Assembly: GCF_041320595.1 (NCBI RefSeq)
Contig: NZ_CP166625.1
Span: forward strand, 1,685,501-1,749,500
DNA length: 64,000 nt
Origin: Pleomorphomonas sp. PLEO
GTDB lineage: Bacteria; Pseudomonadota; Alphaproteobacteria; Rhizobiales; Pleomorphomonadaceae
Direction: 5' to 3'
The notes under the pieces were generated by a model, which was given only the letters and a program-made list of their open reading frames with translations, was not told where the DNA came from and ran no database searches. The translations under genes and the position numbers were made by a program. Positions 1 through 64,000 of this stretch are shown piece by piece (position 1 is the stretch's first letter; every line of letters begins with the position of its first letter).

Positions 1-1191
1 CCGCTGCCTTGCGGGGAACGGGCGGAAGCCCATCAGGATCAGCGTGGCGGCAAGGCCCATGCCGCAGGAGGCGATATACATCAGCGCGTAGCCGTTGAAG
101 TGGTCGTAGATCATGCCGCCCAGCAGCGGGCCGGTGGACATGCCGAGGCTGCCGGCCATCGCCGTGCCGCCCATGATGGTGCCCATCATCTTCAGCGGGA
201 AGTTCTCGCGGATGATCACCGCGTAGAGCGGCATGGTGCCGGCGTAGATGAAGCCGACGATCATCGCCACCGCGTAGAAGCCGCCGAGCTGATTGACGAA
301 CGAATAGGACAGCACGCCGAAGGCCTGGGCCAGCAGTCCCAGCACGAGCACGCGCTGCGCGCCGAACCGGTCACCGGCGAGGCCAAAGCCGATGCGGCCG
401 AACATGCCGGCCAGCCCCTCGACGCTGTAGATCGACACGGCGGCGATCATCGGAATGCCGCAGGTAACGGCATAGCTCACCGTGTGGAAGATCGGGCCGG
501 AGTGGGTGGCGCAGCAGAAGAAATTGGCCAGCATCAGCGTGATGAACTGCGGCGAGACGACGGCTTGCCGCACCGTCATGCCGGCTTGCGGCTCGTCGGC
601 CATCATCTCGGCGTGTCCGGCCTCCAGCGCCGGTGGCCGGCGCACCAGGAACGACGCGGGGATCATCAGCACGGCGGTGAGGACGGCGATGATCAGCATG
701 GCGCCGCGCCAGTCATGGCCGGTGACCAGCCAGGCCGCGAAGGGCGCCATGGTGAGCGGCGCCATGCCCATGCCGGCCGAGACGAGCGAGACGGCGAGGC
801 TGCGCTGGGTGTCGAACCAGCCGGTGACGCAGGCCATCATTGGCGCAAAGACAGCGGCGGTGGCCACCCCGACCAGTAGCCCGAACGTCAGCTGAAACTC
901 GATCAGCGATGTCGCCCGGCTGGCCAGCGCCAGGCTGAGCGCCAGCACCACCGACCCGGTCAGCACCACCGGCCTTGGCCCGAACCGATCGGACAGGCCG
1001 CCCCACACCATGCTGGCCACCGCCATGGCGAGGAAGCCGATGGTCATCGCCGTGGAAATGCCGGTGACCGACCAGCCGGTCTCCTTCGACATGGGCTGCA
1101 GGAACACCGGCAGCGAGAACATGCCGCCGATGGCCACGCAGCCCAGAAGGCCGCCCGCCGCGACGATCACCCAGCGATAATTGTTACTCAT
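1..1191 (-). CDS. MFS transporter, oxalate/formate-antiporter-like (3' end cut off)
   Basis: An open frame runs on the minus strand from an ATG at 1191 to the left edge without a stop, giving 397 codons of a polytopic membrane protein. The first TM segment follows the MSNNYRWVIVAAG start. A loop reading GGLSDRFGPRPV fits the MFS motif A between TM2 and TM3, and a second copy, GLAGDRFGAQRV, lies in the C-terminal half, as expected for a 12-TM major facilitator. The overall pattern resembles the monocarboxylate/oxalate-formate subgroup, but the substrate cannot be read from sequence. Only the last few dozen residues should be missing. A VOC gene lies upstream on the same strand. Confidence 0.85.
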   Translation of the reverse strand, partial: MSNNYRWVIVAAGGLLGCVAIGGMFSLPVFLQPMSKETGWSVTGISTAMTIGFLAMAVASMVWGGLSDRFGPRPVVLTGSVVLALSLALASRATSLIEFQLTFGLLVGVATAAVFAPMMACVTGWFDTQRSLAVSLVSAGMGMAPLTMAPFAAWLVTGHDWRGAMLIIAVLTAVLMIPASFLVRRPPALEAGHAEMMADEPQAGMTVRQAVVSPQFITLMLANFFCCATHSGPIFHTVSYAVTCGIPMIAAVSIYSVEGLAGMFGRIGFGLAGDRFGAQRVLVLGLLAQAFGVLSYSFVNQLGGFYAVAMIVGFIYAGTMPLYAVIIRENFPLKMMGTIMGGTAMAGSLGMSTGPLLGGMIYDHFNGYALMYIASCGMGLAATLILMGFRPFPARQR

Positions 1192-1261
1192 GGTGTTCCT
1201 CGTGGGCGTCCGCCCGACTGTTGTTGCGCCTCGAAGTGCCTGATATCGCTTGCTTTCCCGG

Positions 1262-1708
1262 TCAGCCCTGCTTTGGTTTCCAATCCGCCGAGGGCATGAC
1301 GTTGATCATCCAGGGGATGCCGAACTTGTCGATCAGCGAGCCGAAGCCCGGCGACCAGAAGGTTTCCTCGAACGGCATCACCGCCTTGCCGCCCTCGGAC
1401 AGCTCATTGTACCAGCGCTGCCCCTCGGCCTCATCTGTCGTATGCAGGGCGACATCGAAACCGTTCTTGGGCTTGTCGATGTTCTTGGCCCACTGGACAT
1501 CCATGTCGGAGCCCATCAGGGCCTGATCGCCCACCTGAAGCCAGCAATGCATCAGCCACGTCTTGTACTTCTCGTCGTGTATCGGCATGTCCGGCGGGGC
1601 GTCGGCATAGGGCATGGCGGCGATGATCTTGCCGCCGAGCACCTTGGCATAGAACTCGAACGCCTCGTGGCACTGGCCCTGGAAGCTCAAGCTGGTCACG
1701 ATCTTCAT
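1262..1708 (-). CDS. VOC family protein (PhnB-like)
   Basis: This encodes 148 residues starting MKIVTSLSFQGQCHEAFEFY, the typical opening of PhnB/3-demethylubiquinone-methyltransferase-like VOC proteins, where a beta-alpha-beta-beta-beta unit forms a small-ligand or metal site. The family pattern continues with FYAKVLGGKI and a C-terminal FGSLIDKFGIPWMIN. The frame stays open further upstream, but the ATG at 1708 follows a GGAGAGGAG ribosome site and matches the family start. It is divergent from a marR gene, and two inverted repeats lie between them, so MarR control is likely. The reaction is unknown. Confidence 0.85.
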   Translation of the reverse strand: MKIVTSLSFQGQCHEAFEFYAKVLGGKIIAAMPYADAPPDMPIHDEKYKTWLMHCWLQVGDQALMGSDMDVQWAKNIDKPKNGFDVALHTTDEAEGQRWYNELSEGGKAVMPFEETFWSPGFGSLIDKFGIPWMINVMPSADWKPKQG

Positions 1709-1880
1709 GATGGTCTCCTCTCCGAAACCGGGATCGCCTTTGTCTGGAAATGCTGTCACGGGGCGCCATGCCCCCAGATTCATTTGCTGGAGCAGCCGCT
1801 TTTCGATCGGGTTGGTTCAACCTGATCGGCGGGTGCTCTGGCGAACGCGGTCCTGCCCTCCGCGCCCTGTTCGCCGCGCC

Positions 1881-1898
1881 GATATCGCCTGCGATATC
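1881..1898. promoter_or_regulatory. Inverted repeat, candidate operator
   Basis: GATATCGC and GCGATATC are perfect 8-bp arms separated by CT. The site lies between the divergent VOC and marR genes, about 20 bp from a second palindrome that shares the GATATC core. The arm length and spacing suit a dimeric MarR protein. Binding is inferred. Confidence 0.45.
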
Positions 1899-1916
1899 CA
1901 TTGACGCGTCATCCTC

Positions 1917-1934
1917 TACGTTGATATCAACGTA
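1917..1934. promoter_or_regulatory. 18-bp perfect palindrome, probable MarR operator
   Basis: TACGTTGATATCAACGTA is an exact 18-bp palindrome centred 34 bp before the marR start at 1960. MarR dimers commonly bind palindromes of 16-20 bp that overlap the divergent promoters of their own gene and its target. Confidence 0.65.
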
Positions 1935-1959
1935 AAAATACCCTGGATGTCAACCCCAA

Positions 1960-2424
1960 ATGCAAACGCCTATCAATCCCGGCTACGAGACGACCATTCT
2001 GGTGCGCGACACCTGCCTGTGCCTGCATGCCCAGCGGGCGGCGCGGGCGCTGGCCCGCCGCTTCGATATCGCTCTGAAGCCGGCCGGCATCACCAGCGGC
2101 CAGTTCTCCCTGCTGATGTCGCTCAACCGCCCGCATCCGCCGAAAGTCGGCAGCGTGGCGGCACTGCTCGCCATGGACAGAACGACGCTGACCGCCAACC
2201 TCAAACCGCTGGAGCGCCGTGGCTTCGTGGAAACGGAAACCGACCCGACGGATAAACGCGCCAAGCTGTTGAGGCTGACGTCGGCCGGGAGGGAGGTGCT
2301 GACCGAGGCGGTGCCGATCTGGAAGGCGGTTCATGCGGAGATTGAGAGGGGGCTGGCGGATGCGGAGAGGCTGCGCGGGGAGCTGATGGTGCTGAGTAGA
2401 GGGGAGGGTGGTGTTGCGGGGTGA
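1960..2424 (+). CDS. MarR family transcriptional regulator
   Basis: This is a 154-residue winged-helix regulator. The recognition region reads VAALLAMDRTTLTANLKPLERRGF (about residues 68-91) and is followed by the wing ETDPTDKRAKLLRLTSAGREVL, both characteristic of MarR. The N-terminal half contains two cysteines in a CLCLH segment, so thiol sensing is possible but unproven. The ATG at 1960 puts the palindrome at 1917-1934 just upstream. It probably represses itself and the divergent VOC gene. The C-terminus, LSRGEGGVAG, is short and degenerate but within family length. Confidence 0.9.
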   Translation: MQTPINPGYETTILVRDTCLCLHAQRAARALARRFDIALKPAGITSGQFSLLMSLNRPHPPKVGSVAALLAMDRTTLTANLKPLERRGFVETETDPTDKRAKLLRLTSAGREVLTEAVPIWKAVHAEIERGLADAERLRGELMVLSRGEGGVAG

Positions 2425-2457
2425 TCGAAGCGGCGGCGCGTTCTCAAGGCAGCGGAG

Positions 2458-2632
2458 CCCTATATGAACCCCGCGCCCCTTTCTGCCTGAGGTCCTCGCC
2501 TGCGCGAGGATGACAGCTTTATATTGAGGTATGCGGCAAGCGATGCGCTAATTGATTGTTTTATATAACCTACCTGTCATCCCCGCGAAGGCGGGGACCT
2601 CAGGCAGAATAAAGCGTTCGGCCAATATAGCG
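2458..2632. repeat. Dispersed paired-hairpin repeat, copy A
   Basis: The outer ends read CCCTATAT and the imperfect inverse AATATAGCG. Inner arms at 2486-2516 and 2574-2604 pair as CCTGAGG...TGACAG with CTGTCA...CCTCAGG. Each arm has its own hairpin, CCTCGC/GCGAGG on the left and CCCCGC/GCGGGG on the right. The spacer is AT-rich. The same architecture recurs at 14171, 27890, 43588, 45039 and 49337. This copy fills the gap between marR and the GFA gene. Confidence 0.85.
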
Positions 2633-2643
2633 CTCCCCCAACA

Positions 2644-3144
2644 TCACCCCTCCCGCCCCTTTACCTCCCACTCGCTGGTGTCGTGATCGGGGTGCTGGTT
2701 GTTGCTCGCCTTGATCGCCGCCGCCCAGGCGGCGCCATTGCTCTCGGTCGCCCCCGTATTCTCGATGTCGGTGATCGTATCGAACCACGCCACCATGTTT
2801 TCAGTGCAGATATTGGCGTGCGGCGGGAAGGCGTTGGGATCGTCGAGCGTGCCGATCATCAGGTTGGTGCGGCCGTTCTCAACGTGATGGAAGAACAGCG
2901 GCGTGCCACAGTTGGCGCAGAAGCCGCGCTCCACCAGCTCCGAACTCTTCCATACGCTCGGCTTGCCGCGCGTCCAGCTGAGCGCCTCATCGGGCGCGGC
3001 GACCAGCGCGGAAAAGATGTTGCCGGTGGCCTTCTGGCACATGCGGCAATGGCAGACATGCGAGTTGTCGAGCATGGCGGTGGCGCGATAGCGCAGAGCG
3101 CCGCATTGGCATCCGCCGGAGACTACGGTGTCGATGCGGTTCAT
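2644..3144 (-). CDS. GFA family protein (CENP-V/GFA zinc domain)
   Basis: This 166-residue protein carries the zinc-binding cysteine pattern of the GFA family: GGCQCG near residue 11, CHCRMCQ near residue 31, and CANCGTP near residue 76. The family is named after a glutathione-dependent formaldehyde-activating enzyme, but most members have unknown substrates, so no reaction is assigned. The charged tail, roughly residues 130-166 and rich in N, D and E, is longer than the core domain needs. The gene stands alone, with the repeat element at its 3' side. Confidence 0.88.
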   Translation of the reverse strand: MNRIDTVVSGGCQCGALRYRATAMLDNSHVCHCRMCQKATGNIFSALVAAPDEALSWTRGKPSVWKSSELVERGFCANCGTPLFFHHVENGRTNLMIGTLDDPNAFPPHANICTENMVAWFDTITDIENTGATESNGAAWAAAIKASNNQHPDHDTSEWEVKGREG

Positions 3145-3365
3145 GGGGGGCTCCTGGTGTGGGTGGGGCGGCTGGAAGGTAGGTTATCAAGCGATGCGAG
3201 AATTTGTGTCTGCAGAGTCAGCTCGAAGGGGTGTTTGAGCTAGAGCTGTTGCGAATGCAATCCAAGGGAGTGTAATTTGAAATTGAACAACTTAAGGGGA
3301 GGCGTTAATGATTTGTTCGGCTAGTGGCATTTATCGTGGCTAGGTGCGTCACTGCAGGCTGCAAA

Positions 3366-4094
3366 ATGAATACTGATAAATATTATGAGTCACATATTAA
3401 GTGTGACTTTCTTAATTATCTGAGGGCGCGAAGGACAATTGGTGCGCGTTCTGTAATCGCATCCGAGTATGTGTTGGGGGCTACTGGACGTCGTGCCGAT
3501 TTGGCGATTTATAACGGATCAAGATTCATCGGCATCGAAGTGAAAAGTCAGTACGATACGTTGCTGCGATTGCGCGACCAAATAAACGCTTATATTTCTT
3601 GCTTCGACGATGTCATGATCGCTCTTGACGAGCGCCATGTTGAAGAGGGCTTGGAAATAGCGCCTGTCGAGGTTGCTGTGTTTGAGGTGGGGCGAAGGGG
3701 TGATATCAGACTGCGGCGCCCGGCGGCCGGCGAACCCCAGGTCAGCGCCAAAGTGCGCTTGCAGTTGCTCACCATGCAAGAACTAAAGAAGCTTTTGGGT
3801 TATGGGGTCAGTGCGCCTGTGAAAAGAAGCTTGCTTCTTGAGCGGGCTGAAACGCTCTCAAAAAATGCTGTCCGTGGAGCGGTGGTGGACGCGTTTAAGG
3901 AGACTTTTTCCGACACATCCGCAGATTTTTGGCGGCAGGTGAAAGGGAAGCGCGTCACATTGGACGCCCTGGGCTGTCTTAGCCGCTATGCCTCGGAGCG
4001 AGTGATTTCGCGCGAAAAGGAAAACGAGAAAGCTAGGTTCTGGGAATCCTGGCAGAAAGATGCGGCTGCCGTTCTACGGGAAGTGTCCGCCTAA
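3366..4094 (+). CDS. Sce7726 family protein, PD-(D/E)XK nuclease-like fold
   Basis: The frame gives 242 residues from the ATG at 3366 and stays open up to 3324. Near the N-terminus, E34, D45 (GRRADLAI) and E58-x-K60 (GIEVKS) match the catalytic pattern of PD-(D/E)XK nucleases, with Q72 following. The arrangement is the one I associate with Sce7726 proteins, which are uncharacterised. The remaining 160 residues look helical and resemble nothing I know. It is convergent with a beta-family gene, the two stop regions overlapping by 4 bp. Base composition is clearly lower in GC than in the flanks. A DNA-cleaving or defence role is inference. Neither candidate start has a strong ribosome site. Confidence 0.75.
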   Translation: MNTDKYYESHIKCDFLNYLRARRTIGARSVIASEYVLGATGRRADLAIYNGSRFIGIEVKSQYDTLLRLRDQINAYISCFDDVMIALDERHVEEGLEIAPVEVAVFEVGRRGDIRLRRPAAGEPQVSAKVRLQLLTMQELKKLLGYGVSAPVKRSLLLERAETLSKNAVRGAVVDAFKETFSDTSADFWRQVKGKRVTLDALGCLSRYASERVISREKENEKARFWESWQKDAAAVLREVSA

Positions 4095-5161
4095 AGGTCT
4101 GTCCATTCAATCTCTGCGGGCGCTTCGGGTGCACCTGCTTGCATATACATGTGAATGTTGACTCTAGCCGCCGTTGACATTTTCGGTGAGTAGATGGCGT
4201 TCTCTTCGCCTGCTGCTGTTCTCTTGATCATTTCGGTGCCCCAAATACCTAGATCACTCCACTCGGGGCAATTAGTCGCACGAATAGCCGCAATCCTATA
4301 AGCATCGTCCCGATCTTCCTCCTCCGCCTCTCGGAAAAACTTCCATTTAGCTGCTAAAGCATTATCTATGCGAGGAGCGGGAGAACCTCCTCCCCCATTT
4401 TGCTTTTCAGCTCTTACGCTTGCTCTATCACAGTAGATATTATTGCTGTAGCCAATTACTTCCGCCACATGGGTGTAAAATCTACGCTCAAATATCTCCT
4501 GCTCGACAATATCAGTAAATGAAGTTGGGAATGTTGATGCAGACACCGAAATAAAGCAGTCCGGCAACTGGGCTCTGATTGCTCTGCAGGTGGCCACAGC
4601 TACTAAGGCCTTTGTAAGAATTTGCCTATCTTGTCTCTGGAAGTCCAATATGAAGTATACGTCGTCATTGTAAGAGTACGCTCTGAATAACTGAGCTATA
4701 TTCCCTGCTAAGCCAAATATCTGTTCATGCAGGCGGATAACCACGCCACGTCCCATAGCCTTAAAGGAATGGATCTGGGGCGCGATTGATCTTGGGTCTG
4801 AGAGCTGGAGAGCGGGAGTAAATGACTCATTTTCGTCAATAAATGCTCTCCACGCGGCGTAGCCATCTGTGGCGTCTCTTAAGGAGTCAAATACGTCATG
4901 AACCGGACGCCGATTCCCATCAAAGACTTCATCCGTAATATCAGTGATGATCGGCTTTCCTGCCGTACTAGCAGAAACCTTCGCGAGGGTACTTGGAAAC
5001 TCCTTTGCAGTTGTCCAGGGTTGCAAAACTACAAGCGGCAAAATTCCTGCTTTCACGTGGGGCGGGAGTTCTTCAAGAGCCTGCATTTCAGACGGTCTGA
5101 CGCCAATTATAGGCACGTAGTGAAAAGCGCTGAAGTCCATCCGCCTTGCCTCATAGGTCAC
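4091..5161 (-). CDS. Beta family protein (phage beta-protein-like)
   Basis: This encodes 356 residues. The opening FHYVPIIGVRPSEMQALEELP, followed by a strand reading GILPLVVL, matches the start of proteins annotated as beta family (Pfam Beta_protein), which in my recollection occur beside Sce7726 proteins. The biochemical function is unknown. The alternating strand and helix pattern, with DVYFILDF and PDCFISVSAS strands, suggests a barrel-like alpha/beta fold. The start codon overlaps the stop of the ImmA/IrrE gene in an ATGA, so the two are translationally coupled. The GC content is low for this window, which fits acquisition by transfer. Confidence 0.7.
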   Translation of the reverse strand: MTYEARRMDFSAFHYVPIIGVRPSEMQALEELPPHVKAGILPLVVLQPWTTAKEFPSTLAKVSASTAGKPIITDITDEVFDGNRRPVHDVFDSLRDATDGYAAWRAFIDENESFTPALQLSDPRSIAPQIHSFKAMGRGVVIRLHEQIFGLAGNIAQLFRAYSYNDDVYFILDFQRQDRQILTKALVAVATCRAIRAQLPDCFISVSASTFPTSFTDIVEQEIFERRFYTHVAEVIGYSNNIYCDRASVRAEKQNGGGGSPAPRIDNALAAKWKFFREAEEEDRDDAYRIAAIRATNCPEWSDLGIWGTEMIKRTAAGEENAIYSPKMSTAARVNIHMYMQAGAPEAPAEIEWTDL

Positions 5162-5658
5162 GGTATGCCCAACCGAATCTTCATAGCAGCTTCCGAGACA
5201 TTGAATTTATCAGCAAGAAAACCGATGACGTTATCAACCTTAAGTGTTCTTGCTCTGTCCATCCACTCATCAACAAGATTTTGCGGCATTAATAGATCGG
5301 CTGCGATGCGATTTGCCTGCGCCTCTCTTCGGTCAGACAGCGAAGAGCGGTAGAGAACGTCATCAGTGATCCCATTGCCAATTTCATCGCGGTGTAACAG
5401 AAAGTGCCCGATTTCATGGGCAACGGTAAACCGCTGACGACGAGCGGAATCGTTACGGTTAACTTTGATAATGAAATGTCCCTCGTTTTCGGGATCTGGG
5501 CGAATTTCGCCAGAAATGCCATTTGGCAAGGTCGTTGCGATGACCTTTATACCAAGTGCATTAGCAATCGCCGAGAGGCGGATAGGCGCGCCATCCTGGT
5601 TTTCCTGGATGGTCCTAATAGTTTCATGACCTAAGGACTGCCATTCGCGGCTCATCAT
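5158..5658 (-). CDS. ImmA/IrrE family metallo-endopeptidase
   Basis: This 166-residue protein has the zinc protease motif HEIGH at residues 81-85, with the third ligand probably E112 in EAQANRIAADLLMP, a strong ImmA/IrrE signature. No separate HTH domain is present, so it is the stand-alone peptidase form. Family members cleave repressors (ImmA on ImmR, IrrE/PprI on DdrO) or act as toxins. Here the substrate might be an unlinked repressor or the partner proteins. A ribosome site, AAGGAG, overlaps the stop of the upstream membrane-protein gene. It forms an operon with the genes on either side. Confidence 0.88.
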   Translation of the reverse strand: MMSREWQSLGHETIRTIQENQDGAPIRLSAIANALGIKVIATTLPNGISGEIRPDPENEGHFIIKVNRNDSARRQRFTVAHEIGHFLLHRDEIGNGITDDVLYRSSLSDRREAQANRIAADLLMPQNLVDEWMDRARTLKVDNVIGFLADKFNVSEAAMKIRLGIP

Positions 5659-5669
5659 TTGTTTTCTCC

Positions 5670-6131
5670 TTAGTCGGTGAATGGCTTCTCGTCGCCGGTT
5701 TGCTCTCGGTCCGCGCGCTGTGATGCGTCGTTTAAAATGATGCTGTCTATGCGATCTACCAAGACTTTGTGCAGTTCACCCTGCCGAAGTTGATCTGTAA
5801 CGTGTTGGATGATCGCCGCCTCAATCTTCGCCGCGAATGGGCCTTCTTGAAGTAGCTTCTCAAGGTGGCTTTTTGATGCAGTCTCGGTCATCTTCTGGAA
5901 CTGTGAGTATCCCCATAAAGCGAGAATTCCAATAAATATCGCGAGGATCGTTATCACGACGGTCACGGCTGTAAGCATAATCGTGATAAAGTCCGTATAT
6001 GACATGCTGATATCCTGCATCTGCTCAGGCTTTACTTTTAAGGTGACTAAGCTGCCGACTGTGATCATTGTCCCCAGCAACATTCCCGCTAGGAAAACTG
6101 GGAAATGATCAGACCGTTGATACGCTCCCAT
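5670..6131 (-). CDS. Small two-TM membrane protein of the island
   Basis: This encodes 153 residues from the ATG at 6131, which follows AGGGA. The frame is open further upstream to 6212, but that extension reads like untranslated DNA. Two hydrophobic helices are visible, PVFLAGMLLGTMITVGSLVTL near residues 11-31 and a second around residues 50-75 ending in IFIGILALWGY. A charged cytoplasmic helix-rich tail of about 75 residues follows. I do not recognise the family. As the first gene of the operon with the ImmA/IrrE and beta genes, it may anchor or sense for that system; membrane effectors of this layout are common in defence operons, but that is inference. Confidence 0.65.
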   Translation of the reverse strand: MGAYQRSDHFPVFLAGMLLGTMITVGSLVTLKVKPEQMQDISMSYTDFITIMLTAVTVVITILAIFIGILALWGYSQFQKMTETASKSHLEKLLQEGPFAAKIEAAIIQHVTDQLRQGELHKVLVDRIDSIILNDASQRADREQTGDEKPFTD

Positions 6132-6314
6132 ATATCGAATCCCTATATATTTGTTCTCATTATGTTCGCTATTTCGATTTTGACAAGTCGTAAACGATCT
6201 TAGCGAGAACACGCCTGCTGCTTGTCATCTGGCGGACGGCCTATCATAGAAATTAGTGCGTTGTGCGGTCGCGTGGCTATCCGGGCCAGCGCCAAGCTGA
6301 GGCCCTGGTAACCA

Positions 6315-6741
6315 CTACCCCCTCGCCACCAGCACGGTCCCCACCCCAAGCATCACCGCGCCCACCAGCGTCGCCGCATCGATCCTCGCGCCGCCCGTCC
6401 TAATCGCGTCGGCTACGAGGTCGCCGATCAGTTGGCTTGTCACCAGCACCGAGATGGTCGCGCCGGCGCCTAGCCGCTGGTAGCCGATCAGGCTGGCGAA
6501 GACGAAGAAGGTGCCGAGGAGGCCTGGGATGAGGCTGCGCCAGCTGAGGGCGGCGGTGAGTTCTCCGAAGCCGGCCGTGCCGGATCGGGCGGCGAGCAGC
6601 GAGAGAAGCAGGGTTAGGCCGACCACCGAGTTCAGGGCCATGGCGATGATCGGCGTCGAGGTCGCCGCCGAGATCTGCGGCATGAGGAGGTTCTGGATCA
6701 CGATGGCGCCACCGGGAGGCGATCAGCAGGTCGATGACCAT
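6315..6741 (-). pseudogene. DMT family (YdcZ/DUF606-type) transporter, frameshifted near its start
   Basis: Reading from the ATG at 6741, the first frame gives MVIDLLIAS. The family pattern then resumes in another frame as GGAIVIQNLLMPQISAATS, and continues to a stop at 6315. Deleting one base from the CCC run (plus-strand GGG at 6714-6716) would give a continuous protein of about 140 residues with four or five TM helices, matching full-length YdcZ. A shorter product could start at an in-frame GTG just after the lesion but would lose part of TM1. The ATG overlaps the stop of the GNAT gene. It is either a real pseudogene or a sequencing error. Confidence 0.75.
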
Positions 6742-7265
6742 CACTTCAGCGGCGCATCCGGGCTGGCTCGCTCATCCAGCGTCAATTGCAGGAAGGCGAG
6801 GTCGAGCCATTGGCCGAACTTCATGCCGACTTGCGGCAGCAGGCCGACCTCGGCAAAGCCGAGCTTTTTGTGCAGGCGGATGGAGGCGGCGTTGCCGGCT
6901 TCGATGCCGGCCACCATGGCGTGCTTGCCGATGGCACGGGCGCGGATGATGAGGGTGTGCATCAGCGCCTCGCCGATGCCCTGGCCGCGCCGATCGTGCC
7001 GAACGTAGACCGAGTGCTCGACGGTGTGGCGATAGCCGTCGTGCGGGCGCCAGTCGCCGAAAGTGGCGTAGCCCAGCACGGCGCCGGCCTCGTCCAGGGC
7101 CACCAGCACCGGATAGCCCTGGCGCTGCCGGTCGGCGTGCCAGGCGGCGCGGTTGGCGATGTCGACCTGGGTGTCGTTCCAGATGGCGGCGGTATGCACC
7201 ACCGCGTGATTGTAGATATTGGCGATGCCCTCGATGTCGGCCGACGCTGCGTCTCTGATGTCCAA
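6741..7265 (-). CDS. GNAT N-acetyltransferase (phosphinothricin/methionine-sulfoximine type)
   Basis: This encodes 174 residues from a TTG at 7265 that follows GGAGA. The frame continues upstream, but that part covers the operator. Acetyl-CoA-binding motif A reads VRHDRRGQGIGEALM, followed by AGIEAGNAASIRLHKKLGF and a VGMKFGQWLDLAFLQL end, the pattern of YncA/MnaT/Pat-like acetyltransferases acting on the amino group of amino-acid analogues. It is probably co-transcribed with the downstream YdcZ-type transporter, and an operator matching that of the upstream XRE-cupin regulator precedes it. Resistance to, or turnover of, an amino-acid-like compound is likely. Confidence 0.88.
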   Translation of the reverse strand: MDIRDAASADIEGIANIYNHAVVHTAAIWNDTQVDIANRAAWHADRQRQGYPVLVALDEAGAVLGYATFGDWRPHDGYRHTVEHSVYVRHDRRGQGIGEALMHTLIIRARAIGKHAMVAGIEAGNAASIRLHKKLGFAEVGLLPQVGMKFGQWLDLAFLQLTLDERASPDAPLK

Positions 7266-7278
7266 GATAGTCTCCGTT

Positions 7279-7317
7279 CGTCCACTATGTGATGACGAAA
7301 ATCTAATATAGTGGACG
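7279..7317. promoter_or_regulatory. Inverted repeat operator upstream of the GNAT gene
   Basis: CGTCCACTAT at 7279-7288 and ATAGTGGACG at 7308-7317 are perfect 10-bp inverted arms, 19 bp apart. The same GTGGACG half-site recurs in the palindrome at 7927-7944 before the XRE-cupin gene. The shared half-site indicates a common regulator. Confidence 0.65.
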
Positions 7318-7358
7318 ATCGAAAACAAGACCGATGTGGACAGGCGCCGGCAGAGCGG

Positions 7359-7925
7359 TCAGCGCTGCTTCAGCAAGGCGACCGCGTAGGTGCAGGCGTG
7401 GGGAGAGTCGTTCTTGAACACGCAGTCGGCGGGCGGGCCGAGCTCCAGGCAGTCGCCGGCGTGCATCTCATGGCGCGCCGCGCCTTCGATGAAGGTGAGA
7501 TCGCCATCGAGCACCCAGATCAGCTGGCGCAGGAAGGCGTAGGCCGAGGCGGGCATCGGCACTTGACGGCCGGCCGGCAGCGTCACCTCGACGATTTCCA
7601 TCGGCAGATCGGAGCGGGGCGACACCTGCCGGCGCAGATAGCCGGTGTCCGGGTCGGTCCACAGCGGCTGATCGTCCCGGCGGATGAGACGGCCCTCGGG
7701 CGCCTCGGCGCGGGCCATCAGCGTGGACATGCTGAGGCCGAGTGCGCCGGATAGCTTGCCCAGGAGGTTGGCGGTGGGGCTGCTGTCGCCGCGCTCCACC
7801 TTGTGGATCATGGCGCGCGACACGGAGGCCTTTTCGGCCAGCTCGGTCAGCGACCAGCCCCGGCTCTCCCGCTCGATGCGGATGCGGGCGCCGATGCGGC
7901 GGTCGATGTCATTTTCTTCGCTCAT
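7359..7925 (-). CDS. XRE family regulator with C-terminal cupin domain
   Basis: This 188-residue protein has an N-terminal helix-turn-helix (about residues 10-65, RIRIERESRGWSLTELAEKA then SVSRAMIHKVERGDSSP) and a cupin barrel (about residues 105-185, with PMPASAYAFLRQLIWVLDGD and MHAGDCLELGPPADC). In this family the cupin senses a small ligand and the HTH binds palindromes. The two GTGGACG-containing sites at 7279-7317 and 7927-7944 suggest it controls itself and the GNAT-transporter pair downstream. The ATG at 7925 lies directly after the second site. Confidence 0.92.
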   Translation of the reverse strand: MSEENDIDRRIGARIRIERESRGWSLTELAEKASVSRAMIHKVERGDSSPTANLLGKLSGALGLSMSTLMARAEAPEGRLIRRDDQPLWTDPDTGYLRRQVSPRSDLPMEIVEVTLPAGRQVPMPASAYAFLRQLIWVLDGDLTFIEGAARHEMHAGDCLELGPPADCVFKNDSPHACTYAVALLKQR

Positions 7926-7926
7926 T

Positions 7927-7944
7927 CGTCCACGATAGTGGACG
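7927..7944. promoter_or_regulatory. Palindromic operator upstream of the XRE-cupin gene
   Basis: CGTCCAC-GATA-GTGGACG is an inverted repeat with 7-bp arms, ending two bases before the XRE-cupin start. It shares ATAGTGGACG with the site at 7308-7317. Autoregulation is the simplest reading. Confidence 0.65.
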
Positions 7945-8136
7945 GAGGGGGAGGGGGCAATGGGCCTCTCTTCCCCGATCGTCTGTTCGTCCCAGAGCCT
8001 GACTCGAAATTCGCTGGGGTGCGGCAGATAGCGACGGCTTCGAGAACCGGAGCGGAGCGAACTCCCTGTTCGTGAGCACCGGAAGCGCAGAAGACTAAGC
8101 TAGATGCCCGCCCCAGTAGAATTTCGCGGCAGGCTC

Positions 8137-9156
8137 TCAGGCGCGGGCCGTCGATTCCCGAATGATCAGTTTCAAGGGCGGCAGCGCGATGGACGGCGTC
8201 CGGTTCTCGATAAGGTCGAGAATGCCGCGCGCGGCGAGCTGGCCCATCTCGAACAGCGGCACATGCACGGTGGTCAGGGGCGGCACCAGATAGCGGCCGG
8301 CCCGCGTGTCGTCGAAACCGACCAGGGAGACGTCGTCCGGCACGCGAATGCCCCGCCGGTGCAGGGCGAGCAGGGCACCGCTCGCCGACTGGTCGTTGGC
8401 CGCGAAAATCGCGCTGAAGGCCGCGCCGCGTTCGAACAGCTGCGCCACCGCCGCCACCCCGCTCAGCTCTATGTAGTCGCCTTCGACCACCAGGCGAGGG
8501 TCAAAGCCGATGCCGGCTTCCACCAGCGCCTGCCGGTAGCCGGAAAGACGGCGGATCGCGCTGTCGCGCTGGATTGGGCCGGTGATGTGGGCGATGTGGC
8601 GGTGCCCCTGCTCGATCAGGTGGCGGGTTGCCAGATAGCCGCCGCGCTCGTTGTCGATGGTCATGCCCAGGGCGTTGGGCTCGTTGGGAACCTGACCGAA
8701 GGTGAGGATCGGCACCTGGTGGGCAAACGTGGCAACGTTCTCAAGCGGTGTCGACGAGGACAGGATGATGATTCCGTCGACCCGTCGCGACAGCAGAAGG
8801 CGGATGCTGTCCATCTCCTCGCTCTTGTCGAAATGGCTGACGACGATCAGCGCGGCGTAGCCACACTCGGACAGTTCCTTGTCGATTCCATACAGCGTGT
8901 CGCTGAACGAGTTGCCGACCATCAGCGGCGTGACAACGCCGATGGTCATCGAGCGTCCGCGCTTCAGTCCCTGGGCCAAGGCATTCGGCGTGAAGTTGAG
9001 CTGTTCGATCGCTCTTTCCACGGCCTGTTTCTTTTCCTCGGAAACCCGGCCTTTCTTGCTGACGACGCGAGAAACGGTGCTGGTCGACACGCCCGCGAGA
9101 TCGGCGACTTGCGAGAGCGTCGTCTGTCCTGTCGGCGCCGGTCTGCTGTCACTCAT
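8137..9156 (-). CDS. LacI family transcriptional regulator
   Basis: This 339-residue regulator has a LacI DNA-binding domain at about residues 13-60 (TLSQVADLAGVSTSTVSRVV, hinge NALAQGLKRGRSMTIGVV) and a periplasmic-binding-protein-like sensor domain ending in VSLVGFDDTRAGRYLVPPLTTV. It is divergent from the PTS and phospho-glycosidase genes. A LacI-type pseudo-palindrome overlaps the -35 box of their promoter. It is therefore probably the beta-glucoside-responsive repressor of that operon, using a phospho-sugar or sugar as inducer. Confidence 0.92.
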   Translation of the reverse strand: MSDSRPAPTGQTTLSQVADLAGVSTSTVSRVVSKKGRVSEEKKQAVERAIEQLNFTPNALAQGLKRGRSMTIGVVTPLMVGNSFSDTLYGIDKELSECGYAALIVVSHFDKSEEMDSIRLLLSRRVDGIIILSSSTPLENVATFAHQVPILTFGQVPNEPNALGMTIDNERGGYLATRHLIEQGHRHIAHITGPIQRDSAIRRLSGYRQALVEAGIGFDPRLVVEGDYIELSGVAAVAQLFERGAAFSAIFAANDQSASGALLALHRRGIRVPDDVSLVGFDDTRAGRYLVPPLTTVHVPLFEMGQLAARGILDLIENRTPSIALPPLKLIIRESTARA

Positions 9157-9369
9157 AAGCCCAACAACTCCTTGGCGGGGCGTCGTCCGCCGGCTGGTTT
9201 TTCTGGCCCGCGCCGTCCGCCGCCGCCGGGAAGCGGTGGCGGCCTGAATTGGACGCCAACACTATACCCTTGCCGGGGAAAAACGAAGAATGGCTGATGC
9301 ATCGCGGTCGCGATACCTCTCTGGTGCTCGGGGTCATCACCTACCCGGCCGTCCTGAGTGTGACAATTC

Positions 9370-9398
9370 TTGACAACGTTCTCAAGCGTAAATATCTT
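9370..9398 (+). promoter_or_regulatory. Sigma-70-like promoter with LacI-type operator for the PTS operon
   Basis: A consensus -35 TTGACA (9370-9375), a 17-bp spacer and a -10 TATCTT (9393-9398) lie on the plus strand. The pseudo-palindrome TTGACAACGTTCTCAA (9370-9385), centred on AACGTT, covers the -35 box and fits a LacI operator, so repressor binding would block polymerase. The predicted start leaves a leader of roughly 260-280 nt before the PTS gene. Confidence 0.6.
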
Positions 9399-9438
9399 GC
9401 CTTTCAAGAGGGGGTCTTGCAGGGGAATCTTTAAAAAG

Positions 9439-9458
9439 TATCGTTTATCAATACGATA
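9439..9458 (+). promoter_or_regulatory. Small inverted repeat in the PTS leader
   Basis: TATCGT and ACGATA flank an 8-nt AT-rich loop, in the transcribed leader downstream of the promoter at 9370-9398. It could be a leader hairpin or a second regulator site. No antiterminator gene is adjacent. The remaining leader to 9687 shows no other structure I can support. Confidence 0.3.
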
Positions 9459-9687
9459 AAAGAATCATCCGGAGATAACTTCTGGTTTGTATCTCGTCGT
9501 TTCGTGGCGCCAATGAGGCGATCAGTTTGACAGCGTTATCACGTCTGAAGCTGATCCGGCTGCGATCTGAGGGAGCAACAGAGGACATAAACACGCACTC
9601 ATCTGCCGATGGGTGCGCGGACGTCGCTTGCATTCGGGGGGAGTGACGCCTGGAGGAACCGTGCCCCCTTGCGGTGCGAGTAAACCA

Positions 9688-11070
9688 ATGGACAATCGTC
9701 AGCTTGCAGAACAGATACTTGCCGGGGTCGGAGGCAGTCAGAACGTCGCTTCTCTCGTCCACTGCGCAACCCGACTACGCTTCAACCTGAAAGACGGGGC
9801 CAAGGCCAATCGAGACGGGGTCAAGGCCACGGACGGCGTCCTGGCGCTTGTGGAGGCCGGCGGCCAGTTCCAGGTGGTCATCGGCAACACGGTGGGCAAG
9901 GTCTACGAGGAAGTCGAAAAGCTCATGCAGGCCGAGGCGCCGGTTGCCAACGCGTCCGCTTTGGGCGCCGAGGCGGCTTCGTCCAAGCCGGCGAAAAAGC
10001 CCAAGGGCGCGTTCGTCGATATCGTCTCCGCCATCTTCGCGCCGTTTCTCGGCATCCTTGGCGCCTCGGGTATCCTGAAGGGCCTGTTGGCGCTGCTGCT
10101 CATTCTTGGCTACATCCAGGACACGACGGCGACCTATCAGATCCTCTACGCCGCCGCCGATGCGATCTTCTACTTCTTCCCGGTGGTGATCGGTTACACC
10201 AGCGCCAAGAAGTTCGGCGGCAACATCTTCCTGGGGATGATGGTCGGCGCCGCGCTGATCTATCCGTCGATCATCGAGCTGGCCAAAACGGGCGGCAGTC
10301 CGACCTTCCTCGGCTTGCCCCTGGTTCTGATCAACTATTCCGGCTCGGTCATCCCGATCATTCTCGCCACCTTCGTGCTGTCCAAGTTCGAAGTCGTGCT
10401 CGATCGGATCTTCCCGAGCGCGGTGCGCAACTTCCTGACGCCCTTCGTCTGCCTCGTTGTGGTGGTGCCGGCGACCTTCCTGGTCATCGGGCCCGCCGCC
10501 ACGTCCATCGGCTCGGCGCTGGCGTCGGCCTATCTGGCGATCTATGGGGCGAGCTCCATTCTTGCCGGCGCCGTCATGGGCGCTTGCTGGCAGGTGTTCG
10601 TCATCTTCGGGCTGCATTGGGGCTTCGTTCCGATCATCTTCAACAATCTCGGAGCGTTTCACCAGGACACGCTGCTGCCGCTGCTCATGCCCGCCGTATT
10701 GGGGCAGGTTGGCGCCACGGCCGGCGTTTTCATGCGGACCCGGGACGTCAAGCTCAAGGCAATGGCCGGTTCCGCCTTTGCCGCCGGTGTGTTCGGCATC
10801 ACCGAGCCGGCGATCTACGGCGTCACGCTGGCGCGCAAGATGCCGTTCATCTGCGGCTGCGTCGGCGGCGCCATCGGCAGCGCCATCGTGGGGGCGAGCC
10901 ACACGGTCGCCTTCTCCTTCCTGCTGCCCTCCGTGGTGTCGTTCATCTCGTTCATTCCGACGACCGGTATCGACGGCTCGGTGATCGGCGCGGCGATCGG
11001 CGCGCTGGTCTCCTTCTCGATTGCCAGCATCGGCACCTATCTGTTCGGCCTCCCGGCCGACGAGCGGTAA
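9688..11070 (+). CDS. PTS beta-glucoside-type transporter, IIBC components
   Basis: This permease phosphorylates its sugar during uptake. From the ATG at 9688 it has 460 residues: an EIIB domain (about 1-85) with phosphorylation Cys26 in SLVHCATRLRF, a linker, and an EIIC domain (about 105-460) with about ten TM helices and the conserved GITEPAIYGV motif. No EIIA domain follows, so a separate EIIA must act. The family start MDNRQLAEQILAGVGG supports 9688, but a GTG at 9661 has the better ribosome site (GGAGG at 9652). The two GH1 genes downstream fit uptake and cleavage of beta-glucosides. Confidence 0.9.
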   Translation: MDNRQLAEQILAGVGGSQNVASLVHCATRLRFNLKDGAKANRDGVKATDGVLALVEAGGQFQVVIGNTVGKVYEEVEKLMQAEAPVANASALGAEAASSKPAKKPKGAFVDIVSAIFAPFLGILGASGILKGLLALLLILGYIQDTTATYQILYAAADAIFYFFPVVIGYTSAKKFGGNIFLGMMVGAALIYPSIIELAKTGGSPTFLGLPLVLINYSGSVIPIILATFVLSKFEVVLDRIFPSAVRNFLTPFVCLVVVVPATFLVIGPAATSIGSALASAYLAIYGASSILAGAVMGACWQVFVIFGLHWGFVPIIFNNLGAFHQDTLLPLLMPAVLGQVGATAGVFMRTRDVKLKAMAGSAFAAGVFGITEPAIYGVTLARKMPFICGCVGGAIGSAIVGASHTVAFSFLLPSVVSFISFIPTTGIDGSVIGAAIGALVSFSIASIGTYLFGLPADER

Positions 11071-11085
11071 GCCGCCAACCAAAGA

Positions 11086-11112
11086 CCCCCGGGAGGCATC
11101 GCCTTCCGGGGG
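11086..11112 (+). promoter_or_regulatory. Strong intercistronic hairpin
   Basis: A 12-bp stem (CCCCCGGGAGGC with GCCTTCCGGGGG, one wobble pair) encloses a 3-nt loop between the PTS and first GH1 genes. No T-run follows, so it is more likely a processing or mRNA-stabilising element that lowers GH1 expression relative to the PTS than a full terminator. Confidence 0.5.
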
Positions 11113-11198
11113 GAAAGGCGCGAGCCGGCAGCCGGGGCAACCAGGCCTTTGGCGGCCGGCTCTCCCGATCCATCTGGACACAACCGAGATACGCTGGC

Positions 11199-12656
11199 AT
11201 GGACCACAAACAACTCGCCGCCTTCCCCGAGGGCTTTCTCTGGGGCGCCGCTTCAGCGGCCTATCAGGTCGAGGGGGCCTTCGATGCCGACGGCAAGGGG
11301 CCGTCGATCTGGGACGTGTTCGCGCACATTCCTGGCAAGACCTACAAGGGGTCCAACGGCGATATCGCGGCCGATCACTACCATCGGTTCGAGGAAGACG
11401 TGGCGCTGATGGCCGAGCTCGGCCTCAGCGCCTATCGCTTTTCGGTCGCCTGGTCGCGCATCCTGCCGGATGGGCGGGGCGAGGTGAACGAGGCGGGCCT
11501 TGCCTTTTACGACCGGCTGATCGACGCGCTGAAGGCCGCCAACATCGAGCCGGTGCTGACGCTTTATCACTGGGATCTGCCGCAGGCGCTGATGGAGGCC
11601 TATGGCGGCTGGGAATCGCGCGAGGTGATCGCCGATTTCGACCGCTACGCGCGCATCCTGTTCGAGCGCTTCGGCGACCGCGTGAAATACTGGTGCACGC
11701 TCAACGAGATGAGCGTCGATTTCCAGCGCGCCTATCTGCTCGGCATGCATCCGCCGGGCGTTTCCTCGCCTGAGCGCTTTTATCAGGCGGTGCACATCGC
11801 CCATCTTGCCAACGCGACGGCGATCCGCTCCTTCCGCGAGCTGGTGCCCAACGGCCTGATCGGTCCTGTCTTTCCCTATTTCCCCGGCTATCCGGCCAGC
11901 AGCCGGCCGGAAGATGTTCTCGCCTGCGAGGACGCCGAAGAGTTCCTGCAGCATTGGTGGCTCGACCCTTACGTGTTCGGGCGCTATCCCAAGGCCGCCC
12001 TCAAGTGGCTGGAGGAGGAGGGCCTGGCGCCCGACATCCGGCCCGGCGACGCGGAGATCATGGCGTGGTCCCGCCCCGACTTTCTCGGCGTCAATTACTA
12101 TTTCTCGTTCTGTTACGAGGCCAACGGCCGCGACGGGGTCACCCAGGCCGCCTTCAACACCACGGGCGTGCGGGGCACCACGCCGTCCGCCGGCGTTCCC
12201 GGTCTCTACCGGACCAGCCCCAACCCGTTCGTCGCCACCACCAACTGGGACTGGACCATCGATCCGGTCGGCCTGCGCATCGTGTTGCGCAAGCTGAACA
12301 GCCGGTACGGCCTGCCGATGCTGATCACCGAGAACGGGCTGGGCGAGTTCGACAAGATCGCCGAGGACGGCGCGATCCACGATCCCTACCGCATCGACTA
12401 TCTCGCCCGACACATCGAGCAGTGCCAGCTGGCGATCACCGATGGCGTCGATCTCCTCGGCTATTGCGCCTGGTCGTTTACCGACGTTCTGAGTTGGCTC
12501 AACGGATATCAGAAGCGCTACGGCTTCGTTTACATCGACCGCGACGAGACCGACACGCGCGATCTCCGCCGCGTCCGCAAGGACAGTTTTAGCTGGTATC
12601 GCCAGGTGATCGCCACCAACGGCGCCGACCTCGGCGACGCTACAGCAGCGTCCTGA
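11199..12656 (+). CDS. GH1 6-phospho-beta-glycosidase
   Basis: This 485-residue cytoplasmic (beta/alpha)8 enzyme hydrolyses beta-glycosides. It has the GH1 N-terminal signature FLWGAASAAYQVEGA, acid/base E170 (LNEM) and nucleophile E378 (ITENGLG). Near the C-terminus S432, K439 and Y441 (SWLNGYQKRYG) reproduce the spacing of the phosphate-binding Ser-Lys-Tyr of LacG-type 6-phospho-beta-galactosidases, so a 6-phosphorylated substrate from the upstream PTS is expected. The ATG at 11199 is the family start, though its ribosome site is weak. Whether it prefers gluco- or galacto-configured sugar is open. Confidence 0.92.
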   Translation: MDHKQLAAFPEGFLWGAASAAYQVEGAFDADGKGPSIWDVFAHIPGKTYKGSNGDIAADHYHRFEEDVALMAELGLSAYRFSVAWSRILPDGRGEVNEAGLAFYDRLIDALKAANIEPVLTLYHWDLPQALMEAYGGWESREVIADFDRYARILFERFGDRVKYWCTLNEMSVDFQRAYLLGMHPPGVSSPERFYQAVHIAHLANATAIRSFRELVPNGLIGPVFPYFPGYPASSRPEDVLACEDAEEFLQHWWLDPYVFGRYPKAALKWLEEEGLAPDIRPGDAEIMAWSRPDFLGVNYYFSFCYEANGRDGVTQAAFNTTGVRGTTPSAGVPGLYRTSPNPFVATTNWDWTIDPVGLRIVLRKLNSRYGLPMLITENGLGEFDKIAEDGAIHDPYRIDYLARHIEQCQLAITDGVDLLGYCAWSFTDVLSWLNGYQKRYGFVYIDRDETDTRDLRRVRKDSFSWYRQVIATNGADLGDATAAS

Positions 12657-14123
<1,467 letters not shown>

Positions 14124-14170
14124 GAGGCTGGCTGGAGCGGCTTTGATCGTCGGGCCGGAGGGGTGGGAGA

Positions 14171-14316
14171 CCTATATTGGCGTTCCGCTCTTTTCGGCCT
14201 GAGGTCCTCTGCCTGCGCAGAGGAAGACAGATTTATATTAATGAAAACAAATATATAAACTGTCCTCCTCTGCGCAGGCAGAGGATCTCAGGACGGTGGG
14301 GCGAGCGGGATATATC
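14171..14316. repeat. Dispersed paired-hairpin repeat, copy B
   Basis: Outer ends are CCTATAT and ATATATCG. Inner arms at 14198-14230 and 14260-14292 pair over about 33 bp, each with a CCTCTGC/GCAGAGG hairpin. The 29-bp spacer is AT-rich. It separates the GH1 operon from the convergent AraC gene and may also act as a two-way terminator. Confidence 0.85.
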
Positions 14317-14383
14317 GATCGCCCCGCCCAACCCAACCCCGCCTTCCGATCGATCAGCAGCGCGATGAGGTCCGACAGCACCG

Positions 14384-15370
14384 TCAGTCGTCGCCGTCGC
14401 GCCAGATGCGCATCGTTTCCTTGGGGCACTCACCGACGATCGCGTAATATTCGTTGCTGAATCTGGCGATGTTGCTGAAGCCCCACTTGGCCGCCGCGTC
14501 CTTGATGGAAGTCGCCTTGCCGGAAATCAGGTCGCGTCGCGCGCCCTCGATGCGGCCGGTTTTCAGCAGCGTATGGGGCGAGGCGTTGAGGTGCTTGCGG
14601 AAGCCGTCCTGCAGGGCACGCACGCTGATGCCGAGGGCGGTGGCGAGGTCGTGGATGGTCAGCGGCACCGTCTGCACGTTGATCAGGTCGACGGCGCGCA
14701 TGACGTTGCGCTTGGATACGGTGACTTTCTCGACCGTCCCCCGATCGAGCCCGGCAGCGAGCAGCTCGGCGATGGCGACGATGGCGGCGTCCTGGATAAG
14801 CCGCAGGCTTGTTTCGGAATAAGTATACTCCGCCTGGCCGGCGAAATTTTCCCGGTATCGATTGGCGAGGGCCTGCATGAGATGGCCAAAACCATCGCCG
14901 GTTGAGAAACGGACGATACCCGACCAACCGCTGGGGTTGCTTTCAGTGTATTTTTGAACCGTCGCATCGAAGATCGATCTTTTGATTTTGATCTCCGACA
15001 TCGCGGTCGATTTTGCCGTCGCATAGCGGAAAGCGTGGTTGGGCGTAAAGACAAAGCCGACGCTCTGGCCGAGTTGATAATCGCCGCTCTTGGTCTGAAT
15101 GTCGAACCCACCGCGCGACCGGGTTTTGATGAGAATGTCATCGTTGTCGGACTTCATCGAATAACTCTCGCCGCCGCTCAAATCGGCGTCGCTGAGCGAG
15201 AAAGCATCGTCTCCAAAGTTGGATGTTTTGAAACTGAAACCGGTATTGGGCGCACCCTCTATTTCAACCTTGGAGCCATAAATATTCTCTAGAATATATT
15301 TCAGTTCATCAACATTTTGATAAATGCTTTTAAAGCTCTTCAGGCCGGACTCTCGGTTTATGCTGCCCAT
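14384..15370 (-). CDS. AraC family transcriptional regulator
   Basis: This 328-residue protein has a C-terminal AraC/XylS domain (about residues 225-325): first HTH in LTIHDLATALGISVRALQDGFRKHL, second in SIKDAAAKWGFSNIARFSNEYYAIVGECP. The N-terminal 200 residues are a sensor region of the AraC-binding-like type without a clear metal site. Both neighbouring gaps are long, so the target is not obvious from context. Its 5' region is unusually AT-rich. Confidence 0.88.
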   Translation of the reverse strand: MGSINRESGLKSFKSIYQNVDELKYILENIYGSKVEIEGAPNTGFSFKTSNFGDDAFSLSDADLSGGESYSMKSDNDDILIKTRSRGGFDIQTKSGDYQLGQSVGFVFTPNHAFRYATAKSTAMSEIKIKRSIFDATVQKYTESNPSGWSGIVRFSTGDGFGHLMQALANRYRENFAGQAEYTYSETSLRLIQDAAIVAIAELLAAGLDRGTVEKVTVSKRNVMRAVDLINVQTVPLTIHDLATALGISVRALQDGFRKHLNASPHTLLKTGRIEGARRDLISGKATSIKDAAAKWGFSNIARFSNEYYAIVGECPKETMRIWRDGDD

Positions 15371-16020
15371 GTCTCACCGCATTTTTGATCTAATAAGTAT
15401 TATAAATCATACTAACACTCGAATATCAGATAAGGGTGGCAAAAATGGCCGGGTCCTTGCCTCCTCTTGGTGTGATTCGAGAATTCATATGTGTTTGATA
15501 AAAAAGGCGATGCATAGCGGGTGTCAAGGCAGGTGCAGCGCATGAAATTTTTCAATTACAGACCCGGATACACTCTACCAGGAGTTTCCAATTTCCCCTT
15601 TTTAATCGCTCAATACACGGAGCGATTAGAAGTTTTGGCGGGAAAAGCCATTAGTTCTCTCGCGGCTAGGTTGAACATAGCGCTGTCAAAGCGGCTTCTG
15701 TGGCGATGCGCATCAGTACAAAATGCGACGTGCTGCACAAAATGCGCATTAGCAATAACATAGCAAATTCTCCCATATTTTCAGATTGGGGATAAAGGCG
15801 GGGCGAAGTGTGGGGCGGTGGTCCCCGTATCTCTGTCTCTCGCTGAGCTGGTCGTGCGCCGTTGCGCTGAACAGGCCGTGTGTTGTCGAGTCCATCGACT
15901 TTGTCGGCGTGGTTCGGGGTGGGGTGCTCGGAAAATTTCGGTCTTTCTAGTCAACTTTTGCCGCCGCTGTGGATCGATTTAATCGCTGCGCGGGGTGGAA
16001 AGGTTGGGGGCAACTGATCC
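15371..16020. other. 650-bp gap with no supported gene
   Basis: The stretch is AT-richer than its surroundings over its first 400 bp. A 10-bp direct repeat, ACAAAATGCG, occurs at 15718 and 15737. An 80-codon open frame at 15521 has no recognisable domain and no ribosome site. The region probably carries the AraC promoter and the promoter of the HD-GYP/chemoreceptor unit. Confidence 0.5.
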
Positions 16021-16779
16021 ATGCGGCATTTTGCAAATGACGAGACGAATGTTGCGGGTGATCGTCTGCCCTTTCCTTCGCGGACGAGCGCCGCTTACGA
16101 TCATGCTCCCCTGCTGGGGCAAATGAGCTTCCCCGAAAAAAGAACAGCGCTGCTCGTCCATTCCGCCCTGGCACGCAGTGGCTGCGATGAGGCGACCATC
16201 GGGCTGGTTCATCGCTATCTGTGGGATGCCGGCGTCTTGCCGCTGGTGACGGAGCTTCGCCTCCACTCGGCTTTCACCTTCTCGCACTCGCTGCGGACGA
16301 TGAGCTTTGCCGTGCGTATCGCCAGGAAAATGAACGTTGAGGCGGGGGAATACGCCATTCTTTGCGTCGGGGCGCTGCTGCACGACATTGGAAAGCTATG
16401 GGTGCCGATCTCCATTCTGCAGAAGCCGGAAAGTCTTCGTAACAGCGAATTCGAGACAATACGGACCCATCCGGAAGTTGGCTATGAAAGCGTGGCCGAC
16501 AAGCGGGTTTTCGGCTGGTCCGCCGTTCTCGACATCATCCGCCACCATCATGAATGCCTGGATGGCTCCGGCTATCCGCTGGGTCTGACCGCCCCGCAGA
16601 TCTCCTGGCGGGCCCGCTGCGTCAGCGTGTGCGACGTGTTCTGCGCGCTGACCGAGGACAGGCCCTATCGGGTGGCCATGCATACGCAAGACGCTTTGCA
16701 CATTTTGCGGGAAATGGCGCGCGCCGGAAAACTCGACGGGGAGATCGTCGATGTCTTCTGTTCGCAATATGGATCTTAA
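16021..16779 (+). CDS. HD-GYP domain c-di-GMP phosphodiesterase
   Basis: This 252-residue protein contains an HD-GYP domain from about residue 80: [10 protein letters not shown], the HDIGK metal motif, [12 protein letters not shown], and [15 protein letters not shown], followed by [21 protein letters not shown] enzymes hydrolyse cyclic di-GMP to GMP at a two- or three-iron site, and the ligands visible here are intact. The first 80 residues show no known input domain. A chemoreceptor starts 47 bp downstream on the same strand, suggesting a shared transcript and a link between c-di-GMP turnover and taxis. Confidence 0.9.
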
Positions 16780-16826
16780 GTACGTCGATAGTCATTCAGT
16801 TGAAAAACGCCTTGGGGGGACGACCT

Positions 16827-18506
16827 GTGTCATTCAAAAATCTATCTCTTCAGCTAAAGATAATTTGTTTGCTTGTGGTTTTGGCTCTGGTTGCATTGGG
16901 CGTGGTTGTATACGCCGCGACACAGATCGACCACGTCAACACCATCAATAACGAAATCATCGACGGTTCCGCCGCGGCGACCACGGCGCTGGCACGCACC
17001 AGCCGTGACCTCAGGCAGGCGGAGACGGGGCTTTGGGCACTGGCGATCGCCACCACGGCGGACGAGACCTCGGCCGCCGAGGCGACAATCGGCAAGGCGA
17101 TGGAGAGTTACGAAAAGCAGAATGGCATTGCCGCCCAGGCCTACCCGTCTGGTGCCGGTGAAATCGCCGCCATTCTCCAAAAAGCGAAAGCCGCCGTCAG
17201 CGTCGTCTGCCAACAGGGGATCGACAAGGTCAAGGCGGGTGCGCCGGCCACCAAGACCATGCAGGATATCTGCGTGGCCGAGATCGATGCCACGATCGGC
17301 GAGGCCATCACCTTCAACGAACAACTGATCGCCGAGAAGACCCGGCTGGCCAAAGAGGCCGACGCGGTTGCCCTGGATTCCGAACTGACCGCCACCGTGG
17401 TGATGGTGCTGTCCAGCCTTCTGGTGATCGGCCTGGCGATCCTCGTGACGCGCCGGTTCATCGTCGGCCCGATCAACGGGTCTCTCAAGGTGATGGAGGC
17501 GCTCGGCCGGGGCGAGCTCGGCACCGACGTTCCCTATGCCGACCGCAAGGACGAGGTGGGAGCGATCGCCGGTGCGCTGTTGAAACTCAAGGCCGATCTT
17601 CATCAGGCGCACATCGCGCGGCAAGAGCAGAACAGGGCGGACGAAGCGGCCAGCCAGAAGATGGTTCGCCGGCACGATCTGAGCGAACGCTTCGTGACGG
17701 ATATGCAGGGCATGGCCAGTGTGTTCGCCCAGACATCGGACGAAGTGGCCGACAACGCCCGTGGCCTGTCGGCGACCGCCGAGGAAACGGCGCGCCAGGC
17801 GCAGGCCGTGGCCGCCGCCGCCGAGCAGGCTGCCGCCAACGTGCAGACGGTGGCTGCCGCGTCGGAGGAAATGGCCGTGTCGGTGCGCGAAATCGCCACC
17901 CAGGTCACCCATTCGGCGGCGATCGCCGACAGCGCCTATCGCGAGGCGCAGGCCTCCAACGCGCGGATCGCCACGCTGGCCACAGCCGCCGCCGCCATCG
18001 GCGATGTGATCAACCTGATCAGGGGCATCGCCGACCAGACCAACCTTCTGGCGCTGAATGCCACCATCGAGGCTGCCCGGGCCGGTGAGGCTGGCAAGGG
18101 CTTTGCAGTCGTCGCGGCCGAAGTGAAGCAACTGGCCGATCAAACCTCCAGGGCAACGGGCGAGATCGAGGTCAAGGTGTCGGAGATCCAGACGGCGACC
18201 GACGGCACGGTGTCGTCGATGTCGGAGATCATCAAGACGATCAGCGGCATCAAGGACGCATCGGCGGCGATCGCCAGCGCCATCGAGCAGCAGGGCGCCA
18301 CCACCGAGGAAATCGCCCGCAACTGCCAGCAGGCGGCGACCGGCACCACGCAGGTGACGCAGAACATCTCCGGCGTCGGACAGGCGGCGGAAATGACCGG
18401 TTCGGCCTCCACCCAATTGATGACCATGTCGTCGGGCCTGTCGCAGAAGGCGGCGAGCCTGAAGGGCGCGGTGCAAACCTTCGTCACGGACCTGGCCGCC
18501 GTCTGA
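16827..18506 (+). CDS. Methyl-accepting chemotaxis protein 1
   Basis: This 559-residue transmembrane receptor starts from a GTG at 16827 after a G-rich ribosome site. TM1 (about 10-31) and TM2 (about 190-210) enclose a helical sensor of about 155 residues containing a cysteine pair (VVCQQ and DICVAEID). A HAMP domain and a long MCP signalling hairpin with the tip [29 protein letters not shown] follow. There is no C-terminal CheR-binding pentapeptide. The signalling half is almost identical in DNA to the receptor at 19165, and both are exactly 559 residues. No che genes are near. Confidence 0.92.
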
Positions 18507-18518
18507 CGGCCGGGCGAT

Positions 18519-18569
18519 CCGCCTCCTCGGGAGCCACGCTGTGGCCTGGCGTGAATCTTGGGGAGGCGG
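18519..18569 (+). terminator. Nested hairpin after chemoreceptor 1
   Basis: CCGCCTCC and GGAGGCGG form an outer stem, and GCCAC/GTGGC an inner stem. The structure sits 12 bp after the stop codon. There is no strong T-run, so it may be a Rho-assisted or processing hairpin. Confidence 0.4.
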
Positions 18570-18638
18570 TGAAACCTCTCATCGGGCCGGCTGACCGGGC
18601 CTCGCCCATGCCTATCGGTCGAAACATAGGACCACAGG

Positions 18639-18935
18639 ATGTCAGTCACGCACTTGCCGATCTCCGGGGAGAGCCGGGATCGACTTTTCGGCCATGCCGA
18701 GGCCCTGCTTTCGCGGGCGCTTGAGAATTTTTCTCGTGAATTCGACTTGATCAAGGCGACGATGGAGTCGGACCTCATCGCCCATTACGCCGATTTATAC
18801 AGCGAGGCTCTCGCCTTGATCGAAAGCTACCCCGTCAACTCCAAGCAAGGCCTTCGAGCCCGGCAGCTTATGTTGAAGCTGACCCACTCCATTGCCTGCG
18901 CAATCGCGCGCGAGCAGCAGTCGCTGGGCGATTGA
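18639..18935 (+). CDS. Hypothetical small helical protein
   Basis: This 98-residue frame encodes a mostly helical, charged protein (AEALLSRALENFSREFDLIKATMESDL, then LMLKLTHSIACAIAREQQSLGD). I do not recognise a family. It lies between the two near-duplicate chemoreceptor genes on the same strand, codon use is like that of its neighbours, and the start is preceded by CACAGG. A partner of the receptors or of flagellar signalling is possible but unsupported. Confidence 0.5.
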   Translation: MSVTHLPISGESRDRLFGHAEALLSRALENFSREFDLIKATMESDLIAHYADLYSEALALIESYPVNSKQGLRARQLMLKLTHSIACAIAREQQSLGD

Positions 18936-19164
18936 GAGACCGGGCCAAGTCTCCATTTGATCAGCACCTCCTGGTTGGCACGGTCGATGGCCCAATGACG
19001 GCCCGCAGGTTGTGCCGATCATTGGCTTGCAAGAAATACAATAGGCATTCTGAATAAAACGAACTGGACGGCAGATATTGCCGATGAGTTTTACGTTTTA
19101 TTTAACACGCTAAGGCTAGCTGCTTGCTTGGCGGAGTCGTGTTCGCCGCCGGGGAGCGTGTGTC

Positions 19165-20844
19165 GTGTCATTTAGAAATCTTGCCCTGCAGTGGAAAGTT
19201 ATTTGCCTTCTGGCGTTGCTAGCCGCCGTTTCGTTCGGGGTGATCGTCTACGCCGGGGTGCAGATCGACACCGTCAACACGATCAATACGGAGATCCTCG
19301 AAGGCCCCGCCGCCGCCGCTACGGCTTTGGCGCGGAGCAGTCGCGATCTCAGGCAGGCGGAGACTGGGGTCTGGGGGCTGGCGACTGCCACGACCGCGGA
19401 CGAGAGCCATTCGGCCGAGGGCACCATCACCGAGGCGATGGCCAGCTACGAAAAGCAGAACGGCATCGCCGCCCAGGCTTATCCGCAAGGGGCCGGCGAA
19501 ATCGCCGACGTGCTGAGCAAGGCGAAAAATGCCATCAACGCCGTCTGCCGAGGGGCGGTCGATCAGGTGAAGGCGGGCGCGCCGGTTGCCAAGACGATGC
19601 AGGGGATTTGCGTCCCGGAAATCGACGCGGCGATTGCCAAGGCCGTCGTTTTCAATGACGCGCTGATTGCCGAGAAGGACAAGCTCGACAAGTCGGCCGA
19701 CGTCGTCGCCTACCACGCGGAGTTGACGGCTGGGATCACGATGATCCTCAGCTCGCTCTTCGTGATCGGCCTGGCGATCCTGGTCACGCGCCGGTCGATC
19801 GTCGGCCCGGTCAAGGATTCGCTCAAGGTGATGGAATCGCTGGGGCGTGGCGAACTGAGCATCGATGTGCCGCATACCGACCGCAAGGACGAGATCGGCG
19901 CCATCGCCGGCGCGCTGTTGAAGCTGAGGGCCGATCTTCAACGGGCCAAGGCGGTTCGTGAAGAGCACAGCAAGGCCGAGGAAGTGGCCAGCCAGAAGAT
20001 GATCCACCGCAACGATGTGGGCACGCGCTTCGTGACGGAGATGCAGGGCATGGCCAGCGTCTTCGCCCAGACGTCGGACGAAGTAGCCGACAACGCCCGT
20101 GGCCTGTCGGCGACCGCCGAGGAAACGGCCCGCCAGGCGCAGGCCGTGGCCGCCGCCGCCGAGGAAGCCGCCGCCAACGTGCAGACGGTGGCCGCCGCGT
20201 CGGAGGAAATGGCCGTGTCGGTGCGCGAAATCGCCACCCAGGTCACCCATTCGGCGGCGATCGCCGACAGCGCCTATCGCGAGGCGCAGGCTTCCAACGC
20301 GCGGATCGCTACACTGGCCACAGCCGCCGCCGCCATCGGCGATGTGATCAACCTTATCAGGGGCATCGCCGACCAGACCAACCTTCTGGCGCTGAATGCC
20401 ACCATCGAGGCTGCCCGGGCCGGTGAGGCTGGCAAGGGCTTTGCAGTCGTCGCGGCCGAAGTGAAGCAGCTGGCCGATCAAACCTCCAGGGCAACGGGCG
20501 AGATCGAGGTCAAGGTGTCGGAGATCCAGACGGCGACCGACGGCACGGTGTCGTCGATGTCGGAGATCATCAAGACGATCAGCGGCATCAAGGACGCATC
20601 GGCGGCGATCGCCAGCGCCATCGAGCAGCAGGGCGCCACCACCGACGAGATCGCCCGCAACTGCCAGCAGGCGGCGACCGGCACCACCCAGGTGACCCAG
20701 AACATCTCCGGCGTTGGGCAGGCGGCGGAAATGACCGGCTCGGCCTCCACCCAGCTGATGACCATGTCGAACGGGCTGTCGCAGAAGGCGGCGAGCCTGA
20801 AGGTGTCGGTCGAGACCTTCATGAAGGATCTGGCGGCGCTTTGA
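19165..20844 (+). CDS. Methyl-accepting chemotaxis protein 2 (tandem paralogue)
   Basis: This receptor starts at a GTG at 19165 and has 559 residues, the same length and layout as the upstream paralogue. The N-terminal sensor is clearly diverged, while keeping the two cysteines (AVCRG and GICVPEID). From the HAMP domain onward the two become nearly identical, and long DNA tracts of the signalling domain differ by single bases. The signalling tip is intact, and no CheR tether is present. The pair probably arose by tandem duplication with later homogenisation of the 3' half, giving two ligand inputs into one signalling module. Confidence 0.92.
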
Positions 20845-20852
20845 TGCCGCTC

Positions 20853-20884
20853 GCCTTTCCGGGGATATCTCCGGGAAGGCTTTC
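20853..20884 (+). terminator. Terminator-like hairpin after chemoreceptor 2
   Basis: GCCTTTCCGG and CCGGGAAGGC form a 10-bp stem with one wobble pair and an 8-nt loop, followed by TTTC. It lies 8 bp after the stop codon, before the response regulator gene. Confidence 0.6.
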
Positions 20885-20967
20885 AACGCCGATCTTCCCA
20901 ATTTGCCGTCAGGCGCAATGCTGCTGCAATGTTCGCCGCATAGCGCTCACGGCGAAGTGGGGAAGAC

Positions 20968-21642
20968 ATGCGCCTGTTGCTTGTTGAAGACGAACCGCAG
21001 ATGGCGGATGCGCTGGCCACGGCGCTGCACCGCTTCGACATCATCGTCGATCATGCGCCGACGCTCGCCTATGCGCGGGAGGCCATCGCCCAAAGCCTGC
21101 ACGATATCATTCTGCTGGATCTGCAGCTTCCGGACGGCGATGGACTGGCCTTTCTCACCCATCTTCGCGGAACCCGCGACACCACGCCGGTGATCGTGCT
21201 GACGGCGCGCGGCTCGATCGAAGACCGCGTCAACGGCCTTGACGTCGGCGCCGACGATTATCTCACCAAGCCGTTCGCGGTGGAGGAGCTGTTGGCGCGC
21301 ATCCGGGCCGTCATGCGCCGCCCGGCCAAGGTGGTGCCGATGGTGGCGCGTGTCGGGCGGCTGGAGTTCAGCCTCGACAATCGCGAGGCGCGCATCGACG
21401 GCACCCTGCTCGATCTGCCACGGCGCGAATTGCTCGTGCTGGAAACGCTGGTCCGTCGGCAAGGGCGGACCGTTCTGCGCAGCGTGCTGGAGGAGGCGGT
21501 CTATACGTTCGATGACGAGATCCAGTCCAATGCGCTGGATTCGCACATATCGCGCTTGCGGCGAAAACTGATGGATGCCGAGGCCGAGGTCGAGATCCAC
21601 GGCATTCGCGGCGTCGGTTATCTGATCAGGCCGGCGCTATGA
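20968..21642 (+). CDS. OmpR-family response regulator (TctD-like)
   Basis: This 224-residue regulator has a receiver domain with D51 as the phosphoacceptor (IILLDLQLPDGDG), the acidic pair in LLVEDEP, and K in LTKPFAVEELLARI. A winged-helix DNA-binding domain (about 125-222) ends RLRRKLMDAEAEVEIHGIRGVGYLI. Its stop overlaps the histidine kinase start by 4 bp, so the two form a classic pair. The regulator encoded at 27079-27753 is a close paralogue of the same length. Confidence 0.94.
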   Translation: MRLLLVEDEPQMADALATALHRFDIIVDHAPTLAYAREAIAQSLHDIILLDLQLPDGDGLAFLTHLRGTRDTTPVIVLTARGSIEDRVNGLDVGADDYLTKPFAVEELLARIRAVMRRPAKVVPMVARVGRLEFSLDNREARIDGTLLDLPRRELLVLETLVRRQGRTVLRSVLEEAVYTFDDEIQSNALDSHISRLRRKLMDAEAEVEIHGIRGVGYLIRPAL

Positions 21643-23006
21643 AACCGCGTCGACCGATATCGCTGAAACGGCGCCTCATCGTCCAGTTCCTCATCTTTCA
21701 GGTCAGCATTCTCTTCCTGTTCGGCATCGGCTTCGTGGCCTATCTCGTCCAGAAGGACGAGGGCGGCGTGCTGATCAGCCCACAATTCGCCGAGGTGGCG
21801 GCGCGCGCCATCGAACGGCAGGCGGACGGCAGCCTGCGGCTCAACGAGACGCCCGAGTTGGCCAAGCTCAAGCGGATGACCGGCGATTTCTGGTTCGTCG
21901 CGCGCAGCGATCGCGGCGAGATCGTTGAGACGGGCACGGTTCCCGAACTCTTCGCCGTCATGGCGCGCAACCTCGACAAGATCACCTTCGCCGATATCCG
22001 CGACACGACGTGGCCTTTTTCCAACCTCGCCGTGGTGCGGCGGGCGTCCGGTCCGGCCGGCGAGTTCACCGTGCTCGGCAAGGGCAATCTGTTCAGCACC
22101 ACCTTCGTCGTCCTGTTTCTGTCCAATCTGCTGATGGTGCCCATCCTCATGTTGCTGGCGGCGGTGACGATCATCGGCGTGCCGTGGATCGTGCGGCGGG
22201 CTTTCTCCAGTCTGTCCAGCATTGCCCGGGAAGCTGGAGCCATCGATATCGACCGGCGCGGCTATCGCCTGCCGCTGGAGGAAGTGCCCAATGAGGTGCG
22301 GCCGCTGGTCAACGCGGTCAACGGCGCCCTGCAACGGCTGGATGAAGGATACGAGCGGCATCAGCGCTTCATCCTCGATGCCGCTCACGAACTGCGCACG
22401 CCCGTCGCCATCCTGCAGACGCGGGTGGAAGGCATCCCGGAAAGCCAGCTCAGGACGCATCTGTTGGCCGATGCCTGGCGTATCGCCTCGCTGGCCGAGC
22501 AACTGCTCGATCTGCAGCGCCTGGATAGCAGCGGCCACAGCTTCGCCGACGTCGATCTGGTGGGGCTCTGTCGCGAAGCCGCCGCCGACCTTGCCCCGCT
22601 CGCCATCGCCCATGGCTACGAGCTGTCGCTGGAGGTGGCGGCGAAGGAGATCATCATCCGGGCCGACAGCGGTGCCTTGCAGCGGGTGCTGACCAATATC
22701 GTCCAGAATGCCATCGAACATGGCGGCGGGCGTGGAACCATCCTGATCAGAGTGGCAACGCCCGCCATCATTGAAATCAGCGACGAGGGGCCGGGCGTGC
22801 CCGCCGACGAACGGGAGCGGATTTTCGAGCCGTTCCATCGCCTGCACCCCCGGACTCGCGGCGCGGGGCTTGGCCTCAATCTGGTGCGCGATATCATGCA
22901 ACGCCACGGCGGCAGCGTGTCGGTCATAGATGCGCCGCAGGGTGGGGCCTGTTTTCGCCTGGTTTTTCTTAGCGGCTCGATCGGTAATATACTAAAAAAT
23001 CATTAA
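21639..23006 (+). CDS. Sensor histidine kinase
   Basis: This 455-residue kinase has TM1 (about 15-36), a periplasmic domain of about 115 residues, TM2 (about 155-180), a HAMP-like segment, an H-box with H250 (DAAHELRTPVAI), and a catalytic domain with N-box NIVQNAIEHGG, DEGPGVP and GAGLGLNLV. All phosphotransfer elements look intact. The periplasmic sensor has no family I can name. It is coupled to the response regulator by an ATGA overlap, and downstream lie an outer-membrane barrel and a secreted serine hydrolase, plausible targets. Confidence 0.93.
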   Translation: MKPRRPISLKRRLIVQFLIFQVSILFLFGIGFVAYLVQKDEGGVLISPQFAEVAARAIERQADGSLRLNETPELAKLKRMTGDFWFVARSDRGEIVETGTVPELFAVMARNLDKITFADIRDTTWPFSNLAVVRRASGPAGEFTVLGKGNLFSTTFVVLFLSNLLMVPILMLLAAVTIIGVPWIVRRAFSSLSSIAREAGAIDIDRRGYRLPLEEVPNEVRPLVNAVNGALQRLDEGYERHQRFILDAAHELRTPVAILQTRVEGIPESQLRTHLLADAWRIASLAEQLLDLQRLDSSGHSFADVDLVGLCREAAADLAPLAIAHGYELSLEVAAKEIIIRADSGALQRVLTNIVQNAIEHGGGRGTILIRVATPAIIEISDEGPGVPADERERIFEPFHRLHPRTRGAGLGLNLVRDIMQRHGGSVSVIDAPQGGACFRLVFLSGSIGNILKNH

Positions 23007-23221
23007 TGAAGGGCGAGATAGCCCTCAATACTTGCTGACAATTTTATTCTTATTATTCCGCCGCGCAATGTAGACGCAATCTCCGCCGGCAAAATGAGCC
23101 TCATCTGCCGATGGCAACTGTCACGTCATCGGAGAGAAGCGGGCCGCCGAGGCGGCTTTTCAAACAACCCATTTGCCCGCGGATGATCCAAACACGCGGG
23201 GTGCATGTCATGGAGCGGTCA

Positions 23222-23857
23222 ATGTCTTTCAATGCAAAAGCGGTGGTCATCGTGGTGGGCGTCGCGGGCCTCATCGCCGGCAACGCGTCGGCCGCCGATA
23301 TTTCCAACCCGGGCGGGATAAATGTCCCCTCCTACGATGCGCCGGCACCGTTCAAATGGGATGGCGCCTATGTCGGCGTCCATGGCGGCGCCACCACCTC
23401 GCATGCCAACCCGCTGTCGGGCGACAAGGCGCTGTTGGGCGGCATTCACGCGGGTTACAACTTTCAGACCGGTCCCGCCGTTCTGGGTGTCGAGGTCGAG
23501 GGAAGCTATCTTGGCAACGCCGAGCACGGTGTTCCCGGCGGCAAGGTGCAGGAGCACTATCGCGGCGCGGCCAAGGCCAGGGCGGGTATCAGCCTCGACC
23601 ACACGCTCGTCTACGGCACCGCCGGCCTCACCATGACCAATCTCAAGGGCGGCGGCGGAACCTACGTGTCGGACGGTTTCAAGCAGGGATATCTTTTGGG
23701 CGCCGGCGTCGAGCAGGCGTTTGGCGGCGGCCTCTCCGCCAGCTTCGAATATGACTATGTGGCGACCGACGACATGAAGGCCACGACCTCAAGCGGCATA
23801 TCGAGGACCAACGTCAAGGACCACGTCTTCAAGGCGGGCCTCAACTACCGCTTCTAG
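23222..23857 (+). CDS. Outer membrane beta-barrel protein (OmpA/Omp25-like)
   Basis: This encodes 211 residues with a signal peptide (MSFNAKAVVIVVGVAGLIAG, cleavage after ASA). The mature part contains alternating strands such as WDGAYVGVHGGA, LLGGIHAGYNFQ and GYLLGAGVEQAFGGG, and ends DHVFKAGLNYRF with the C-terminal Phe of barrel proteins. This is the rhizobial Omp25/RopB-like eight-strand porin family. The ATG at 23222 is preceded by GGAG, although the frame extends further upstream. It follows a two-component pair that may control it. Confidence 0.9.
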   Translation: MSFNAKAVVIVVGVAGLIAGNASAADISNPGGINVPSYDAPAPFKWDGAYVGVHGGATTSHANPLSGDKALLGGIHAGYNFQTGPAVLGVEVEGSYLGNAEHGVPGGKVQEHYRGAAKARAGISLDHTLVYGTAGLTMTNLKGGGGTYVSDGFKQGYLLGAGVEQAFGGGLSASFEYDYVATDDMKATTSSGISRTNVKDHVFKAGLNYRF

Positions 23858-23870
23858 AGAAGTTCGGCCA

Positions 23871-23951
23871 AACCGGGAGCCAGTCTCGCATCCCGGTTCG
23901 CAGGACCAACGAAACAAGGCTTTTCCGGTGAACCAGATGTCACCGGAAAAG
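23871..23951 (+). terminator. Two successive hairpins after the OMP gene
   Basis: AACCGGGA/TCCCGGTT (23871-23898) is followed by a perfect 12-bp stem, CTTTTCCGGTGA with TCACCGGAAAAG (23920-23951). No T-run follows the second stem on the plus strand. They probably end or stabilise the abundant OMP mRNA. Confidence 0.5.
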
Positions 23952-24028
23952 CGATCGCAATGCATGCGATGCGCTCAAGCGCCCGCCCGTTTTCCGGCAA
24001 TATTTACCGTCTACCAGGAGGGCTTCTC

Positions 24029-25219
24029 ATGTCCCGTTGCATCGCCAGGTCGGCCATCGCCCTTGCCATCCTCGCGGCGATCGGCACGCCGGTCCACGCG
24101 GCGGACTATCGGCCGGTTCAATGCGCCGCCCGTGCTCCCTATGCCGGCGCGCCACTGCATGCCGCCTTCGACATCGCACCGATCGGCCCCATTGCCAACC
24201 GAGCGCTGCCCGAGGCTGTCACCGGTCGCCTCGATGGCGCCTACGAGCGTATTCGAACCGTCACCGCCGCTTCGGCGATGACGGCGGCGGTCGCCATGCC
24301 GGGAAAAGGCCTGTGGCAACGGACCGACGCGCCGGCCGGTGCGCCGCTGCTGTTTTGGGCCAGCGTTGGCAAGACCTTCACGGCGGTCGTCATCCTGCAA
24401 ATGGTGAGGGAGGGCAAACTCTCCCTTGACGATCCGGTCTCGCGCTGGGTGTCGGACGTGCCGAATGGCGATGTGGCGACGGTTCGTGACTTGCTCGCCC
24501 ATACCGGCGGCCTGTTCAGCGCCAATGAGGATTTCAAGGTGCATGCCGATCCGCGCTATCGCGATCCGGCCGCCAACCTTGCGGTGGCGCGCCGGCATGG
24601 GGCCATTTTTTGCCCCGGTGAAAACTGGCACTATTCCAACACCGGCTACGATCTGCTGGGCGAAATCGTCCGGCAGATCGATCATCGCTCGATCGATGAC
24701 GCGATCACCGCGCGGATCATCACCCCGCTTGGGCTCACCTCGATGCGCGCCCTGGCGCCGGGCCGTGGATCGGCCGGCGTCGCGCCGCTGGTGACGGCGA
24801 TTGAAAAGCCCATGGACCCAAGCTGGGCCGGGGCCGCCGGTCCCATCGTCAGCACCGCCGCCGACATGACCCGCTTTTGGGCGGCCTTGCTCGGCGGACG
24901 TCTGTTGCCGGAGCGCACGGTGCGCGAGATGGCCCGGACGCTCTACCCGATGTACGATCCGGGGACCTATTATGGGCTGGGCCTCATGGTGTTCGATGTG
25001 GCCGATGGCGCCCGCTCTCTCCGCTGGATCGGACACGCCGGCGGAACGCCCGGCGCCAGCGCGGTCGTTGCCTATTCGCCGGCCGACAAGGCCATCGTCG
25101 CGGTCGCCCTCACCGGCGATGGCGCATCCGTCCCCGCCGCCAACCTGCTCCTGAAAGCGCTGATGCCGCCCGAAGTTTTGGCACCCGGTCACAAGGGAAA
25201 GGCTGAAAATTCCAAATAG
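24029..25219 (+). CDS. Secreted serine hydrolase, beta-lactamase/class C PBP family
   Basis: This 396-residue protein begins with a signal peptide ending PVHAAD. The nucleophile motif is SVGK (ASVGKTFTAVVIL, about residue 113), then the YSN motif (HYSNTGYDLLG) and HAGG near the C-terminus, which replaces the KTG of true class C lactamases and is common in the esterase or D-peptidase branch. The periplasmic role could be peptidase or esterase; a resistance function is not supported. The ATG at 24029 follows AGGAGGG. Its neighbours are envelope genes between two paralogous two-component systems. Confidence 0.9.
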   Translation: MSRCIARSAIALAILAAIGTPVHAADYRPVQCAARAPYAGAPLHAAFDIAPIGPIANRALPEAVTGRLDGAYERIRTVTAASAMTAAVAMPGKGLWQRTDAPAGAPLLFWASVGKTFTAVVILQMVREGKLSLDDPVSRWVSDVPNGDVATVRDLLAHTGGLFSANEDFKVHADPRYRDPAANLAVARRHGAIFCPGENWHYSNTGYDLLGEIVRQIDHRSIDDAITARIITPLGLTSMRALAPGRGSAGVAPLVTAIEKPMDPSWAGAAGPIVSTAADMTRFWAALLGGRLLPERTVREMARTLYPMYDPGTYYGLGLMVFDVADGARSLRWIGHAGGTPGASAVVAYSPADKAIVAVALTGDGASVPAANLLLKALMPPEVLAPGHKGKAENSK

Positions 25220-25300
25220 CATTGAGGCCATTTGGCGCAATGCTGCCGTAACCCGAGCACCATAGGCCTAGGCCCTGAAAACACAGGGAAAGGCCCCTAA

Positions 25301-25696
25301 ATGACCACGACACCAGGTAGACTGAAACAGAAGCTCGTCTTTTCCGCGATCGGGCTCGCCGCGCTCTTGCTGCTGACGGCTTGTGCCTCGCAGATCATGA
25401 AGAGCTACATCGGCGCGCCGATCAACAGCGTCATGCTGGACTACGGCCCGCCCGACAACGTCTACGATATGCGCCCCGGCGAACGGGCCTATCAGTGGCG
25501 CCAGGACAAGACGCAGGTCGTCTCCGGCAGTACGTCCGGCGAGACGCGCCGGACACGGCATGGCGAGCGCTACGAAGCGACCGAGACCCCCGGCTATCTC
25601 CAGCAGACCGCATGCTACTACACGTTCTACACCCGCTTCTCCGGCGCCGAATGGTACGTGACGAGCTTCAGGCAGCCGTCGTTCGAGTGTGAATAG
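25301..25696 (+). CDS. Small lipoprotein
   Basis: This 131-residue protein has a lipoprotein signal peptide with the lipobox LLTAC, so Cys27 would be lipidated. The mature part contains GAPINSVMLDYGPPDNVYDM, reminiscent of SmpA/OmlA-like small outer-membrane lipoproteins, and two further cysteines (ACYYTFY and SFECE) that may form a disulphide. Function is unknown. It ends 15 bp before the convergent histidine kinase gene. Confidence 0.8.
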   Translation: MTTTPGRLKQKLVFSAIGLAALLLLTACASQIMKSYIGAPINSVMLDYGPPDNVYDMRPGERAYQWRQDKTQVVSGSTSGETRRTRHGERYEATETPGYLQQTACYYTFYTRFSGAEWYVTSFRQPSFECE

Positions 25697-25711
25697 GCAG
25701 CCTGATTGGCG

Positions 25712-27082
25712 TTAGGCTGTGGTGGGCAGTGGAAACACCATTCTGAGGCAGGCGCCCTTGGTCGGCCCGATGACCACTTCGATGTGGCCGCCGTGCAGCC
25801 GCATGATCTTCTGCACCAGATCAAGGCCGAGGCCGGCGCCGCGCCCGCCCTGCCGGAGGCGGTAGAAGGGTTCGAAGATCTGTTCGCGCTCGGCCGGCGG
25901 AATGCCGTCGCCCTCGTCGCAGACTTCGATCCAGCCGGCGCGGGCGACGCGGATCATGATGGTGCCGCGCCGGCCGCCATGGTCGATGGCATTCTGGATG
26001 AGATTGGCCAAGGCACGGTCGAGCGCCGTTTCGTCGCCGGAGATCACGACGTGCTCGGCCTCCGGCTCCAGCGTCATCTCGTAGCCAGCGGCGAACGCCA
26101 GCGGCGCGATGTCGAGGACGATCCGCTCGGCGATGGCGACGAGATCCACCGGCGCGAGGGCGATTTCCCGCTGGTCGAGGCGCTGCAGGTCGAGGAGCTG
26201 GCCGGTCAATATGGTCAGGCGCGTGGTGTCTTCGAGAAGGCGCGTCCGCTCCGGTCCGGGGGAAAGCGAGGCGATGCGCGTCGTCAGGATGGCGATGGGG
26301 GTTCTGAGTTCATGCGCGGCGTCGGCCAGGAAGCGCTTGTGCCCTTCGTAGCCCTTGTCGAGGCGGTCGAGCGCGTGGTTGACCGCGTTGACGAAGGGCA
26401 CCACCTCGGCCGGCACCTTGTCCATGGACAGGCGCACGCCGCTGCGGTCGATGTCGATGCGCTCGGCGTCGGCGGCGGCCTGTCCCAATCCGGCCATGGC
26501 GCGGCGCACCACGAAGGGCGTGACCAGGAGGGTGGCGAGCGCCATCAGCCCGATGATCGGCAGCGCGACGTTGAGGAACAGCGGCTCGGCCGTGGCGATG
26601 ACCTTGCGCACCGAGGCGCGGCCGCTGGCCGGGGTCAGCATCTGCAGCCGGCCGGCTTGGGTGTCGACCCATCTTACGATGCCGATCGGCGTGGTGTCGT
26701 CCGGGGACGAGCGAATGCTGGCCTCGCCGAGACGATCGAGCCTATCGACGATCGGCGCCACCTCGGGCGGCGGGGTTCCCTCCGTGAGGCGCCGGCCTTG
26801 GGCGTCGCGCAGGATGAACCAGAGATCGGGCTTCTCCGCCCGCAGACGGATCAACTCGGGTGTCGGCCGCAGCGTCAGATCGCCCAGGGCGTCGCGCTCG
26901 ACCGCTTCGGCGAGCACGTCGATGGTGCTGAATTGATAACGCTCGCCCAGCATGCCGCTCCGCCACAGGGAACCGACGACGACCAGAATGACCGTCGCGA
27001 GCAGAAGCAGCATGATGGCCTGCATGACGGCGAGACGGCCGACGAGGCGCCATTTGAGGGACTTGGGACGCCAAGGGGTCAT
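25712..27082 (-). CDS. Sensor histidine kinase (paralogue)
   Basis: This 456-residue kinase matches the one at 21639 in plan: TM1 (about 15-40), periplasmic sensor, TM2 (about 165-190), H-box with H257 (DAAHELRTPIAI), N-box NLIQNAIDHGG, DEGDGIP and GAGLGLDLVQ. The cytoplasmic half is strongly similar to the first kinase, while the periplasmic domains differ, implying a different signal. Its start overlaps the response regulator stop by 4 bp. Confidence 0.93.
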   Translation of the reverse strand: MTPWRPKSLKWRLVGRLAVMQAIMLLLLATVILVVVGSLWRSGMLGERYQFSTIDVLAEAVERDALGDLTLRPTPELIRLRAEKPDLWFILRDAQGRRLTEGTPPPEVAPIVDRLDRLGEASIRSSPDDTTPIGIVRWVDTQAGRLQMLTPASGRASVRKVIATAEPLFLNVALPIIGLMALATLLVTPFVVRRAMAGLGQAAADAERIDIDRSGVRLSMDKVPAEVVPFVNAVNHALDRLDKGYEGHKRFLADAAHELRTPIAILTTRIASLSPGPERTRLLEDTTRLTILTGQLLDLQRLDQREIALAPVDLVAIAERIVLDIAPLAFAAGYEMTLEPEAEHVVISGDETALDRALANLIQNAIDHGGRRGTIMIRVARAGWIEVCDEGDGIPPAEREQIFEPFYRLRQGGRGAGLGLDLVQKIMRLHGGHIEVVIGPTKGACLRMVFPLPTTA

Positions 27083-27753
27083 TGCGTTTCCCTGAGGAGA
27101 TAGCCGACGCCGCGCACGCCGTTGATGGTGACGCCGCCGTCGGCCTCGGTCAGTTTACGGCGCAGGCGCGACACCTGGGTATCCAAGGCGTTGGGCTGGA
27201 CCTCGTCGTCCAACGAGAACACCGCCTCCATCAGTAACGCGCGCGGCACCATGCGGCCCATCCGGCGCAGCAGCGCTTCGAGGACGAGGATTTCCCGCCG
27301 CGTCAGGTCGAGAACGACATCGCCGACGCTGGCCTCGCGGTTGACGAAATCGAAGGACAGGCGACCGGCGCGGACCTTATCGGATTGCACGTTGGCCGGC
27401 CGGCGCATGAGGGCGCGCAGCCGGGCCAGGAACTCCTCCAAGGCGAAGGGCTTGGCCAGATAGTCGTCGGCCCCCCGGTCCAGCCCCGCGACGCGATCGG
27501 CGACATCGCCGCGCACCGTGAGGACGAGCACCGGCACCAGATTGCCGCGCGCCCGGAGCTTGGGGATCAGGGTGAGGCCATCGCCATCCGGCAGCTGACG
27601 GTCGAGCACCAGGGCGTCATAGCCGCCCAGCGCGGCGATGGCCTCGGCCTCGAACAGGTTGGGCGCGTGGTCGACGATCATGTCGTGCCGGGTGAGCGCC
27701 GCGCGCAACGCCGAGGCCATCTCCGGCTCATCTTCGACCAGCAACACGCGCAT
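27079..27753 (-). CDS. OmpR-family response regulator (paralogue)
   Basis: This 224-residue regulator has D51 (LVLDRQLPDGDG), LLVEDEP at the N-terminus and K in LAKPFALEEFL. The winged helix ends RLRRKLTEADGGVTINGVRGVGYLL. It is the same length and closely similar to the regulator at 20968. The ATG at 27753 fits the family, while the open frame up to 27867 is probably leader. It is transcribed toward the envelope genes it may help control. Confidence 0.93.
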   Translation of the reverse strand: MRVLLVEDEPEMASALRAALTRHDMIVDHAPNLFEAEAIAALGGYDALVLDRQLPDGDGLTLIPKLRARGNLVPVLVLTVRGDVADRVAGLDRGADDYLAKPFALEEFLARLRALMRRPANVQSDKVRAGRLSFDFVNREASVGDVVLDLTRREILVLEALLRRMGRMVPRALLMEAVFSLDDEVQPNALDTQVSRLRRKLTEADGGVTINGVRGVGYLLRETQ

Positions 27754-27889
27754 CAATGCGTTTCCTTGAGTCCCCGCTCGGATTCTCTCTAGCGGCTCTT
27801 CATGGCGGCAGCCTTGCAAAAAATCCAGACAACCGGGTTTCCGGCATTTTTTCGGCCCGGCGCACATAGGGCTCCAAGGACAAGGGGCG

Positions 27890-28122
27890 CCCTATATTCC
27901 TCCCTTGCTCTTTTCGGCCCGAGGTCCTCCGCCTTCGCAGAGGAAGACAGGTAATTTATATATAAGAAACATATACTTAGATAAATTTCGCAGGTTGCCA
28001 TCTTCCGCGCGAGAAAGCGGAGAATGATGGTCTATGTATATGTTTTTCCTATATATTTTACTGTCCTCCTCTGCGAAGGCAGAGGACCTCAGGCAGGATG
28101 AGGCGGCGCGGCCGATATAGGG
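27890..28122. repeat. Dispersed paired-hairpin repeat, copy C (long spacer)
   Basis: Ends are CCCTATAT and ATATAGGG. Arms at 27918-27950 and 28061-28093 pair over about 33 bp, each with an internal hairpin. The 110-bp spacer is much longer than in other copies and contains an extra inverted segment around 28000-28030 plus AT-rich palindromic words, so a second element may have inserted. It occupies much of the 518-bp gap before the acyltransferase gene. Confidence 0.8.
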
Positions 28123-28271
28123 TCCGCGTCTGAATGAGCCCTCATCCGTTTGCCGCCGGGCTGTCACACGTCCTTCAGCTTGCCGCGCGACAGACTGCCG
28201 ACATGTCGGCGTGCGAGGAGCGGGGCTGCATTTCAAAGCATTTCCAGCAAATCCCTTTGGCAGAGGTTCTC

Positions 28272-29192
28272 ATGTTCGGGCTTTCCAACACTTTTCCGGC
28301 GACGCATGCGAGGGGGATTAAGGCCGGCGAGGGCGCGCCGCTCGGTTGCCTGGGCGCGCTGGAGGTGCGGCTCGCCCGTTCCACCGCCGAGGTGCGCGCC
28401 GCCCAGGCGCTGCGCTACCGCGTGTTCTACGGCGAGATGCAGGCGACGGCCGATCCGCGCACCTTTCTCCGCCGCCGCGACGTCGATGCCTTCGATCGCT
28501 ATTGCGATCATCTCTTGGTGCTCGATCAGGATGACATCGAGATCCGGCCGTTCCGCAAGGCGCGGCCGCGTATCGTCGGCACCTACCGTCTGCTGCGCCA
28601 GAGCGTGGCCGAGCGGCATCGCGGCTTCTACACGGCCGGCGAATTTGCCATCGAGCCGCTGCTGGCTCGCCATGCCGGCCTGGAGTTCCTGGAACTTGGC
28701 CGTTCCTGTGTCATGAAGCCTTATCGTAGCAAGCGCACCGTCGAGCTGCTGTGGCAGGGCATCTGGGCCTATGTGCTCAACCACGGCATCGACGCCATGA
28801 TCGGCTGCGCCTCCTTCGAAGGCACCGATCCCGAGGCGCTGGCCCGGCCGCTGTCCTTCCTGCACCACCATGCCTCGGCCGACGCGGACTGGCGGGTGGA
28901 AGCGCGGCCGGAGCGGGCCGTCGCCATGAACCGACTGCCGATCGAGGCGGTGGATATGCGCTCGGCGCTCGCCGGCATGCCGCCGCTGATCAAGGGCTAT
29001 CTCCGGCTCGGCGCCATGGTCGGCCAAGGTGCCGTCGTCGACCGTCCGTTCGGCACCACCGACGTGATGATCGTGCTGCCGGTCGACCGCATCTCCGAGC
29101 GCTATGTTCGTTATTATGGAGCTGATGCCAGCCGCCATGCCCGATCCGGAGAAGATACGGCGCCTCGTGGCGTAATGTGTTCGATTTTTTAA
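28272..29192 (+). CDS. olsB: OlsB-type N-acyltransferase (ornithine-lipid synthesis)
   Basis: This 306-residue GNAT-like protein belongs to the hemolysin-like acyltransferases that transfer a 3-hydroxyacyl group from ACP to ornithine. Family marks are VRLARSTAEVRAAQALRYRVFYGEM, DAFDRYCDHLLVLD, VGTYRLLRQ and FLELGRSCVMKPYRSKRTVELLWQGI. The ATG at 28272 has a GAGGT ribosome site and lies in an otherwise open frame from 28134. No olsA follows. Next on the strand are a PmtA-like methyltransferase and a DedA protein, consistent with a membrane-lipid locus. Identical 18-bp direct repeats lie at 28188 and 29206. Confidence 0.78.
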   Translation: MFGLSNTFPATHARGIKAGEGAPLGCLGALEVRLARSTAEVRAAQALRYRVFYGEMQATADPRTFLRRRDVDAFDRYCDHLLVLDQDDIEIRPFRKARPRIVGTYRLLRQSVAERHRGFYTAGEFAIEPLLARHAGLEFLELGRSCVMKPYRSKRTVELLWQGIWAYVLNHGIDAMIGCASFEGTDPEALARPLSFLHHHASADADWRVEARPERAVAMNRLPIEAVDMRSALAGMPPLIKGYLRLGAMVGQGAVVDRPFGTTDVMIVLPVDRISERYVRYYGADASRHARSGEDTAPRGVMCSIF

Positions 29193-29362
29193 ATGGATTG
29201 CAAAACGACAGACTGCCGACATGCAGACGTGAGACATCGATCAGCATGGAACTTCGGAAAAGAACAAATTCTTTTCTTCGTGCTGTGGGATGTTAAACGT
29301 GCTGCCAATTTCAAATGACCAATATCGGGCCGTGTCCTTCGCCATGACGAGGGAGGGCCGGC

Positions 29363-29944
29363 ATGTCGCTGTCTGACGCCCTGCTGTTCATCCGCGAATG
29401 GTTTCGCAATCCCCGCAGCGTTGCCGCCATCTTCCCGTCCGGGACCGCCCTGGCCTCGTTGATAACGAAAGAAATTTCGGCGAACACCGGCCCCGTCGTC
29501 GAGCTCGGACCGGGCACCGGCGCGTTCACGCAGGCTTTGCTGAAGCGGGGCGTCAGGCAACAGGACCTGACGCTGATCGAATACAGCTCCGATTTCGCGC
29601 GCCTGTTGCAAACGCGGTTTCCCCAGGCCCGCGTTCTCTGGATGGACGCGGCCGGCCTCGACCGCAACGGGTTGTTCGACGGCGCACCGGTCGGCGCGGT
29701 GGTCTGCGGCCTCGGCTTTCTCAATATGCCGGAGGACAAGATCAGGGCGATCCTCAAGGGGGCGTTCGGCTATGTGCGCCCCGGCGGATCCTTCTTTCTC
29801 TTCACCTATGGAGCGCGCTGCTCGGTGCCGGATGCAACGCTCGCCGCATTGGATCTGCAGGCGATCTGGGTCGGCCGGACTTTCCAGAATATTCCGCCGG
29901 CGTCGGTCTATCGGATCGAGCGGCGTTCCGGGAATGGAGGCTGA
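29363..29944 (+). CDS. pmtA: PmtA-like phospholipid N-methyltransferase
   Basis: This 193-residue class I SAM methyltransferase opens with FIREWFRNPRSVAAIFPSGTALA and has motif I VVELGPGTGAFTQALLKRGV. The PSG segment followed by VELGPGTG is characteristic of the small rhizobial phosphatidylethanolamine N-methyltransferases (PmtA) and their KsgA-like relatives. Motif II is near ARVLWMDAAGLD. It would methylate PE towards phosphatidylcholine at the inner membrane. It lies in the same transcript as the DedA gene, with a single base between stop and start. Confidence 0.75.
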   Translation: MSLSDALLFIREWFRNPRSVAAIFPSGTALASLITKEISANTGPVVELGPGTGAFTQALLKRGVRQQDLTLIEYSSDFARLLQTRFPQARVLWMDAAGLDRNGLFDGAPVGAVVCGLGFLNMPEDKIRAILKGAFGYVRPGGSFFLFTYGARCSVPDATLAALDLQAIWVGRTFQNIPPASVYRIERRSGNGG

Positions 29945-29945
29945 G

Positions 29946-30578
29946 ATGGACGCGACGCACCTCGTGGCGATGGTGTTGAGCTTCGGCCTGCCGGGCCTGC
30001 TGTTCATCGCCTTGGCCGAAAAATTCACGCCGATCATCCCCTCCTACGTCCTGCTGATGCTGATCGGTATGACCATTTCCAACAGCGCCATGCTGGTCCT
30101 GGCGATCCTGGCTACGGCGACCGGATCTCTGACCGGATCCGTTATCTGGTATGGGGTGGGGCGCCTGTTCGGGGCGGTGCGTGTCGAGGCCATCGTCGCC
30201 CGCTTCGGCAAATATGTGTTCTTCAGCGGGCAGCATTACCAGCACCTCGCCAACGCCTATCGGCGCAACCATTTCTGGGTGACGCTGTTCGGCCAGACCA
30301 TTCCCGTCGCCCGCATCTACCTGGCGCTGCCGGCCGGCGTATTCGCCATCCAGCCGGTTGTCTTCGTCGTTGCCGCGGGCTTCGGCATCGTGCTGTGGAA
30401 CGCACCTTTCCTGACGCTTGGCTATCTTTTGCGCGGCGGCGGCCACGACCCGGTGCACGTCGGCTTCTGGGTTTCCGCCGCCCTGGTGGCCACGGAGATG
30501 ACGATCCTTGTCGGCTATCGGTTGCGCGGGATGATCATCAGGCGATGGGAGCGATGCCCCGCTGGCGCAAGCTCGTGA
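29946..30578 (+). CDS. DedA family membrane protein
   Basis: This 210-residue protein begins at the ATG at 29946, after GGAGG. Conserved DedA features include GLLFIALAEKFTPIIPSYVLLMLIGM, SVIWYGVGRLFG and the loop VTLFGQTIPVARIYLALPAGV with the functional Arg. About five TM segments are visible. DedA proteins act in lipid carrier or phospholipid flipping, which matches the lipid-synthesis genes just upstream. Confidence 0.88.
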   Translation: MDATHLVAMVLSFGLPGLLFIALAEKFTPIIPSYVLLMLIGMTISNSAMLVLAILATATGSLTGSVIWYGVGRLFGAVRVEAIVARFGKYVFFSGQHYQHLANAYRRNHFWVTLFGQTIPVARIYLALPAGVFAIQPVVFVVAAGFGIVLWNAPFLTLGYLLRGGGHDPVHVGFWVSAALVATEMTILVGYRLRGMIIRRWERCPAGASS

Positions 30579-30647
30579 CTTCAACGGATGCGACCTATAT
30601 CCACCGCGCATATCGGGCTGCTTCACTGGGCGGCTGGGTAGAAATAA

Positions 30648-30673
30648 ACAGGTAGACTTACAAGTTTACCTGT
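30648..30673. promoter_or_regulatory. 26-bp near-perfect palindrome, MarR operator (left copy)
   Basis: ACAGGTAGACTT and AAGTTTACCTGT are 12-bp arms, one mismatch apart, around a 2-bp centre. The same site, less symmetric, precedes the intact marR at 37558-37583. It therefore probably binds that MarR, although the gene behind it here is broken. Confidence 0.6.
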
Positions 30674-30830
30674 CGAAATGTATGTCTCGGTCATGAGCAC
30701 ACCCTTCGACATGCCACCCGAGACGATCGTTACCGAGCTGACGCTGGCCGTCGGTCAGTTGCTGCGTCGCTTGCGCGCCGAGACCAATCCCGATGGCCTC
30801 ACCTGGTCGCAGACCACGGCGCTGGCCCGG
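30654..30830 (+). repeat. 177-bp direct repeat, left copy
   Basis: It aligns without gaps to 37564-37740 with six differences by my reading, offset by 6910 bp. It contains the operator half and first 46 codons of marR. The two copies bracket the tetR-MFS-RND genes. Confidence 0.9.
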
Positions 30831-30854
30831 ACGCGCCGCGCCGGTTGCCAATAG
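30693..30854 (+). pseudogene. Truncated marR remnant
   Basis: The frame MSTPFDMPPETIVTELTLAVG matches the N-terminus of the intact MarR encoded at 37603-38043 for 46 codons. It then diverges to TRRAGCQ and a stop, and everything after the start of the recognition region is lost. The break falls exactly where the 177-bp direct repeat ends. It is the 5' scar of a duplication or insertion event. Confidence 0.85.
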
Positions 30855-30882
30855 GGGCGGATGTCGCCTTGCAAAATCGAAC

Positions 30883-30911
30883 TTGATCGTAACGAACACG
30901 TTCGTTATAAG
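30883..30911 (+). promoter_or_regulatory. tetR promoter with operator in the spacer
   Basis: -35 TTGATC (30883-30888), a 17-bp spacer and -10 TATAAG (30906-30911) form a good promoter. The palindrome TAACGAAC-AC-GTTCGTTA (30890-30907) fills the spacer and touches the -10, as expected for an autorepressing TetR. The start codon at 30918 is only 6 bp after the -10, so the mRNA would be nearly leaderless. Confidence 0.65.
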
Positions 30912-30917
30912 TGGCGC

Positions 30918-31673
30918 ATGAAACAGACGCCGCCGTCCTCCGTTACCCATTCGTCCACCCAAGTGGTCAGCCGCCGTGAGCGCCCCGCCAAGGTGGCATT
31001 GACGCGCGAACTGATCGTTGCCACCGCCCTCGACATCCTCAACGAAGAGGGGCTCGAGAAGGTGACGATGCGGGCGATCGCCGGCCGTCTCGATACCGGC
31101 CCGGCCTCGCTCTACGTCTACGTTCGCAACACCGAGGACCTGCATGCGCAGTTGCTCGATGCGCTGATATCGGGCGTTCCGGAGGCGGCGGCCGAGCGTC
31201 CCGGCGCCAGCGTCGGCGCGGCGGACTGGCGCGGGCAGCTCATCGGCCTGCTGATGACCTATACCGAACGGCTCTATAGCCACCCGGCCATTGCCCGCCT
31301 GTCGCTGTTCGCCCGGTCGAACGGGCCGAATTCGCTGAGGATGGCCGATGCCCTCCTGAAGCTGCTGCGGCAGGGCGGCGTGCCGGATGCCTCGGCCGCC
31401 TGGGCCATCGATCTGATGATGCATTTTGCCACCGCCACGGCGGCCGAGCAGAGTTCCGACCGGCACGAAAGCAAGATCGCCGCCACGGCGGACGCCATCG
31501 AGGCAGCGGACCCCGCCCTCTATCCCAACCTCGCGGCGATCGACCCGCTGCTGCTGTTCAGCGGCGAGGGGATCGAGCGCTACACCTGGGCCGTCAACGT
31601 GCTGATCGACGGCGTGCTGGCGGCGGTGCCGCCGGCGCCGGACACCAGCCGGCTGGCCTTCAAACGCGATTGA
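30918..31673 (+). CDS. TetR/AcrR family regulator
   Basis: This 251-residue regulator has an N-terminal HTH at about residues 25-70 (LTRELIVATALDILNEEGLEK, then RAIAGRLDTGPASLYVYVRN), typical of TetR proteins with a TetR_C-like ligand domain. It is followed on the same strand by MFS, adaptor and RND genes, so it is probably their drug-responsive repressor. It starts at the ATG at 30918 directly behind a palindrome-containing promoter. An in-frame extension back to 30861 would run through that promoter. Confidence 0.9.
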   Translation: MKQTPPSSVTHSSTQVVSRRERPAKVALTRELIVATALDILNEEGLEKVTMRAIAGRLDTGPASLYVYVRNTEDLHAQLLDALISGVPEAAAERPGASVGAADWRGQLIGLLMTYTERLYSHPAIARLSLFARSNGPNSLRMADALLKLLRQGGVPDASAAWAIDLMMHFATATAAEQSSDRHESKIAATADAIEAADPALYPNLAAIDPLLLFSGEGIERYTWAVNVLIDGVLAAVPPAPDTSRLAFKRD

Positions 31674-31822
31674 CCGAACCAAGCTGATCGCCGGCGATTG
31701 AAGCCGGCCTTCTTCCGCCCTCATCGGATCTCGGCCCGCTGAAGCCCCTGCTTCCGCGAACGCCCGATCCTTGCCGTTTTTCCGGATGCCGGTCGCATAG
31801 CGCCGGTGGAAAGGCTACCCCC

Positions 31823-33232
31823 TTGTCTTCTTCGCAATCTTCTTCCATTCCCCGGCCGAGCCTGATGGCGGTGCTCGCCGTCGTGCTGATCGCCGACGTG
31901 CTCGACCTCGTCGACGGCACGCTGACCAGCATCGCCGCGCCGGCCATCGCCCGCGATCTCGGCGGCGGCGCCGGTTTCATCAGTTGGCTCGGCACCGCCT
32001 ATACGCTGGCGCTCGGCGTCTTCCTGGTGCTGGGCGGGCGGCTCGGCGATCGCTTCGGCCAGCGGCGGCTGTTCCTGCTGGGCATGGCAGGGTTCACGCT
32101 GGCCTCGCTGGTCTGCTGCCTCTCCGTCACGCCGGGCACGCTGATCGGCGCCCGCTTCGTTCAGGGCGCCTTCGGGGCGCTGCTGATCCCGCAGGGCATG
32201 GCGATCCTGACCACCCTGTTTTCCCGCGCCGAGCTCGGCATCGCCTTCAGCGTGTTCGGGCCGGCGCTCGGCCTTTCGGCGGTGGCAGGGCCGCTGCTCG
32301 GCGGCCTGATCATCGACGCCGACATCGCCGGCCTTGGCTGGCGGCCGATGTTCTTGATCAACATCGTCATCGGCCTTATTGGCCTGCCCGCCGCCTGGTG
32401 GATACTGCCGAAGGTGCCGGCGCGGCCGGATGTCCGCCTCGACGGCCCCGGCTCGCTGCTGCTCGGCCTTGCCATGCTCACGGCGATCTATGGCTTGATC
32501 GGTGGAGCCCAAGCCGGATGGCTCGGCTGGGCGGGCGTCTCAATCGTCGCCTCGCTCCTGCTGTTCGCCGCCTTCGCCTGGCGACAGGCTACCGCCGAGG
32601 CGCCGATCATCCTTGCCTCGCTGTTCAGGAGCCGGGGGTTCGTCTCGGGCCTGATCGTCGGCTTTGCCTTCTTTGCCATGGTGAACGGCCTCGTCTTCAT
32701 CACCTCGCTGTTCCTGCAAAACACGCTGGCCGTCTCGCCCTGGGGCACGGCGCTGCGCATGTTGCCGATGACGCTCGGCATCATCGTCGCCTCGGCAGCC
32801 GGCATGGCGCTGATCCCGCGCCTTGGCCGGATGCTGGTGGTCATCGGGCTTGGCGTGACGCTGTTCGGCACCGGCTTGCTGGCGCTCGCCATCGGCCTTG
32901 GCGGCGGTACCCATCTGATTGCCCTTTCCGGCGCGCTGTTTGTGCTCGGCCTCGGCATGGGCAGCTGCTTCGGCACCATCTACGACATCGCGCTCGGCGA
33001 CATTTCGACCGAGGAGGCCGGCAGCGCCAGCGGTTCGCTCAGTGCCGCCCAGCAACTGGCGGCCAGCACCGGCATGGCCGTCATGAGCGCGACTTTCTTG
33101 AGCGAGGCGCCACGGCTGGCCGGTGATGGCGCGCTGCTCCTCTGCCTTGCCATCGCCGCGGTGGCCATCCTCGTCAGCCTGCCGCTGGTCGGCCTGATGC
33201 CACGCGCCGCCCCGGCCGAGCCGGTGCACTGA
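31823..33232 (+). CDS. MFS efflux transporter, DHA2 (EmrB/QacA) family
   Basis: This 469-residue drug:H+ antiporter has 14 predicted TM helices. Motif A reads GGRLGDRFGQRRLFLLG, motif D1-like VLDLVDGTLTSIAAPAIARDLG is in TM1, and motif C-like GPALGLSAVAGPLLGG in TM5. The start is a TTG at 31823 with AAAGG upstream; the N-terminus is Ser-rich. It lies between tetR and a periplasmic adaptor gene whose start follows within 13 bp, so the four genes form an efflux cassette. Confidence 0.9.
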   Translation: MSSSQSSSIPRPSLMAVLAVVLIADVLDLVDGTLTSIAAPAIARDLGGGAGFISWLGTAYTLALGVFLVLGGRLGDRFGQRRLFLLGMAGFTLASLVCCLSVTPGTLIGARFVQGAFGALLIPQGMAILTTLFSRAELGIAFSVFGPALGLSAVAGPLLGGLIIDADIAGLGWRPMFLINIVIGLIGLPAAWWILPKVPARPDVRLDGPGSLLLGLAMLTAIYGLIGGAQAGWLGWAGVSIVASLLLFAAFAWRQATAEAPIILASLFRSRGFVSGLIVGFAFFAMVNGLVFITSLFLQNTLAVSPWGTALRMLPMTLGIIVASAAGMALIPRLGRMLVVIGLGVTLFGTGLLALAIGLGGGTHLIALSGALFVLGLGMGSCFGTIYDIALGDISTEEAGSASGSLSAAQQLAASTGMAVMSATFLSEAPRLAGDGALLLCLAIAAVAILVSLPLVGLMPRAAPAEPVH

Positions 33233-33244
33233 ACGGTGACCCAA

Positions 33245-34324
33245 ATGAAACATCTGATCAGCGGGCTGGCGCTTGCCGCCGCCTTCACCCTGGGCAACTT
33301 GCCCCTCGCAACCGCCGCCGACCAATCGGTTCGCGCCGTGCTCACCGTGCGGCCGATCCACGCCGAGCGGCAGACCTGGACCGACAGCGTTGCCGCCGGT
33401 GGCTGGGTGGCCGCCTGGAGCGAGGCATCGATCGCCACCGAAATCGGCGACTACCGGATCGACGACCTCGCCGTCGATGTCGGCGATAGCGTCAAGAAAG
33501 GCGATGTGGTGGCCCGCCTCGCCGACGACCAACTGAAGGCGGCGGTCGCCGCCGGCGAAGCGGCGCTCGACAGTGCGAAGGCCGCCTATGACCTCGCCCA
33601 GTCGGACGCCCGCCGCGCCCAGCTGCTGGGGCCGACCGGCGGCCAGTCGAAACGCGAGCTGGAGGCGGCGGAAATCGCCGAACGCGTCGCCGCCGCCAAT
33701 GTGGCCGCCGCCGGGGCGGAACTTGAAACGCGCCGGCTGCGCCTTGCCAAGGCGACGCTGGTGGCGCCCGACGACGGCGTCATTTCAGTGCGACCGGCCG
33801 TGCTCGGCGCCGTCGCCTCGGCCGGCACGGAGCTCTATCGCCTCGTCCGCCAGAACCGGGTCGAATGGCGGGCCGAGGTAGCGGCCGACGCCGCCCTCCG
33901 GATCAAGCCCGGCATGACGGCGACACTGACGGAAAAGGACAGGAGCCTGTCGATCGGCGTCGTGCGCTTGGTCGGCCCGACGCTGATCAGCGCCTCCGGT
34001 CGGGCGACCGTTTACGTCGACCTGCCGGCCGTCGGGGAACTCAAGCCCGGCGGCTATTTCGCCGGCCACATCGACACCGGCCGCCGGGAGGTTCTGACCC
34101 TGCCGGAAAGCGCGGTGCTGCTAAAGGATGCCAGCAGCTTCGTTTTCGTGGTGGACCCGAAGGGCACGGTGACGCGGCTCTCCGTGACCACCGGCGCCCG
34201 ACGCGACGGCCGGATCGCCGTCATCTCCGGCCTGTCTCCCGATGCGGCGGTGGCCGAAAGCGGCGTCGCCTTCCTGTTCGACGGCGCCGCCGTCGCCCTT
34301 GCCACCAACGAGGTGACGCCATGA
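33245..34324 (+). CDS. RND efflux periplasmic adaptor subunit
   Basis: This 359-residue membrane-fusion protein has a signal peptide (MKHLISGLALAAAFTLGNLP, cleavage near ATAA). It carries the biotinyl-lipoyl halves (GDYRIDDLAVDVGDSVKKGDVVARL and LRLAKATLVAPDDGVISVRPAVLG), a helical hairpin, a beta-barrel and a membrane-proximal domain ending LSPDAAVAESG. A GTG at 33236 is an alternative start. The stop overlaps the RND start in ATGA. It would connect the inner-membrane pump to a TolC-like channel, which is not encoded here. Confidence 0.92.
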   Translation: MKHLISGLALAAAFTLGNLPLATAADQSVRAVLTVRPIHAERQTWTDSVAAGGWVAAWSEASIATEIGDYRIDDLAVDVGDSVKKGDVVARLADDQLKAAVAAGEAALDSAKAAYDLAQSDARRAQLLGPTGGQSKRELEAAEIAERVAAANVAAAGAELETRRLRLAKATLVAPDDGVISVRPAVLGAVASAGTELYRLVRQNRVEWRAEVAADAALRIKPGMTATLTEKDRSLSIGVVRLVGPTLISASGRATVYVDLPAVGELKPGGYFAGHIDTGRREVLTLPESAVLLKDASSFVFVVDPKGTVTRLSVTTGARRDGRIAVISGLSPDAAVAESGVAFLFDGAAVALATNEVTP

Positions 34325-37300
34325 ACGTCTCAGCCTGGGCCGTTCGCAATCCGGTGCCGGTGGTGCTGCTGTTCGTGCTGCTCCTGGTCGGCGGCCTCAT
34401 TTCCTTCTCGCGGTTGGCCGTGCAGAGCTTTCCCGACCTCGATCTTCCCCTGGTTTTCATCGATTGCCAGCTCGACGGCGCGGCGCCCGACCAGCTCGAG
34501 ACCGACGCCGTGCGCAAGATCGAGGACAAGGTGGCGACGCTCGGCAAGCTCAACCACATCACCACCCGCATCGACGACGGCCGCGCCTCGATCATCGTCG
34601 AATTCCAGATCGACAAGGACCCGGAAGCCGCCCTCAACGAGGTGCGCAACGCCGTCGACAGCGTCCGCGCCGACCTGCCGGCCGACATGGAGGCGCCGAG
34701 CATCTCGCGGCAAACCGCGCAGGATACGCCGCTGATCGCCTTTGCCGCGACATCCGACGGGCTCGACGAGGCGGCGCTGTCCTGGTTCGTCGACAACGAC
34801 CTCAACCGCGCCTTGCGCGCCGTGCCCGGCGTCGGCGACGTCGCCCGCACCGGCGGCATCGACCGGGAGGTGACGGTCACCGTCGATCCGACCCGGCTCG
34901 CCGCCTTCGGCCTGACCATTGGCGAGGTGGCCGAGCGGCTGCGCACGGCGCAGGTCGACACTTCCGGCGGCCGCGTCGAGACGACGCTCAGCAAAAGCAG
35001 CATCCACCTTCAAGCGGCGGCCGGAACCGTCGACGCTCTCGGCAAGCTGGCCTTGCCGCTGGTCAATGGCGCGTCGGTGCCGCTATCGGAGGTGGCAGCG
35101 GTCGAGGATGGCCATGCCGAGCGCACCAGCCTTGCCTACCACGGCGGCGACCGGGCACTGCTCGTCGAGATCAAGCGCTCAAACGGCTATTCCGACATCG
35201 ACGTTGCCGAGGGCGTGCGCACCGCCGTTGCCCGCCTCGCCGCCGCGCGGCCGGATGCGCGGCTCGCCGAGGCGACGACGACGGTGACGGCGACAGAGAG
35301 CGACTATCGCGCGTCGATGCATATGCTCTACGAGGGTATCGGCCTCGCCGTGCTGGTGGTCTTCGCCTTCCTTGGCTCGCTGCGCGCCACCATCGTCGCG
35401 GCGGCGGCGCTGCCGCTGGCCCTGGTGCCGACCTTCCTCGCCATGGAGTGGTTCGGCTTCAGCCTCAACGCGGTGTCGCTGTTGGCGCTGTCGCTGGTGA
35501 TCGGCGTGCTGGTCGACGACGCCATCGTCGAGGTGGAGAACATCGAGCGGCACCTTCGGGCCGGCGGCACGCCGCGCGAGGCCACCATCGTGGCGACGCA
35601 GGAGATCGGCCTCGCGGTGGTCGCCACCACGCTGACACTGGTGGCGGTGTTCCTGCCGACCGCCTTCATCGGCGACGTGCCCGGCCTCATCTTCCGTCAG
35701 TTCGGCATCACCGCCTCGGCCGCCGTGCTGGCCTCGCTGCTGGTTGCCCGCCTGCTGACGCCGATGATGGCCGCGCGCCTCCTCAAGCCCGGTAAGTCGC
35801 GCGGCGAGGCGGCCGACGGCCCTGTCATGCGCACCTACCTCAGGTTCGTGCGTGGCTGCCTCCGGTTTCGCAAGACGACGCTCGCCGCCGCCTTGCTGTT
35901 CGTCGGCGCCTCTTTTGCGTTGATGCCGCTGCTCGACACCGCCTTCGTGCCTCCCTCCGACATCGCCCAGACCAGCGTGGAGATTACGCTGCAGCCGGGC
36001 AGCACGCTGACCGCCACCGACAAGGTGGCGCGCCAGGCGGCGGGGCTGATCGGCGCCGTGCCGGACGTCCGTTCGGTACTGACGCGGGTGGGCACCGGCG
36101 CGGTGGCCGGCGCCGGACCGGACGCCGTGGCGAATGCCGACGTGACGTCGGCGCTGATCACCGTCGACCTGGCGCCGTTTGGAACGCGGCAACGCTCGCA
36201 GCAGCGCATCGAGCAGGATATCCGGGCGGCGCTCGCCGTGCTGCCGGGGGTGCGCGTCGCGGTCGGCGGCAGCGCCGACGGCGTCAAGCTCGACGTGGTG
36301 CTGGCCAGCAACGATGCCACCGCCCTCGGCCGCGCCACCGAGGCGGTCGAGACCGAGATGCGGACGATCCCCGGGCTCGGCGCGGTGACCTCGACGGCGG
36401 CGCTGGAAGCGCCGGAACTTGCCGTGGTGCCGGACCTTGCCCGCGCCGACGCGCTCGGCGTGACGCCGGCCGCCATCGCCTCGATCGTACGCATCGCCTC
36501 GGCCGGCGATTATGCGGTCAACCTGCCCAAGCTCGACCTCGGCGAGCGGCAGTTGCCGATCCGCGTCCGCTTGCCGGACGGGCTGGCCGAAAGCCCGGAC
36601 ACGCTGGCCGCGCTCAGGGTCGGCGGCACGGGTGGCAGCGTCGATCTCGGCACGGTGGCCGCCCTTTCGATGCGAACCGGACCGGTGGCCATCACCCGCT
36701 TCGACCGCGAACGCTATGCCTCGATCAGCGCCGAGCTGAACGGCCGCAGCATCGGCGCCGTCATGGACGAGGTGAAGGCGCTGCCGTCGGTGCGCGGCTT
36801 GCCGGCCGGGGTGCGCCTGGTCGACGAGGGTGAGGTGGAGCGGATGAACGGCATGTTCTCCGGCTTCCTGTTCGCCTTCGTCATCGGCATCCTCTGCATC
36901 TACGGCGTGCTGGTGCTGCTGTTTCACGATTTCCTGCAGCCGTTCACCATCCTCGCGGCCATTCCGCTGTCGCTCGGCGGCGCCCTGTTGCCGCTGGTGG
37001 TCACCGGCACCAGCTTTTCCATGGCGACGGCCATCGGCATGCTGATGCTGGTGGGCATCGTCACCAAGAACTCCATCCTGATCGTCGAATATGCCGCCGC
37101 CGCGCAGCTCGCCGGTCGCAGCCGGTTCGACGCGCTGACGGAGGCCTGCCACAAGCGGGCGCGGCCGGTGGTGATGACGACGCTGGCGATGATCGGCGGC
37201 ATGGCGCCGGTGGTGCTCGGCCTCTCCGGTGGCGACCCGAGCTTCCGCCGGCCGATGGGGCTGGTGGTGATCGGCGGCCTGACCCTGTCGACGCTCCTCA

Positions 37301-37416
37301 GCCTCGTCGTGGTGCCGGTGGTCTACAGCGCGGTCGACGGACTGTCGCGCCGGCTGAAGCGGCTCGCGGAGCGGGGAGGGGAAGGGGAGGTTGCCGCGCA
37401 GCCGGCGAAACCGTAA
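34321..37416 (+). CDS. RND efflux permease (AcrB/MexF-like superfamily)
   Basis: This 1031-residue inner-membrane pump starts MNVSAWAVRNPVPVVLLFVLL. It has twelve TM helices in two halves with two large periplasmic porter loops. TM4 carries the proton-relay pair D399 and D400 (GVLVDDAIVEVENIERHL), and TM10 has the matching lysine in VGIVTKNSILIVEYA. The sequence is nearer the broad HAE1/heavy-drug branch than the metal CzcA branch, but the substrate is not determined. The gene ends 148 bp before the right direct repeat. Confidence 0.93.
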   Translation: MNVSAWAVRNPVPVVLLFVLLLVGGLISFSRLAVQSFPDLDLPLVFIDCQLDGAAPDQLETDAVRKIEDKVATLGKLNHITTRIDDGRASIIVEFQIDKDPEAALNEVRNAVDSVRADLPADMEAPSISRQTAQDTPLIAFAATSDGLDEAALSWFVDNDLNRALRAVPGVGDVARTGGIDREVTVTVDPTRLAAFGLTIGEVAERLRTAQVDTSGGRVETTLSKSSIHLQAAAGTVDALGKLALPLVNGASVPLSEVAAVEDGHAERTSLAYHGGDRALLVEIKRSNGYSDIDVAEGVRTAVARLAAARPDARLAEATTTVTATESDYRASMHMLYEGIGLAVLVVFAFLGSLRATIVAAAALPLALVPTFLAMEWFGFSLNAVSLLALSLVIGVLVDDAIVEVENIERHLRAGGTPREATIVATQEIGLAVVATTLTLVAVFLPTAFIGDVPGLIFRQFGITASAAVLASLLVARLLTPMMAARLLKPGKSRGEAADGPVMRTYLRFVRGCLRFRKTTLAAALLFVGASFALMPLLDTAFVPPSDIAQTSVEITLQPGSTLTATDKVARQAAGLIGAVPDVRSVLTRVGTGAVAGAGPDAVANADVTSALITVDLAPFGTRQRSQQRIEQDIRAALAVLPGVRVAVGGSADGVKLDVVLASNDATALGRATEAVETEMRTIPGLGAVTSTAALEAPELAVVPDLARADALGVTPAAIASIVRIASAGDYAVNLPKLDLGERQLPIRVRLPDGLAESPDTLAALRVGGTGGSVDLGTVAALSMRTGPVAITRFDRERYASISAELNGRSIGAVMDEVKALPSVRGLPAGVRLVDEGEVERMNGMFSGFLFAFVIGILCIYGVLVLLFHDFLQPFTILAAIPLSLGGALLPLVVTGTSFSMATAIGMLMLVGIVTKNSILIVEYAAAAQLAGRSRFDALTEACHKRARPVVMTTLAMIGGMAPVVLGLSGGDPSFRRPMGLVVIGGLTLSTLLSLVVVPVVYSAVDGLSRRLKRLAERGGEGEVAAQPAKP

Positions 37417-37557
37417 TCGCCGCCGACAGGCTGGGCGCCCGATATGAGCCGATTGCTTCCTCCTGCCCGAGGTCCTGCGCGAAAAGGGTGGGGCGCGCGT
37501 ATCGGGTTCGATGTCTGCAAAGCGCGGGTGATCTCACGGTCGCTCGAAGATAAATCG

Positions 37558-37583
37558 ACAGTCAGACTTGCAAGTTTACCTGT
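37558..37583. promoter_or_regulatory. Operator of the intact marR gene (right copy)
   Basis: Arms ACAGTCAGACTT and AAGTTTACCTGT differ from perfect symmetry at three places. The site ends 19 bp before the marR ATG. It corresponds to the more symmetric site at 30648-30673. Confidence 0.55.
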
Positions 37584-37740
37584 CGAGATGTATGTCTCGG
37601 TCATGAGCACACCCTTCGACATGCCGCCCGAGACGATCGTCACCGAGCTGACGCTGGCCGTCGGTCAGCTGCTGCGCCGCTTGCGCGCCGAGACCAATCC
37701 CGATGGCCTCACCTGGTCGCAGACCACGGCGCTGGCCCGG
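37564..37740 (+). repeat. 177-bp direct repeat, right copy
   Basis: This is the counterpart of 30654-30830, containing part of the operator and the first codons of the intact marR gene. The repeat ends inside marR, where this copy continues into the rest of the gene. Confidence 0.9.
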
Positions 37741-38043
37741 CTGGAGCGCGGCGGGCCGACGACGACGGCCGATCTGGCCCGGGCCGAGGCCGTGAAGCCG
37801 CAATCGATGGGCGCCACGCTGGCCGAGCTGGAGCGCGAGGGGCTGGTGGAGCGCCGCCCGCACCCGAGCGATGGCCGGCAGGTGCTGTTCGCGCTGACGG
37901 AGGCCGGCCTTGAGGCGCGGCGCAAGCGCAGCGCCGCCAAGCAGAAGTGGTTGCTGGCCGCCCTCAGCGGCCTCGACGCCGACGAGCAGCGGCTGCTGAT
38001 GTCGGCCATTCCCCTGATCAAACGGCTGAGCGAGGCCGACTGA
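37603..38043 (+). CDS. MarR family transcriptional regulator
   Basis: This 146-residue MarR protein has its recognition region at ARAEAVKPQSMGATLAELEREGL and wing ERRPHPSDGRQVLFALTEAGLEARR. The ATG at 37603 matches the start of the remnant at 30693; an ATG at 37588 is also in frame. It heads a probable operon with an isochorismatase-like hydrolase, a small membrane protein and a DHA2 transporter, all spaced within 31 bp. It likely represses that unit and possibly also sites at the left repeat. Confidence 0.92.
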   Translation: MSTPFDMPPETIVTELTLAVGQLLRRLRAETNPDGLTWSQTTALARLERGGPTTTADLARAEAVKPQSMGATLAELEREGLVERRPHPSDGRQVLFALTEAGLEARRKRSAAKQKWLLAALSGLDADEQRLLMSAIPLIKRLSEAD

Positions 38044-38073
38044 CACCTGTCCGGATCGCCAGAGGAAACCCCC

Positions 38074-38628
38074 ATGACCTTGATCGACCCCGTAACGGCG
38101 CTTGTCGTCATCGATCTTCAGAAGGGCATTGTGGCGCTGCCCACCGCCCAGCCGATCGGCGAGGTGGTGGCCAACGCCGCCGCGCTGGCCGACGCCTTCC
38201 GTCGGCATGGTCTGCCGGTGGTGCTGGTCAATGTGGCCGGCGCCGCGCCGGGCCGCACCGAGGTGCCGCGCACTCTCAAGGGCTTCCCGCCCGGCTGGAC
38301 CGAGCTGATTCCTGAATTGAACCAGCAGCCGCGAGACCATGTGGTGACCAAGCACACGCCGGGCGCCTTCACCGGCACCGGCCTTGAAGCTCACCTGAAA
38401 GGGCTGGGCGTGACGCAGGTGGTGGTGGCCGGCGTTGCCACCAGCAACGGTGTCGAGGTGACGGCGCGGCAGGCTTTCGAGCTGGGTTTCAACGTGACGC
38501 TGGCCGTTGATGCCATGACCGATATGCGCGCCGAGGCGCATGCCTATTGCGCCACCCAGGTGTTCCCGCGCATCGGCGAGACCGGCACCACGCAAGAGAT
38601 TATCGATCTTCTCCCGAGGAGCGCCTGA
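38074..38628 (+). CDS. Isochorismatase-like hydrolase lacking the catalytic cysteine
   Basis: This 184-residue cysteine-hydrolase-fold protein keeps D14 (VIDLQKGI) and K93 (VVTKHTPGAF). The position of the nucleophilic Cys in the GVATxxC motif is Gly126 (GVATSNGVEVTARQAFE). Cys-less members include isochorismatases such as PhzD, which hydrolyse a vinyl ether using Asp and Lys, so an amidase reaction is unlikely. The gene lies in the marR operon with a DHA2 efflux pump, suggesting modification of the effluxed compound. Confidence 0.85.
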   Translation: MTLIDPVTALVVIDLQKGIVALPTAQPIGEVVANAAALADAFRRHGLPVVLVNVAGAAPGRTEVPRTLKGFPPGWTELIPELNQQPRDHVVTKHTPGAFTGTGLEAHLKGLGVTQVVVAGVATSNGVEVTARQAFELGFNVTLAVDAMTDMRAEAHAYCATQVFPRIGETGTTQEIIDLLPRSA

Positions 38629-38629
38629 C

Positions 38630-38959
38630 ATGAGCTGGCTCTACGATCTCGCCTATTTGTTCGGCGGTGCCTTCCTGTCCAATGCCGTCCCGCATTTCGT
38701 CTCGGGTGCGATGGGCCGGCCGTTCCAGAGCCCGTTCGCCAAGCCGCCGGGCGAGGGGCTGTCGTCGTCCACCGTCAACGTCGTCTGGGGCTTTGCGAAC
38801 CTCGTCATCGGCTATCTGCTGCTCGCCCATGTCGGCAGCTTCGACATCCGCGCCGCCGATCAGGCGGGTGCCGTGGGCCTCGGCGTGCTGGTGATGGGGC
38901 TGGTGTCGGCGCGGGGCTTTGGGCGGTTCCACGGCGGCAATTCGCCGACGGGTGCCTGA
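38630..38959 (+). CDS. Small membrane protein of the marR operon
   Basis: This 109-residue protein, starting MSWLYDLAYLFGGAFLSNAVPHFVSGAMG, has three hydrophobic segments (about 5-25, 50-68 and 75-95) and a short PFQSPFAKPPGEGLSSS loop. I know similar small proteins only as hypothetical membrane proteins. A GAGGAG ribosome site precedes the ATG. It is tightly packed between the hydrolase and the transporter, so co-expression is clear while its function is not. Confidence 0.75.
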   Translation: MSWLYDLAYLFGGAFLSNAVPHFVSGAMGRPFQSPFAKPPGEGLSSSTVNVVWGFANLVIGYLLLAHVGSFDIRAADQAGAVGLGVLVMGLVSARGFGRFHGGNSPTGA

Positions 38960-38963
38960 GCCG

Positions 38964-40364
38964 ATGGCCGCGCCCGACAGCGACCGGTTGAGCCCAGAAG
39001 TCTGGAAGATTTCCGCCGTGGCGCTGCTCGGCTCGCTGCTGTCGCAGCTCGATGCCACCATCGTCAACGTGTCGCTGACCAGCCTTGCCGCCGATCTCCA
39101 TAGCACGCTCTCGACCATCCAATGGGTGACCAGCGGCTATCTGCTGGCGCTGACGCTGGTGCTGCCGCTCAACGGCTGGCTGGTCGACCGGATCGGCGGC
39201 AAGGCGCTGTATCTGTGGTGCTTCACCGCTTTCACCATCTCCTCGGCGCTGTGCGGGCTTGCCTGGTCGGCTCAATCGCTGATCGCCTTCCGGGTGTTGC
39301 AAGGGGTGAGCGGCGGCCTGCTGGCACCGATGGCGCAGATGATGATCGCCCGGGCGGCCGGCCGGCAGATGGCGCGCGTCGTCGGCATCATGGCGCTACC
39401 GGTGCTGTTGGCGCCGGTGTTCGGGCCGATCATCGCCGGCGCCATCTTGCAATATGCCTCCTGGCGCTGGCTGTTCCTGGTCAACCTGCCGGTGGGGGCG
39501 CTGGCCTTGCTGCTGGCGGTGCTGCTGCTGCCGGCCGACCGCGACCAGGCGACGGCCCGCAAGCTCGATTGGGTCGGCCTGATGCTGCTGTCGCCCGGTC
39601 TGGTGCTGTTTCTCTATGGCTCCGACAAGCTCGGCGACAGCATGGGGCGGATAAGCTTCGGGCTCGGCCTCGCCATGATGGCCGTCTTTTTGTGGAGTGC
39701 GCGGCGCAAGGGCGGCGACGCGCTGGTCGATCTCAGCCTGTTCAAGACCAAGGCGTTCTCGGTGGCGGCCATCACGCAATTCCTGTCGAACGGCGGCATG
39801 TTCGCCGGACAGATGCTGATCCCGGCCTTCCTGATCGCCGGCTGTGGCCGCACGCCCGGCGAAATGGGCTGGATGCTGGCGCCGCAGGGGCTGGGCATGA
39901 TGGTGACCTATCCGCTGATGGGCTGGCTCACCAAGCGCTTCGGCATCCGCCTGACATCGGCGGGCGGCGCGCTGCTCGCCTGCCTGTCGACGCTGGCCTT
40001 TCCTTATCTTGCCCATCAGGGCTTTGTCCTCGGCGTGCTCATCCCGGCGCTCGTGCTGCGCGGCATGGGCATGAGCGCGGTGGGCCTGCCGTCGATGACC
40101 GCCGCCTATGCCTCGGTCAACAAGGCGAGGCTGCCGATGGCGACCACCTCGATCAACATCGTGCAACGGCTCGGCGGCCCGACCATGACGACCATCGCCG
40201 CCACCTTCCTGGCCTGGCGGCTTGGCGGCGCGGCGAGCGGGCCGGCGGTGCCGGCCGCCTATGGCGCGGCCTTCCTGCTGCTGGCAGCGCTGCATGCCGC
40301 CACCTTCCTGTCGGCGGCGCGCTTGCCGGACCGGCTCAGCGATGTGGCAACGCCGGAAGCGTGA
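38964..40364 (+). CDS. MFS efflux transporter, DHA2 family
   Basis: This 466-residue protein starts MAAPDSDRLSPEVWK. TM1 contains the DHA2 motif SQLDATIVNVSLTSLAADL, motif A reads GWLVDRIGGKALYLW, and motif C-like VLLAPVFGPIIAGAIL is in TM5. It has 14 helices and closes the marR operon. It is related to, but distinct from, the pump at 31823. A drug or natural-product efflux role is likely. Confidence 0.9.
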   Translation: MAAPDSDRLSPEVWKISAVALLGSLLSQLDATIVNVSLTSLAADLHSTLSTIQWVTSGYLLALTLVLPLNGWLVDRIGGKALYLWCFTAFTISSALCGLAWSAQSLIAFRVLQGVSGGLLAPMAQMMIARAAGRQMARVVGIMALPVLLAPVFGPIIAGAILQYASWRWLFLVNLPVGALALLLAVLLLPADRDQATARKLDWVGLMLLSPGLVLFLYGSDKLGDSMGRISFGLGLAMMAVFLWSARRKGGDALVDLSLFKTKAFSVAAITQFLSNGGMFAGQMLIPAFLIAGCGRTPGEMGWMLAPQGLGMMVTYPLMGWLTKRFGIRLTSAGGALLACLSTLAFPYLAHQGFVLGVLIPALVLRGMGMSAVGLPSMTAAYASVNKARLPMATTSINIVQRLGGPTMTTIAATFLAWRLGGAASGPAVPAAYGAAFLLLAALHAATFLSAARLPDRLSDVATPEA

Positions 40365-40774
40365 CGGCCGGTGGCGGCCTATAGCGGCGGCTCGCCCCTT
40401 GGGGCTAGATCCGCATGCCGCGGGCACCTCGATCCGCCGGGCGGCGACCGTCGCCGTCGACCTGCGAAGATGGCCCAAATCGGCCGGTTTGGTCCAGCCC
40501 CGGTGCATGCCGGTAGGCCTATGCTAACTGTTTTGGGCATTTTCTCGCGGGAAATGCTGCCCGTTAACCTCCTGCAACTGTGACGATCAAGACTACGTTA
40601 AGGGTTACCATCGGAAATTCCCTTATTGGCATTTCGTGCGCGGTGCATACGGCGTCGCCGGCAACGGTTTTCTCCGCGAGGATGGAAATACGGACCCGGC
40701 AAGACACCGAAGCAGTCGAACCAGCATTGGTTTCCGTGGACGGCGAATGCCCCCCAAAAGGGCGATGGCACCAC

Positions 40775-41851
40775 ATGTTCGACAGATTGATTGCTCTCAG
40801 TCAGGAAAAAACCAGCGAAAAGCGCGGGGATCTGTTGATCTGGATCTCCGAGCTGTTCACCGAAGGCGCGGACAATTACACCGACGCGGAAACCAGACTG
40901 TTCGGCGACGTGCTCTGCCGGCTGGTCGATCAGGTTTCGGTGGATGTGCGGGCTCAGTTTTCCGAGCAGATGGCGCCGCTCAGCTGCACGCCGCGCGCGG
41001 TGGCGCTGCGCCTTGCCACGGACGAGGAGCTGGCAGTTTCCGGCGTGATGCTGGAGCAGTCGACGGTGTTGACCGACGCCGACCTTCGCGACATCGCCGG
41101 TTCGTTGAGCCAGGGCCACCTTCTGGCGATCACCCGGCGCAAGGGCCTCGGCGAAACGGTGACCGAGATACTGGCCGACCGTGGCGACGCGGCGGTTCTG
41201 GAAGGGGTGACCAACAACGTCACGGCGCTGTTTTCCGACTTTGGCCTCAAGCGACTGACGACGCGCGGCCTCGATTACCCCAAGGTGCTGCTGGCCCTGT
41301 CGCAGCGGGCCGACATGCCGCCCGAGCGGCTGGCGCGGGCCATGGCCTCGTTCGATGCCGAAGGGCGCGCCAAGCTGGGAAACCTCGTCGCCATGTCGCC
41401 GGATTTCGCGGTTCTCCTGGTGACCGAGGCGGCCGATATCGCCCGCCAGCGCAAGCAGGATCTCGAACGGGAGATCTCAACGCTGCTCAAGCGGATCGGG
41501 CAGGGGCTCGGCACCCTCGACGAGGCGATCGGCGGCTTTGCCCACGACGGCCGGATCGAGGCGGTGGCCGAACTGCTCACCCAGGTGGGCGGTCTAGAGG
41601 AAGCGCATATCTCCAATGTGCTCAATCATGAAAACGACTTCGGCCTCGCTGTTGTCTGCCGTAGCCTCAGAATAGGCGACAAGGCTTACCTGAGCCTGTC
41701 GCGATTGCGCGCCGCCCATCTGGGGCAGCCGGCGTCGATCGCCGAGGCCTGGGCCGGCAATTACGCCGAGATCGACCGCCCATCGGCCGACCGCGCCTTG
41801 CACTTCCACCGCATGCGCATGGCCGTGCTGAAGGCCGAGAAGACGGGCTAG
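40775..41851 (+). CDS. DUF2336 domain protein
   Basis: This gives 358 residues from the ATG at 40775. The frame is open to 40580 but that part has no family match. The DUF2336 pattern is visible in LIWISELFTEGADNYTDAETRLFGDVLCRLV, DADLRDIAGSLSQGHLLAITRRKGLGETVTEIL and YPKVLLALSQRADMPPERLARAM. It is a helical-repeat protein found in alphaproteobacteria. Function is unknown; some members have been linked to motility or surface signalling, which I cannot test here. Confidence 0.8.
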   Translation: MFDRLIALSQEKTSEKRGDLLIWISELFTEGADNYTDAETRLFGDVLCRLVDQVSVDVRAQFSEQMAPLSCTPRAVALRLATDEELAVSGVMLEQSTVLTDADLRDIAGSLSQGHLLAITRRKGLGETVTEILADRGDAAVLEGVTNNVTALFSDFGLKRLTTRGLDYPKVLLALSQRADMPPERLARAMASFDAEGRAKLGNLVAMSPDFAVLLVTEAADIARQRKQDLEREISTLLKRIGQGLGTLDEAIGGFAHDGRIEAVAELLTQVGGLEEAHISNVLNHENDFGLAVVCRSLRIGDKAYLSLSRLRAAHLGQPASIAEAWAGNYAEIDRPSADRALHFHRMRMAVLKAEKTG

Positions 41852-41856
41852 CCGCC

Positions 41857-42759
41857 TCACGCCCGACAGACCGCCGCTACCACGCCGCGCAGCCAGCGGT
41901 GCGCCGGGTCGGCCTCCAGGCGCGGATGCCATTGGAGGGAGACGGCGATAGGCGGCGTTGCCACCGGTAGCTCGAAGCCCAGGAGATCGTGGGTGAGGGC
42001 GGCGTCGCCATGGCTGAGACAGGCGCGGGTGACCAGCGCCACAAGATCGGAACGGGCAGCGATAGCCAGCGCATCGGGAAAGCCGGGCACCACGGCGACG
42101 ATGGTCCGCCTGAGGCCGAGCGCGGCGAGCGCCTCATCAACCGGTCCCTCGGCCTCGCCCCGGCGCGACACTACCACGTGGCGACAGGCGGCATAGCGTT
42201 CCGCCGTCATCGGTTCTTCCAGAAGCGGATGGCCGGCCCGCACCGCGCCGACGTAGCTGTCGCGGAACAGCAGCTGGGTGCGGATCTCCGGCGCGGCGGC
42301 GCCGACGACACCGATTTCCAGATCGATCTCCCCCTCCCGGAGCGCCGCGGCATCCTTGACCGGCTTGGGCGCAAAACGCAGCCGCGCGCCCGGCGCCGCT
42401 TCGGTGACGGCGGCGACCAGCGGCGCGGCAAACACTGCCACGAAGCCCTCGCTGGCGCAGAGGGTGAAGGTGCGATCGAGCACGGCGAGATCGAGCGCAT
42501 CGCGGCGCGGGCTGAGCAGCGCCTTGGCCTCTCGGGCGACATCGTGCACCCGGCCGCTGAGTTCTCTGGCGCGCGGCGTCGGTACCAGCCCGCGCCCGGC
42601 CCGCACCAGCAGCGGATCGCCGGTGGCCGCGCGCAGGCGGGCCAGCGTGCGGCTCATGGCCGAGGCGCTGAGGCCGAGGCGACGGGCGGCGCCGGTGACG
42701 CTGCCCTCGGACAGCAAGGCGTCGAGCGCCGGGATCAGGTTGAGGTCGATGTCGTCCAT
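41857..42759 (-). CDS. LysR family transcriptional regulator
   Basis: This 300-residue protein has an N-terminal winged HTH (MDDIDLNLIPALDALLSEGSVTGAARRLGLSAS truncated: residues 1-60, ending MSRTLARLRAATGDPLLVR) and a substrate-binding domain with the LysR fold. The ATG at 42759 is the family start; the frame is open to 42858. It is divergent from the SDR gene at 42876, the usual LysR arrangement, with 116 bp between them. The stop is 5 bp from the DUF2336 stop, tail to tail. Confidence 0.9.
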   Translation of the reverse strand: MDDIDLNLIPALDALLSEGSVTGAARRLGLSASAMSRTLARLRAATGDPLLVRAGRGLVPTPRARELSGRVHDVAREAKALLSPRRDALDLAVLDRTFTLCASEGFVAVFAAPLVAAVTEAAPGARLRFAPKPVKDAAALREGEIDLEIGVVGAAAPEIRTQLLFRDSYVGAVRAGHPLLEEPMTAERYAACRHVVVSRRGEAEGPVDEALAALGLRRTIVAVVPGFPDALAIAARSDLVALVTRACLSHGDAALTHDLLGFELPVATPPIAVSLQWHPRLEADPAHRWLRGVVAAVCRA

Positions 42760-42875
42760 GCCGGCAGGATGCCTGAGATGGCGTATGGCGCAACGGTTTT
42801 GTGCATGGCGTGCGTCTGGCGCCTCATCGATGGAAGCCACATATGCGTTCAAGGACATCCACGAAAGGCATCGCC

Positions 42876-43565
42876 ATGACTTCCAACTCCATCCTCCTCA
42901 TCGGCGCCTCGCGCGGCCTCGGCCACGCCATGGCGGCGGAGTTCGTCGCCAAAGGCTGGCACGTCACCGGCACGGTGCGCGGCGCCGACCGGACCAAGCT
43001 GCATGACCTCCGCGACCTGCACCCCGACCGCGTCGAGATCGAAGCGCTCGACATCACCCGCCCCGAGGAGATCGCCGCCCTCAAGACCCGCCTGTCCGGC
43101 CGCCGCTTCGACATGCTGTTCGTCAATGCCGGCATCACCAACGCCAACCCCTCGGAGACCATCGGCGAGACCGCGACGGAGGAGTTCATCCGGGTGATGG
43201 TGACCAACGCGCTGAGCCCGATGCGCGTGGTGGAGGGGCTCGAAGATCTCGTGTCGCCCGAGGGGCTGATCGGCGTCATGTCGTCGGGGCAGGGCAGCAT
43301 CGCCAACAACCTGAAGGGCGGGCTGGAGGTCTATCGCGGCAGCAAGGCGGCGCTCAACCAGTACATGCGCGGCTACGCCGCCCGCCGGCCCGAGCGGGCG
43401 CTGGTGCTGGTGGCCCCCGGCTGGATCCGCACCGACCTCGGCGGCCCCGGCGCGCCCTTCACCATGGAAGAGACCATACCCAAGATCGTGGCGACGCTGG
43501 TGGGGCGGATGGGGGAGGTGGGGCTCAGGTATCTCGATCGCGAGGGCAAGGATGTGCCCTGGTGA
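42876..43565 (+). CDS. Short-chain dehydrogenase/reductase (SDR)
   Basis: This 229-residue NAD(P)-dependent oxidoreductase has the nucleotide motif LIGASRGLGHAMA, FVNAGITN (NNAG-like), a catalytic YRGSK (Y-x-x-x-K) and APGWIRTDLGG after it. Usual SDR length is about 240-250. Ser in the VMSSGQGSI strand completes the catalytic set. The divergent LysR gene probably controls it. Confidence 0.9.
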   Translation: MTSNSILLIGASRGLGHAMAAEFVAKGWHVTGTVRGADRTKLHDLRDLHPDRVEIEALDITRPEEIAALKTRLSGRRFDMLFVNAGITNANPSETIGETATEEFIRVMVTNALSPMRVVEGLEDLVSPEGLIGVMSSGQGSIANNLKGGLEVYRGSKAALNQYMRGYAARRPERALVLVAPGWIRTDLGGPGAPFTMEETIPKIVATLVGRMGEVGLRYLDREGKDVPW

Positions 43566-43587
43566 GGGGAGGGATTGGGGAAGGTGA

Positions 43588-44273
43588 GCCCTATATCGGC
43601 CGATAGCTTCATCCTGCCTGAGGTTCCCATCACGCTGTCCTCCTCTGCGTAGGCAGAGGATCTCAGGACGAGAGGGCGCGGAGGGACGTATCAGGCGCCC
43701 GACGTGGTTGGAGCGTTATATCGGCTGGGAGCTTTATTCTGCCTGAGATCCTCTGCCTACGCAGAGGAGGACAGCTTTATATAGAGGGAACAGAGGGATA
43801 GCGCGTCGCCCTTCGTCTTGCGCCCGCTGCCATCATGCTGTCCTCCTCTGCGAAGGCAGAGGATCTCAGGACGAGAGGGCGCGGAGGGACGTATCAGGCG
43901 CTCGACGTGGTTGGAGCGCTATATCGGCCGGGAGATTCATCCTGCCTGAGATCCTCTGCCTACGCAGAGGAGGACAATTTTATATAGAGGGAACAAATGG
44001 GTAGCGCGTCGCCCGTCGTCTTGCGCCCGTTTCCATCATGCTGTCCTCCTCTGCGAAGGCAGAGGATCTCAGGACGAGAAGGCGCGGAGGGGCGTATCAG
44101 GCGCCCGAGGTTCCCATCATGCTGTCCTCCTCTGCGAAGGCAGAGGATCTCAGGACGAGAGGGCGCGGAGGGACGTATCCGGCGCCCGAGGTGCTTGGAG
44201 CGCACTATCGGCCGGGAGATTCATTCTGCCTGAGATCCTCTGCCTTCGCAGAGGAGGACAGGTTGGAGAACGT
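43588..44273. repeat. Cluster of paired-hairpin repeat halves
   Basis: Eight half-elements occupy this gap. Right-type halves lie at 43635-43667, 43838-43870, 44041-44073 and 44122-44154. Left-type halves lie at 43742-43774, 43945-43976 and 44229-44261, and the left half near 43610-43625 is truncated. Each holds the CCTCTGC-NNNN-GCAGAGG hairpin. Segments between a left and a right half repeat the same 60-bp spacer, and those between right and left repeat a 70-bp joint. The cluster grew by tandem duplication. Confidence 0.9.
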
Positions 44274-44306
44274 GAGGTAAGCTGCCGGCCTTGCGCGAGG
44301 ATTGTC

Positions 44307-45032
44307 ATGGCCCAGTCAGCAGATTTGCCCGCCGCCGTCCTGTCTGAAATCCGCATCGGTTCGGTGGCGGAGATCGGGCACAGCGGCATTCGCTCGGCGA
44401 TCGGCAAGCGTCCGCTGGACGCGCCGGTTCGTATCGAACTCAATGGTCCCCTGGGCGACCAGCACGCCGAGCGTTTCCACGGCGGGCCTGAGAAGGCGAT
44501 CCTGCACTATGACAGCGCCCACTACGCGGTCTGGCAGGCGGAGTTCGCCGATGTCGCCTCGGCTTTCCAACCGGGCGGCTTCGGCGAGAATTTCGTGGGC
44601 ACCGGCCTGTCGGAGGCGACGGTCTGCGTCGGCGATTACCTGCGCGTCGGCAGCGCGCTGCTGCAGGTTTCGGAATCGCGCCAGCCGTGCTTCAAGCTCA
44701 ACCACCGCTTCGGCCATCTCGGCGTTTCCCGCCGCTCGCAAGAGAGCGGCCGCACCGGCTGGTTCTACCGGGTGCTCGAACCCGGCGAGGTGGCGGCGGG
44801 CGATACCATTGCCGTGGTGGACCGGCCGCTGCCCGAGTGGCCGATCGCCCGGCTGCAGCACTACCTCTACCACCTCACGGACGACTTCGACATGGCGCGG
44901 GTGCTGAGCGAACTGCCCCACCTCTCCCCCGGCTTCCGGGCGCTGTTTGCCAAGCGCGTCGCGAGCGGCCAGGTGGAGAACTGGGAGAGCCGGCTGTCGA
45001 ACGGCCCGCTGGTGAGTGGGCCGCCCGCTTAA
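44307..45032 (+). CDS. MOSC domain protein (YiiM-like)
   Basis: This 241-residue protein opens SEIRIGSVAEIGHSGIRSAIGKRP and contains GDQHAERFHGGPEKAILHYDSAHY and the MOSC cysteine in ESRQPCFKLNHRFG, followed by a 3-alpha domain at the C-terminus. That layout is YiiM, a molybdenum-cofactor protein reducing N-hydroxylated bases such as 6-N-hydroxylaminopurine. All expected elements are present. It lies between two repeat elements and has no operon partners. Confidence 0.9.
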   Translation: MAQSADLPAAVLSEIRIGSVAEIGHSGIRSAIGKRPLDAPVRIELNGPLGDQHAERFHGGPEKAILHYDSAHYAVWQAEFADVASAFQPGGFGENFVGTGLSEATVCVGDYLRVGSALLQVSESRQPCFKLNHRFGHLGVSRRSQESGRTGWFYRVLEPGEVAAGDTIAVVDRPLPEWPIARLQHYLYHLTDDFDMARVLSELPHLSPGFRALFAKRVASGQVENWESRLSNGPLVSGPPA

Positions 45033-45038
45033 GGGAGA

Positions 45039-45213
45039 CCGATATCGGCGTTGCGCTTCATTCTGCCCGAGGTCCTCTGCCTGCGCAGAGGATGACAGGT
45101 AATTTATATATATTAAACAGAATGTTAGCCGATCAGGAACCTTCACATCAAGCTGTCTTCCTCTGCGGAGGCAGAGGACCTCAGGAAGGTAGGGCGGGCG
45201 GCCGATATAGGGC
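45039..45213. repeat. Dispersed paired-hairpin repeat, copy D
   Basis: Ends are CCGATATCGG and CCGATATAGGG. Arms at 45066-45098 and 45153-45185 pair with small differences, each keeping its CCTCTGC/GCAGAGG hairpin. The spacer begins GTAATTTATATATA as in copy C. Confidence 0.85.
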
Positions 45214-45270
45214 ATCGGTTCGAACGTCGCTTGCCGGGCCGGCGGCGCGCCTCAGCCGTCCGTTGACCTC

Positions 45271-45427
45271 GCCTTGGGTAGTTTCCGAAGCTACCTCGCC
45301 GGTTGCCCTTCGTCTCATAGTTGCCCGCGCTGTCGAGGTGATAGTTTAGCGGCGCGATCTGGAAGCGTTTTCGGCTTCCGTTGGAGATGGGTGGACATCT
45401 CCGGTGTCCGCTCCGCGAAGGGCGACA
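45271..45427 (+). promoter_or_regulatory. Hairpin-rich leader of the P-type ATPase gene
   Basis: Three small inverted repeats follow each other: GGTAG/CTACC, GAAGC/GCTTC and GGAGATG/CATCTCC, the last ending some 30 bp before the start codon. This suggests a structured 5' leader. I compared it by eye with Mg2+ (M-box) and Mn2+ (yybP) riboswitch cores and could not match either. Confidence 0.25.
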
Positions 45428-48010
45428 ATGACCAACATCGAACCGCGAACGGCTGCTCCAGCCGGCCTGACCGAGGATGAGGCCGCGCGCCGGTCGGCGG
45501 CCGAGGGCTTCAACGAGCTGCCGAGGGCGGAGCGCCGCACACCGCTGCGCATCATAGTCGAGGTTCTGCGCGAGCCGATGCTGGCGCTGCTGCTGGTGGG
45601 CGGTGGCGTCTATCTGCTGCTGGGCGATACGACGGAAGCGCTGGTGCTGCTCGCCTTCGCCACGCTGTCGGTGGCGATCACCGTCGTCCAGGAAAGCCGC
45701 ACCGAACGGGTGCTGGAAGCGCTGCGCGATCTGACCAGCCCGCGCGCCCTGGTGATCCGGGGCGGCGAGCGGCGGCGCATTGCCGGGCGCGAGGTGGTGC
45801 GCGGCGATGTTCTGGTGCTGGTGGAGGGCGACCGCGTGCCGGCCGACGCGATCCTCCTGCAAAGCCACGATCTGGAGACCGACGAGTCGCTGCTAACAGG
45901 CGAGTCCGTGCCGGTGGCCAAGGTTGCGACCGAGGCGGCGGCGGGCGGCGAAGTGCCCCGGCCGGGCGGCGAGGCGGTAGCCCATGTGTTTTCCGGCTCG
46001 CTGGTGGTGCGTGGCAGCGCGCTGGCCGAGGTGACGGCCATCGGCGTCAAAAGCGAAATCGGCAAGATCGGCGAGTCGCTCCAGTCCGTGGAGACCGAGG
46101 CGCCCCGCCTTCAGGCCCAGACCGGGCGCCTGGTGCGGGCCTTCGCGATGGTCGGCGGCGGCGTCACCGTTCTGGTGGTGGTGCTCTACGGCACGCTGCG
46201 CGGCGGTTGGCTCGACGGCCTGCTCGCCGGCATCGCCGTGGGCATGTCGATGCTGCCGGAAGAGTTCCCGGTGGTGCTGACGGTGTTCATGGCGATGGGC
46301 GCCTGGCGGATTTCTCAGGCGCGCGTTCTCACCCGCCGCGCAGCCGCCATCGAAACCCTGGGCTCGGCCACCGTGCTGTGCACCGACAAGACCGGCACGC
46401 TGACCGAAAACCGCATGTCGATCGCCCAATTGCGGCTGCCCGACGGAACGACGGCGGCCGCCGGCCCCGACCTTTCGCAAGCCTTCCGCGCGCTGGTCGA
46501 TGTCGGCGTGCTGGCCAGCGCCGAGGCGCCGACCGATCCGATGGAGAAAGCCTTTCACGACCTTGGCCGAACCCAGACCGCCGCGTCGCCGCCGCTCCCC
46601 AGCCATCTCGTCAGGGAATACGGGCTGCGGCCCGATCTTCTGGCCATGACCAACGTCTGGGCCGGGGAGCAAGAGGGCGGCGCGGCGCTGGCGGCCGCCA
46701 AGGGGGCGCCCGAGGCGATCGCCCGGCTCTGCCACTTCGACGAGGGGGCGCTGACCGCGCTGAAGGGCGAGGTGGACGCCCTGGCGGCGAGGGGATTGCG
46801 GGTGCTCGGCGTCGCCCGGGCGAGTGCCAGCGAGCCCTGGCCGGAGGACCAGTCCGGCTTTAGCTTCGAATTCCTCGGCCTGGTCGGCCTTGCCGATGGG
46901 CTGCGTGCCAGCGTGCCGGCGGCGGTTGCCGAGTGCCGCTCCGCCGGCATTTCGGTGGTGATGATCACCGGCGACTACCCGGCGACGGCGCGCGCCATCG
47001 CGGCGGCGGCCGGCATCGACACTGCCGACGTCGTCAGCGGCGGCGATCTGGAGCAGTTGGACGACGCGGCGCTGGCGGCGCGGGTGAAGACGGCGACGGT
47101 GTTCGCCCGCACCATGCCCGAGCAGAAGCTGCGCATCGTCAACGCCTTCAAGGCGGATGGCGCCGTGGTGGCCATGACCGGTGACGGCGTCAACGACGCG
47201 CCGTCGCTGAAGGCGGCGCATATCGGCATCGCCATGGGCGGGCGCGGCACCGACGTTGCCCGCGAGGCGGCCTCGATGGTTCTGCTCGACGACGATTTCG
47301 GCTCGATCGTCAAGGCGGTGCGGCTGGGGCGGCGCATCTACGACAACCTCGTCAAGGCCATGGGCTTCATCCTGGCCGTGCATGTGCCGATTGCCGGGCT
47401 GGCGCTGTTGCCGCTGCTGTTCGGCCTGCCCATCCTGTTCGGCCCGATGCACATCGCCTTCCTGGAAATGGTGATCGACCCGGTGTGCTCGCTGGTGTTC
47501 GAGGCCGAGACCGAGGAGGACGACGTGATGGCCCGGCCACCGCGCGACCCCGCCGAGCCGTTGTTCTCGCGCACCATGGTGATCTGGGGCGTGTTCCAGG
47601 GCGTGGTGGGCTTTGGCCTGGTGGCGGCGATCTATCTCATCGCGCTGTGGCGCGACACGCCGGTGGACGAGGTGCGGGCGCTGACCTTCTTCTCGCTGGT
47701 GTTCGTCATCATCGGCCTGATCCTGGTCGACCGCTCGTTCAGCTCCTCGGTGGTCATGGCGGTGCGCCGCCCCAACCGCACGCTTGTCGTCGTGCTCGTC
47801 GGTGTCACGGCGATGTTGGGCCTGACGCTCGGCTGGCCGGTGGCCCGGGAGCTGTTCCGCTTCGGCCCGCTGCACGCCAGCGACCTGGCGGTGACGGTGG
47901 GCGCCGGCGTCGCCGTGCTCCTGGTGCTGGAACTGATCAAGCCGCTGGTGCGCGCCGGGCTGAAACCGAGGAAGGCCGCCGTTGCCGGCCCAGGCAAGGC
48001 GTCAAAATGA
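45428..48010 (+). CDS. Cation-transporting P-type ATPase (P2-like)
   Basis: This 860-residue pump starts from the ATG at 45428. It has an N-terminal cation-ATPase domain, the actuator motif LLTGESVP, phosphorylation D320 in DKTGTLTENR, KGAPEAI for nucleotide binding, and hinge TGDGVNDAPSLKAAHIGIAMG. About ten TM helices are visible. TM4 carries PEEFPVV (P277) in place of the PEGLP of SERCA-type Ca pumps, and TM6 reads MVIDPVCSLVFEAE. The ion could be Ca2+, Mg2+ or Mn2+; the sequence does not decide. Confidence 0.92.
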   Translation: MTNIEPRTAAPAGLTEDEAARRSAAEGFNELPRAERRTPLRIIVEVLREPMLALLLVGGGVYLLLGDTTEALVLLAFATLSVAITVVQESRTERVLEALRDLTSPRALVIRGGERRRIAGREVVRGDVLVLVEGDRVPADAILLQSHDLETDESLLTGESVPVAKVATEAAAGGEVPRPGGEAVAHVFSGSLVVRGSALAEVTAIGVKSEIGKIGESLQSVETEAPRLQAQTGRLVRAFAMVGGGVTVLVVVLYGTLRGGWLDGLLAGIAVGMSMLPEEFPVVLTVFMAMGAWRISQARVLTRRAAAIETLGSATVLCTDKTGTLTENRMSIAQLRLPDGTTAAAGPDLSQAFRALVDVGVLASAEAPTDPMEKAFHDLGRTQTAASPPLPSHLVREYGLRPDLLAMTNVWAGEQEGGAALAAAKGAPEAIARLCHFDEGALTALKGEVDALAARGLRVLGVARASASEPWPEDQSGFSFEFLGLVGLADGLRASVPAAVAECRSAGISVVMITGDYPATARAIAAAAGIDTADVVSGGDLEQLDDAALAARVKTATVFARTMPEQKLRIVNAFKADGAVVAMTGDGVNDAPSLKAAHIGIAMGGRGTDVAREAASMVLLDDDFGSIVKAVRLGRRIYDNLVKAMGFILAVHVPIAGLALLPLLFGLPILFGPMHIAFLEMVIDPVCSLVFEAETEEDDVMARPPRDPAEPLFSRTMVIWGVFQGVVGFGLVAAIYLIALWRDTPVDEVRALTFFSLVFVIIGLILVDRSFSSSVVMAVRRPNRTLVVVLVGVTAMLGLTLGWPVARELFRFGPLHASDLAVTVGAGVAVLLVLELIKPLVRAGLKPRKAAVAGPGKASK

Positions 48011-48069
48011 GGGACGATGGTGGCATTTCGCCCTTGCGCCAACGGTCCGGTGGTGGCATTCCACCTGCC

Positions 48070-48120
48070 ATGAACGACTTGGCCAACCTCAGCCGTACCA
48101 CTTGGTGGCGCTCCTTCTAG
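48070..48120 (+). CDS. trpS leader peptide with tandem Trp codons
   Basis: A 16-codon frame, MNDLANLSRTTWWRSF, ends 108 bp before the tryptophanyl-tRNA synthetase start. Tandem TGG codons at 48103-48108 are improbable by chance in so short a frame, and such codons are the hallmark of Trp attenuation leaders. The peptide lies immediately upstream of and overlapping mutually exclusive hairpins. The ribosome site is weak (GGTGG 13 nt upstream), which is the main reservation. Confidence 0.65.
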   Translation: MNDLANLSRTTWWRSF

Positions 48121-48228
48121 GAGTGGCAGTCGTCATCTCGTGTTTGACCCTTGCCGCCGTGACGCGGCAAGATATGGACAAAATCTCCCCTCTCTTCCGA
48201 TCGCGGCGGCTCCTTTTTTGGAGCACCC
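48109..48228 (+). promoter_or_regulatory. Candidate Trp attenuator upstream of trpS
   Basis: CTCCT (48111-48115) can pair with AGGAG (48119-48123). The same AGGAG can pair with a second CTCCT (48210-48214). GCTCC (48209-48213) can pair over a T6 loop with GGAGC (48220-48224), which contains the trpS ribosome site. A separate 8-bp hairpin lies at 48150-48171, and its GCCGCCG can instead pair with CGGCGGC (48204-48210) just before the T-run. A ribosome stalled on the Trp codons would mask the first CTCCT and could free the ribosome site. Confidence 0.55.
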
Positions 48229-49272
48229 ATGTCCAACTCACGCCTTGAAAAGCCTGTCATCCTGACCGGCGATCGCACCACCGGCCCGCTTCACCTGGGC
48301 CACTACGCCGGCTCGCTGCAAAGCCGGGTGGCGCTGCAGGCAACGCACCGGCAATTCCTGCTGCTCGCCGACCTCCAAGCGCTGACCGACAATGCCCATG
48401 ACCCCGACAAGGTGCGGCGCAACGTGCTGGAGGTGGCCTTCGACTACCTCGCCGTCGGCATCGACCCCGCGCTGACCACCATCTGCGTCCAGTCGGCCCT
48501 GCCGGCGCTGGCCGAGCTGACCATGCTCTACATGAACTTCGTCACCGTCGCCCGCCTCGAGCGCAACCCGACCATCAAGACGGAGATCCAGCTGCGCGGC
48601 TTCGAGCGCGACGTGCCCGTCGGCTTCCTCTGCTACCCGGTGTCGCAGGCGGCCGACATCACGGCGTTCAAGGCCACCGTCGTGCCGGTGGGCGAGGATC
48701 AGGCGCCGCTGATCGAGCAGACCAACGAGATCGTCCGCCGGGTGAACCGCCAGATCGGCCACGACCTGCTGCCCGAAGCGGTGGCGATGATCCCCAAAGT
48801 CGGCCGCCTGCCCGGCATCGACGGCAAGGCCAAGATGAGCAAATCGCTGGGCAACGCCATTCCGCTCTCCGCCTCGGCGGACGACATCCGCGCCGCCGTC
48901 CGCCAGATGTACACCGACCCCAACCACCTCCGCGCCGCCGACCCCGGCTGCGTGGAGGGCAACGTCGTGTTCACCTATCTCGACGCCTTCTGCGAGGATG
49001 TTGGGGCGGTGGCGGACCTCAAGGCGCGTTACAGGCAAGGCGGCCTCGGCGACATGGTAGTGAAGCGCCAGTTGGAAGACGTGCTCCAAGCCCTGCTGGC
49101 GCCGATCCGCGAGAGAAGGGCGAGGTATGCGGCCGATCCGGGGTACGTTCTGGAGGTGCTGCGGCAGGGGACGGCGAAGGCGCGGGCGCGTACGGAGGAG
49201 ACGCTGGGCGAGGTGAGGGCGGGGTTGGGGCTGTTCAGCTTGGATGCAGGGCAAAGCGCGGCAGCCGAATGA
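48229..49272 (+). CDS. trpS: Tryptophanyl-tRNA synthetase, auxiliary-type
   Basis: This 347-residue class Ic synthetase charges tRNA-Trp. Its HIGH motif is [10 protein letters not shown] (residues 19-28) and its KMSKS motif is at residues 202-206. The opening [22 protein letters not shown] resembles the second-type enzymes (for example TrpRS II of Deinococcus) more than E. coli TrpS, so the organism may have another copy; such auxiliary enzymes can tolerate Trp analogues. The ATG at 48229 has GGAG 5 nt upstream inside a possible hairpin. Control by the Trp leader described at 48070 is inferred. Confidence 0.92.
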
Positions 49273-49336
49273 GGACGGGAAGGACGCGTGGGGGCGTGCT
49301 CACTCCGCGCCAAGTACCCCACTCGATACGCGGGAG

Positions 49337-49503
49337 ATCGATATCCGCCGGCCGCCCCATCCTGCCTGAGGTCCTCTGCCTGCGCAGAGGAAGACATGAT
49401 TATATATATGAAACAAATACTTAGCGTCTCATATAAATTGTCATGTCTTCCTCTGCGCAGGCAGAGGACCTCAGGCCGGATTGGGCAATCGGCGGATATA
49501 GGG
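49337..49503. repeat. Dispersed paired-hairpin repeat, copy E
   Basis: Ends are GATCGATATCC and GGATATAGGG. Arms at 49365-49396 and 49444-49475 are perfect complements over 32 bp, each with a CCTCTGC/GCAGAGG hairpin. The spacer ATTATATATATGAAACAAAT is close to those of copies B-D. No gene fills the remaining part of the gap to 49706. Confidence 0.85.
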
Positions 49504-49706
49504 TGCCAGATGGATGGCTTCCTGTTGCTCGGCACCGTGGGCGGCTGGGCCGCAAATCCCCGGCGATCCCGTTCGGCGCGCGCGGCAAGGTGGCGATCGG
49601 CCCGCCCGCCGATGCTGGCGTCTACGCAAAAACACCGATAGATTGGCCGCGAAAGGGGATCGGCCATGCAGACAATCGATGCCGAGGGCGCCTCATGGAG
49701 GGCGGC

Positions 49707-50906
49707 ATGAGCGTCACCGACCACCCGCTGCTGCGCCGCCGCGACGGGCACCATGCCCGCGTCACCTTCGAGGAGCTGTTCTTCGACCTCGTTTACGTGT
49801 TCGCGGTCACCCAGCTCAGCCATGAGCTGTTGCATAACCTGACGCTGTCAGGCGTCATCGAAACGCTGATCCTGTGGTTCGCGGTGTGGCTCGGCTGGCA
49901 ATATACCTGCTGGGTCACCAACTGGTTCGACCCGGAGACGCCGCGCATCCGCAGCGCGCTGTTCACCGTGATGCTGGCGGCCCTCATCATGTCGTCGGCT
50001 ATCCCCGGCGCCTTCGGGGAGCGCGGTTTCGTGTTCGCGCTGGCCTATGTGGCGATCCAGGTGGGGCGCACCGCCTACATCGTCTGGGAACTGGGGCCCA
50101 ACCATGCGCTGACGGCCAACCACCGGCGCATGCTCGGCTGGCTGTCGATCGCCGCCGTGTTCTGGATCGCTGGCGCCTTCGCCGAGGGGCCGGCGCGCAT
50201 CGTGCTGTGGGCCGTCGCCGTCGCCTGCGAGTATGTATCGCCGATGATCGGCTTTTCACTGCCATGGCTCGGCCGCTCGACCACCGCCGATTGGACGATC
50301 GAGGGCGGCCACATGGCCGAGCGCTGCCAGCTGTTCGTCATCGTGGCGCTGGGGGAAACGCTGCTCGCCACCGGCGCCACTCTGGCCGAGATCGAGGTTT
50401 GGAATCCGGCGCTGCTCTCGGCCATGCTGGCCACCTTCCTCGGCACGCTGGCCATGTGGTGGCTCTATTTCGGCACGTCGAGCAAGGATGCCACCGAAGC
50501 GATCACCCATGCCGCCGACCCCGGCCGGATCGGCGCCTATTTCCACTATATCCACGCCATCCTGGTGGGTGGCATCATCGCCACCGCCGTCGGCAACGAC
50601 CTGGTGATGGCCCACCCGCATGATGGGGTGAAGGTGGCTTATGCGCTGACGCTCAGCGGCGGACCGGCGATCTACCTGATGGGCAGCGCCGTTTACAAGA
50701 AGGTGGTCTACGGCGCGCTGCCCGCCTCGCATCTGGTGGCAGCGCTGGTGCTGCTGGCCCTGCTCGCCGCCGCGCCCTTCGCCGATCTCCTCACCATGGG
50801 CTGGCTGACCACCCTGGTGATGATGGGCGCCGGGCTGTGGGAAGGGCGGGTACGGAGACGGCATCGGGCCGTGACGGACGGCGCCGGGTCTGCGCCACGG
50901 GGCTGA
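49707..50906 (+). CDS. Low temperature requirement A (LtrA) family membrane protein
   Basis: This 399-residue protein begins at the ATG at 49707, after GGAGGGC. It has the LtrA signature ARVTFEELFFDLVYVFAVTQLSHELL, about ten TM segments, and conserved HMAERCQLFVIVALGETLLATG and YFHYIHAILVGGIIATAVG. Family function is poorly known; the name comes from cold-sensitive Listeria mutants. It is monocistronic in this window. Confidence 0.9.
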   Translation: MSVTDHPLLRRRDGHHARVTFEELFFDLVYVFAVTQLSHELLHNLTLSGVIETLILWFAVWLGWQYTCWVTNWFDPETPRIRSALFTVMLAALIMSSAIPGAFGERGFVFALAYVAIQVGRTAYIVWELGPNHALTANHRRMLGWLSIAAVFWIAGAFAEGPARIVLWAVAVACEYVSPMIGFSLPWLGRSTTADWTIEGGHMAERCQLFVIVALGETLLATGATLAEIEVWNPALLSAMLATFLGTLAMWWLYFGTSSKDATEAITHAADPGRIGAYFHYIHAILVGGIIATAVGNDLVMAHPHDGVKVAYALTLSGGPAIYLMGSAVYKKVVYGALPASHLVAALVLLALLAAAPFADLLTMGWLTTLVMMGAGLWEGRVRRRHRAVTDGAGSAPRG

Positions 50907-51222
50907 TCGGGGGCCGAGCGGGCCGTACCGCCTCGTGTCTTGGAGGTCGGCGATCCATATATCTGATTTGATTATATAGTCTCGCGCTTACGGTGGCAGC
51001 GGGAGGGTGTTGCCAGCTCCCATCCCAGGTTGTCGCGGTCGCTTGCATAAGCCGCCGAAGCTTGCGCATATTTGCGCTAGGCGATTCTACTTATCGAAGA
51101 TGTGGCTCCGTTCAGTTTGGTAACCGAACGGACCCCGATGAAATCGCCCATTCTTAGGGGCCTGGCTCCGGACGGAATATGCCAGCCGGGTATCCCGCTG
51201 ATGTTCTTGGAGGGGGCTATCT
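50907..51222. other. 316-bp gap upstream of aqpZ
   Basis: It contains an inverted repeat CCGTTC/GAACGG (51108-51131) with a 12-nt loop about 90 bp before the aquaporin start, possibly an operator or leader hairpin. I see no gene here. Confidence 0.4.
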
Positions 51223-51948
51223 ATGAGCGCAAAGAAATATACCGCCGAGGCGATCGGCACGTTTTGGCTGACGTTCGGCGGCTGCGGCAGCGCAGTGATT
51301 GCCGCCGGTCTGCCGAACGTGGGAATTGGCTACCTTGGCGTTTCTCTGGCCTTCGGCCTCACCGTGGTCACCATGGCCTATGCGATCGGCCATATCTCGG
51401 GTTGCCACCTCAATCCAGCGGTGACCGTGGGGTTGGCCGCCGGAGGCCGGTTCCCGGCCGGCCAAGTCATTCCCTATATCGTCGCCCAGGTGATCGGCGG
51501 GGTGATCGGCGGCGCGGTGCTCTATATCATTGCCAGCGGCAAGGCCGGCTTCGACGTCACCGGCGGCTTTGCCTCCAATGGCTACGGCGCCCATTCGCCG
51601 GGCCAATATTCGCTGCTCGCCTGCCTGGTGGCCGAGTTCGTGCTGACGGCGGTGTTCTTGTTCATCATCATGGGCGCCACGCATGGCAAGGCGCCGGCCG
51701 GCTTCGCGCCCTTGGCCATCGGGCTGGGGCTGACGCTCATCCATCTCATCAGCATCGATGTAACCAACACCTCGGTGAACCCGGCGCGCAGCACGGGCGT
51801 GGCGGTGTTTGCCGGCGGATGGGCCTTGCAGCAGCTCTGGCTGTTCTGGCTGGCACCGATCGCCGGTGGCATCTTCGGCGGGGTAACCTACCGGTGGCTC
51901 AGCTCCGAACCGCACGGCGAGATCGTTGGCTCCGTGCCGGCTGAGTGA
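51223..51948 (+). CDS. aqpZ: Aquaporin Z family water channel
   Basis: This 241-residue channel has six TM helices and two half-helices with the NPA motifs HLNPAVT (N64) and SVNPARS. The selectivity filter reads as in AqpZ, with F near [18 protein letters not shown] and R in NPARS. GGAGG precedes the ATG by 10 nt. The gene is monocistronic, and a hairpin closes it. Confidence 0.95.
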
Positions 51949-51976
51949 GGGCTAAGGTCTGAGACCACCGGAATGT

Positions 51977-52002
51977 CGCGGGGCGGATACGTTCGCCCCG
52001 CG
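51977..52002 (+). terminator. Hairpin after aqpZ
   Basis: CGCGGGGCG and CGCCCCGCG form a perfect 9-bp stem with an 8-nt loop, 29 bp past the stop. It lacks a T-run. Confidence 0.55.
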
Positions 52003-52101
52003 AAGACGGTCATTGTCCTCAACAGAGTATCTTGGCAAGATGGGCCTCTGGCCTAACTTGTCGTCGATCGCAGTGACGATCAGCGGTGTCCGGAGTCCCC
52101 C

Positions 52102-52848
52102 TTGAGAACCATCGCCACCCCGCATTGGCGTCTGGAGCTGTTGCCGGCTTCGCCTTACTGCGTGCGCTATGTGGTGGCGGAGAACGAGATTGGGTTTGCT
52201 TATGATTGCCAGAGCGGCGAGCATTCCATCGGCACCGATCGGCGATCGTTCTTCAAGGTGCGGGCCAATAGTCTGGCGGTGCGGGCGCGGGGCTGCGACA
52301 TCTATTCCCATTCGCGCCGAGGCGGCGAGTATCTGCGGCTGATCTCCGAGGATATCGAGGTTGATCGCTCGCGCAGCGACTTCATGGACAGGGCGGCGGC
52401 CGGCATTGCCCGCCGGCTTCGGGGCCTGCTGCTCACCCATGCCGACGCGCTCGATTGCGAAGCCTTGGCGCTGGCCCTGCGGGACCGGGTCGCCGGTGTT
52501 GCCGAGGCGCGGCAGGAGCGTGTGCCCGGTTGGATGACGCCCCAACGGCTGCGCCGCGTCGATGAGCTGATCGATGCCCGGTTGTCGGAGGCCATTCTGG
52601 TTACCGATCTGGCGGCGGCGCTCGGCCTGTCGGTGCGCTACTTCTCCCGCGCCTTTCTTCAGGCGACGGGGCGGTCGCCGCGCGAGTACATCATCGAGTG
52701 CCGGCTGCGCCGCGCCCGGGTGTTGATCGAGACGACCGACCATTCACTGGCCGACATCGCGCTGGAGTGCGGCTTTTCCTCGCACGCCCATATGACATCG
52801 CAATTTGCGATGCGGGTTGGCGTCACGCCCAGCGCCCTCAGGGGCTGA
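52102..52848 (+). CDS. AraC family transcriptional regulator
   Basis: This is a 248-residue protein with a TTG start at 52102. The DNA-binding domain occupies about residues 150-248: LVTDLAAALGLSVRYFSRAFLQATGRSPREYI as first HTH with the AraC motif, and SLADIALECGFSSHAHMTSQFAMRVGVTP as second. The N-terminal 140 residues are a divergent sensor region. The threonine-dehydratase-like gene begins 115 bp later on the same strand and may be the target. Confidence 0.88.
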   Translation: MRTIATPHWRLELLPASPYCVRYVVAENEIGFAYDCQSGEHSIGTDRRSFFKVRANSLAVRARGCDIYSHSRRGGEYLRLISEDIEVDRSRSDFMDRAAAGIARRLRGLLLTHADALDCEALALALRDRVAGVAEARQERVPGWMTPQRLRRVDELIDARLSEAILVTDLAAALGLSVRYFSRAFLQATGRSPREYIIECRLRRARVLIETTDHSLADIALECGFSSHAHMTSQFAMRVGVTPSALRG

Positions 52849-52963
52849 CCGAAAATTCTGCTGGGTTGGGCCTCTGGTTGCACGCGTGGCCATCCGTTCA
52901 TGTTCGATTTTTGAAAGCCCCTGAAGGTGGCCTCCGCTAGCCTTGGCGGCACAGGAGGCTCCC

Positions 52964-53932
52964 ATGCGGTTCACGGAAAATGACATTGAAGACGCGTTGA
53001 CCATCGTGCGGCGGGTTGTTCCGCCAACTCCGGCTTATGCCTGGCCGCTGCTGGCCAAGGAGACCGGCGTCGAGGTGATCGTCAAGCACGAAAACCACAC
53101 GCCGACCGGCTCGTTCAAGGCGCGCGGCGGGCTGGTGTTCGTCGATGCGCTCCGGCGCGCCGGGCTGCCCAAGGGCCTGATCACCGCCACCCGGGGCAAC
53201 CATGGCCAATCGATCGCCATTGGCGCCGAGCAGGCCGGCATACCCTCGGTGATCGTCGTCCCCGAGGGCAACTCGCGCGAAAAGAACGCTGCCATGGAGG
53301 CGTTCGGCGGCGAGCTTCTGATCTCCGGGCGGGATTTCGACGCGGCGCGGCGGGTGGCGGCCAGCGAGGCGAGCCGGCGGGGATTCCTCAATGTGTCGTC
53401 GTTCAGCCGCGACATCGTGCGCGGGGTGGCGACCTATGGCTGGGAGCTGTTCTCCCAGCACCCGGATCTCGACGCCGTGTTCGTGCCGCTCGGCATGGGG
53501 TCGGGCATCTGTTCGCTGATCGCCATGCGCGATCTCCTAGGCATGAAGGCCGACATCATCGGCGTTTCGGCCGAGCGGGCGCCGGTCTATGCTGAGACGT
53601 TCCAGAACAAGCGCCGGATGATCGGCACGCAGGCCGCGACCTTCGCCGACGGCATGGCCTGCAAGGAACCGCCGGAGGAGGCGGTGGCGATCGTGCTCGC
53701 CGGGGCGGCCGATGTGGTGAGCGTCAGTGAGGACGAGATCGCCGAGGCCATCCGCTCGCTCTACAGCGCCACGCACAATGTCGCCGAAGGGGCGGGGGCG
53801 GCCGGCTATGCCGCCTTGGCGCGGCATCGCGATCGGTTCAAGGCCAAGAAAGTCGCGGTGATCCTGACCGGTGGCAATATCGATCGCGACCGCATGGCGA
53901 TGGTTCTGGCCGGGCAGACACCGCCGGCCTGA
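52964..53932 (+). CDS. PLP-dependent threonine/serine dehydratase-like enzyme
   Basis: This 322-residue fold-type II PLP enzyme has its cofactor lysine in TGSFKARGG. Further marks are RGNHGQSIAIGAEQAGI, a glycine-rich loop VPLGMGSGICSLI and an ILTGGNID end. It lacks the C-terminal ACT domain of IlvA, as in catabolic threonine or threo-3-hydroxyaspartate dehydratases. GGAGG precedes the ATG at 52964. The reaction would be deamination of a beta-hydroxy amino acid to a 2-oxo acid and ammonia. Confidence 0.88.
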   Translation: MRFTENDIEDALTIVRRVVPPTPAYAWPLLAKETGVEVIVKHENHTPTGSFKARGGLVFVDALRRAGLPKGLITATRGNHGQSIAIGAEQAGIPSVIVVPEGNSREKNAAMEAFGGELLISGRDFDAARRVAASEASRRGFLNVSSFSRDIVRGVATYGWELFSQHPDLDAVFVPLGMGSGICSLIAMRDLLGMKADIIGVSAERAPVYAETFQNKRRMIGTQAATFADGMACKEPPEEAVAIVLAGAADVVSVSEDEIAEAIRSLYSATHNVAEGAGAAGYAALARHRDRFKAKKVAVILTGGNIDRDRMAMVLAGQTPPA

Positions 53933-53946
53933 AGGCAGCGCGGGCC

Positions 53947-55104
53947 TCAGATCGTCGGAGAGGCGTCCGCCTCGCCGGGCTCGCCGCCTCGGCTGACGCG
54001 GCACGTATTCCGCCCAGCCGCCTTGGCGTCGTAGAGCGCGGCGTCGGCCGCGCGGATCAGGTGTTCGAGCGAGGTGCCGGAGGCCGGGGAGATGGCGATG
54101 CCGGCGCTGATGGTCGCGCGGACGTCGGCGATGGTGGCGGCATCGACCGCCGCGCGCATGGTGTCGGCGATGGCCAGCGCCCCGGCCTCGCCGGTGGCCG
54201 GCAGGAACAGGATGAACTCCTCGCCGCCATGGCGGGCGAGCACGTCGCCGTCGCGGAGATGCGCGGCGAGCGCCCGCGCGATGGCTTGCAGAGCGTCGTC
54301 GCCCACCGCGTGGCCCCAGGTGTCGTTCAGCTTCTTGAAGCGGTCGGCATCGAAGACGACGATGGCGTCGCCGGCCTGAAGGTTGGCCGGCACGGCTTCG
54401 AAGAAGCAACGGCGGTTGCCGAGGCCGGTCAACGCGTCGGTGTGGGCGAGGCGGTCGAGTTTCGCCATGGTTCGTTCCATGGTGAGAATGATCACCGATA
54501 GGGCGATGGCGAACTTCAGGGCCAGGAGGAGCACGAAGCAGAGGGCGAGCGGTGGCCAGAATGTGCCGGTTGCGAACTCGGTGGCCATCATCAGGCTGTC
54601 GGCGCCCGTCGCGGCGAAGGCCAGCGCCACGATCCTGCGGCCGGCCAGCGGCTCGGTCCTGCCGTCGCGGTAGAAGACCCAGGCCGCCGTCAGCATCGCC
54701 ACGGCGGAGGTGCCGTTGAACACCATGGCGCGCAGCCAGTTGATGGTGTGGAAGCCCGTCAATATGCCGGCGGCCACCGTGACAAGCGGCGGCAGCAGCA
54801 CGATCCAGAGCGGGCGGATCGGCCTGCGGCGGCTGAGCTCCATCGCTCCGGCCAGGAATAGCGCGTAGGCGAGCGTGCCGAGCGAAACGTTGGCAAGGCT
54901 GCGCGCCGCGTAAAGCGGATTACCAAACTCGGCGTTGCTGGCCATCAAGGCGCCGAGGGCCAGCACGAGAAAGCCAACGGCGATGATCTCGGCACCGGCC
55001 GCGTCCGGCGAGCGGTAGCGCGCATAGCCAAGCGCCATGGCCCCGGCGAGGTAGGAGGCCTGAAGCACGAAGAGAATGGTCGGCAGGTCGAGCGCGATGG
55101 TCAT
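53947..55104 (-). CDS. Membrane-bound diguanylate cyclase (GGDEF)
   Basis: This 385-residue protein has six or seven TM helices (about 1-200) and a C-terminal GGDEF domain. The active site is RHGGEEF. An RDGD sequence five residues before it is an intact product-inhibition I-site, and upstream lie AHTDALTGLGNRR and FDADRFKKLND. All features fit an active diguanylate cyclase. The sensor membrane part is unclassified. A TTG start at 55119 is possible. Confidence 0.92.
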   Translation of the reverse strand: MTIALDLPTILFVLQASYLAGAMALGYARYRSPDAAGAEIIAVGFLVLALGALMASNAEFGNPLYAARSLANVSLGTLAYALFLAGAMELSRRRPIRPLWIVLLPPLVTVAAGILTGFHTINWLRAMVFNGTSAVAMLTAAWVFYRDGRTEPLAGRRIVALAFAATGADSLMMATEFATGTFWPPLALCFVLLLALKFAIALSVIILTMERTMAKLDRLAHTDALTGLGNRRCFFEAVPANLQAGDAIVVFDADRFKKLNDTWGHAVGDDALQAIARALAAHLRDGDVLARHGGEEFILFLPATGEAGALAIADTMRAAVDAATIADVRATISAGIAISPASGTSLEHLIRAADAALYDAKAAGRNTCRVSRGGEPGEADASPTI

Positions 55105-55248
55105 TGGCCGGTTCGTCAATCTGATTGACGATCCATCTACAACCGAAGCGTAAAGGGCGCTTTACCGTTCGCCAGCAATCCCGCGTCGGCGCCGTCGACG
55201 CGGGGCGGTTGTCATGACATCGGTTTGTCAGCAGCCTTTCATCCTGGG

Positions 55249-56232
55249 TCAGGTTTGTTCCGAGACGATCGCCCGCAGGCGGTCCATCACCTCGGCTGAG
55301 AAGGTGCCGTGCGCCAGCGCCCCGACGTTGGTGCCGATTTGCGAAATCGACGTGAAACCGGGGATCGGAATGCTCCGGTCGGAGGCGGTGAGGATCCAGT
55401 CCAGCGCGCCCTGCGGCAGGGTCCTGCCATTGGCTGTCAGCAGAGGGGTGATGCGGTCCAGGATGGTGAGATAGCTCGGGTTGGCTTCCCCTTGCTTGAA
55501 ATATTTCAGCCAGGGCGCCGAACTGGCGCGGACGTCGGTCGCGGCGAAGGCCGTTCCGGCGTTGTATTTGCCGCTGAGCAGGCCCATCGCCAGCGGCAAT
55601 CGCGCCAGCGAGTACCATTGATGCCGTTCCACCAAGCGCAGCATGTCCGGCGCCGTGTCGAACACATTGAGATCGTGCTCGACGATGCGAAAGCCCGGAT
55701 AGTCGGCCACGGCGGCCACCAGATCCACATGGTCGGAGCTCCAGCCGTAGCAAGCGATCAGCCCCTCGGCGCGCATCGCCTCCAGCGTGTCGAACACCGG
55801 GCGCGCGGTGGCAAGATCGAGCTCGTTGTGGTGCAGCAGCACCGCGTCGATCGCCGGTCGTTTCAGGCGCCGCAAGGAGCCTTCCACGCCCTTGCGGATG
55901 GCGGCGGGGCTCAAGTCGATCGGGTCGATGACGCGGGTGGCCGGATCGCCGGTAAAGCCGCATTTGGTGACGATGACCGCGTCGGGCCGATCGCTCAGCG
56001 CTTCGCCTAAAAGGAGTTCGGAATTGCCGGCACCATAGGCGGCGGCCGTATCGAACAGGCGAATGCCGAGGTCATAGGCGGCGCGGATGCCGGCGATGGC
56101 GTCATCGGGGGATACCGATCCATAGCTGACCGGACCATCCGGCCAGATCATCAGGCCACCGGCCGCCCAGGTGCCAAGGCCCATGCGCGGCACCGTCACG
56201 CCGTTCCAAAGATTGATCGTCTCCACTGGCAA
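55249..56232 (-). CDS. Aldo/keto reductase
   Basis: This 327-residue TIM-barrel reductase has the tetrad D61, Y66 (FDTAAAYGAGNSE), K90 (VIVTKCGF) and a histidine in LLHHNELD, with an NADPH-binding end reading ILTASDRSIPIPGFTS. It resembles the D-threo-aldose/L-galactose dehydrogenase branch. The start is a TTG at 56232; a GTG at 56226 is an alternative. Confidence 0.88.
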   Translation of the reverse strand: MPVETINLWNGVTVPRMGLGTWAAGGLMIWPDGPVSYGSVSPDDAIAGIRAAYDLGIRLFDTAAAYGAGNSELLLGEALSDRPDAVIVTKCGFTGDPATRVIDPIDLSPAAIRKGVEGSLRRLKRPAIDAVLLHHNELDLATARPVFDTLEAMRAEGLIACYGWSSDHVDLVAAVADYPGFRIVEHDLNVFDTAPDMLRLVERHQWYSLARLPLAMGLLSGKYNAGTAFAATDVRASSAPWLKYFKQGEANPSYLTILDRITPLLTANGRTLPQGALDWILTASDRSIPIPGFTSISQIGTNVGALAHGTFSAEVMDRLRAIVSEQT

Positions 56233-56667
56233 ACTCCATCGGTCGAGGTGTTGAATGATGGGCAGGCGCGATGAAGCCGAAGCCCATGCGCAGGTTGTGA
56301 TGCATGTTTTCTTGGACGTTCTGGTAACGCGCCAGAAATAAGTCGGGGTATGATCGCTGAAATGTCGACTCTAGTCTTGAAATGATCTTCTATTTGGCTG
56401 TTTCTGCATGGGTTGCTGATATATGGTCCGGCGATCGGCGTATTTCTCTTGGCTCTTTTGTCTAGATATCGCCCGGGGCGCAGCGGTTTAATCCTTCAGG
56501 ATTGCAACACGGCATGCAGAAATGAAAAACATCCCGCGGGCAGCGGCCCGGCGCGGCCGGCCGGATGGAGCCGCTTCGGACAAAAAGCGCGGCTTTCCGC
56601 CTTCGGTCTGAACCAACTGGCGCCCCGTGCGTATTTCTCCTCAGATCCTATGAAGAGGAGAACGACC
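56233..56667. other. 435-bp gap, no gene supported
   Basis: An open frame runs from 56413 into the DUF2147 gene, but no family pattern or ribosome site supports translation before 56668. The left 200 bp are AT-rich and probably carry promoters. I see no repeat or strong hairpin. Confidence 0.4.
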
Positions 56668-57066
56668 ATGACCCACCGCCTTGCCGTCGGCGCGCTCATC
56701 GCCGCCTCGCTCGTCCCCCTGTTCCCGGTATCCGGCGTCGCGGCCGGCGAGCCTTCGCCCTTCGGCCTGTGGGCGCGCGGCGATGGCAAGGCCAAGGTGC
56801 GCGTCGCGCGCTGCGGGGCCGACCTTTGCGCCACCAATACCTGGATCCTCCAGGGCACCAAGGGCGAGAAGGCCGGCGACGTTCTGGTGATGAGCGTGAA
56901 GCCGGACGACCCCAGCCACTGGTCCGGCACGGCCTTCGATCGCCAGCGCGACCTGACCTATCGCATGACGCTGAACGTCGGCGACCAGCAGATGACGACG
57001 CGCGGCTGCGTGCTGGCCGGCATCATCTGCAAGGACATGGGCTGGACGCGCCTCAAGGGCAAATGA
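56668..57066 (+). CDS. Secreted DUF2147 domain protein
   Basis: This 132-residue protein has a signal peptide (MTHRLAVGALIAASLVPLFP, cleavage near VAAG). The mature part carries the DUF2147 pattern: FGLWARGDGKAKVRVARCGADLCATNTW, then DRQRDLTYRMTLNV and RGCVLAGIICKDMGWTR. Four cysteines probably form disulphides. Function is unknown; the family is periplasmic. GAGGAG lies upstream of the ATG at 56668. Confidence 0.88.
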   Translation: MTHRLAVGALIAASLVPLFPVSGVAAGEPSPFGLWARGDGKAKVRVARCGADLCATNTWILQGTKGEKAGDVLVMSVKPDDPSHWSGTAFDRQRDLTYRMTLNVGDQQMTTRGCVLAGIICKDMGWTRLKGK

Positions 57067-57085
57067 GCCCCGGCGGCGGCGCCCG

Positions 57086-57751
57086 CTATTGCCCGATACC
57101 GGTCAGTGCCCGGAGGTCGGCATTCTCGTGGAGGTAGCGGCCAGCGCCGCCCTTATTGGTGAGGGCGACGATGGCGGCGGCCACCGTGTCGGCGGGGATG
57201 GCGGCATAGCGGGCGAGCGGACCGACCATGACGGGGCTGAGGGCGGTGAAGACCCGCTGGACGATGACTTCCCGCGGCCGCTCGTCGCGACGATCGCCGA
57301 GCAGCAGGCCGGGGCGGATGATGTCAAAGCGGGTAAAGCCCAGCCCGTCCACCGCCTTCTCGATGGCGCCCTTGGTCTTGAGATAGAAGCCGATGCCACC
57401 GGCGCCGACCGAACTCACCAGGATGAACTGGCGGGCGCCCATGGCCCGGGCGGCTTCGGCCAGCGCCAGCACATAGTCGTGGTCGACGCGGAACATGTCC
57501 GATTGCGATCCGGCGGCGGCGATGGTGGTGCCGAGGCAGGAGATGGCGACGTCGACGCCATCGGGCGCCACCGATTTTAGCACCGCCTTGGGCGACGCGA
57601 GGAGCTGTTCGTAATCCACCGGTTGGCCGGGGGCGGACGAGCCGGTTCGCGTCAGGCTGATGAGCCCGACATCGGGATGGCCGGCGAGACGGGTGCGGAC
57701 ATGGCCGCCGATCAGGCCGGTGCTGCCGGCAAGAACGATGTGTTGGGTCAT
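57086..57751 (-). CDS. NAD(P)-binding oxidoreductase (atypical SDR, HTATIP2-like)
   Basis: This 221-residue Rossmann protein opens MTQHIVLAGSTGLIGGHV and contains DVAISCLGTTIAAAGS, QFILVSSVGAGG, a catalytic-like FYLKTKGAIEKAV and DIIRPGLLLGDR. That layout is of the HTATIP2/YwnB-like atypical SDR group. The ATG at 57751 is the family start. A close paralogue with a frameshift lies at 63285-63963, so the intact gene may be the functional copy. It is convergent with the DUF2147 gene. Confidence 0.88.
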   Translation of the reverse strand: MTQHIVLAGSTGLIGGHVRTRLAGHPDVGLISLTRTGSSAPGQPVDYEQLLASPKAVLKSVAPDGVDVAISCLGTTIAAAGSQSDMFRVDHDYVLALAEAARAMGARQFILVSSVGAGGIGFYLKTKGAIEKAVDGLGFTRFDIIRPGLLLGDRRDERPREVIVQRVFTALSPVMVGPLARYAAIPADTVAAAIVALTNKGGAGRYLHENADLRALTGIGQ

Positions 57752-57879
57752 AGGTGGTGTCTCCACTGGCGGCCGCCGCCAGCGCGCGGGTCGACCATGC
57801 GTCGGCGCATTTCGCGCCAGGCTCCAAAGAGGATAACGCGGCTGGCGGCGTTTGGTGCCATCCAAAGGGCGAATGGATA

Positions 57880-58626
57880 TCAGGCGGTGGCGCACCACGC
57901 CCCGAGGGCCTCAAACGAGGGCTTGGCGAAATGGTAGCCCTGGAACAGATGGGCGCCGAGATCGCTGAGGACGGCAAATTCACCGGCCGTTTCAACGCCC
58001 TCGCAGAGGGCCGTGACGCCGAGGTCGTCCAGCATGGCCAGGATGTTCTTGACGATGACGCGGCGGGCGGGATCGGCGTCGATGCCGCGCACTAACTCCA
58101 TGTCGAGCTTGACGATATCGGGCTGGAACTTGGCGAGCAGGTTGAGGCCGGCATAGCCGGCGCCGAAATCGTCGATCGCCGTCGCGAAGCCGATCTGTTT
58201 GTAAGTGGTCAGGATTTTCAGCAGATGGCCGGTGTCGAGCGGCTCGTTCTCGGTGAATTCGAAAATGATTTTTTTGAGCGGAAAGCCCACCCGCTCGGCG
58301 GTTTCCAGCGTTTGACGGATGCAGGCGCGCGGCTCGTAGACGGCGTTGGGCATGAAGTTGATGGACAGCTTGATGTCCTCGCCGGCCGGAAACAGCCGGG
58401 CCGCCAGTTCGATGGCCTTGATGCGGCATTGCTGGTCGAAATAATAGCGGTTGTCTTGATCGACCCGGCCGAGAACGCTGCCGGCGCCTTCGCCGTGAAC
58501 GCCGCGCACCAGGGCCTCGTGGCCGAAAACCCGGCCGGCGCGCGTATCGACGATGGGCTGAAACGCCATGGAGAAGGCGATCGGGAATCCCTCTCCGCGC
58601 TGACAGCCCGCACAGCCGTTCGACAT
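57880..58626 (-). CDS. EAL domain c-di-GMP phosphodiesterase
   Basis: This is a stand-alone EAL domain of 248 residues. E37 lies in HEALVRG, followed by SINFMPNAV, IIFEFTENE, AIDDFGAGYAGLNLL, IVKLDMELVRGI, LCEGVET and FQGYHFAKP, so the metal- and substrate-binding residues are kept. The N-terminus carries CAGCQRG, a possible redox or metal pair common in short EAL proteins. It would lower c-di-GMP, opposing the cyclase encoded at 53947. Confidence 0.92.
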   Translation of the reverse strand: MSNGCAGCQRGEGFPIAFSMAFQPIVDTRAGRVFGHEALVRGVHGEGAGSVLGRVDQDNRYYFDQQCRIKAIELAARLFPAGEDIKLSINFMPNAVYEPRACIRQTLETAERVGFPLKKIIFEFTENEPLDTGHLLKILTTYKQIGFATAIDDFGAGYAGLNLLAKFQPDIVKLDMELVRGIDADPARRVIVKNILAMLDDLGVTALCEGVETAGEFAVLSDLGAHLFQGYHFAKPSFEALGAWCATA

Positions 58627-58776
58627 GGTGGCCCCCTCGTGTGATGGCTTTCATAGCCGAGGCCGGGTTACGGCGGCGTAAAGGATGGTCTGTGGCACCG
58701 AGCGGCCTCCGTTGCTATGCCGTAGTGCGCGACATACCGACTTATGCGGCATTGTTTCGGCGCGCCGACGAATTTA

Positions 58777-58792
58777 TATAACGATCGATGCA
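58777..58792. promoter_or_regulatory. Operator-like site at the tetR start
   Basis: TATAACGATCGATGCA overlaps the start codon of the TetR gene. It matches, with extra similarity in the following CAAAAATC, the two sites downstream at 59536 and 59593. The centre is GATC with partly symmetric ends. Confidence 0.5.
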
Positions 58793-59453
58793 AAAATCTG
58801 AAACGCCATCCTTGTCCGACAAGCAGGCTCGCAGTCGCGGGCGGCCACGGGCGTTCGATCGCGAAGCCGCCCTGGCCGTGGCGACGCGCCTGTTCTGGAC
58901 CAAGGGCTTCGAGGCGACGTCGATCGCCGATCTCACCGAGGCCATGAAGATCGGCTCGCCCAGCCTCTACGCGGCCTTCGGTTCGAAAGAAGGGCTCTAT
59001 GCCGAGGCGCTCGACTATTACAAGGCAAACTTCGACGCTTTCGTGTGGGACAATTTCTTTGCCGCCGGCACGGCGCGCGAGGCCATCAAGGCTTTTCTTC
59101 TGGATTCGGCGGCGGCGTTGACCGGCACCGTGGCCGATATCCCTTGCGGCTGCATGATGACGCTGTCGGCCGTTGGCAGCGAGGGCCACGCCGAACTGGG
59201 CGATCTTGTCCGCACGGGCCGCGCCGTCACGCTCGACCGGTTGACGGCGCGGCTGGACCGGGCGGTTGCAGAGGGCGAGATACCGGCCTCGACCGATGTC
59301 CACGCCCTGGCGCGCTTTGTCCAGAGCGTGCAAAACGGCATGTCGATCCTGGCGCGGGATAACGTGTGCTGCGCCGAGCTCAAGTCGGTGGCCGATGTCG
59401 CCATGCTGGGGTGGGACAAGTATACCAACCCCGGAGAACGGGCTCCGGGCTGA
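58788..59453 (+). CDS. TetR family transcriptional regulator
   Basis: This 221-residue regulator has an HTH at about residues 23-66 (DREAALAVATRLFWTKGFEATSIADLTEAM, then IGSPSLYAAFGSKEGLY), typical of the AcuR/ComR-like branch with a C-terminal ligand domain. Cysteines in IPCGCMM and NVCCAEL are notable. An MFS gene follows 409 bp downstream on the same strand, and the operator-like site recurs twice in between, so it is the probable repressor of that transporter. Confidence 0.9.
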   Translation: MQKSETPSLSDKQARSRGRPRAFDREAALAVATRLFWTKGFEATSIADLTEAMKIGSPSLYAAFGSKEGLYAEALDYYKANFDAFVWDNFFAAGTAREAIKAFLLDSAAALTGTVADIPCGCMMTLSAVGSEGHAELGDLVRTGRAVTLDRLTARLDRAVAEGEIPASTDVHALARFVQSVQNGMSILARDNVCCAELKSVADVAMLGWDKYTNPGERAPG

Positions 59454-59535
59454 GCGGCATTTCGCGAGGCCGGGCCCATACCGATCCCACGTGCGAGACG
59501 GCGCGGCTCACGAAGAGGTGAGTGGCACCGATTTA

Positions 59536-59551
59536 TGTTATGGTCGATACA
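59536..59551. promoter_or_regulatory. Operator-like site (middle copy)
   Basis: TGTTATGGTCGATACA shares position by position most bases with the sites at 58777 and 59593, including the following GAAATC. Confidence 0.5.
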
Positions 59552-59592
59552 GAAATCACTTGACGGGCTGAGGCCGTCGCGTCTACAAATTT

Positions 59593-59608
59593 TGTAACGA
59601 TCACTACA
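59593..59608. promoter_or_regulatory. Operator-like site upstream of the MFS gene
   Basis: TGTAACGATCACTACA has the symmetric frame TGTA-N2-GATC-N2-TACA. It is the most symmetric of three related copies and lies about 255 bp before the MFS start. No other gene fills 59454-59862. Confidence 0.55.
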
Positions 59609-59862
59609 GAAATATTTGCCATGCGTCATCTGGCTGAAAAGCGCTTCATGTCCCCAATGAAGCGTTCGGCAAGGTTACCAGTGTAGGCGGGCGTTTCTTC
59701 CCTTCGATGATAACAAATTATTCCGGTTTCAGGCTGCGATAGTCGTGTATCCGCAGGCCGGATGACATCAGTTCAGTTGCGATGAATTGTCGCCGCGCAC
59801 CGCCAAGTCTGCGCGGCGGTGACATTTCCTTTTCTCTTCTCGATCGTCACAGGAAATAGCTT

Positions 59863-61077
59863 ATGAGCAGCGAGCAAATCATGACGAGCCCCCTTGATGG
59901 GCATGGTCATCTCAAGCCGGCCTGGGCGGGCGTGATGTCGCTTGCCCTCGGCGTGTTCGGCCTTGTCACCGCCGAGTTTCTGCCGGCCAGCCTGTTGACG
60001 CCGATCTCGCAGGATCTCGGCGTCAGCATCGGCGCGGCCGGACAATCGGTGACGATGACGGCGGTGGTCGGCGCGTTTGCCGGGCCGGCCATCGTCGTCG
60101 GCACCAGCCGCTTCGATCGGCGCTACACTCTGTTGGCGCTGACCTCGCTGTTGATTTTGTCGAGCCTGATCGCCGCCTTGTCCAGCGGGTTGCCGATGCT
60201 GTTGCTGGCGCGCGGCCTGCTTGGCATCGCCCTTGGCGGCTTCTGGGCCATGTCGCTGGCCCTGGCCATGCGCCTCGTGCCGGCCGACCTGATGCCACGG
60301 GCGATGGCCATCATCATGGGCGGCGTCTCCGTGGCGACCGTCTGCGCGGCGCCGGTCGGTGCCTGGGTGGGCGACGTCATGGGCTGGCGGTTCGCCTTCG
60401 TCATCACCGGCGTCCTTGGCGTGCTGACCCTTGTTGCCCAGGCGCTGACGCTGCCGGCCATGCCGTCCACCGGCCCGGCCAACCTCAGCACCATGGCCGA
60501 CGTACTGCGCCGTCCGGCCATCCGTCTCGGCCTTGCGACCATCCTTCTGGTGGTGGCCGGCCACTTTGCCGGCTTCACCTTCATCCGTCCGTTCCTTGAA
60601 GACGTGCCGCATTTCGGCATCGACGGCGTGTCGCGGGTTTTGCTGGCCTTCGGCATCGGTGGTTTTCTGGGTAATTTTGCCGGCGGCTTCATGGCCGAGC
60701 GCAACACCCCATTGTCGATCACGCTGGCCGCCGGGGGCATTGCCGTCATGGCGCTGGTGCTGAGCTTTGCTGGCGGCTCGCCGGTGGTTGCCGCCGTCGC
60801 CACCGGCCTGTGGGGCTTTGCCTTCGGCGCGCTGCCGGTCAGCGTGCAGAGCTTCATCAACCAGGCGGCCTCCGATGAGGCGGAAAGCGCCGGCGCGCTG
60901 ATGCTGACCACCTTCCAGGTGGCCATTTCCAGTGGCGCGGTGCTCGGCGGTGTGATCGTCGAGGCCCAGGGAGCGGCCGGTGTGTTCATGTTCGCCGGCC
61001 TCAGCGCGCTGCTTGGCGCCACGCTGATCGGCTTTGCCAGCCGCGCCCGGGTCGCCGAGGCCGAAGCCTGCGAGTAG
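59863..61077 (+). CDS. MFS transporter, DHA1 family (AraJ/NepI-like)
   Basis: This 404-residue protein has 12 TM helices. TM1 contains GVFGLVTAEFLPASLLTPISQDLG, the mark of the AraJ/SotB/NepI branch, with a motif-A-like loop VVGTSRFDRRYTLL and APVGAWVGDVMGWRFAF in TM5. NepI exports purine ribonucleosides and SotB sugars; the substrate here is unknown. Control by the upstream TetR protein is likely from the shared sites. Confidence 0.9.
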   Translation: MSSEQIMTSPLDGHGHLKPAWAGVMSLALGVFGLVTAEFLPASLLTPISQDLGVSIGAAGQSVTMTAVVGAFAGPAIVVGTSRFDRRYTLLALTSLLILSSLIAALSSGLPMLLLARGLLGIALGGFWAMSLALAMRLVPADLMPRAMAIIMGGVSVATVCAAPVGAWVGDVMGWRFAFVITGVLGVLTLVAQALTLPAMPSTGPANLSTMADVLRRPAIRLGLATILLVVAGHFAGFTFIRPFLEDVPHFGIDGVSRVLLAFGIGGFLGNFAGGFMAERNTPLSITLAAGGIAVMALVLSFAGGSPVVAAVATGLWGFAFGALPVSVQSFINQAASDEAESAGALMLTTFQVAISSGAVLGGVIVEAQGAAGVFMFAGLSALLGATLIGFASRARVAEAEACE

Positions 61078-61079
61078 AG

Positions 61080-61114
61080 GCGCGGCGGGCCGGGGCTCCC
61101 CACAGCCGCCGCGC
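61080..61114. terminator. Two-way terminator-like hairpin
   Basis: GCGCGGCGG and CCGCCGCGC form a 9-bp stem with a 17-nt loop between the convergent MFS and chemoreceptor genes. No T-run is present on either side. Confidence 0.5.
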
Positions 61115-61122
61115 GTCGCCGG

Positions 61123-62805
61123 TCAGCCGGCGCGTAGGCTAGTGACGAAGTTGGCGACTTCCTTTTGCAGCGTGCTCGACTGATCGCTGAGATGATCCGA
61201 CAGGGTCATCAGCTGGGTCGAGGCGGCACCCGTCATCTCGGCGGCATTGCTGACGCCGGAAATGTTGTTGGTGACATCGTTGGTGCCGCTTGCTGCCAAC
61301 TGGGTGTTGCGGGCGATCTCACCGGTCGCCGCGCCTTGTTCCTCGACCGCGCTGGCGATGGCCGCCGACGAGTTCTGGATGTTGGTGACGGTGCGCACGA
61401 TGCGGGAGATGGCATCGACCGTGCTGCCGGTCGCCGACTGGATTTCTCCAATCTTGCGGCCGATCTGGTCGGTGGCCTTGGCGGTCTGGTCGGCCAGTTG
61501 CTTGACCTCGGCGGCCACCACGGCGAAGCCCTTGCCGGCGTCGCCAGCGCGTGCCGCCTCGATGGTGGCGTTCAGCGCCAGAAGGTTGGTCTGGGCGGCG
61601 ATGTTGGAGATCAGCGTCACCACCTCGCCGATCTGCTGGGCGGCCTGCGACAGGGTCTGAACGTTTTGCGCACTGGTTTCGGCTTCGCTGGCGGCATCGC
61701 GGGCGATCGATGACGACTGGCTGACCTGCTGGGAGATTTCCTGGATGGAGACGGAGAGTTCCTCGGCTCCGGCGGCGACCGTCTGCACGTTGGTGGCAGC
61801 TTCCTCGGCGGCGCCAGCCACGGCCTGCGCCTGGCGGGCCGTCTCCTCGGCGGTGGCCGAAAGGTTCTTGGCGGCGTCCGCCACTTCGCCCGACGATTTG
61901 GCGAAGGCGCTGGACAGGGCACCCATCTTGGCTTCGAACTGGTTGGCGATCTCAAGCCGGGCGCGGGTCATGGTCTCGTGGTTCCGGGCCTCCGTCTGCA
62001 AGGCTTCAGTGCGCAGGCGCTCGGTCTCGACCAGACTGTCGCGGAAGTGCGACAGCGCCCCGGCGATCATGCCCACCCCGTCCTTGCGGTGGAGGTAGGG
62101 AACCTCGGTCGAAAGCTCGCCCTCGGCGATTTTCCCCATGCTGGCGGTAATGGTCTTGATCGGGCGGGAGATCATGCCATTGAGGACGACAATTCCCAGG
62201 CCGGCGAACAGAACCATCAACACGCCGCCGGCCGCGATGGACCAGGTGATGGAGCTGAAGGCGCTGTCGCGGGCCGCCGCGCGGTCGTCAAGCAGGCTCT
62301 CTTCGGCGTCCTTGAGGTCTTTGACGATGGCGCGGATGTCGTCCATCGACTTCTTGCCGGCGCCGTCGCGCTCCAGTTCCAGAGCGGCGTCGCGGGTCGC
62401 GTTGTCGGCCATCAAGTGGATGCCTTTTTCAGCGACATTGGCACGCCACTCGGCGGCGGCGGTGCCAATCTGGCCGAGGCGGCGCTGCTGGGCGGCGTTG
62501 TCCGAGGTCATCGCCTTCAGTTTTTCGAAGGCCGCCTGGAAGTTCGCGTAGCCGAACTTGTAAGGACCGAGATTGTCGGGATTTGCCGTGATCAGAAACC
62601 CACGGAATCCGGTTTCCTGGTCGACCATGCTGGCCTGCATCGCGTCGGCCTGCTGCAACACGTTGTAGGAGTGATCGGTCCAGCTGTCGGTTTGTTGCAG
62701 CGCTTGCTTGTTATGAAAGACGTAGAGATTGAGCCCGATCGATATCAGGATCAGTACGCCGAAGCCGAGCAGCAGTTTGTAGGTGATAGACAGATTGTTG
62801 AACAT
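61123..62805 (-). CDS. Methyl-accepting chemotaxis protein with CHASE3-like sensor
   Basis: This 560-residue receptor starts from the ATG at 62805; the upstream frame to 62976 lacks family similarity. TM1 (about 8-29) opens a periplasmic CHASE3-type helical domain ([22 protein letters not shown] is diagnostic). TM2 (about 185-207), HAMP and an MCP hairpin with the tip [26 protein letters not shown] follow. It differs from the two tandem receptors in sensor type and in tip flanks. There is no CheR tether. Confidence 0.92.
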
Positions 62806-63284
62806 TTCAACTTCGGCCTTCTTGAGTAACTGACGAGAGACGCGCTCATCCACCGGGGACTTGCCGCGCGCAGACGGAGCGCCCGCTTTCCCCGCCGCGG
62901 CCCGCCGGGCGACGTCGAACCAGGCGGCATCAGCTTGCCCGATCGCGGTCGCCGGACGGCGTTTCACACGAGGCAACGTATCGAAGTGACAGCCTTGCTG
63001 TACTAAATCGAGTTTGCTTCCGCCCCATTAACAACATGCTAATTCGAAAGCTACTAAAAGCTTACATGTTAGTCATATTTGCGATTATGACGTGCTGTTT
63101 AATGTTAAACTTCTGATTTTTATTAGTTTCTGAAGTATAATTACATCGGGAAAATCTAGCGGGAAGGGCTGCGTTGCACGAATAATGTTTCACTAAAAAC
63201 ACAACCAGCGCGAGATATTCCTTCTATTACAATATGATGACAAGTATTTATACTTAACTTCCGTCCCCCGTTATTCTCGGGCGA
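62806..63284. other. Gap with AT-rich stretch, no gene supported
   Basis: Between the chemoreceptor start and the end of the frameshifted oxidoreductase, about 250 bp (63010-63260) are strongly AT-rich compared with the window. It probably holds the receptor promoter. I see no repeat of the dispersed family and no convincing frame. Confidence 0.45.
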
Positions 63285-63963
63285 TCAGCCGGACGTTGAC
63301 CTATTTCCTGTCCCGTCTCGCCGCAATCCATCGTTTTCGTGCACATGCCGGCCGGTTTCCGGCTGGCCGATCAGGGCGAGGATGGCGTCGGCCACGGTAT
63401 CGGCGGGGATGGCGGTGTAGCGGGCGAACGGGCCGGCCATCAGCGGGGCGAGGACGGCGAGGACGCGTTGGCCGATCGTTTCGAGGGGGCGCTGTTCGGC
63501 GCGGTGGCCGACCAGCTCGCCGGGGCGGATCAGGTCCAGCCGGTCGAAGCCGAGATGGCCGACTGCCTCTTCGATGGCGCCCTTGGTCTTGAGGTAGAAG
63601 CCGGGGCCGCCGGCGCCGACCGAGGTCATCAGGATGAATTGGCGCGCGCCGAGCGCCCGCGCGCCGCTGGCGAGGCCTAAAATGTAGTCGTGGTCGACGC
63701 GGAACATCGCCTGTTCCGATCCGGCGGCGCGGATGGTGGTGCCGAGGCAGGAGATCGCCACGTCGATGCCGGCGGGCGCCAGCGGACCCAGCACGCTGGC
63801 GGGCGCCAGGCAAAGCTGTTCGAAATCCACCTGATGGCCTGTTACCGACGAACCGCGCCGCGTGAGGCTGACGAGATCGACATCGGGCCGCGCGGCGAGC
63901 CAGGGCAGCGACAAGGCCGCCGACCAGCCCTGTGCCACCGGCCAGAAGGACACGTTGGGTCAT
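63285..63963 (-). pseudogene. NAD(P)-binding oxidoreductase paralogue with a frameshift
   Basis: From the ATG at 63963 the frame reads MTQRVLLAGGTGLVGGLVAA, matching the protein encoded at 57086-57751, and then leaves register. The rest of the homologue (RPDVDLVSLTRRGSSVTGHQ onward to the end) continues in another frame to 63285. Removing one C from the CCC run (plus-strand GGG at 63903-63905) restores an alignment of equal length to the intact paralogue. It is a pseudogene or a sequencing error. Confidence 0.8.
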
Positions 63964-64000
63964 TCAAAGATCTCCCCGGATCGCCTCGGTGAAATCCTTT

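Follow-up and report, generated by a model that had tools for sequence, protein, structure and literature searches.

In Pleomorphomonas sp. PLEO, an auxiliary tryptophanyl-tRNA synthetase (TrpRS) gene, trpS2, appears to be controlled by a ribosome-mediated tryptophan attenuator whose output in this lineage is the initiation of translation, a reading to which we assign a probability of about 0.6. The gene lies in a stretch of 64,000 nucleotides, hereafter the window. It is preceded by a short leader reading frame with tandem Trp codons and by a set of competing hairpins, which together probably turn trpS2 on when charged tRNA-Trp runs short, a response to Trp-tRNA that we infer. The features of the locus, all on the forward (+) strand, are listed below with the observations on which each assignment rests.

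48034 to 48062, +, possible promoter: TTGCGC (48034 to 48039), 17 nt, CATTCC (48057 to 48062); suggested by modest positional enrichment
48070 to 48120, +, leader peptide ORF, MNDLANLSRTTWWRSF and stop; direct reading and conservation among related loci
48103 to 48108, +, tandem Trp codons TGG TGG; present in 24 of 24 aligned leaders of the window type, a count that is built in since these leaders had been picked for carrying TGG-TGG
48109 to 48114, +, segment 1, CGCTCC, the Arg-Ser codons, pairing with segment 2; covariation of 1:2
48120 to 48129, +, segment 2, GGAGTGGCAG, beginning within the stop codon, with segment 1 or 3 as partner; 1:2 and 2:3 pairing, early fold
48129 to 48136, +, segment 2b, GTCGTCAT, which may lengthen 2:3 and could also base-pair with the start of the leader; early fold, and a weak signal for the start pairing
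48146 to 48162, +, segment 3, extended on its 5' side, GACCC-TTGCCGCCGTGA, the strand that the switch pairings share; alignment, 3:5, 2:3, early fold
48163 to 48171, +, segment 4, CGCGGCAAG, forming hairpin 3:4, at the terminator position of other lineages and without a U-tract here; scan and U-tract count
48201 to 48210, +, segment 5, TCGCGGCGGC, predicted to pair with 3 or, when free, to help close the ribosome site; 3:5 covariation and modelled energies
48209 to 48213, +, segment 6, anti-Shine-Dalgarno GCTCC; 6:7 covariation
48214 to 48219, +, T6 run, forming the loop of the hairpin at the ribosome site; most of the 24 aligned relatives lack a T run here
48220 to 48224, +, segment 7, trpS Shine-Dalgarno GGAGC; direct reading and 6:7 covariation
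48229 to 49272, +, trpS2, auxiliary TrpRS of 347 aa without a Trp residue; TIGR00233 above cut-off

The Trp leader and the gene behind it

The trpS2 product scores above the TIGR00233 cut-off, and its closest sequence in the PDB is a TrpRS II, which we take to be the Deinococcus radiodurans enzyme. Another TrpRS elsewhere in the same genome (G000:C1:60544) scores stronger for TrpRS, so that trpS2 looks like an auxiliary copy, bearing out what the first-pass annotation had proposed. Only 5 of the 14 genomes of the genus carry trpS2, one copy being only 73% identical, which marks it as an accessory gene. Trp residues are absent from 67 of the 70 leader-bearing TrpRS-II proteins longer than 300 aa; the second TrpRS of the window's genome contains three. 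The idea that lack of Trp in the enzyme signals leader control was nevertheless rejected, because leaderless TrpRS-II proteins are mostly Trp-free too.

Direct reading and leader conservation confirm the 16-codon frame with tandem TGG codons that had been noted before trpS. It begins with the ATG at 48070, encodes MNDLANLSRTTWWRSF and ends with TAG at 48118–48120, within the intergenic stretch between trpS and an ORF ending at 48010, which from its sequence we presume to encode a P-type ATPase-like protein. Dispersed palindromic repeats (core CCTCTGCCTnCGCAGAGG, copies of 81–94 nt in both orientations) flank the ATPase-trpS block at 43913–44290, 45034–45221 and 49333–49511.

Three sources supplied TrpRS-II loci: 397 genomes of the order; 385 of the class, with the 30 best retained; and named genome contigs, with 80 retained as the best of a longer list. 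Among 127 loci (L003–L129), the 117 with a recognised start motif were counted and the 10 without one were excluded; a later look at these 10 revealed no leader with tandem TGG. An ATG-started ORF with TGG-TGG no more than 12 codons from its stop lies upstream of 71 of the 117 collected loci, as against 6 of 5850 dinucleotide shuffles of the same regions, and the TGG-TGG pair is thus conserved in relatives. These leaders are mostly 14–17 codons long, with WWRSF, WWRST, WWLAx, WWRA and WWRR as frequent endings, and are distributed over Rhizobiales, Rhodobacterales, Burkholderiales, Enterobacterales, Aeromonas, Alteromonas and other groups; those of L011, from a genome of the same order, and L027, from a Bradyrhizobium, are near-identical. 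A single Trp occupies the same place in the leader in at least six more loci (L009, L063, L066, L091, L096 and L101). An interrupted trpS2 copy (L020, in G194) still has an intact-looking WW leader.

The number of TrpRS genes was determined in 67 genomes, a gene with split hits being counted once and hits below the cut-off, probably TyrRS, being omitted; L069, with a possible single-Trp leader, lies outside this set. At least two TrpRS genes were found in 40 of 40 sampled genomes with a tandem-Trp leader, in 5 of 6 with a single-Trp leader and in 3 of 21 without a leader (L051, L070 and L089). A Fisher test of 40/0 against 3/18 gives p ~1e-12, to be read with the reservation that the genomes are not independent. 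TrpRS-II is the sole TrpRS, and the leader is absent, in the sampled Acinetobacter, Cupriavidus and reduced-genome alphaproteobacteria.

In the 71 leader-bearing upstream regions, two promoter-like blocks show modest positional enrichment: TTGC/TTGAC, some 35 nt ahead of the leader ATG, and a −10-like element whose end lies about 7 nt ahead of it. A strict promoter scan upstream of the leader found none, and direct reading revealed no Shine-Dalgarno-like stretch before the leader ATG of the window. Transcription may start at or next to this ATG, which would make the leader mRNA leaderless.

The leader start (48070–48078) can pair with GTCGTCAT (48129–48136) after the stop codon, and similar pairing with GTCGTCAT-like sequences occurs in many relatives. 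Against shuffles, 15 of 71 loci score 5/100 or better and the window does not; the signal is weak, and as a general feature this pairing is weakly supported.

Competing helices around the trpS ribosome site

The region 48070–48245 folds better than its shuffles (z −2.55; 3 of 200 as good). On direct reading, GCGCTCC (48108–48114) faces GGAG (48120–48123), a hairpin at 48151–48171 has the arms TTGCCGCCGTGA and CGCGGCAAG, and GCTCC, the T6 run and GGAGC directly precede the trpS ATG at 48229. Covariation was assessed in 24 window-type sequences picked by eye among the loci with a tandem-Trp leader (L009, L017, L020, L025, L044 and L101 excluded). Helix 1:2 shows 98.6% pairing, and 3 of its 6 pairs carry double changes; none of 500 shuffles reaches this percentage. 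Helix 3:5, with 11 positions (10 bp in the window, 48153–48162 with 48201–48210), is 95.4% paired with 20 double-changed cells; no shuffle of 500 reaches its percentage and 16 reach its 5 double-changed pairs. For the ribosome-site hairpin 6:7 pairing stands at 76.7% and 4 of 5 pairs carry double changes, the corresponding shuffle counts being 0 of 500 for the percentage and 40 of 500 for the double-changed pairs. Pairing 2:3 holds in 91.1% of cells without double changes, and hairpin 3:4 did not exceed shuffles in the covariation test on the same 24 leaders.

The covariation of 6:7, together with a Shine-Dalgarno sequence for which pairing prevails in all 24 window-type loci, upholds the earlier claim that the trpS ribosome site is masked. 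The first-pass annotation had also drawn a set of alternative pairings, and such pairings do exist, with covarying stems at 1:2, 3:5 and 6:7; the best-supported switch helix, 3:5, was not mentioned there, and the pairing on which that scheme turned, AGGAG (48119) with the second CTCCT (48210), did not hold up. According to that scheme, stalling would free AGGAG (48119–48123) to capture the anti-ribosome-site CTCC (48210–48213). The window and many relatives do have this complementarity, with pairing in 84.7% of cells, but covariation is absent: 254 of 500 shuffles match the percentage and 411 of 500 the covariation score. The complementarity is moreover broken where segment 2 has changed, as in L013 and L015, and is missing from the stalled-state folds of L003, L007, L011, L026 and L078. 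For lack of covariation 2:6 was rejected as a conserved switch, and we regard the capture as improbable.

How the leader ribosome could act on these helices was approached by modelling. In equilibrium folds of the 24 window-type loci the ribosome site is closed in every position of the leader ribosome (mean unpaired probability 0.13, 0.12 and 0.12), so that placing a ribosome on the leader, as the first-pass annotation had suggested, does not by itself open the site, and the idea that stalling opens it at equilibrium was dropped. Partial transcripts were scored for 69 of the 71 leaders. When the transcript extends to segment 3 and the ribosome is stalled on the Trp codons, all 69 loci show capture of segment 3 by segment 2, upstream of it; when the ribosome is at the stop codon, segment 3 pairs upstream in just 13 of 69. 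Once segment 4 has been made and segment 5 has not, 3:4 beats 2:3 at equilibrium even with a stalled ribosome; 2:3 wins in 10 of 69 loci (2 of 25 window-type, 8 of 44 others). The choice between 2:3 and 3:4 must therefore be kinetic.

The modelled cost of opening the stretch from Shine-Dalgarno sequence to ATG has a median of 12.0 kcal/mol with 3:4 and 5.25 kcal/mol with 3:5 in the 24 window-type loci (lower in 24 of 24), and of 12.0 and 4.7 kcal/mol in 41 other loci (lower in 40 of 41). The mean effect of 3:5 is 5.7 kcal/mol in the window type and 6.8 kcal/mol in the others, compared with 1.8 and 2.6 in shuffled spacers, 16% of which equal or exceed the real effect. In both groups strand 5, able to pair with 3, sits just before the ribosome site. 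In 49 of 65 loci no more than 1 of 30 shuffles equals the 3:5 duplex, a mark that the other 16 miss, and closure of the Shine-Dalgarno sequence is that clearly above shuffles in only 27 of 65. Opening-cost and shuffle scores cover 65 of the 71 leaders (six lacked a recognised Shine-Dalgarno sequence or 3:4), the window-type group here including L020 and not L014; one further set of modelled opening costs covers 23 of the 24 window-type loci. The rows of L010, L011, L018, L020, L027 and L106, whose 3:4 hairpin was probably wrongly assigned by the script, were kept in these counts.

From the opening costs, 3:5 is best read as an anti-sequestor (ON) and 3:4 as the OFF fold; our first idea, that 3:5 closes the site, was reversed, as 3:5 eases opening in the model. 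Masking segment 3 raises the modelled opening cost, and the ribosome site closes more tightly. Since 2:3 masks segment 3 in this way, the ON state depends on a presumed invasion of 3 by 5, and the modelled masking speaks against a simpler scheme in which 2:3 itself is ON at the translational level. The same result could be taken to favor the reverse logic, namely that stalling ties segment 3 into 2:3 and lets segment 5 close the ribosome site, so that Trp shortage turns trpS2 down. Against this, the same leader precedes U-tract hairpins elsewhere, where 2:3 would be ON, as it is in known trp attenuators, and repressing a spare TrpRS just when Trp-tRNA runs low would be hard to rationalize; we give this logic hardly any credence.

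Terminators, the proposed switch and a second user

At least 5 U in the 9 nt after 3:4 were found in a single one of the 24 window-type loci, other than the window itself, compared with 28 of 41 others, indicating that the same kind of sensor precedes a classical-looking terminator elsewhere and lacks it here. A simple terminator scan (loops of 3–8 only) found none in the window; it is blind to the 3:5 stem because the loop of that stem is long. Searches with Rfam 15 families, including the trp leader and T-box, gave no match in the window, nor in 48000–48300 even at E up to 10, and of 4 matches in 20 trpS2 loci none was at a trpS leader. The matches in other trpS2 loci include L034:5290-5337 and L057:1002-1078, which comprise a guanidine-II riboswitch and the end of a group II intron.

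The first-pass annotation had assigned a possible termination layer to the GC hairpin at 48150 and the T6 run. With the short-loop scan empty and the run not conserved in the window-type relatives, T6 was rejected as a terminator, and the layer is visible in other lineages instead. In a broader form of the same proposal, transcription is cut short under ample Trp, whether by 3:4, by the 3:5 stem with TCCTTTTTT behind it or by Rho, and the ribosome-site hairpin only lowers basal translation. It draws on the U-tracts after 3:4 behind the same kind of leader in other lineages, on the window's own 10-bp 3:5 stem with TCC and T6 behind it, and on a pyrimidine-rich stretch between segments 4 and 5, but the empty scan, the scarcity of T runs and U-tracts among window-type loci and the covariation of 6:7 count against it. 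We consider transcription attenuation at trpS2 doubtful, and translation initiation the probable output.

A switch of this kind would operate as follows. The leader mRNA may start at its own ATG. With plentiful Trp-tRNA, the leader ribosome would reach the stop codon and cover segment 2; segment 3 would then fold with 4, which may act as a kinetic trap, and segment 5, left free, would with 6 close the trpS ribosome site. Under Trp-tRNA shortage, such as inhibition of the housekeeping TrpRS could cause, the ribosome would stall at TGG-TGG, and segment 2 would capture 3 before 4 exists, 2:3 forming first in the modelled stalled state. The 3' part of segment 3 would remain open as a foothold from which segment 5 might invade 2:3. 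On modelled energies, the resulting 3:5 helix would more than halve the cost of opening the ribosome site, and by pulling segment 5 off that site it would allow trpS to be translated.

A covariance model of the window type was trained on the 24 loci. It recovers each of the 18 trpS2 genomes from the order search, 15 of which had served for training, and in the 385 genomes of the class it gave 4 matches besides the window, all before already-found trpS2 copies and two in the training set; refinding training loci (15 of 18 and 2 of 4) is no test of the model. The same architecture was detected before another gene, with a GTG start, in 8 further genomes from two other families of the order (L146–L148 and L150–L154, matches at about 1501–1631). 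There the leaders end in YWRFL or YWRFR and carry Tyr-Trp codons, as in MTTTAAPMLAKFYWRFL. Five of the 8 products were tested, and 5 of 5 match Pfam Isochorismatase; in NCBIfam, one of these isochorismatase-like proteins gave one weak match below cut-off and another gave none. The neighbors differ in the two loci examined, with trpE about 3.5 kb downstream in one (L163) and an ABC transporter gene in the other (L164). Three weaker matches of the model (E 0.001–0.006) look like chance.

Known attenuators and a possible role of a spare TrpRS

Taken across Proteobacteria, the observations are compatible with a two-stage attenuator, a proposal whose odds we judge to be even. Segment 3 would choose among an anti-terminator (2), a terminator (4) and an anti-sequestor (5), and one stalled ribosome would control both transcription and ribosome-site exposure of the spare TrpRS. 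In the window's lineage the terminator would have been lost, leaving a purely translational device, which some genomes of the same order would use on an isochorismatase-like gene with a Tyr-Trp leader.

The first-pass annotation knew of no such arrangement, with ribosome-site masking, on an auxiliary TrpRS. Attenuation as such has a precedent there, as Vecchione and Sello reportedly described in 2010 an auxiliary TrpRS under ribosome-mediated attenuation in Streptomyces coelicolor. For Actinobacteria, PMC1262725 and PMC8079986 give known or predicted cases of trpS attenuation by a Trp leader. The S. coelicolor auxiliary trpS, S. avermitilis trpS2 and S. lividans trpL2 leaders resemble the window in placing trpS behind a short leader ORF with Trp codons. 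They differ in being actinobacterial and in being described as transcription attenuation or as classical attenuators, whereas the window has a proteobacterial TrpRS of type II behind a probable ribosome-site switch.

The leader peptide of Bacillus subtilis rtpA (anti-TRAP; Chen and Yanofsky 2003/2004) is like the window in that tRNA-dependent stalling controls translation of the next gene, and according to PMC11255114 it has a transcriptional layer too, a T-box. The window would instead exchange RNA segments over ~100 nt. At rtpA, terminating ribosomes are said to occlude the next start.

In Sinorhizobium meliloti, also an alphaproteobacterium, the trpL transcript is leaderless and starts at the ATG of its Trp ORF, with antiterminator set against terminator in trpL-trpE(G) (rnTrpL, peTrpL); its output, unlike that of the window, is a terminator acting on a biosynthesis gene, and the excerpts of PMC7298713 mention no ribosome-site switch. 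Lopatovskaya et al. 2010, as summarized by PMC4833913, predicted attenuators of aminoacyl-tRNA synthetase operons, including a mechanism overlapping the ribosome-binding site; the subject matter is the same, and that work may already list some of these leaders. In Caulobacter, ribosome profiling pointed to a putative small leader CDS on trpS mRNA (PMC4117421). A literature search with little subscription coverage found no description of such an RNA architecture in Proteobacteria.

If the reading is true, a classical attenuator has kept its sensor and swapped its output from stopping transcription to hiding the ribosome site, with both kinds extant, and the natural leader variants form a family in which ribosome-RNA folding kinetics could be tested. 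The same reading would account for the way a spare TrpRS is kept silent and called up when the main enzyme fails, for instance under TrpRS inhibitors. HipA-type kinases are reported in PMC8545095 and PMC6581861 to act on TrpRS, and under such kinases a spare TrpRS would be of use as well.
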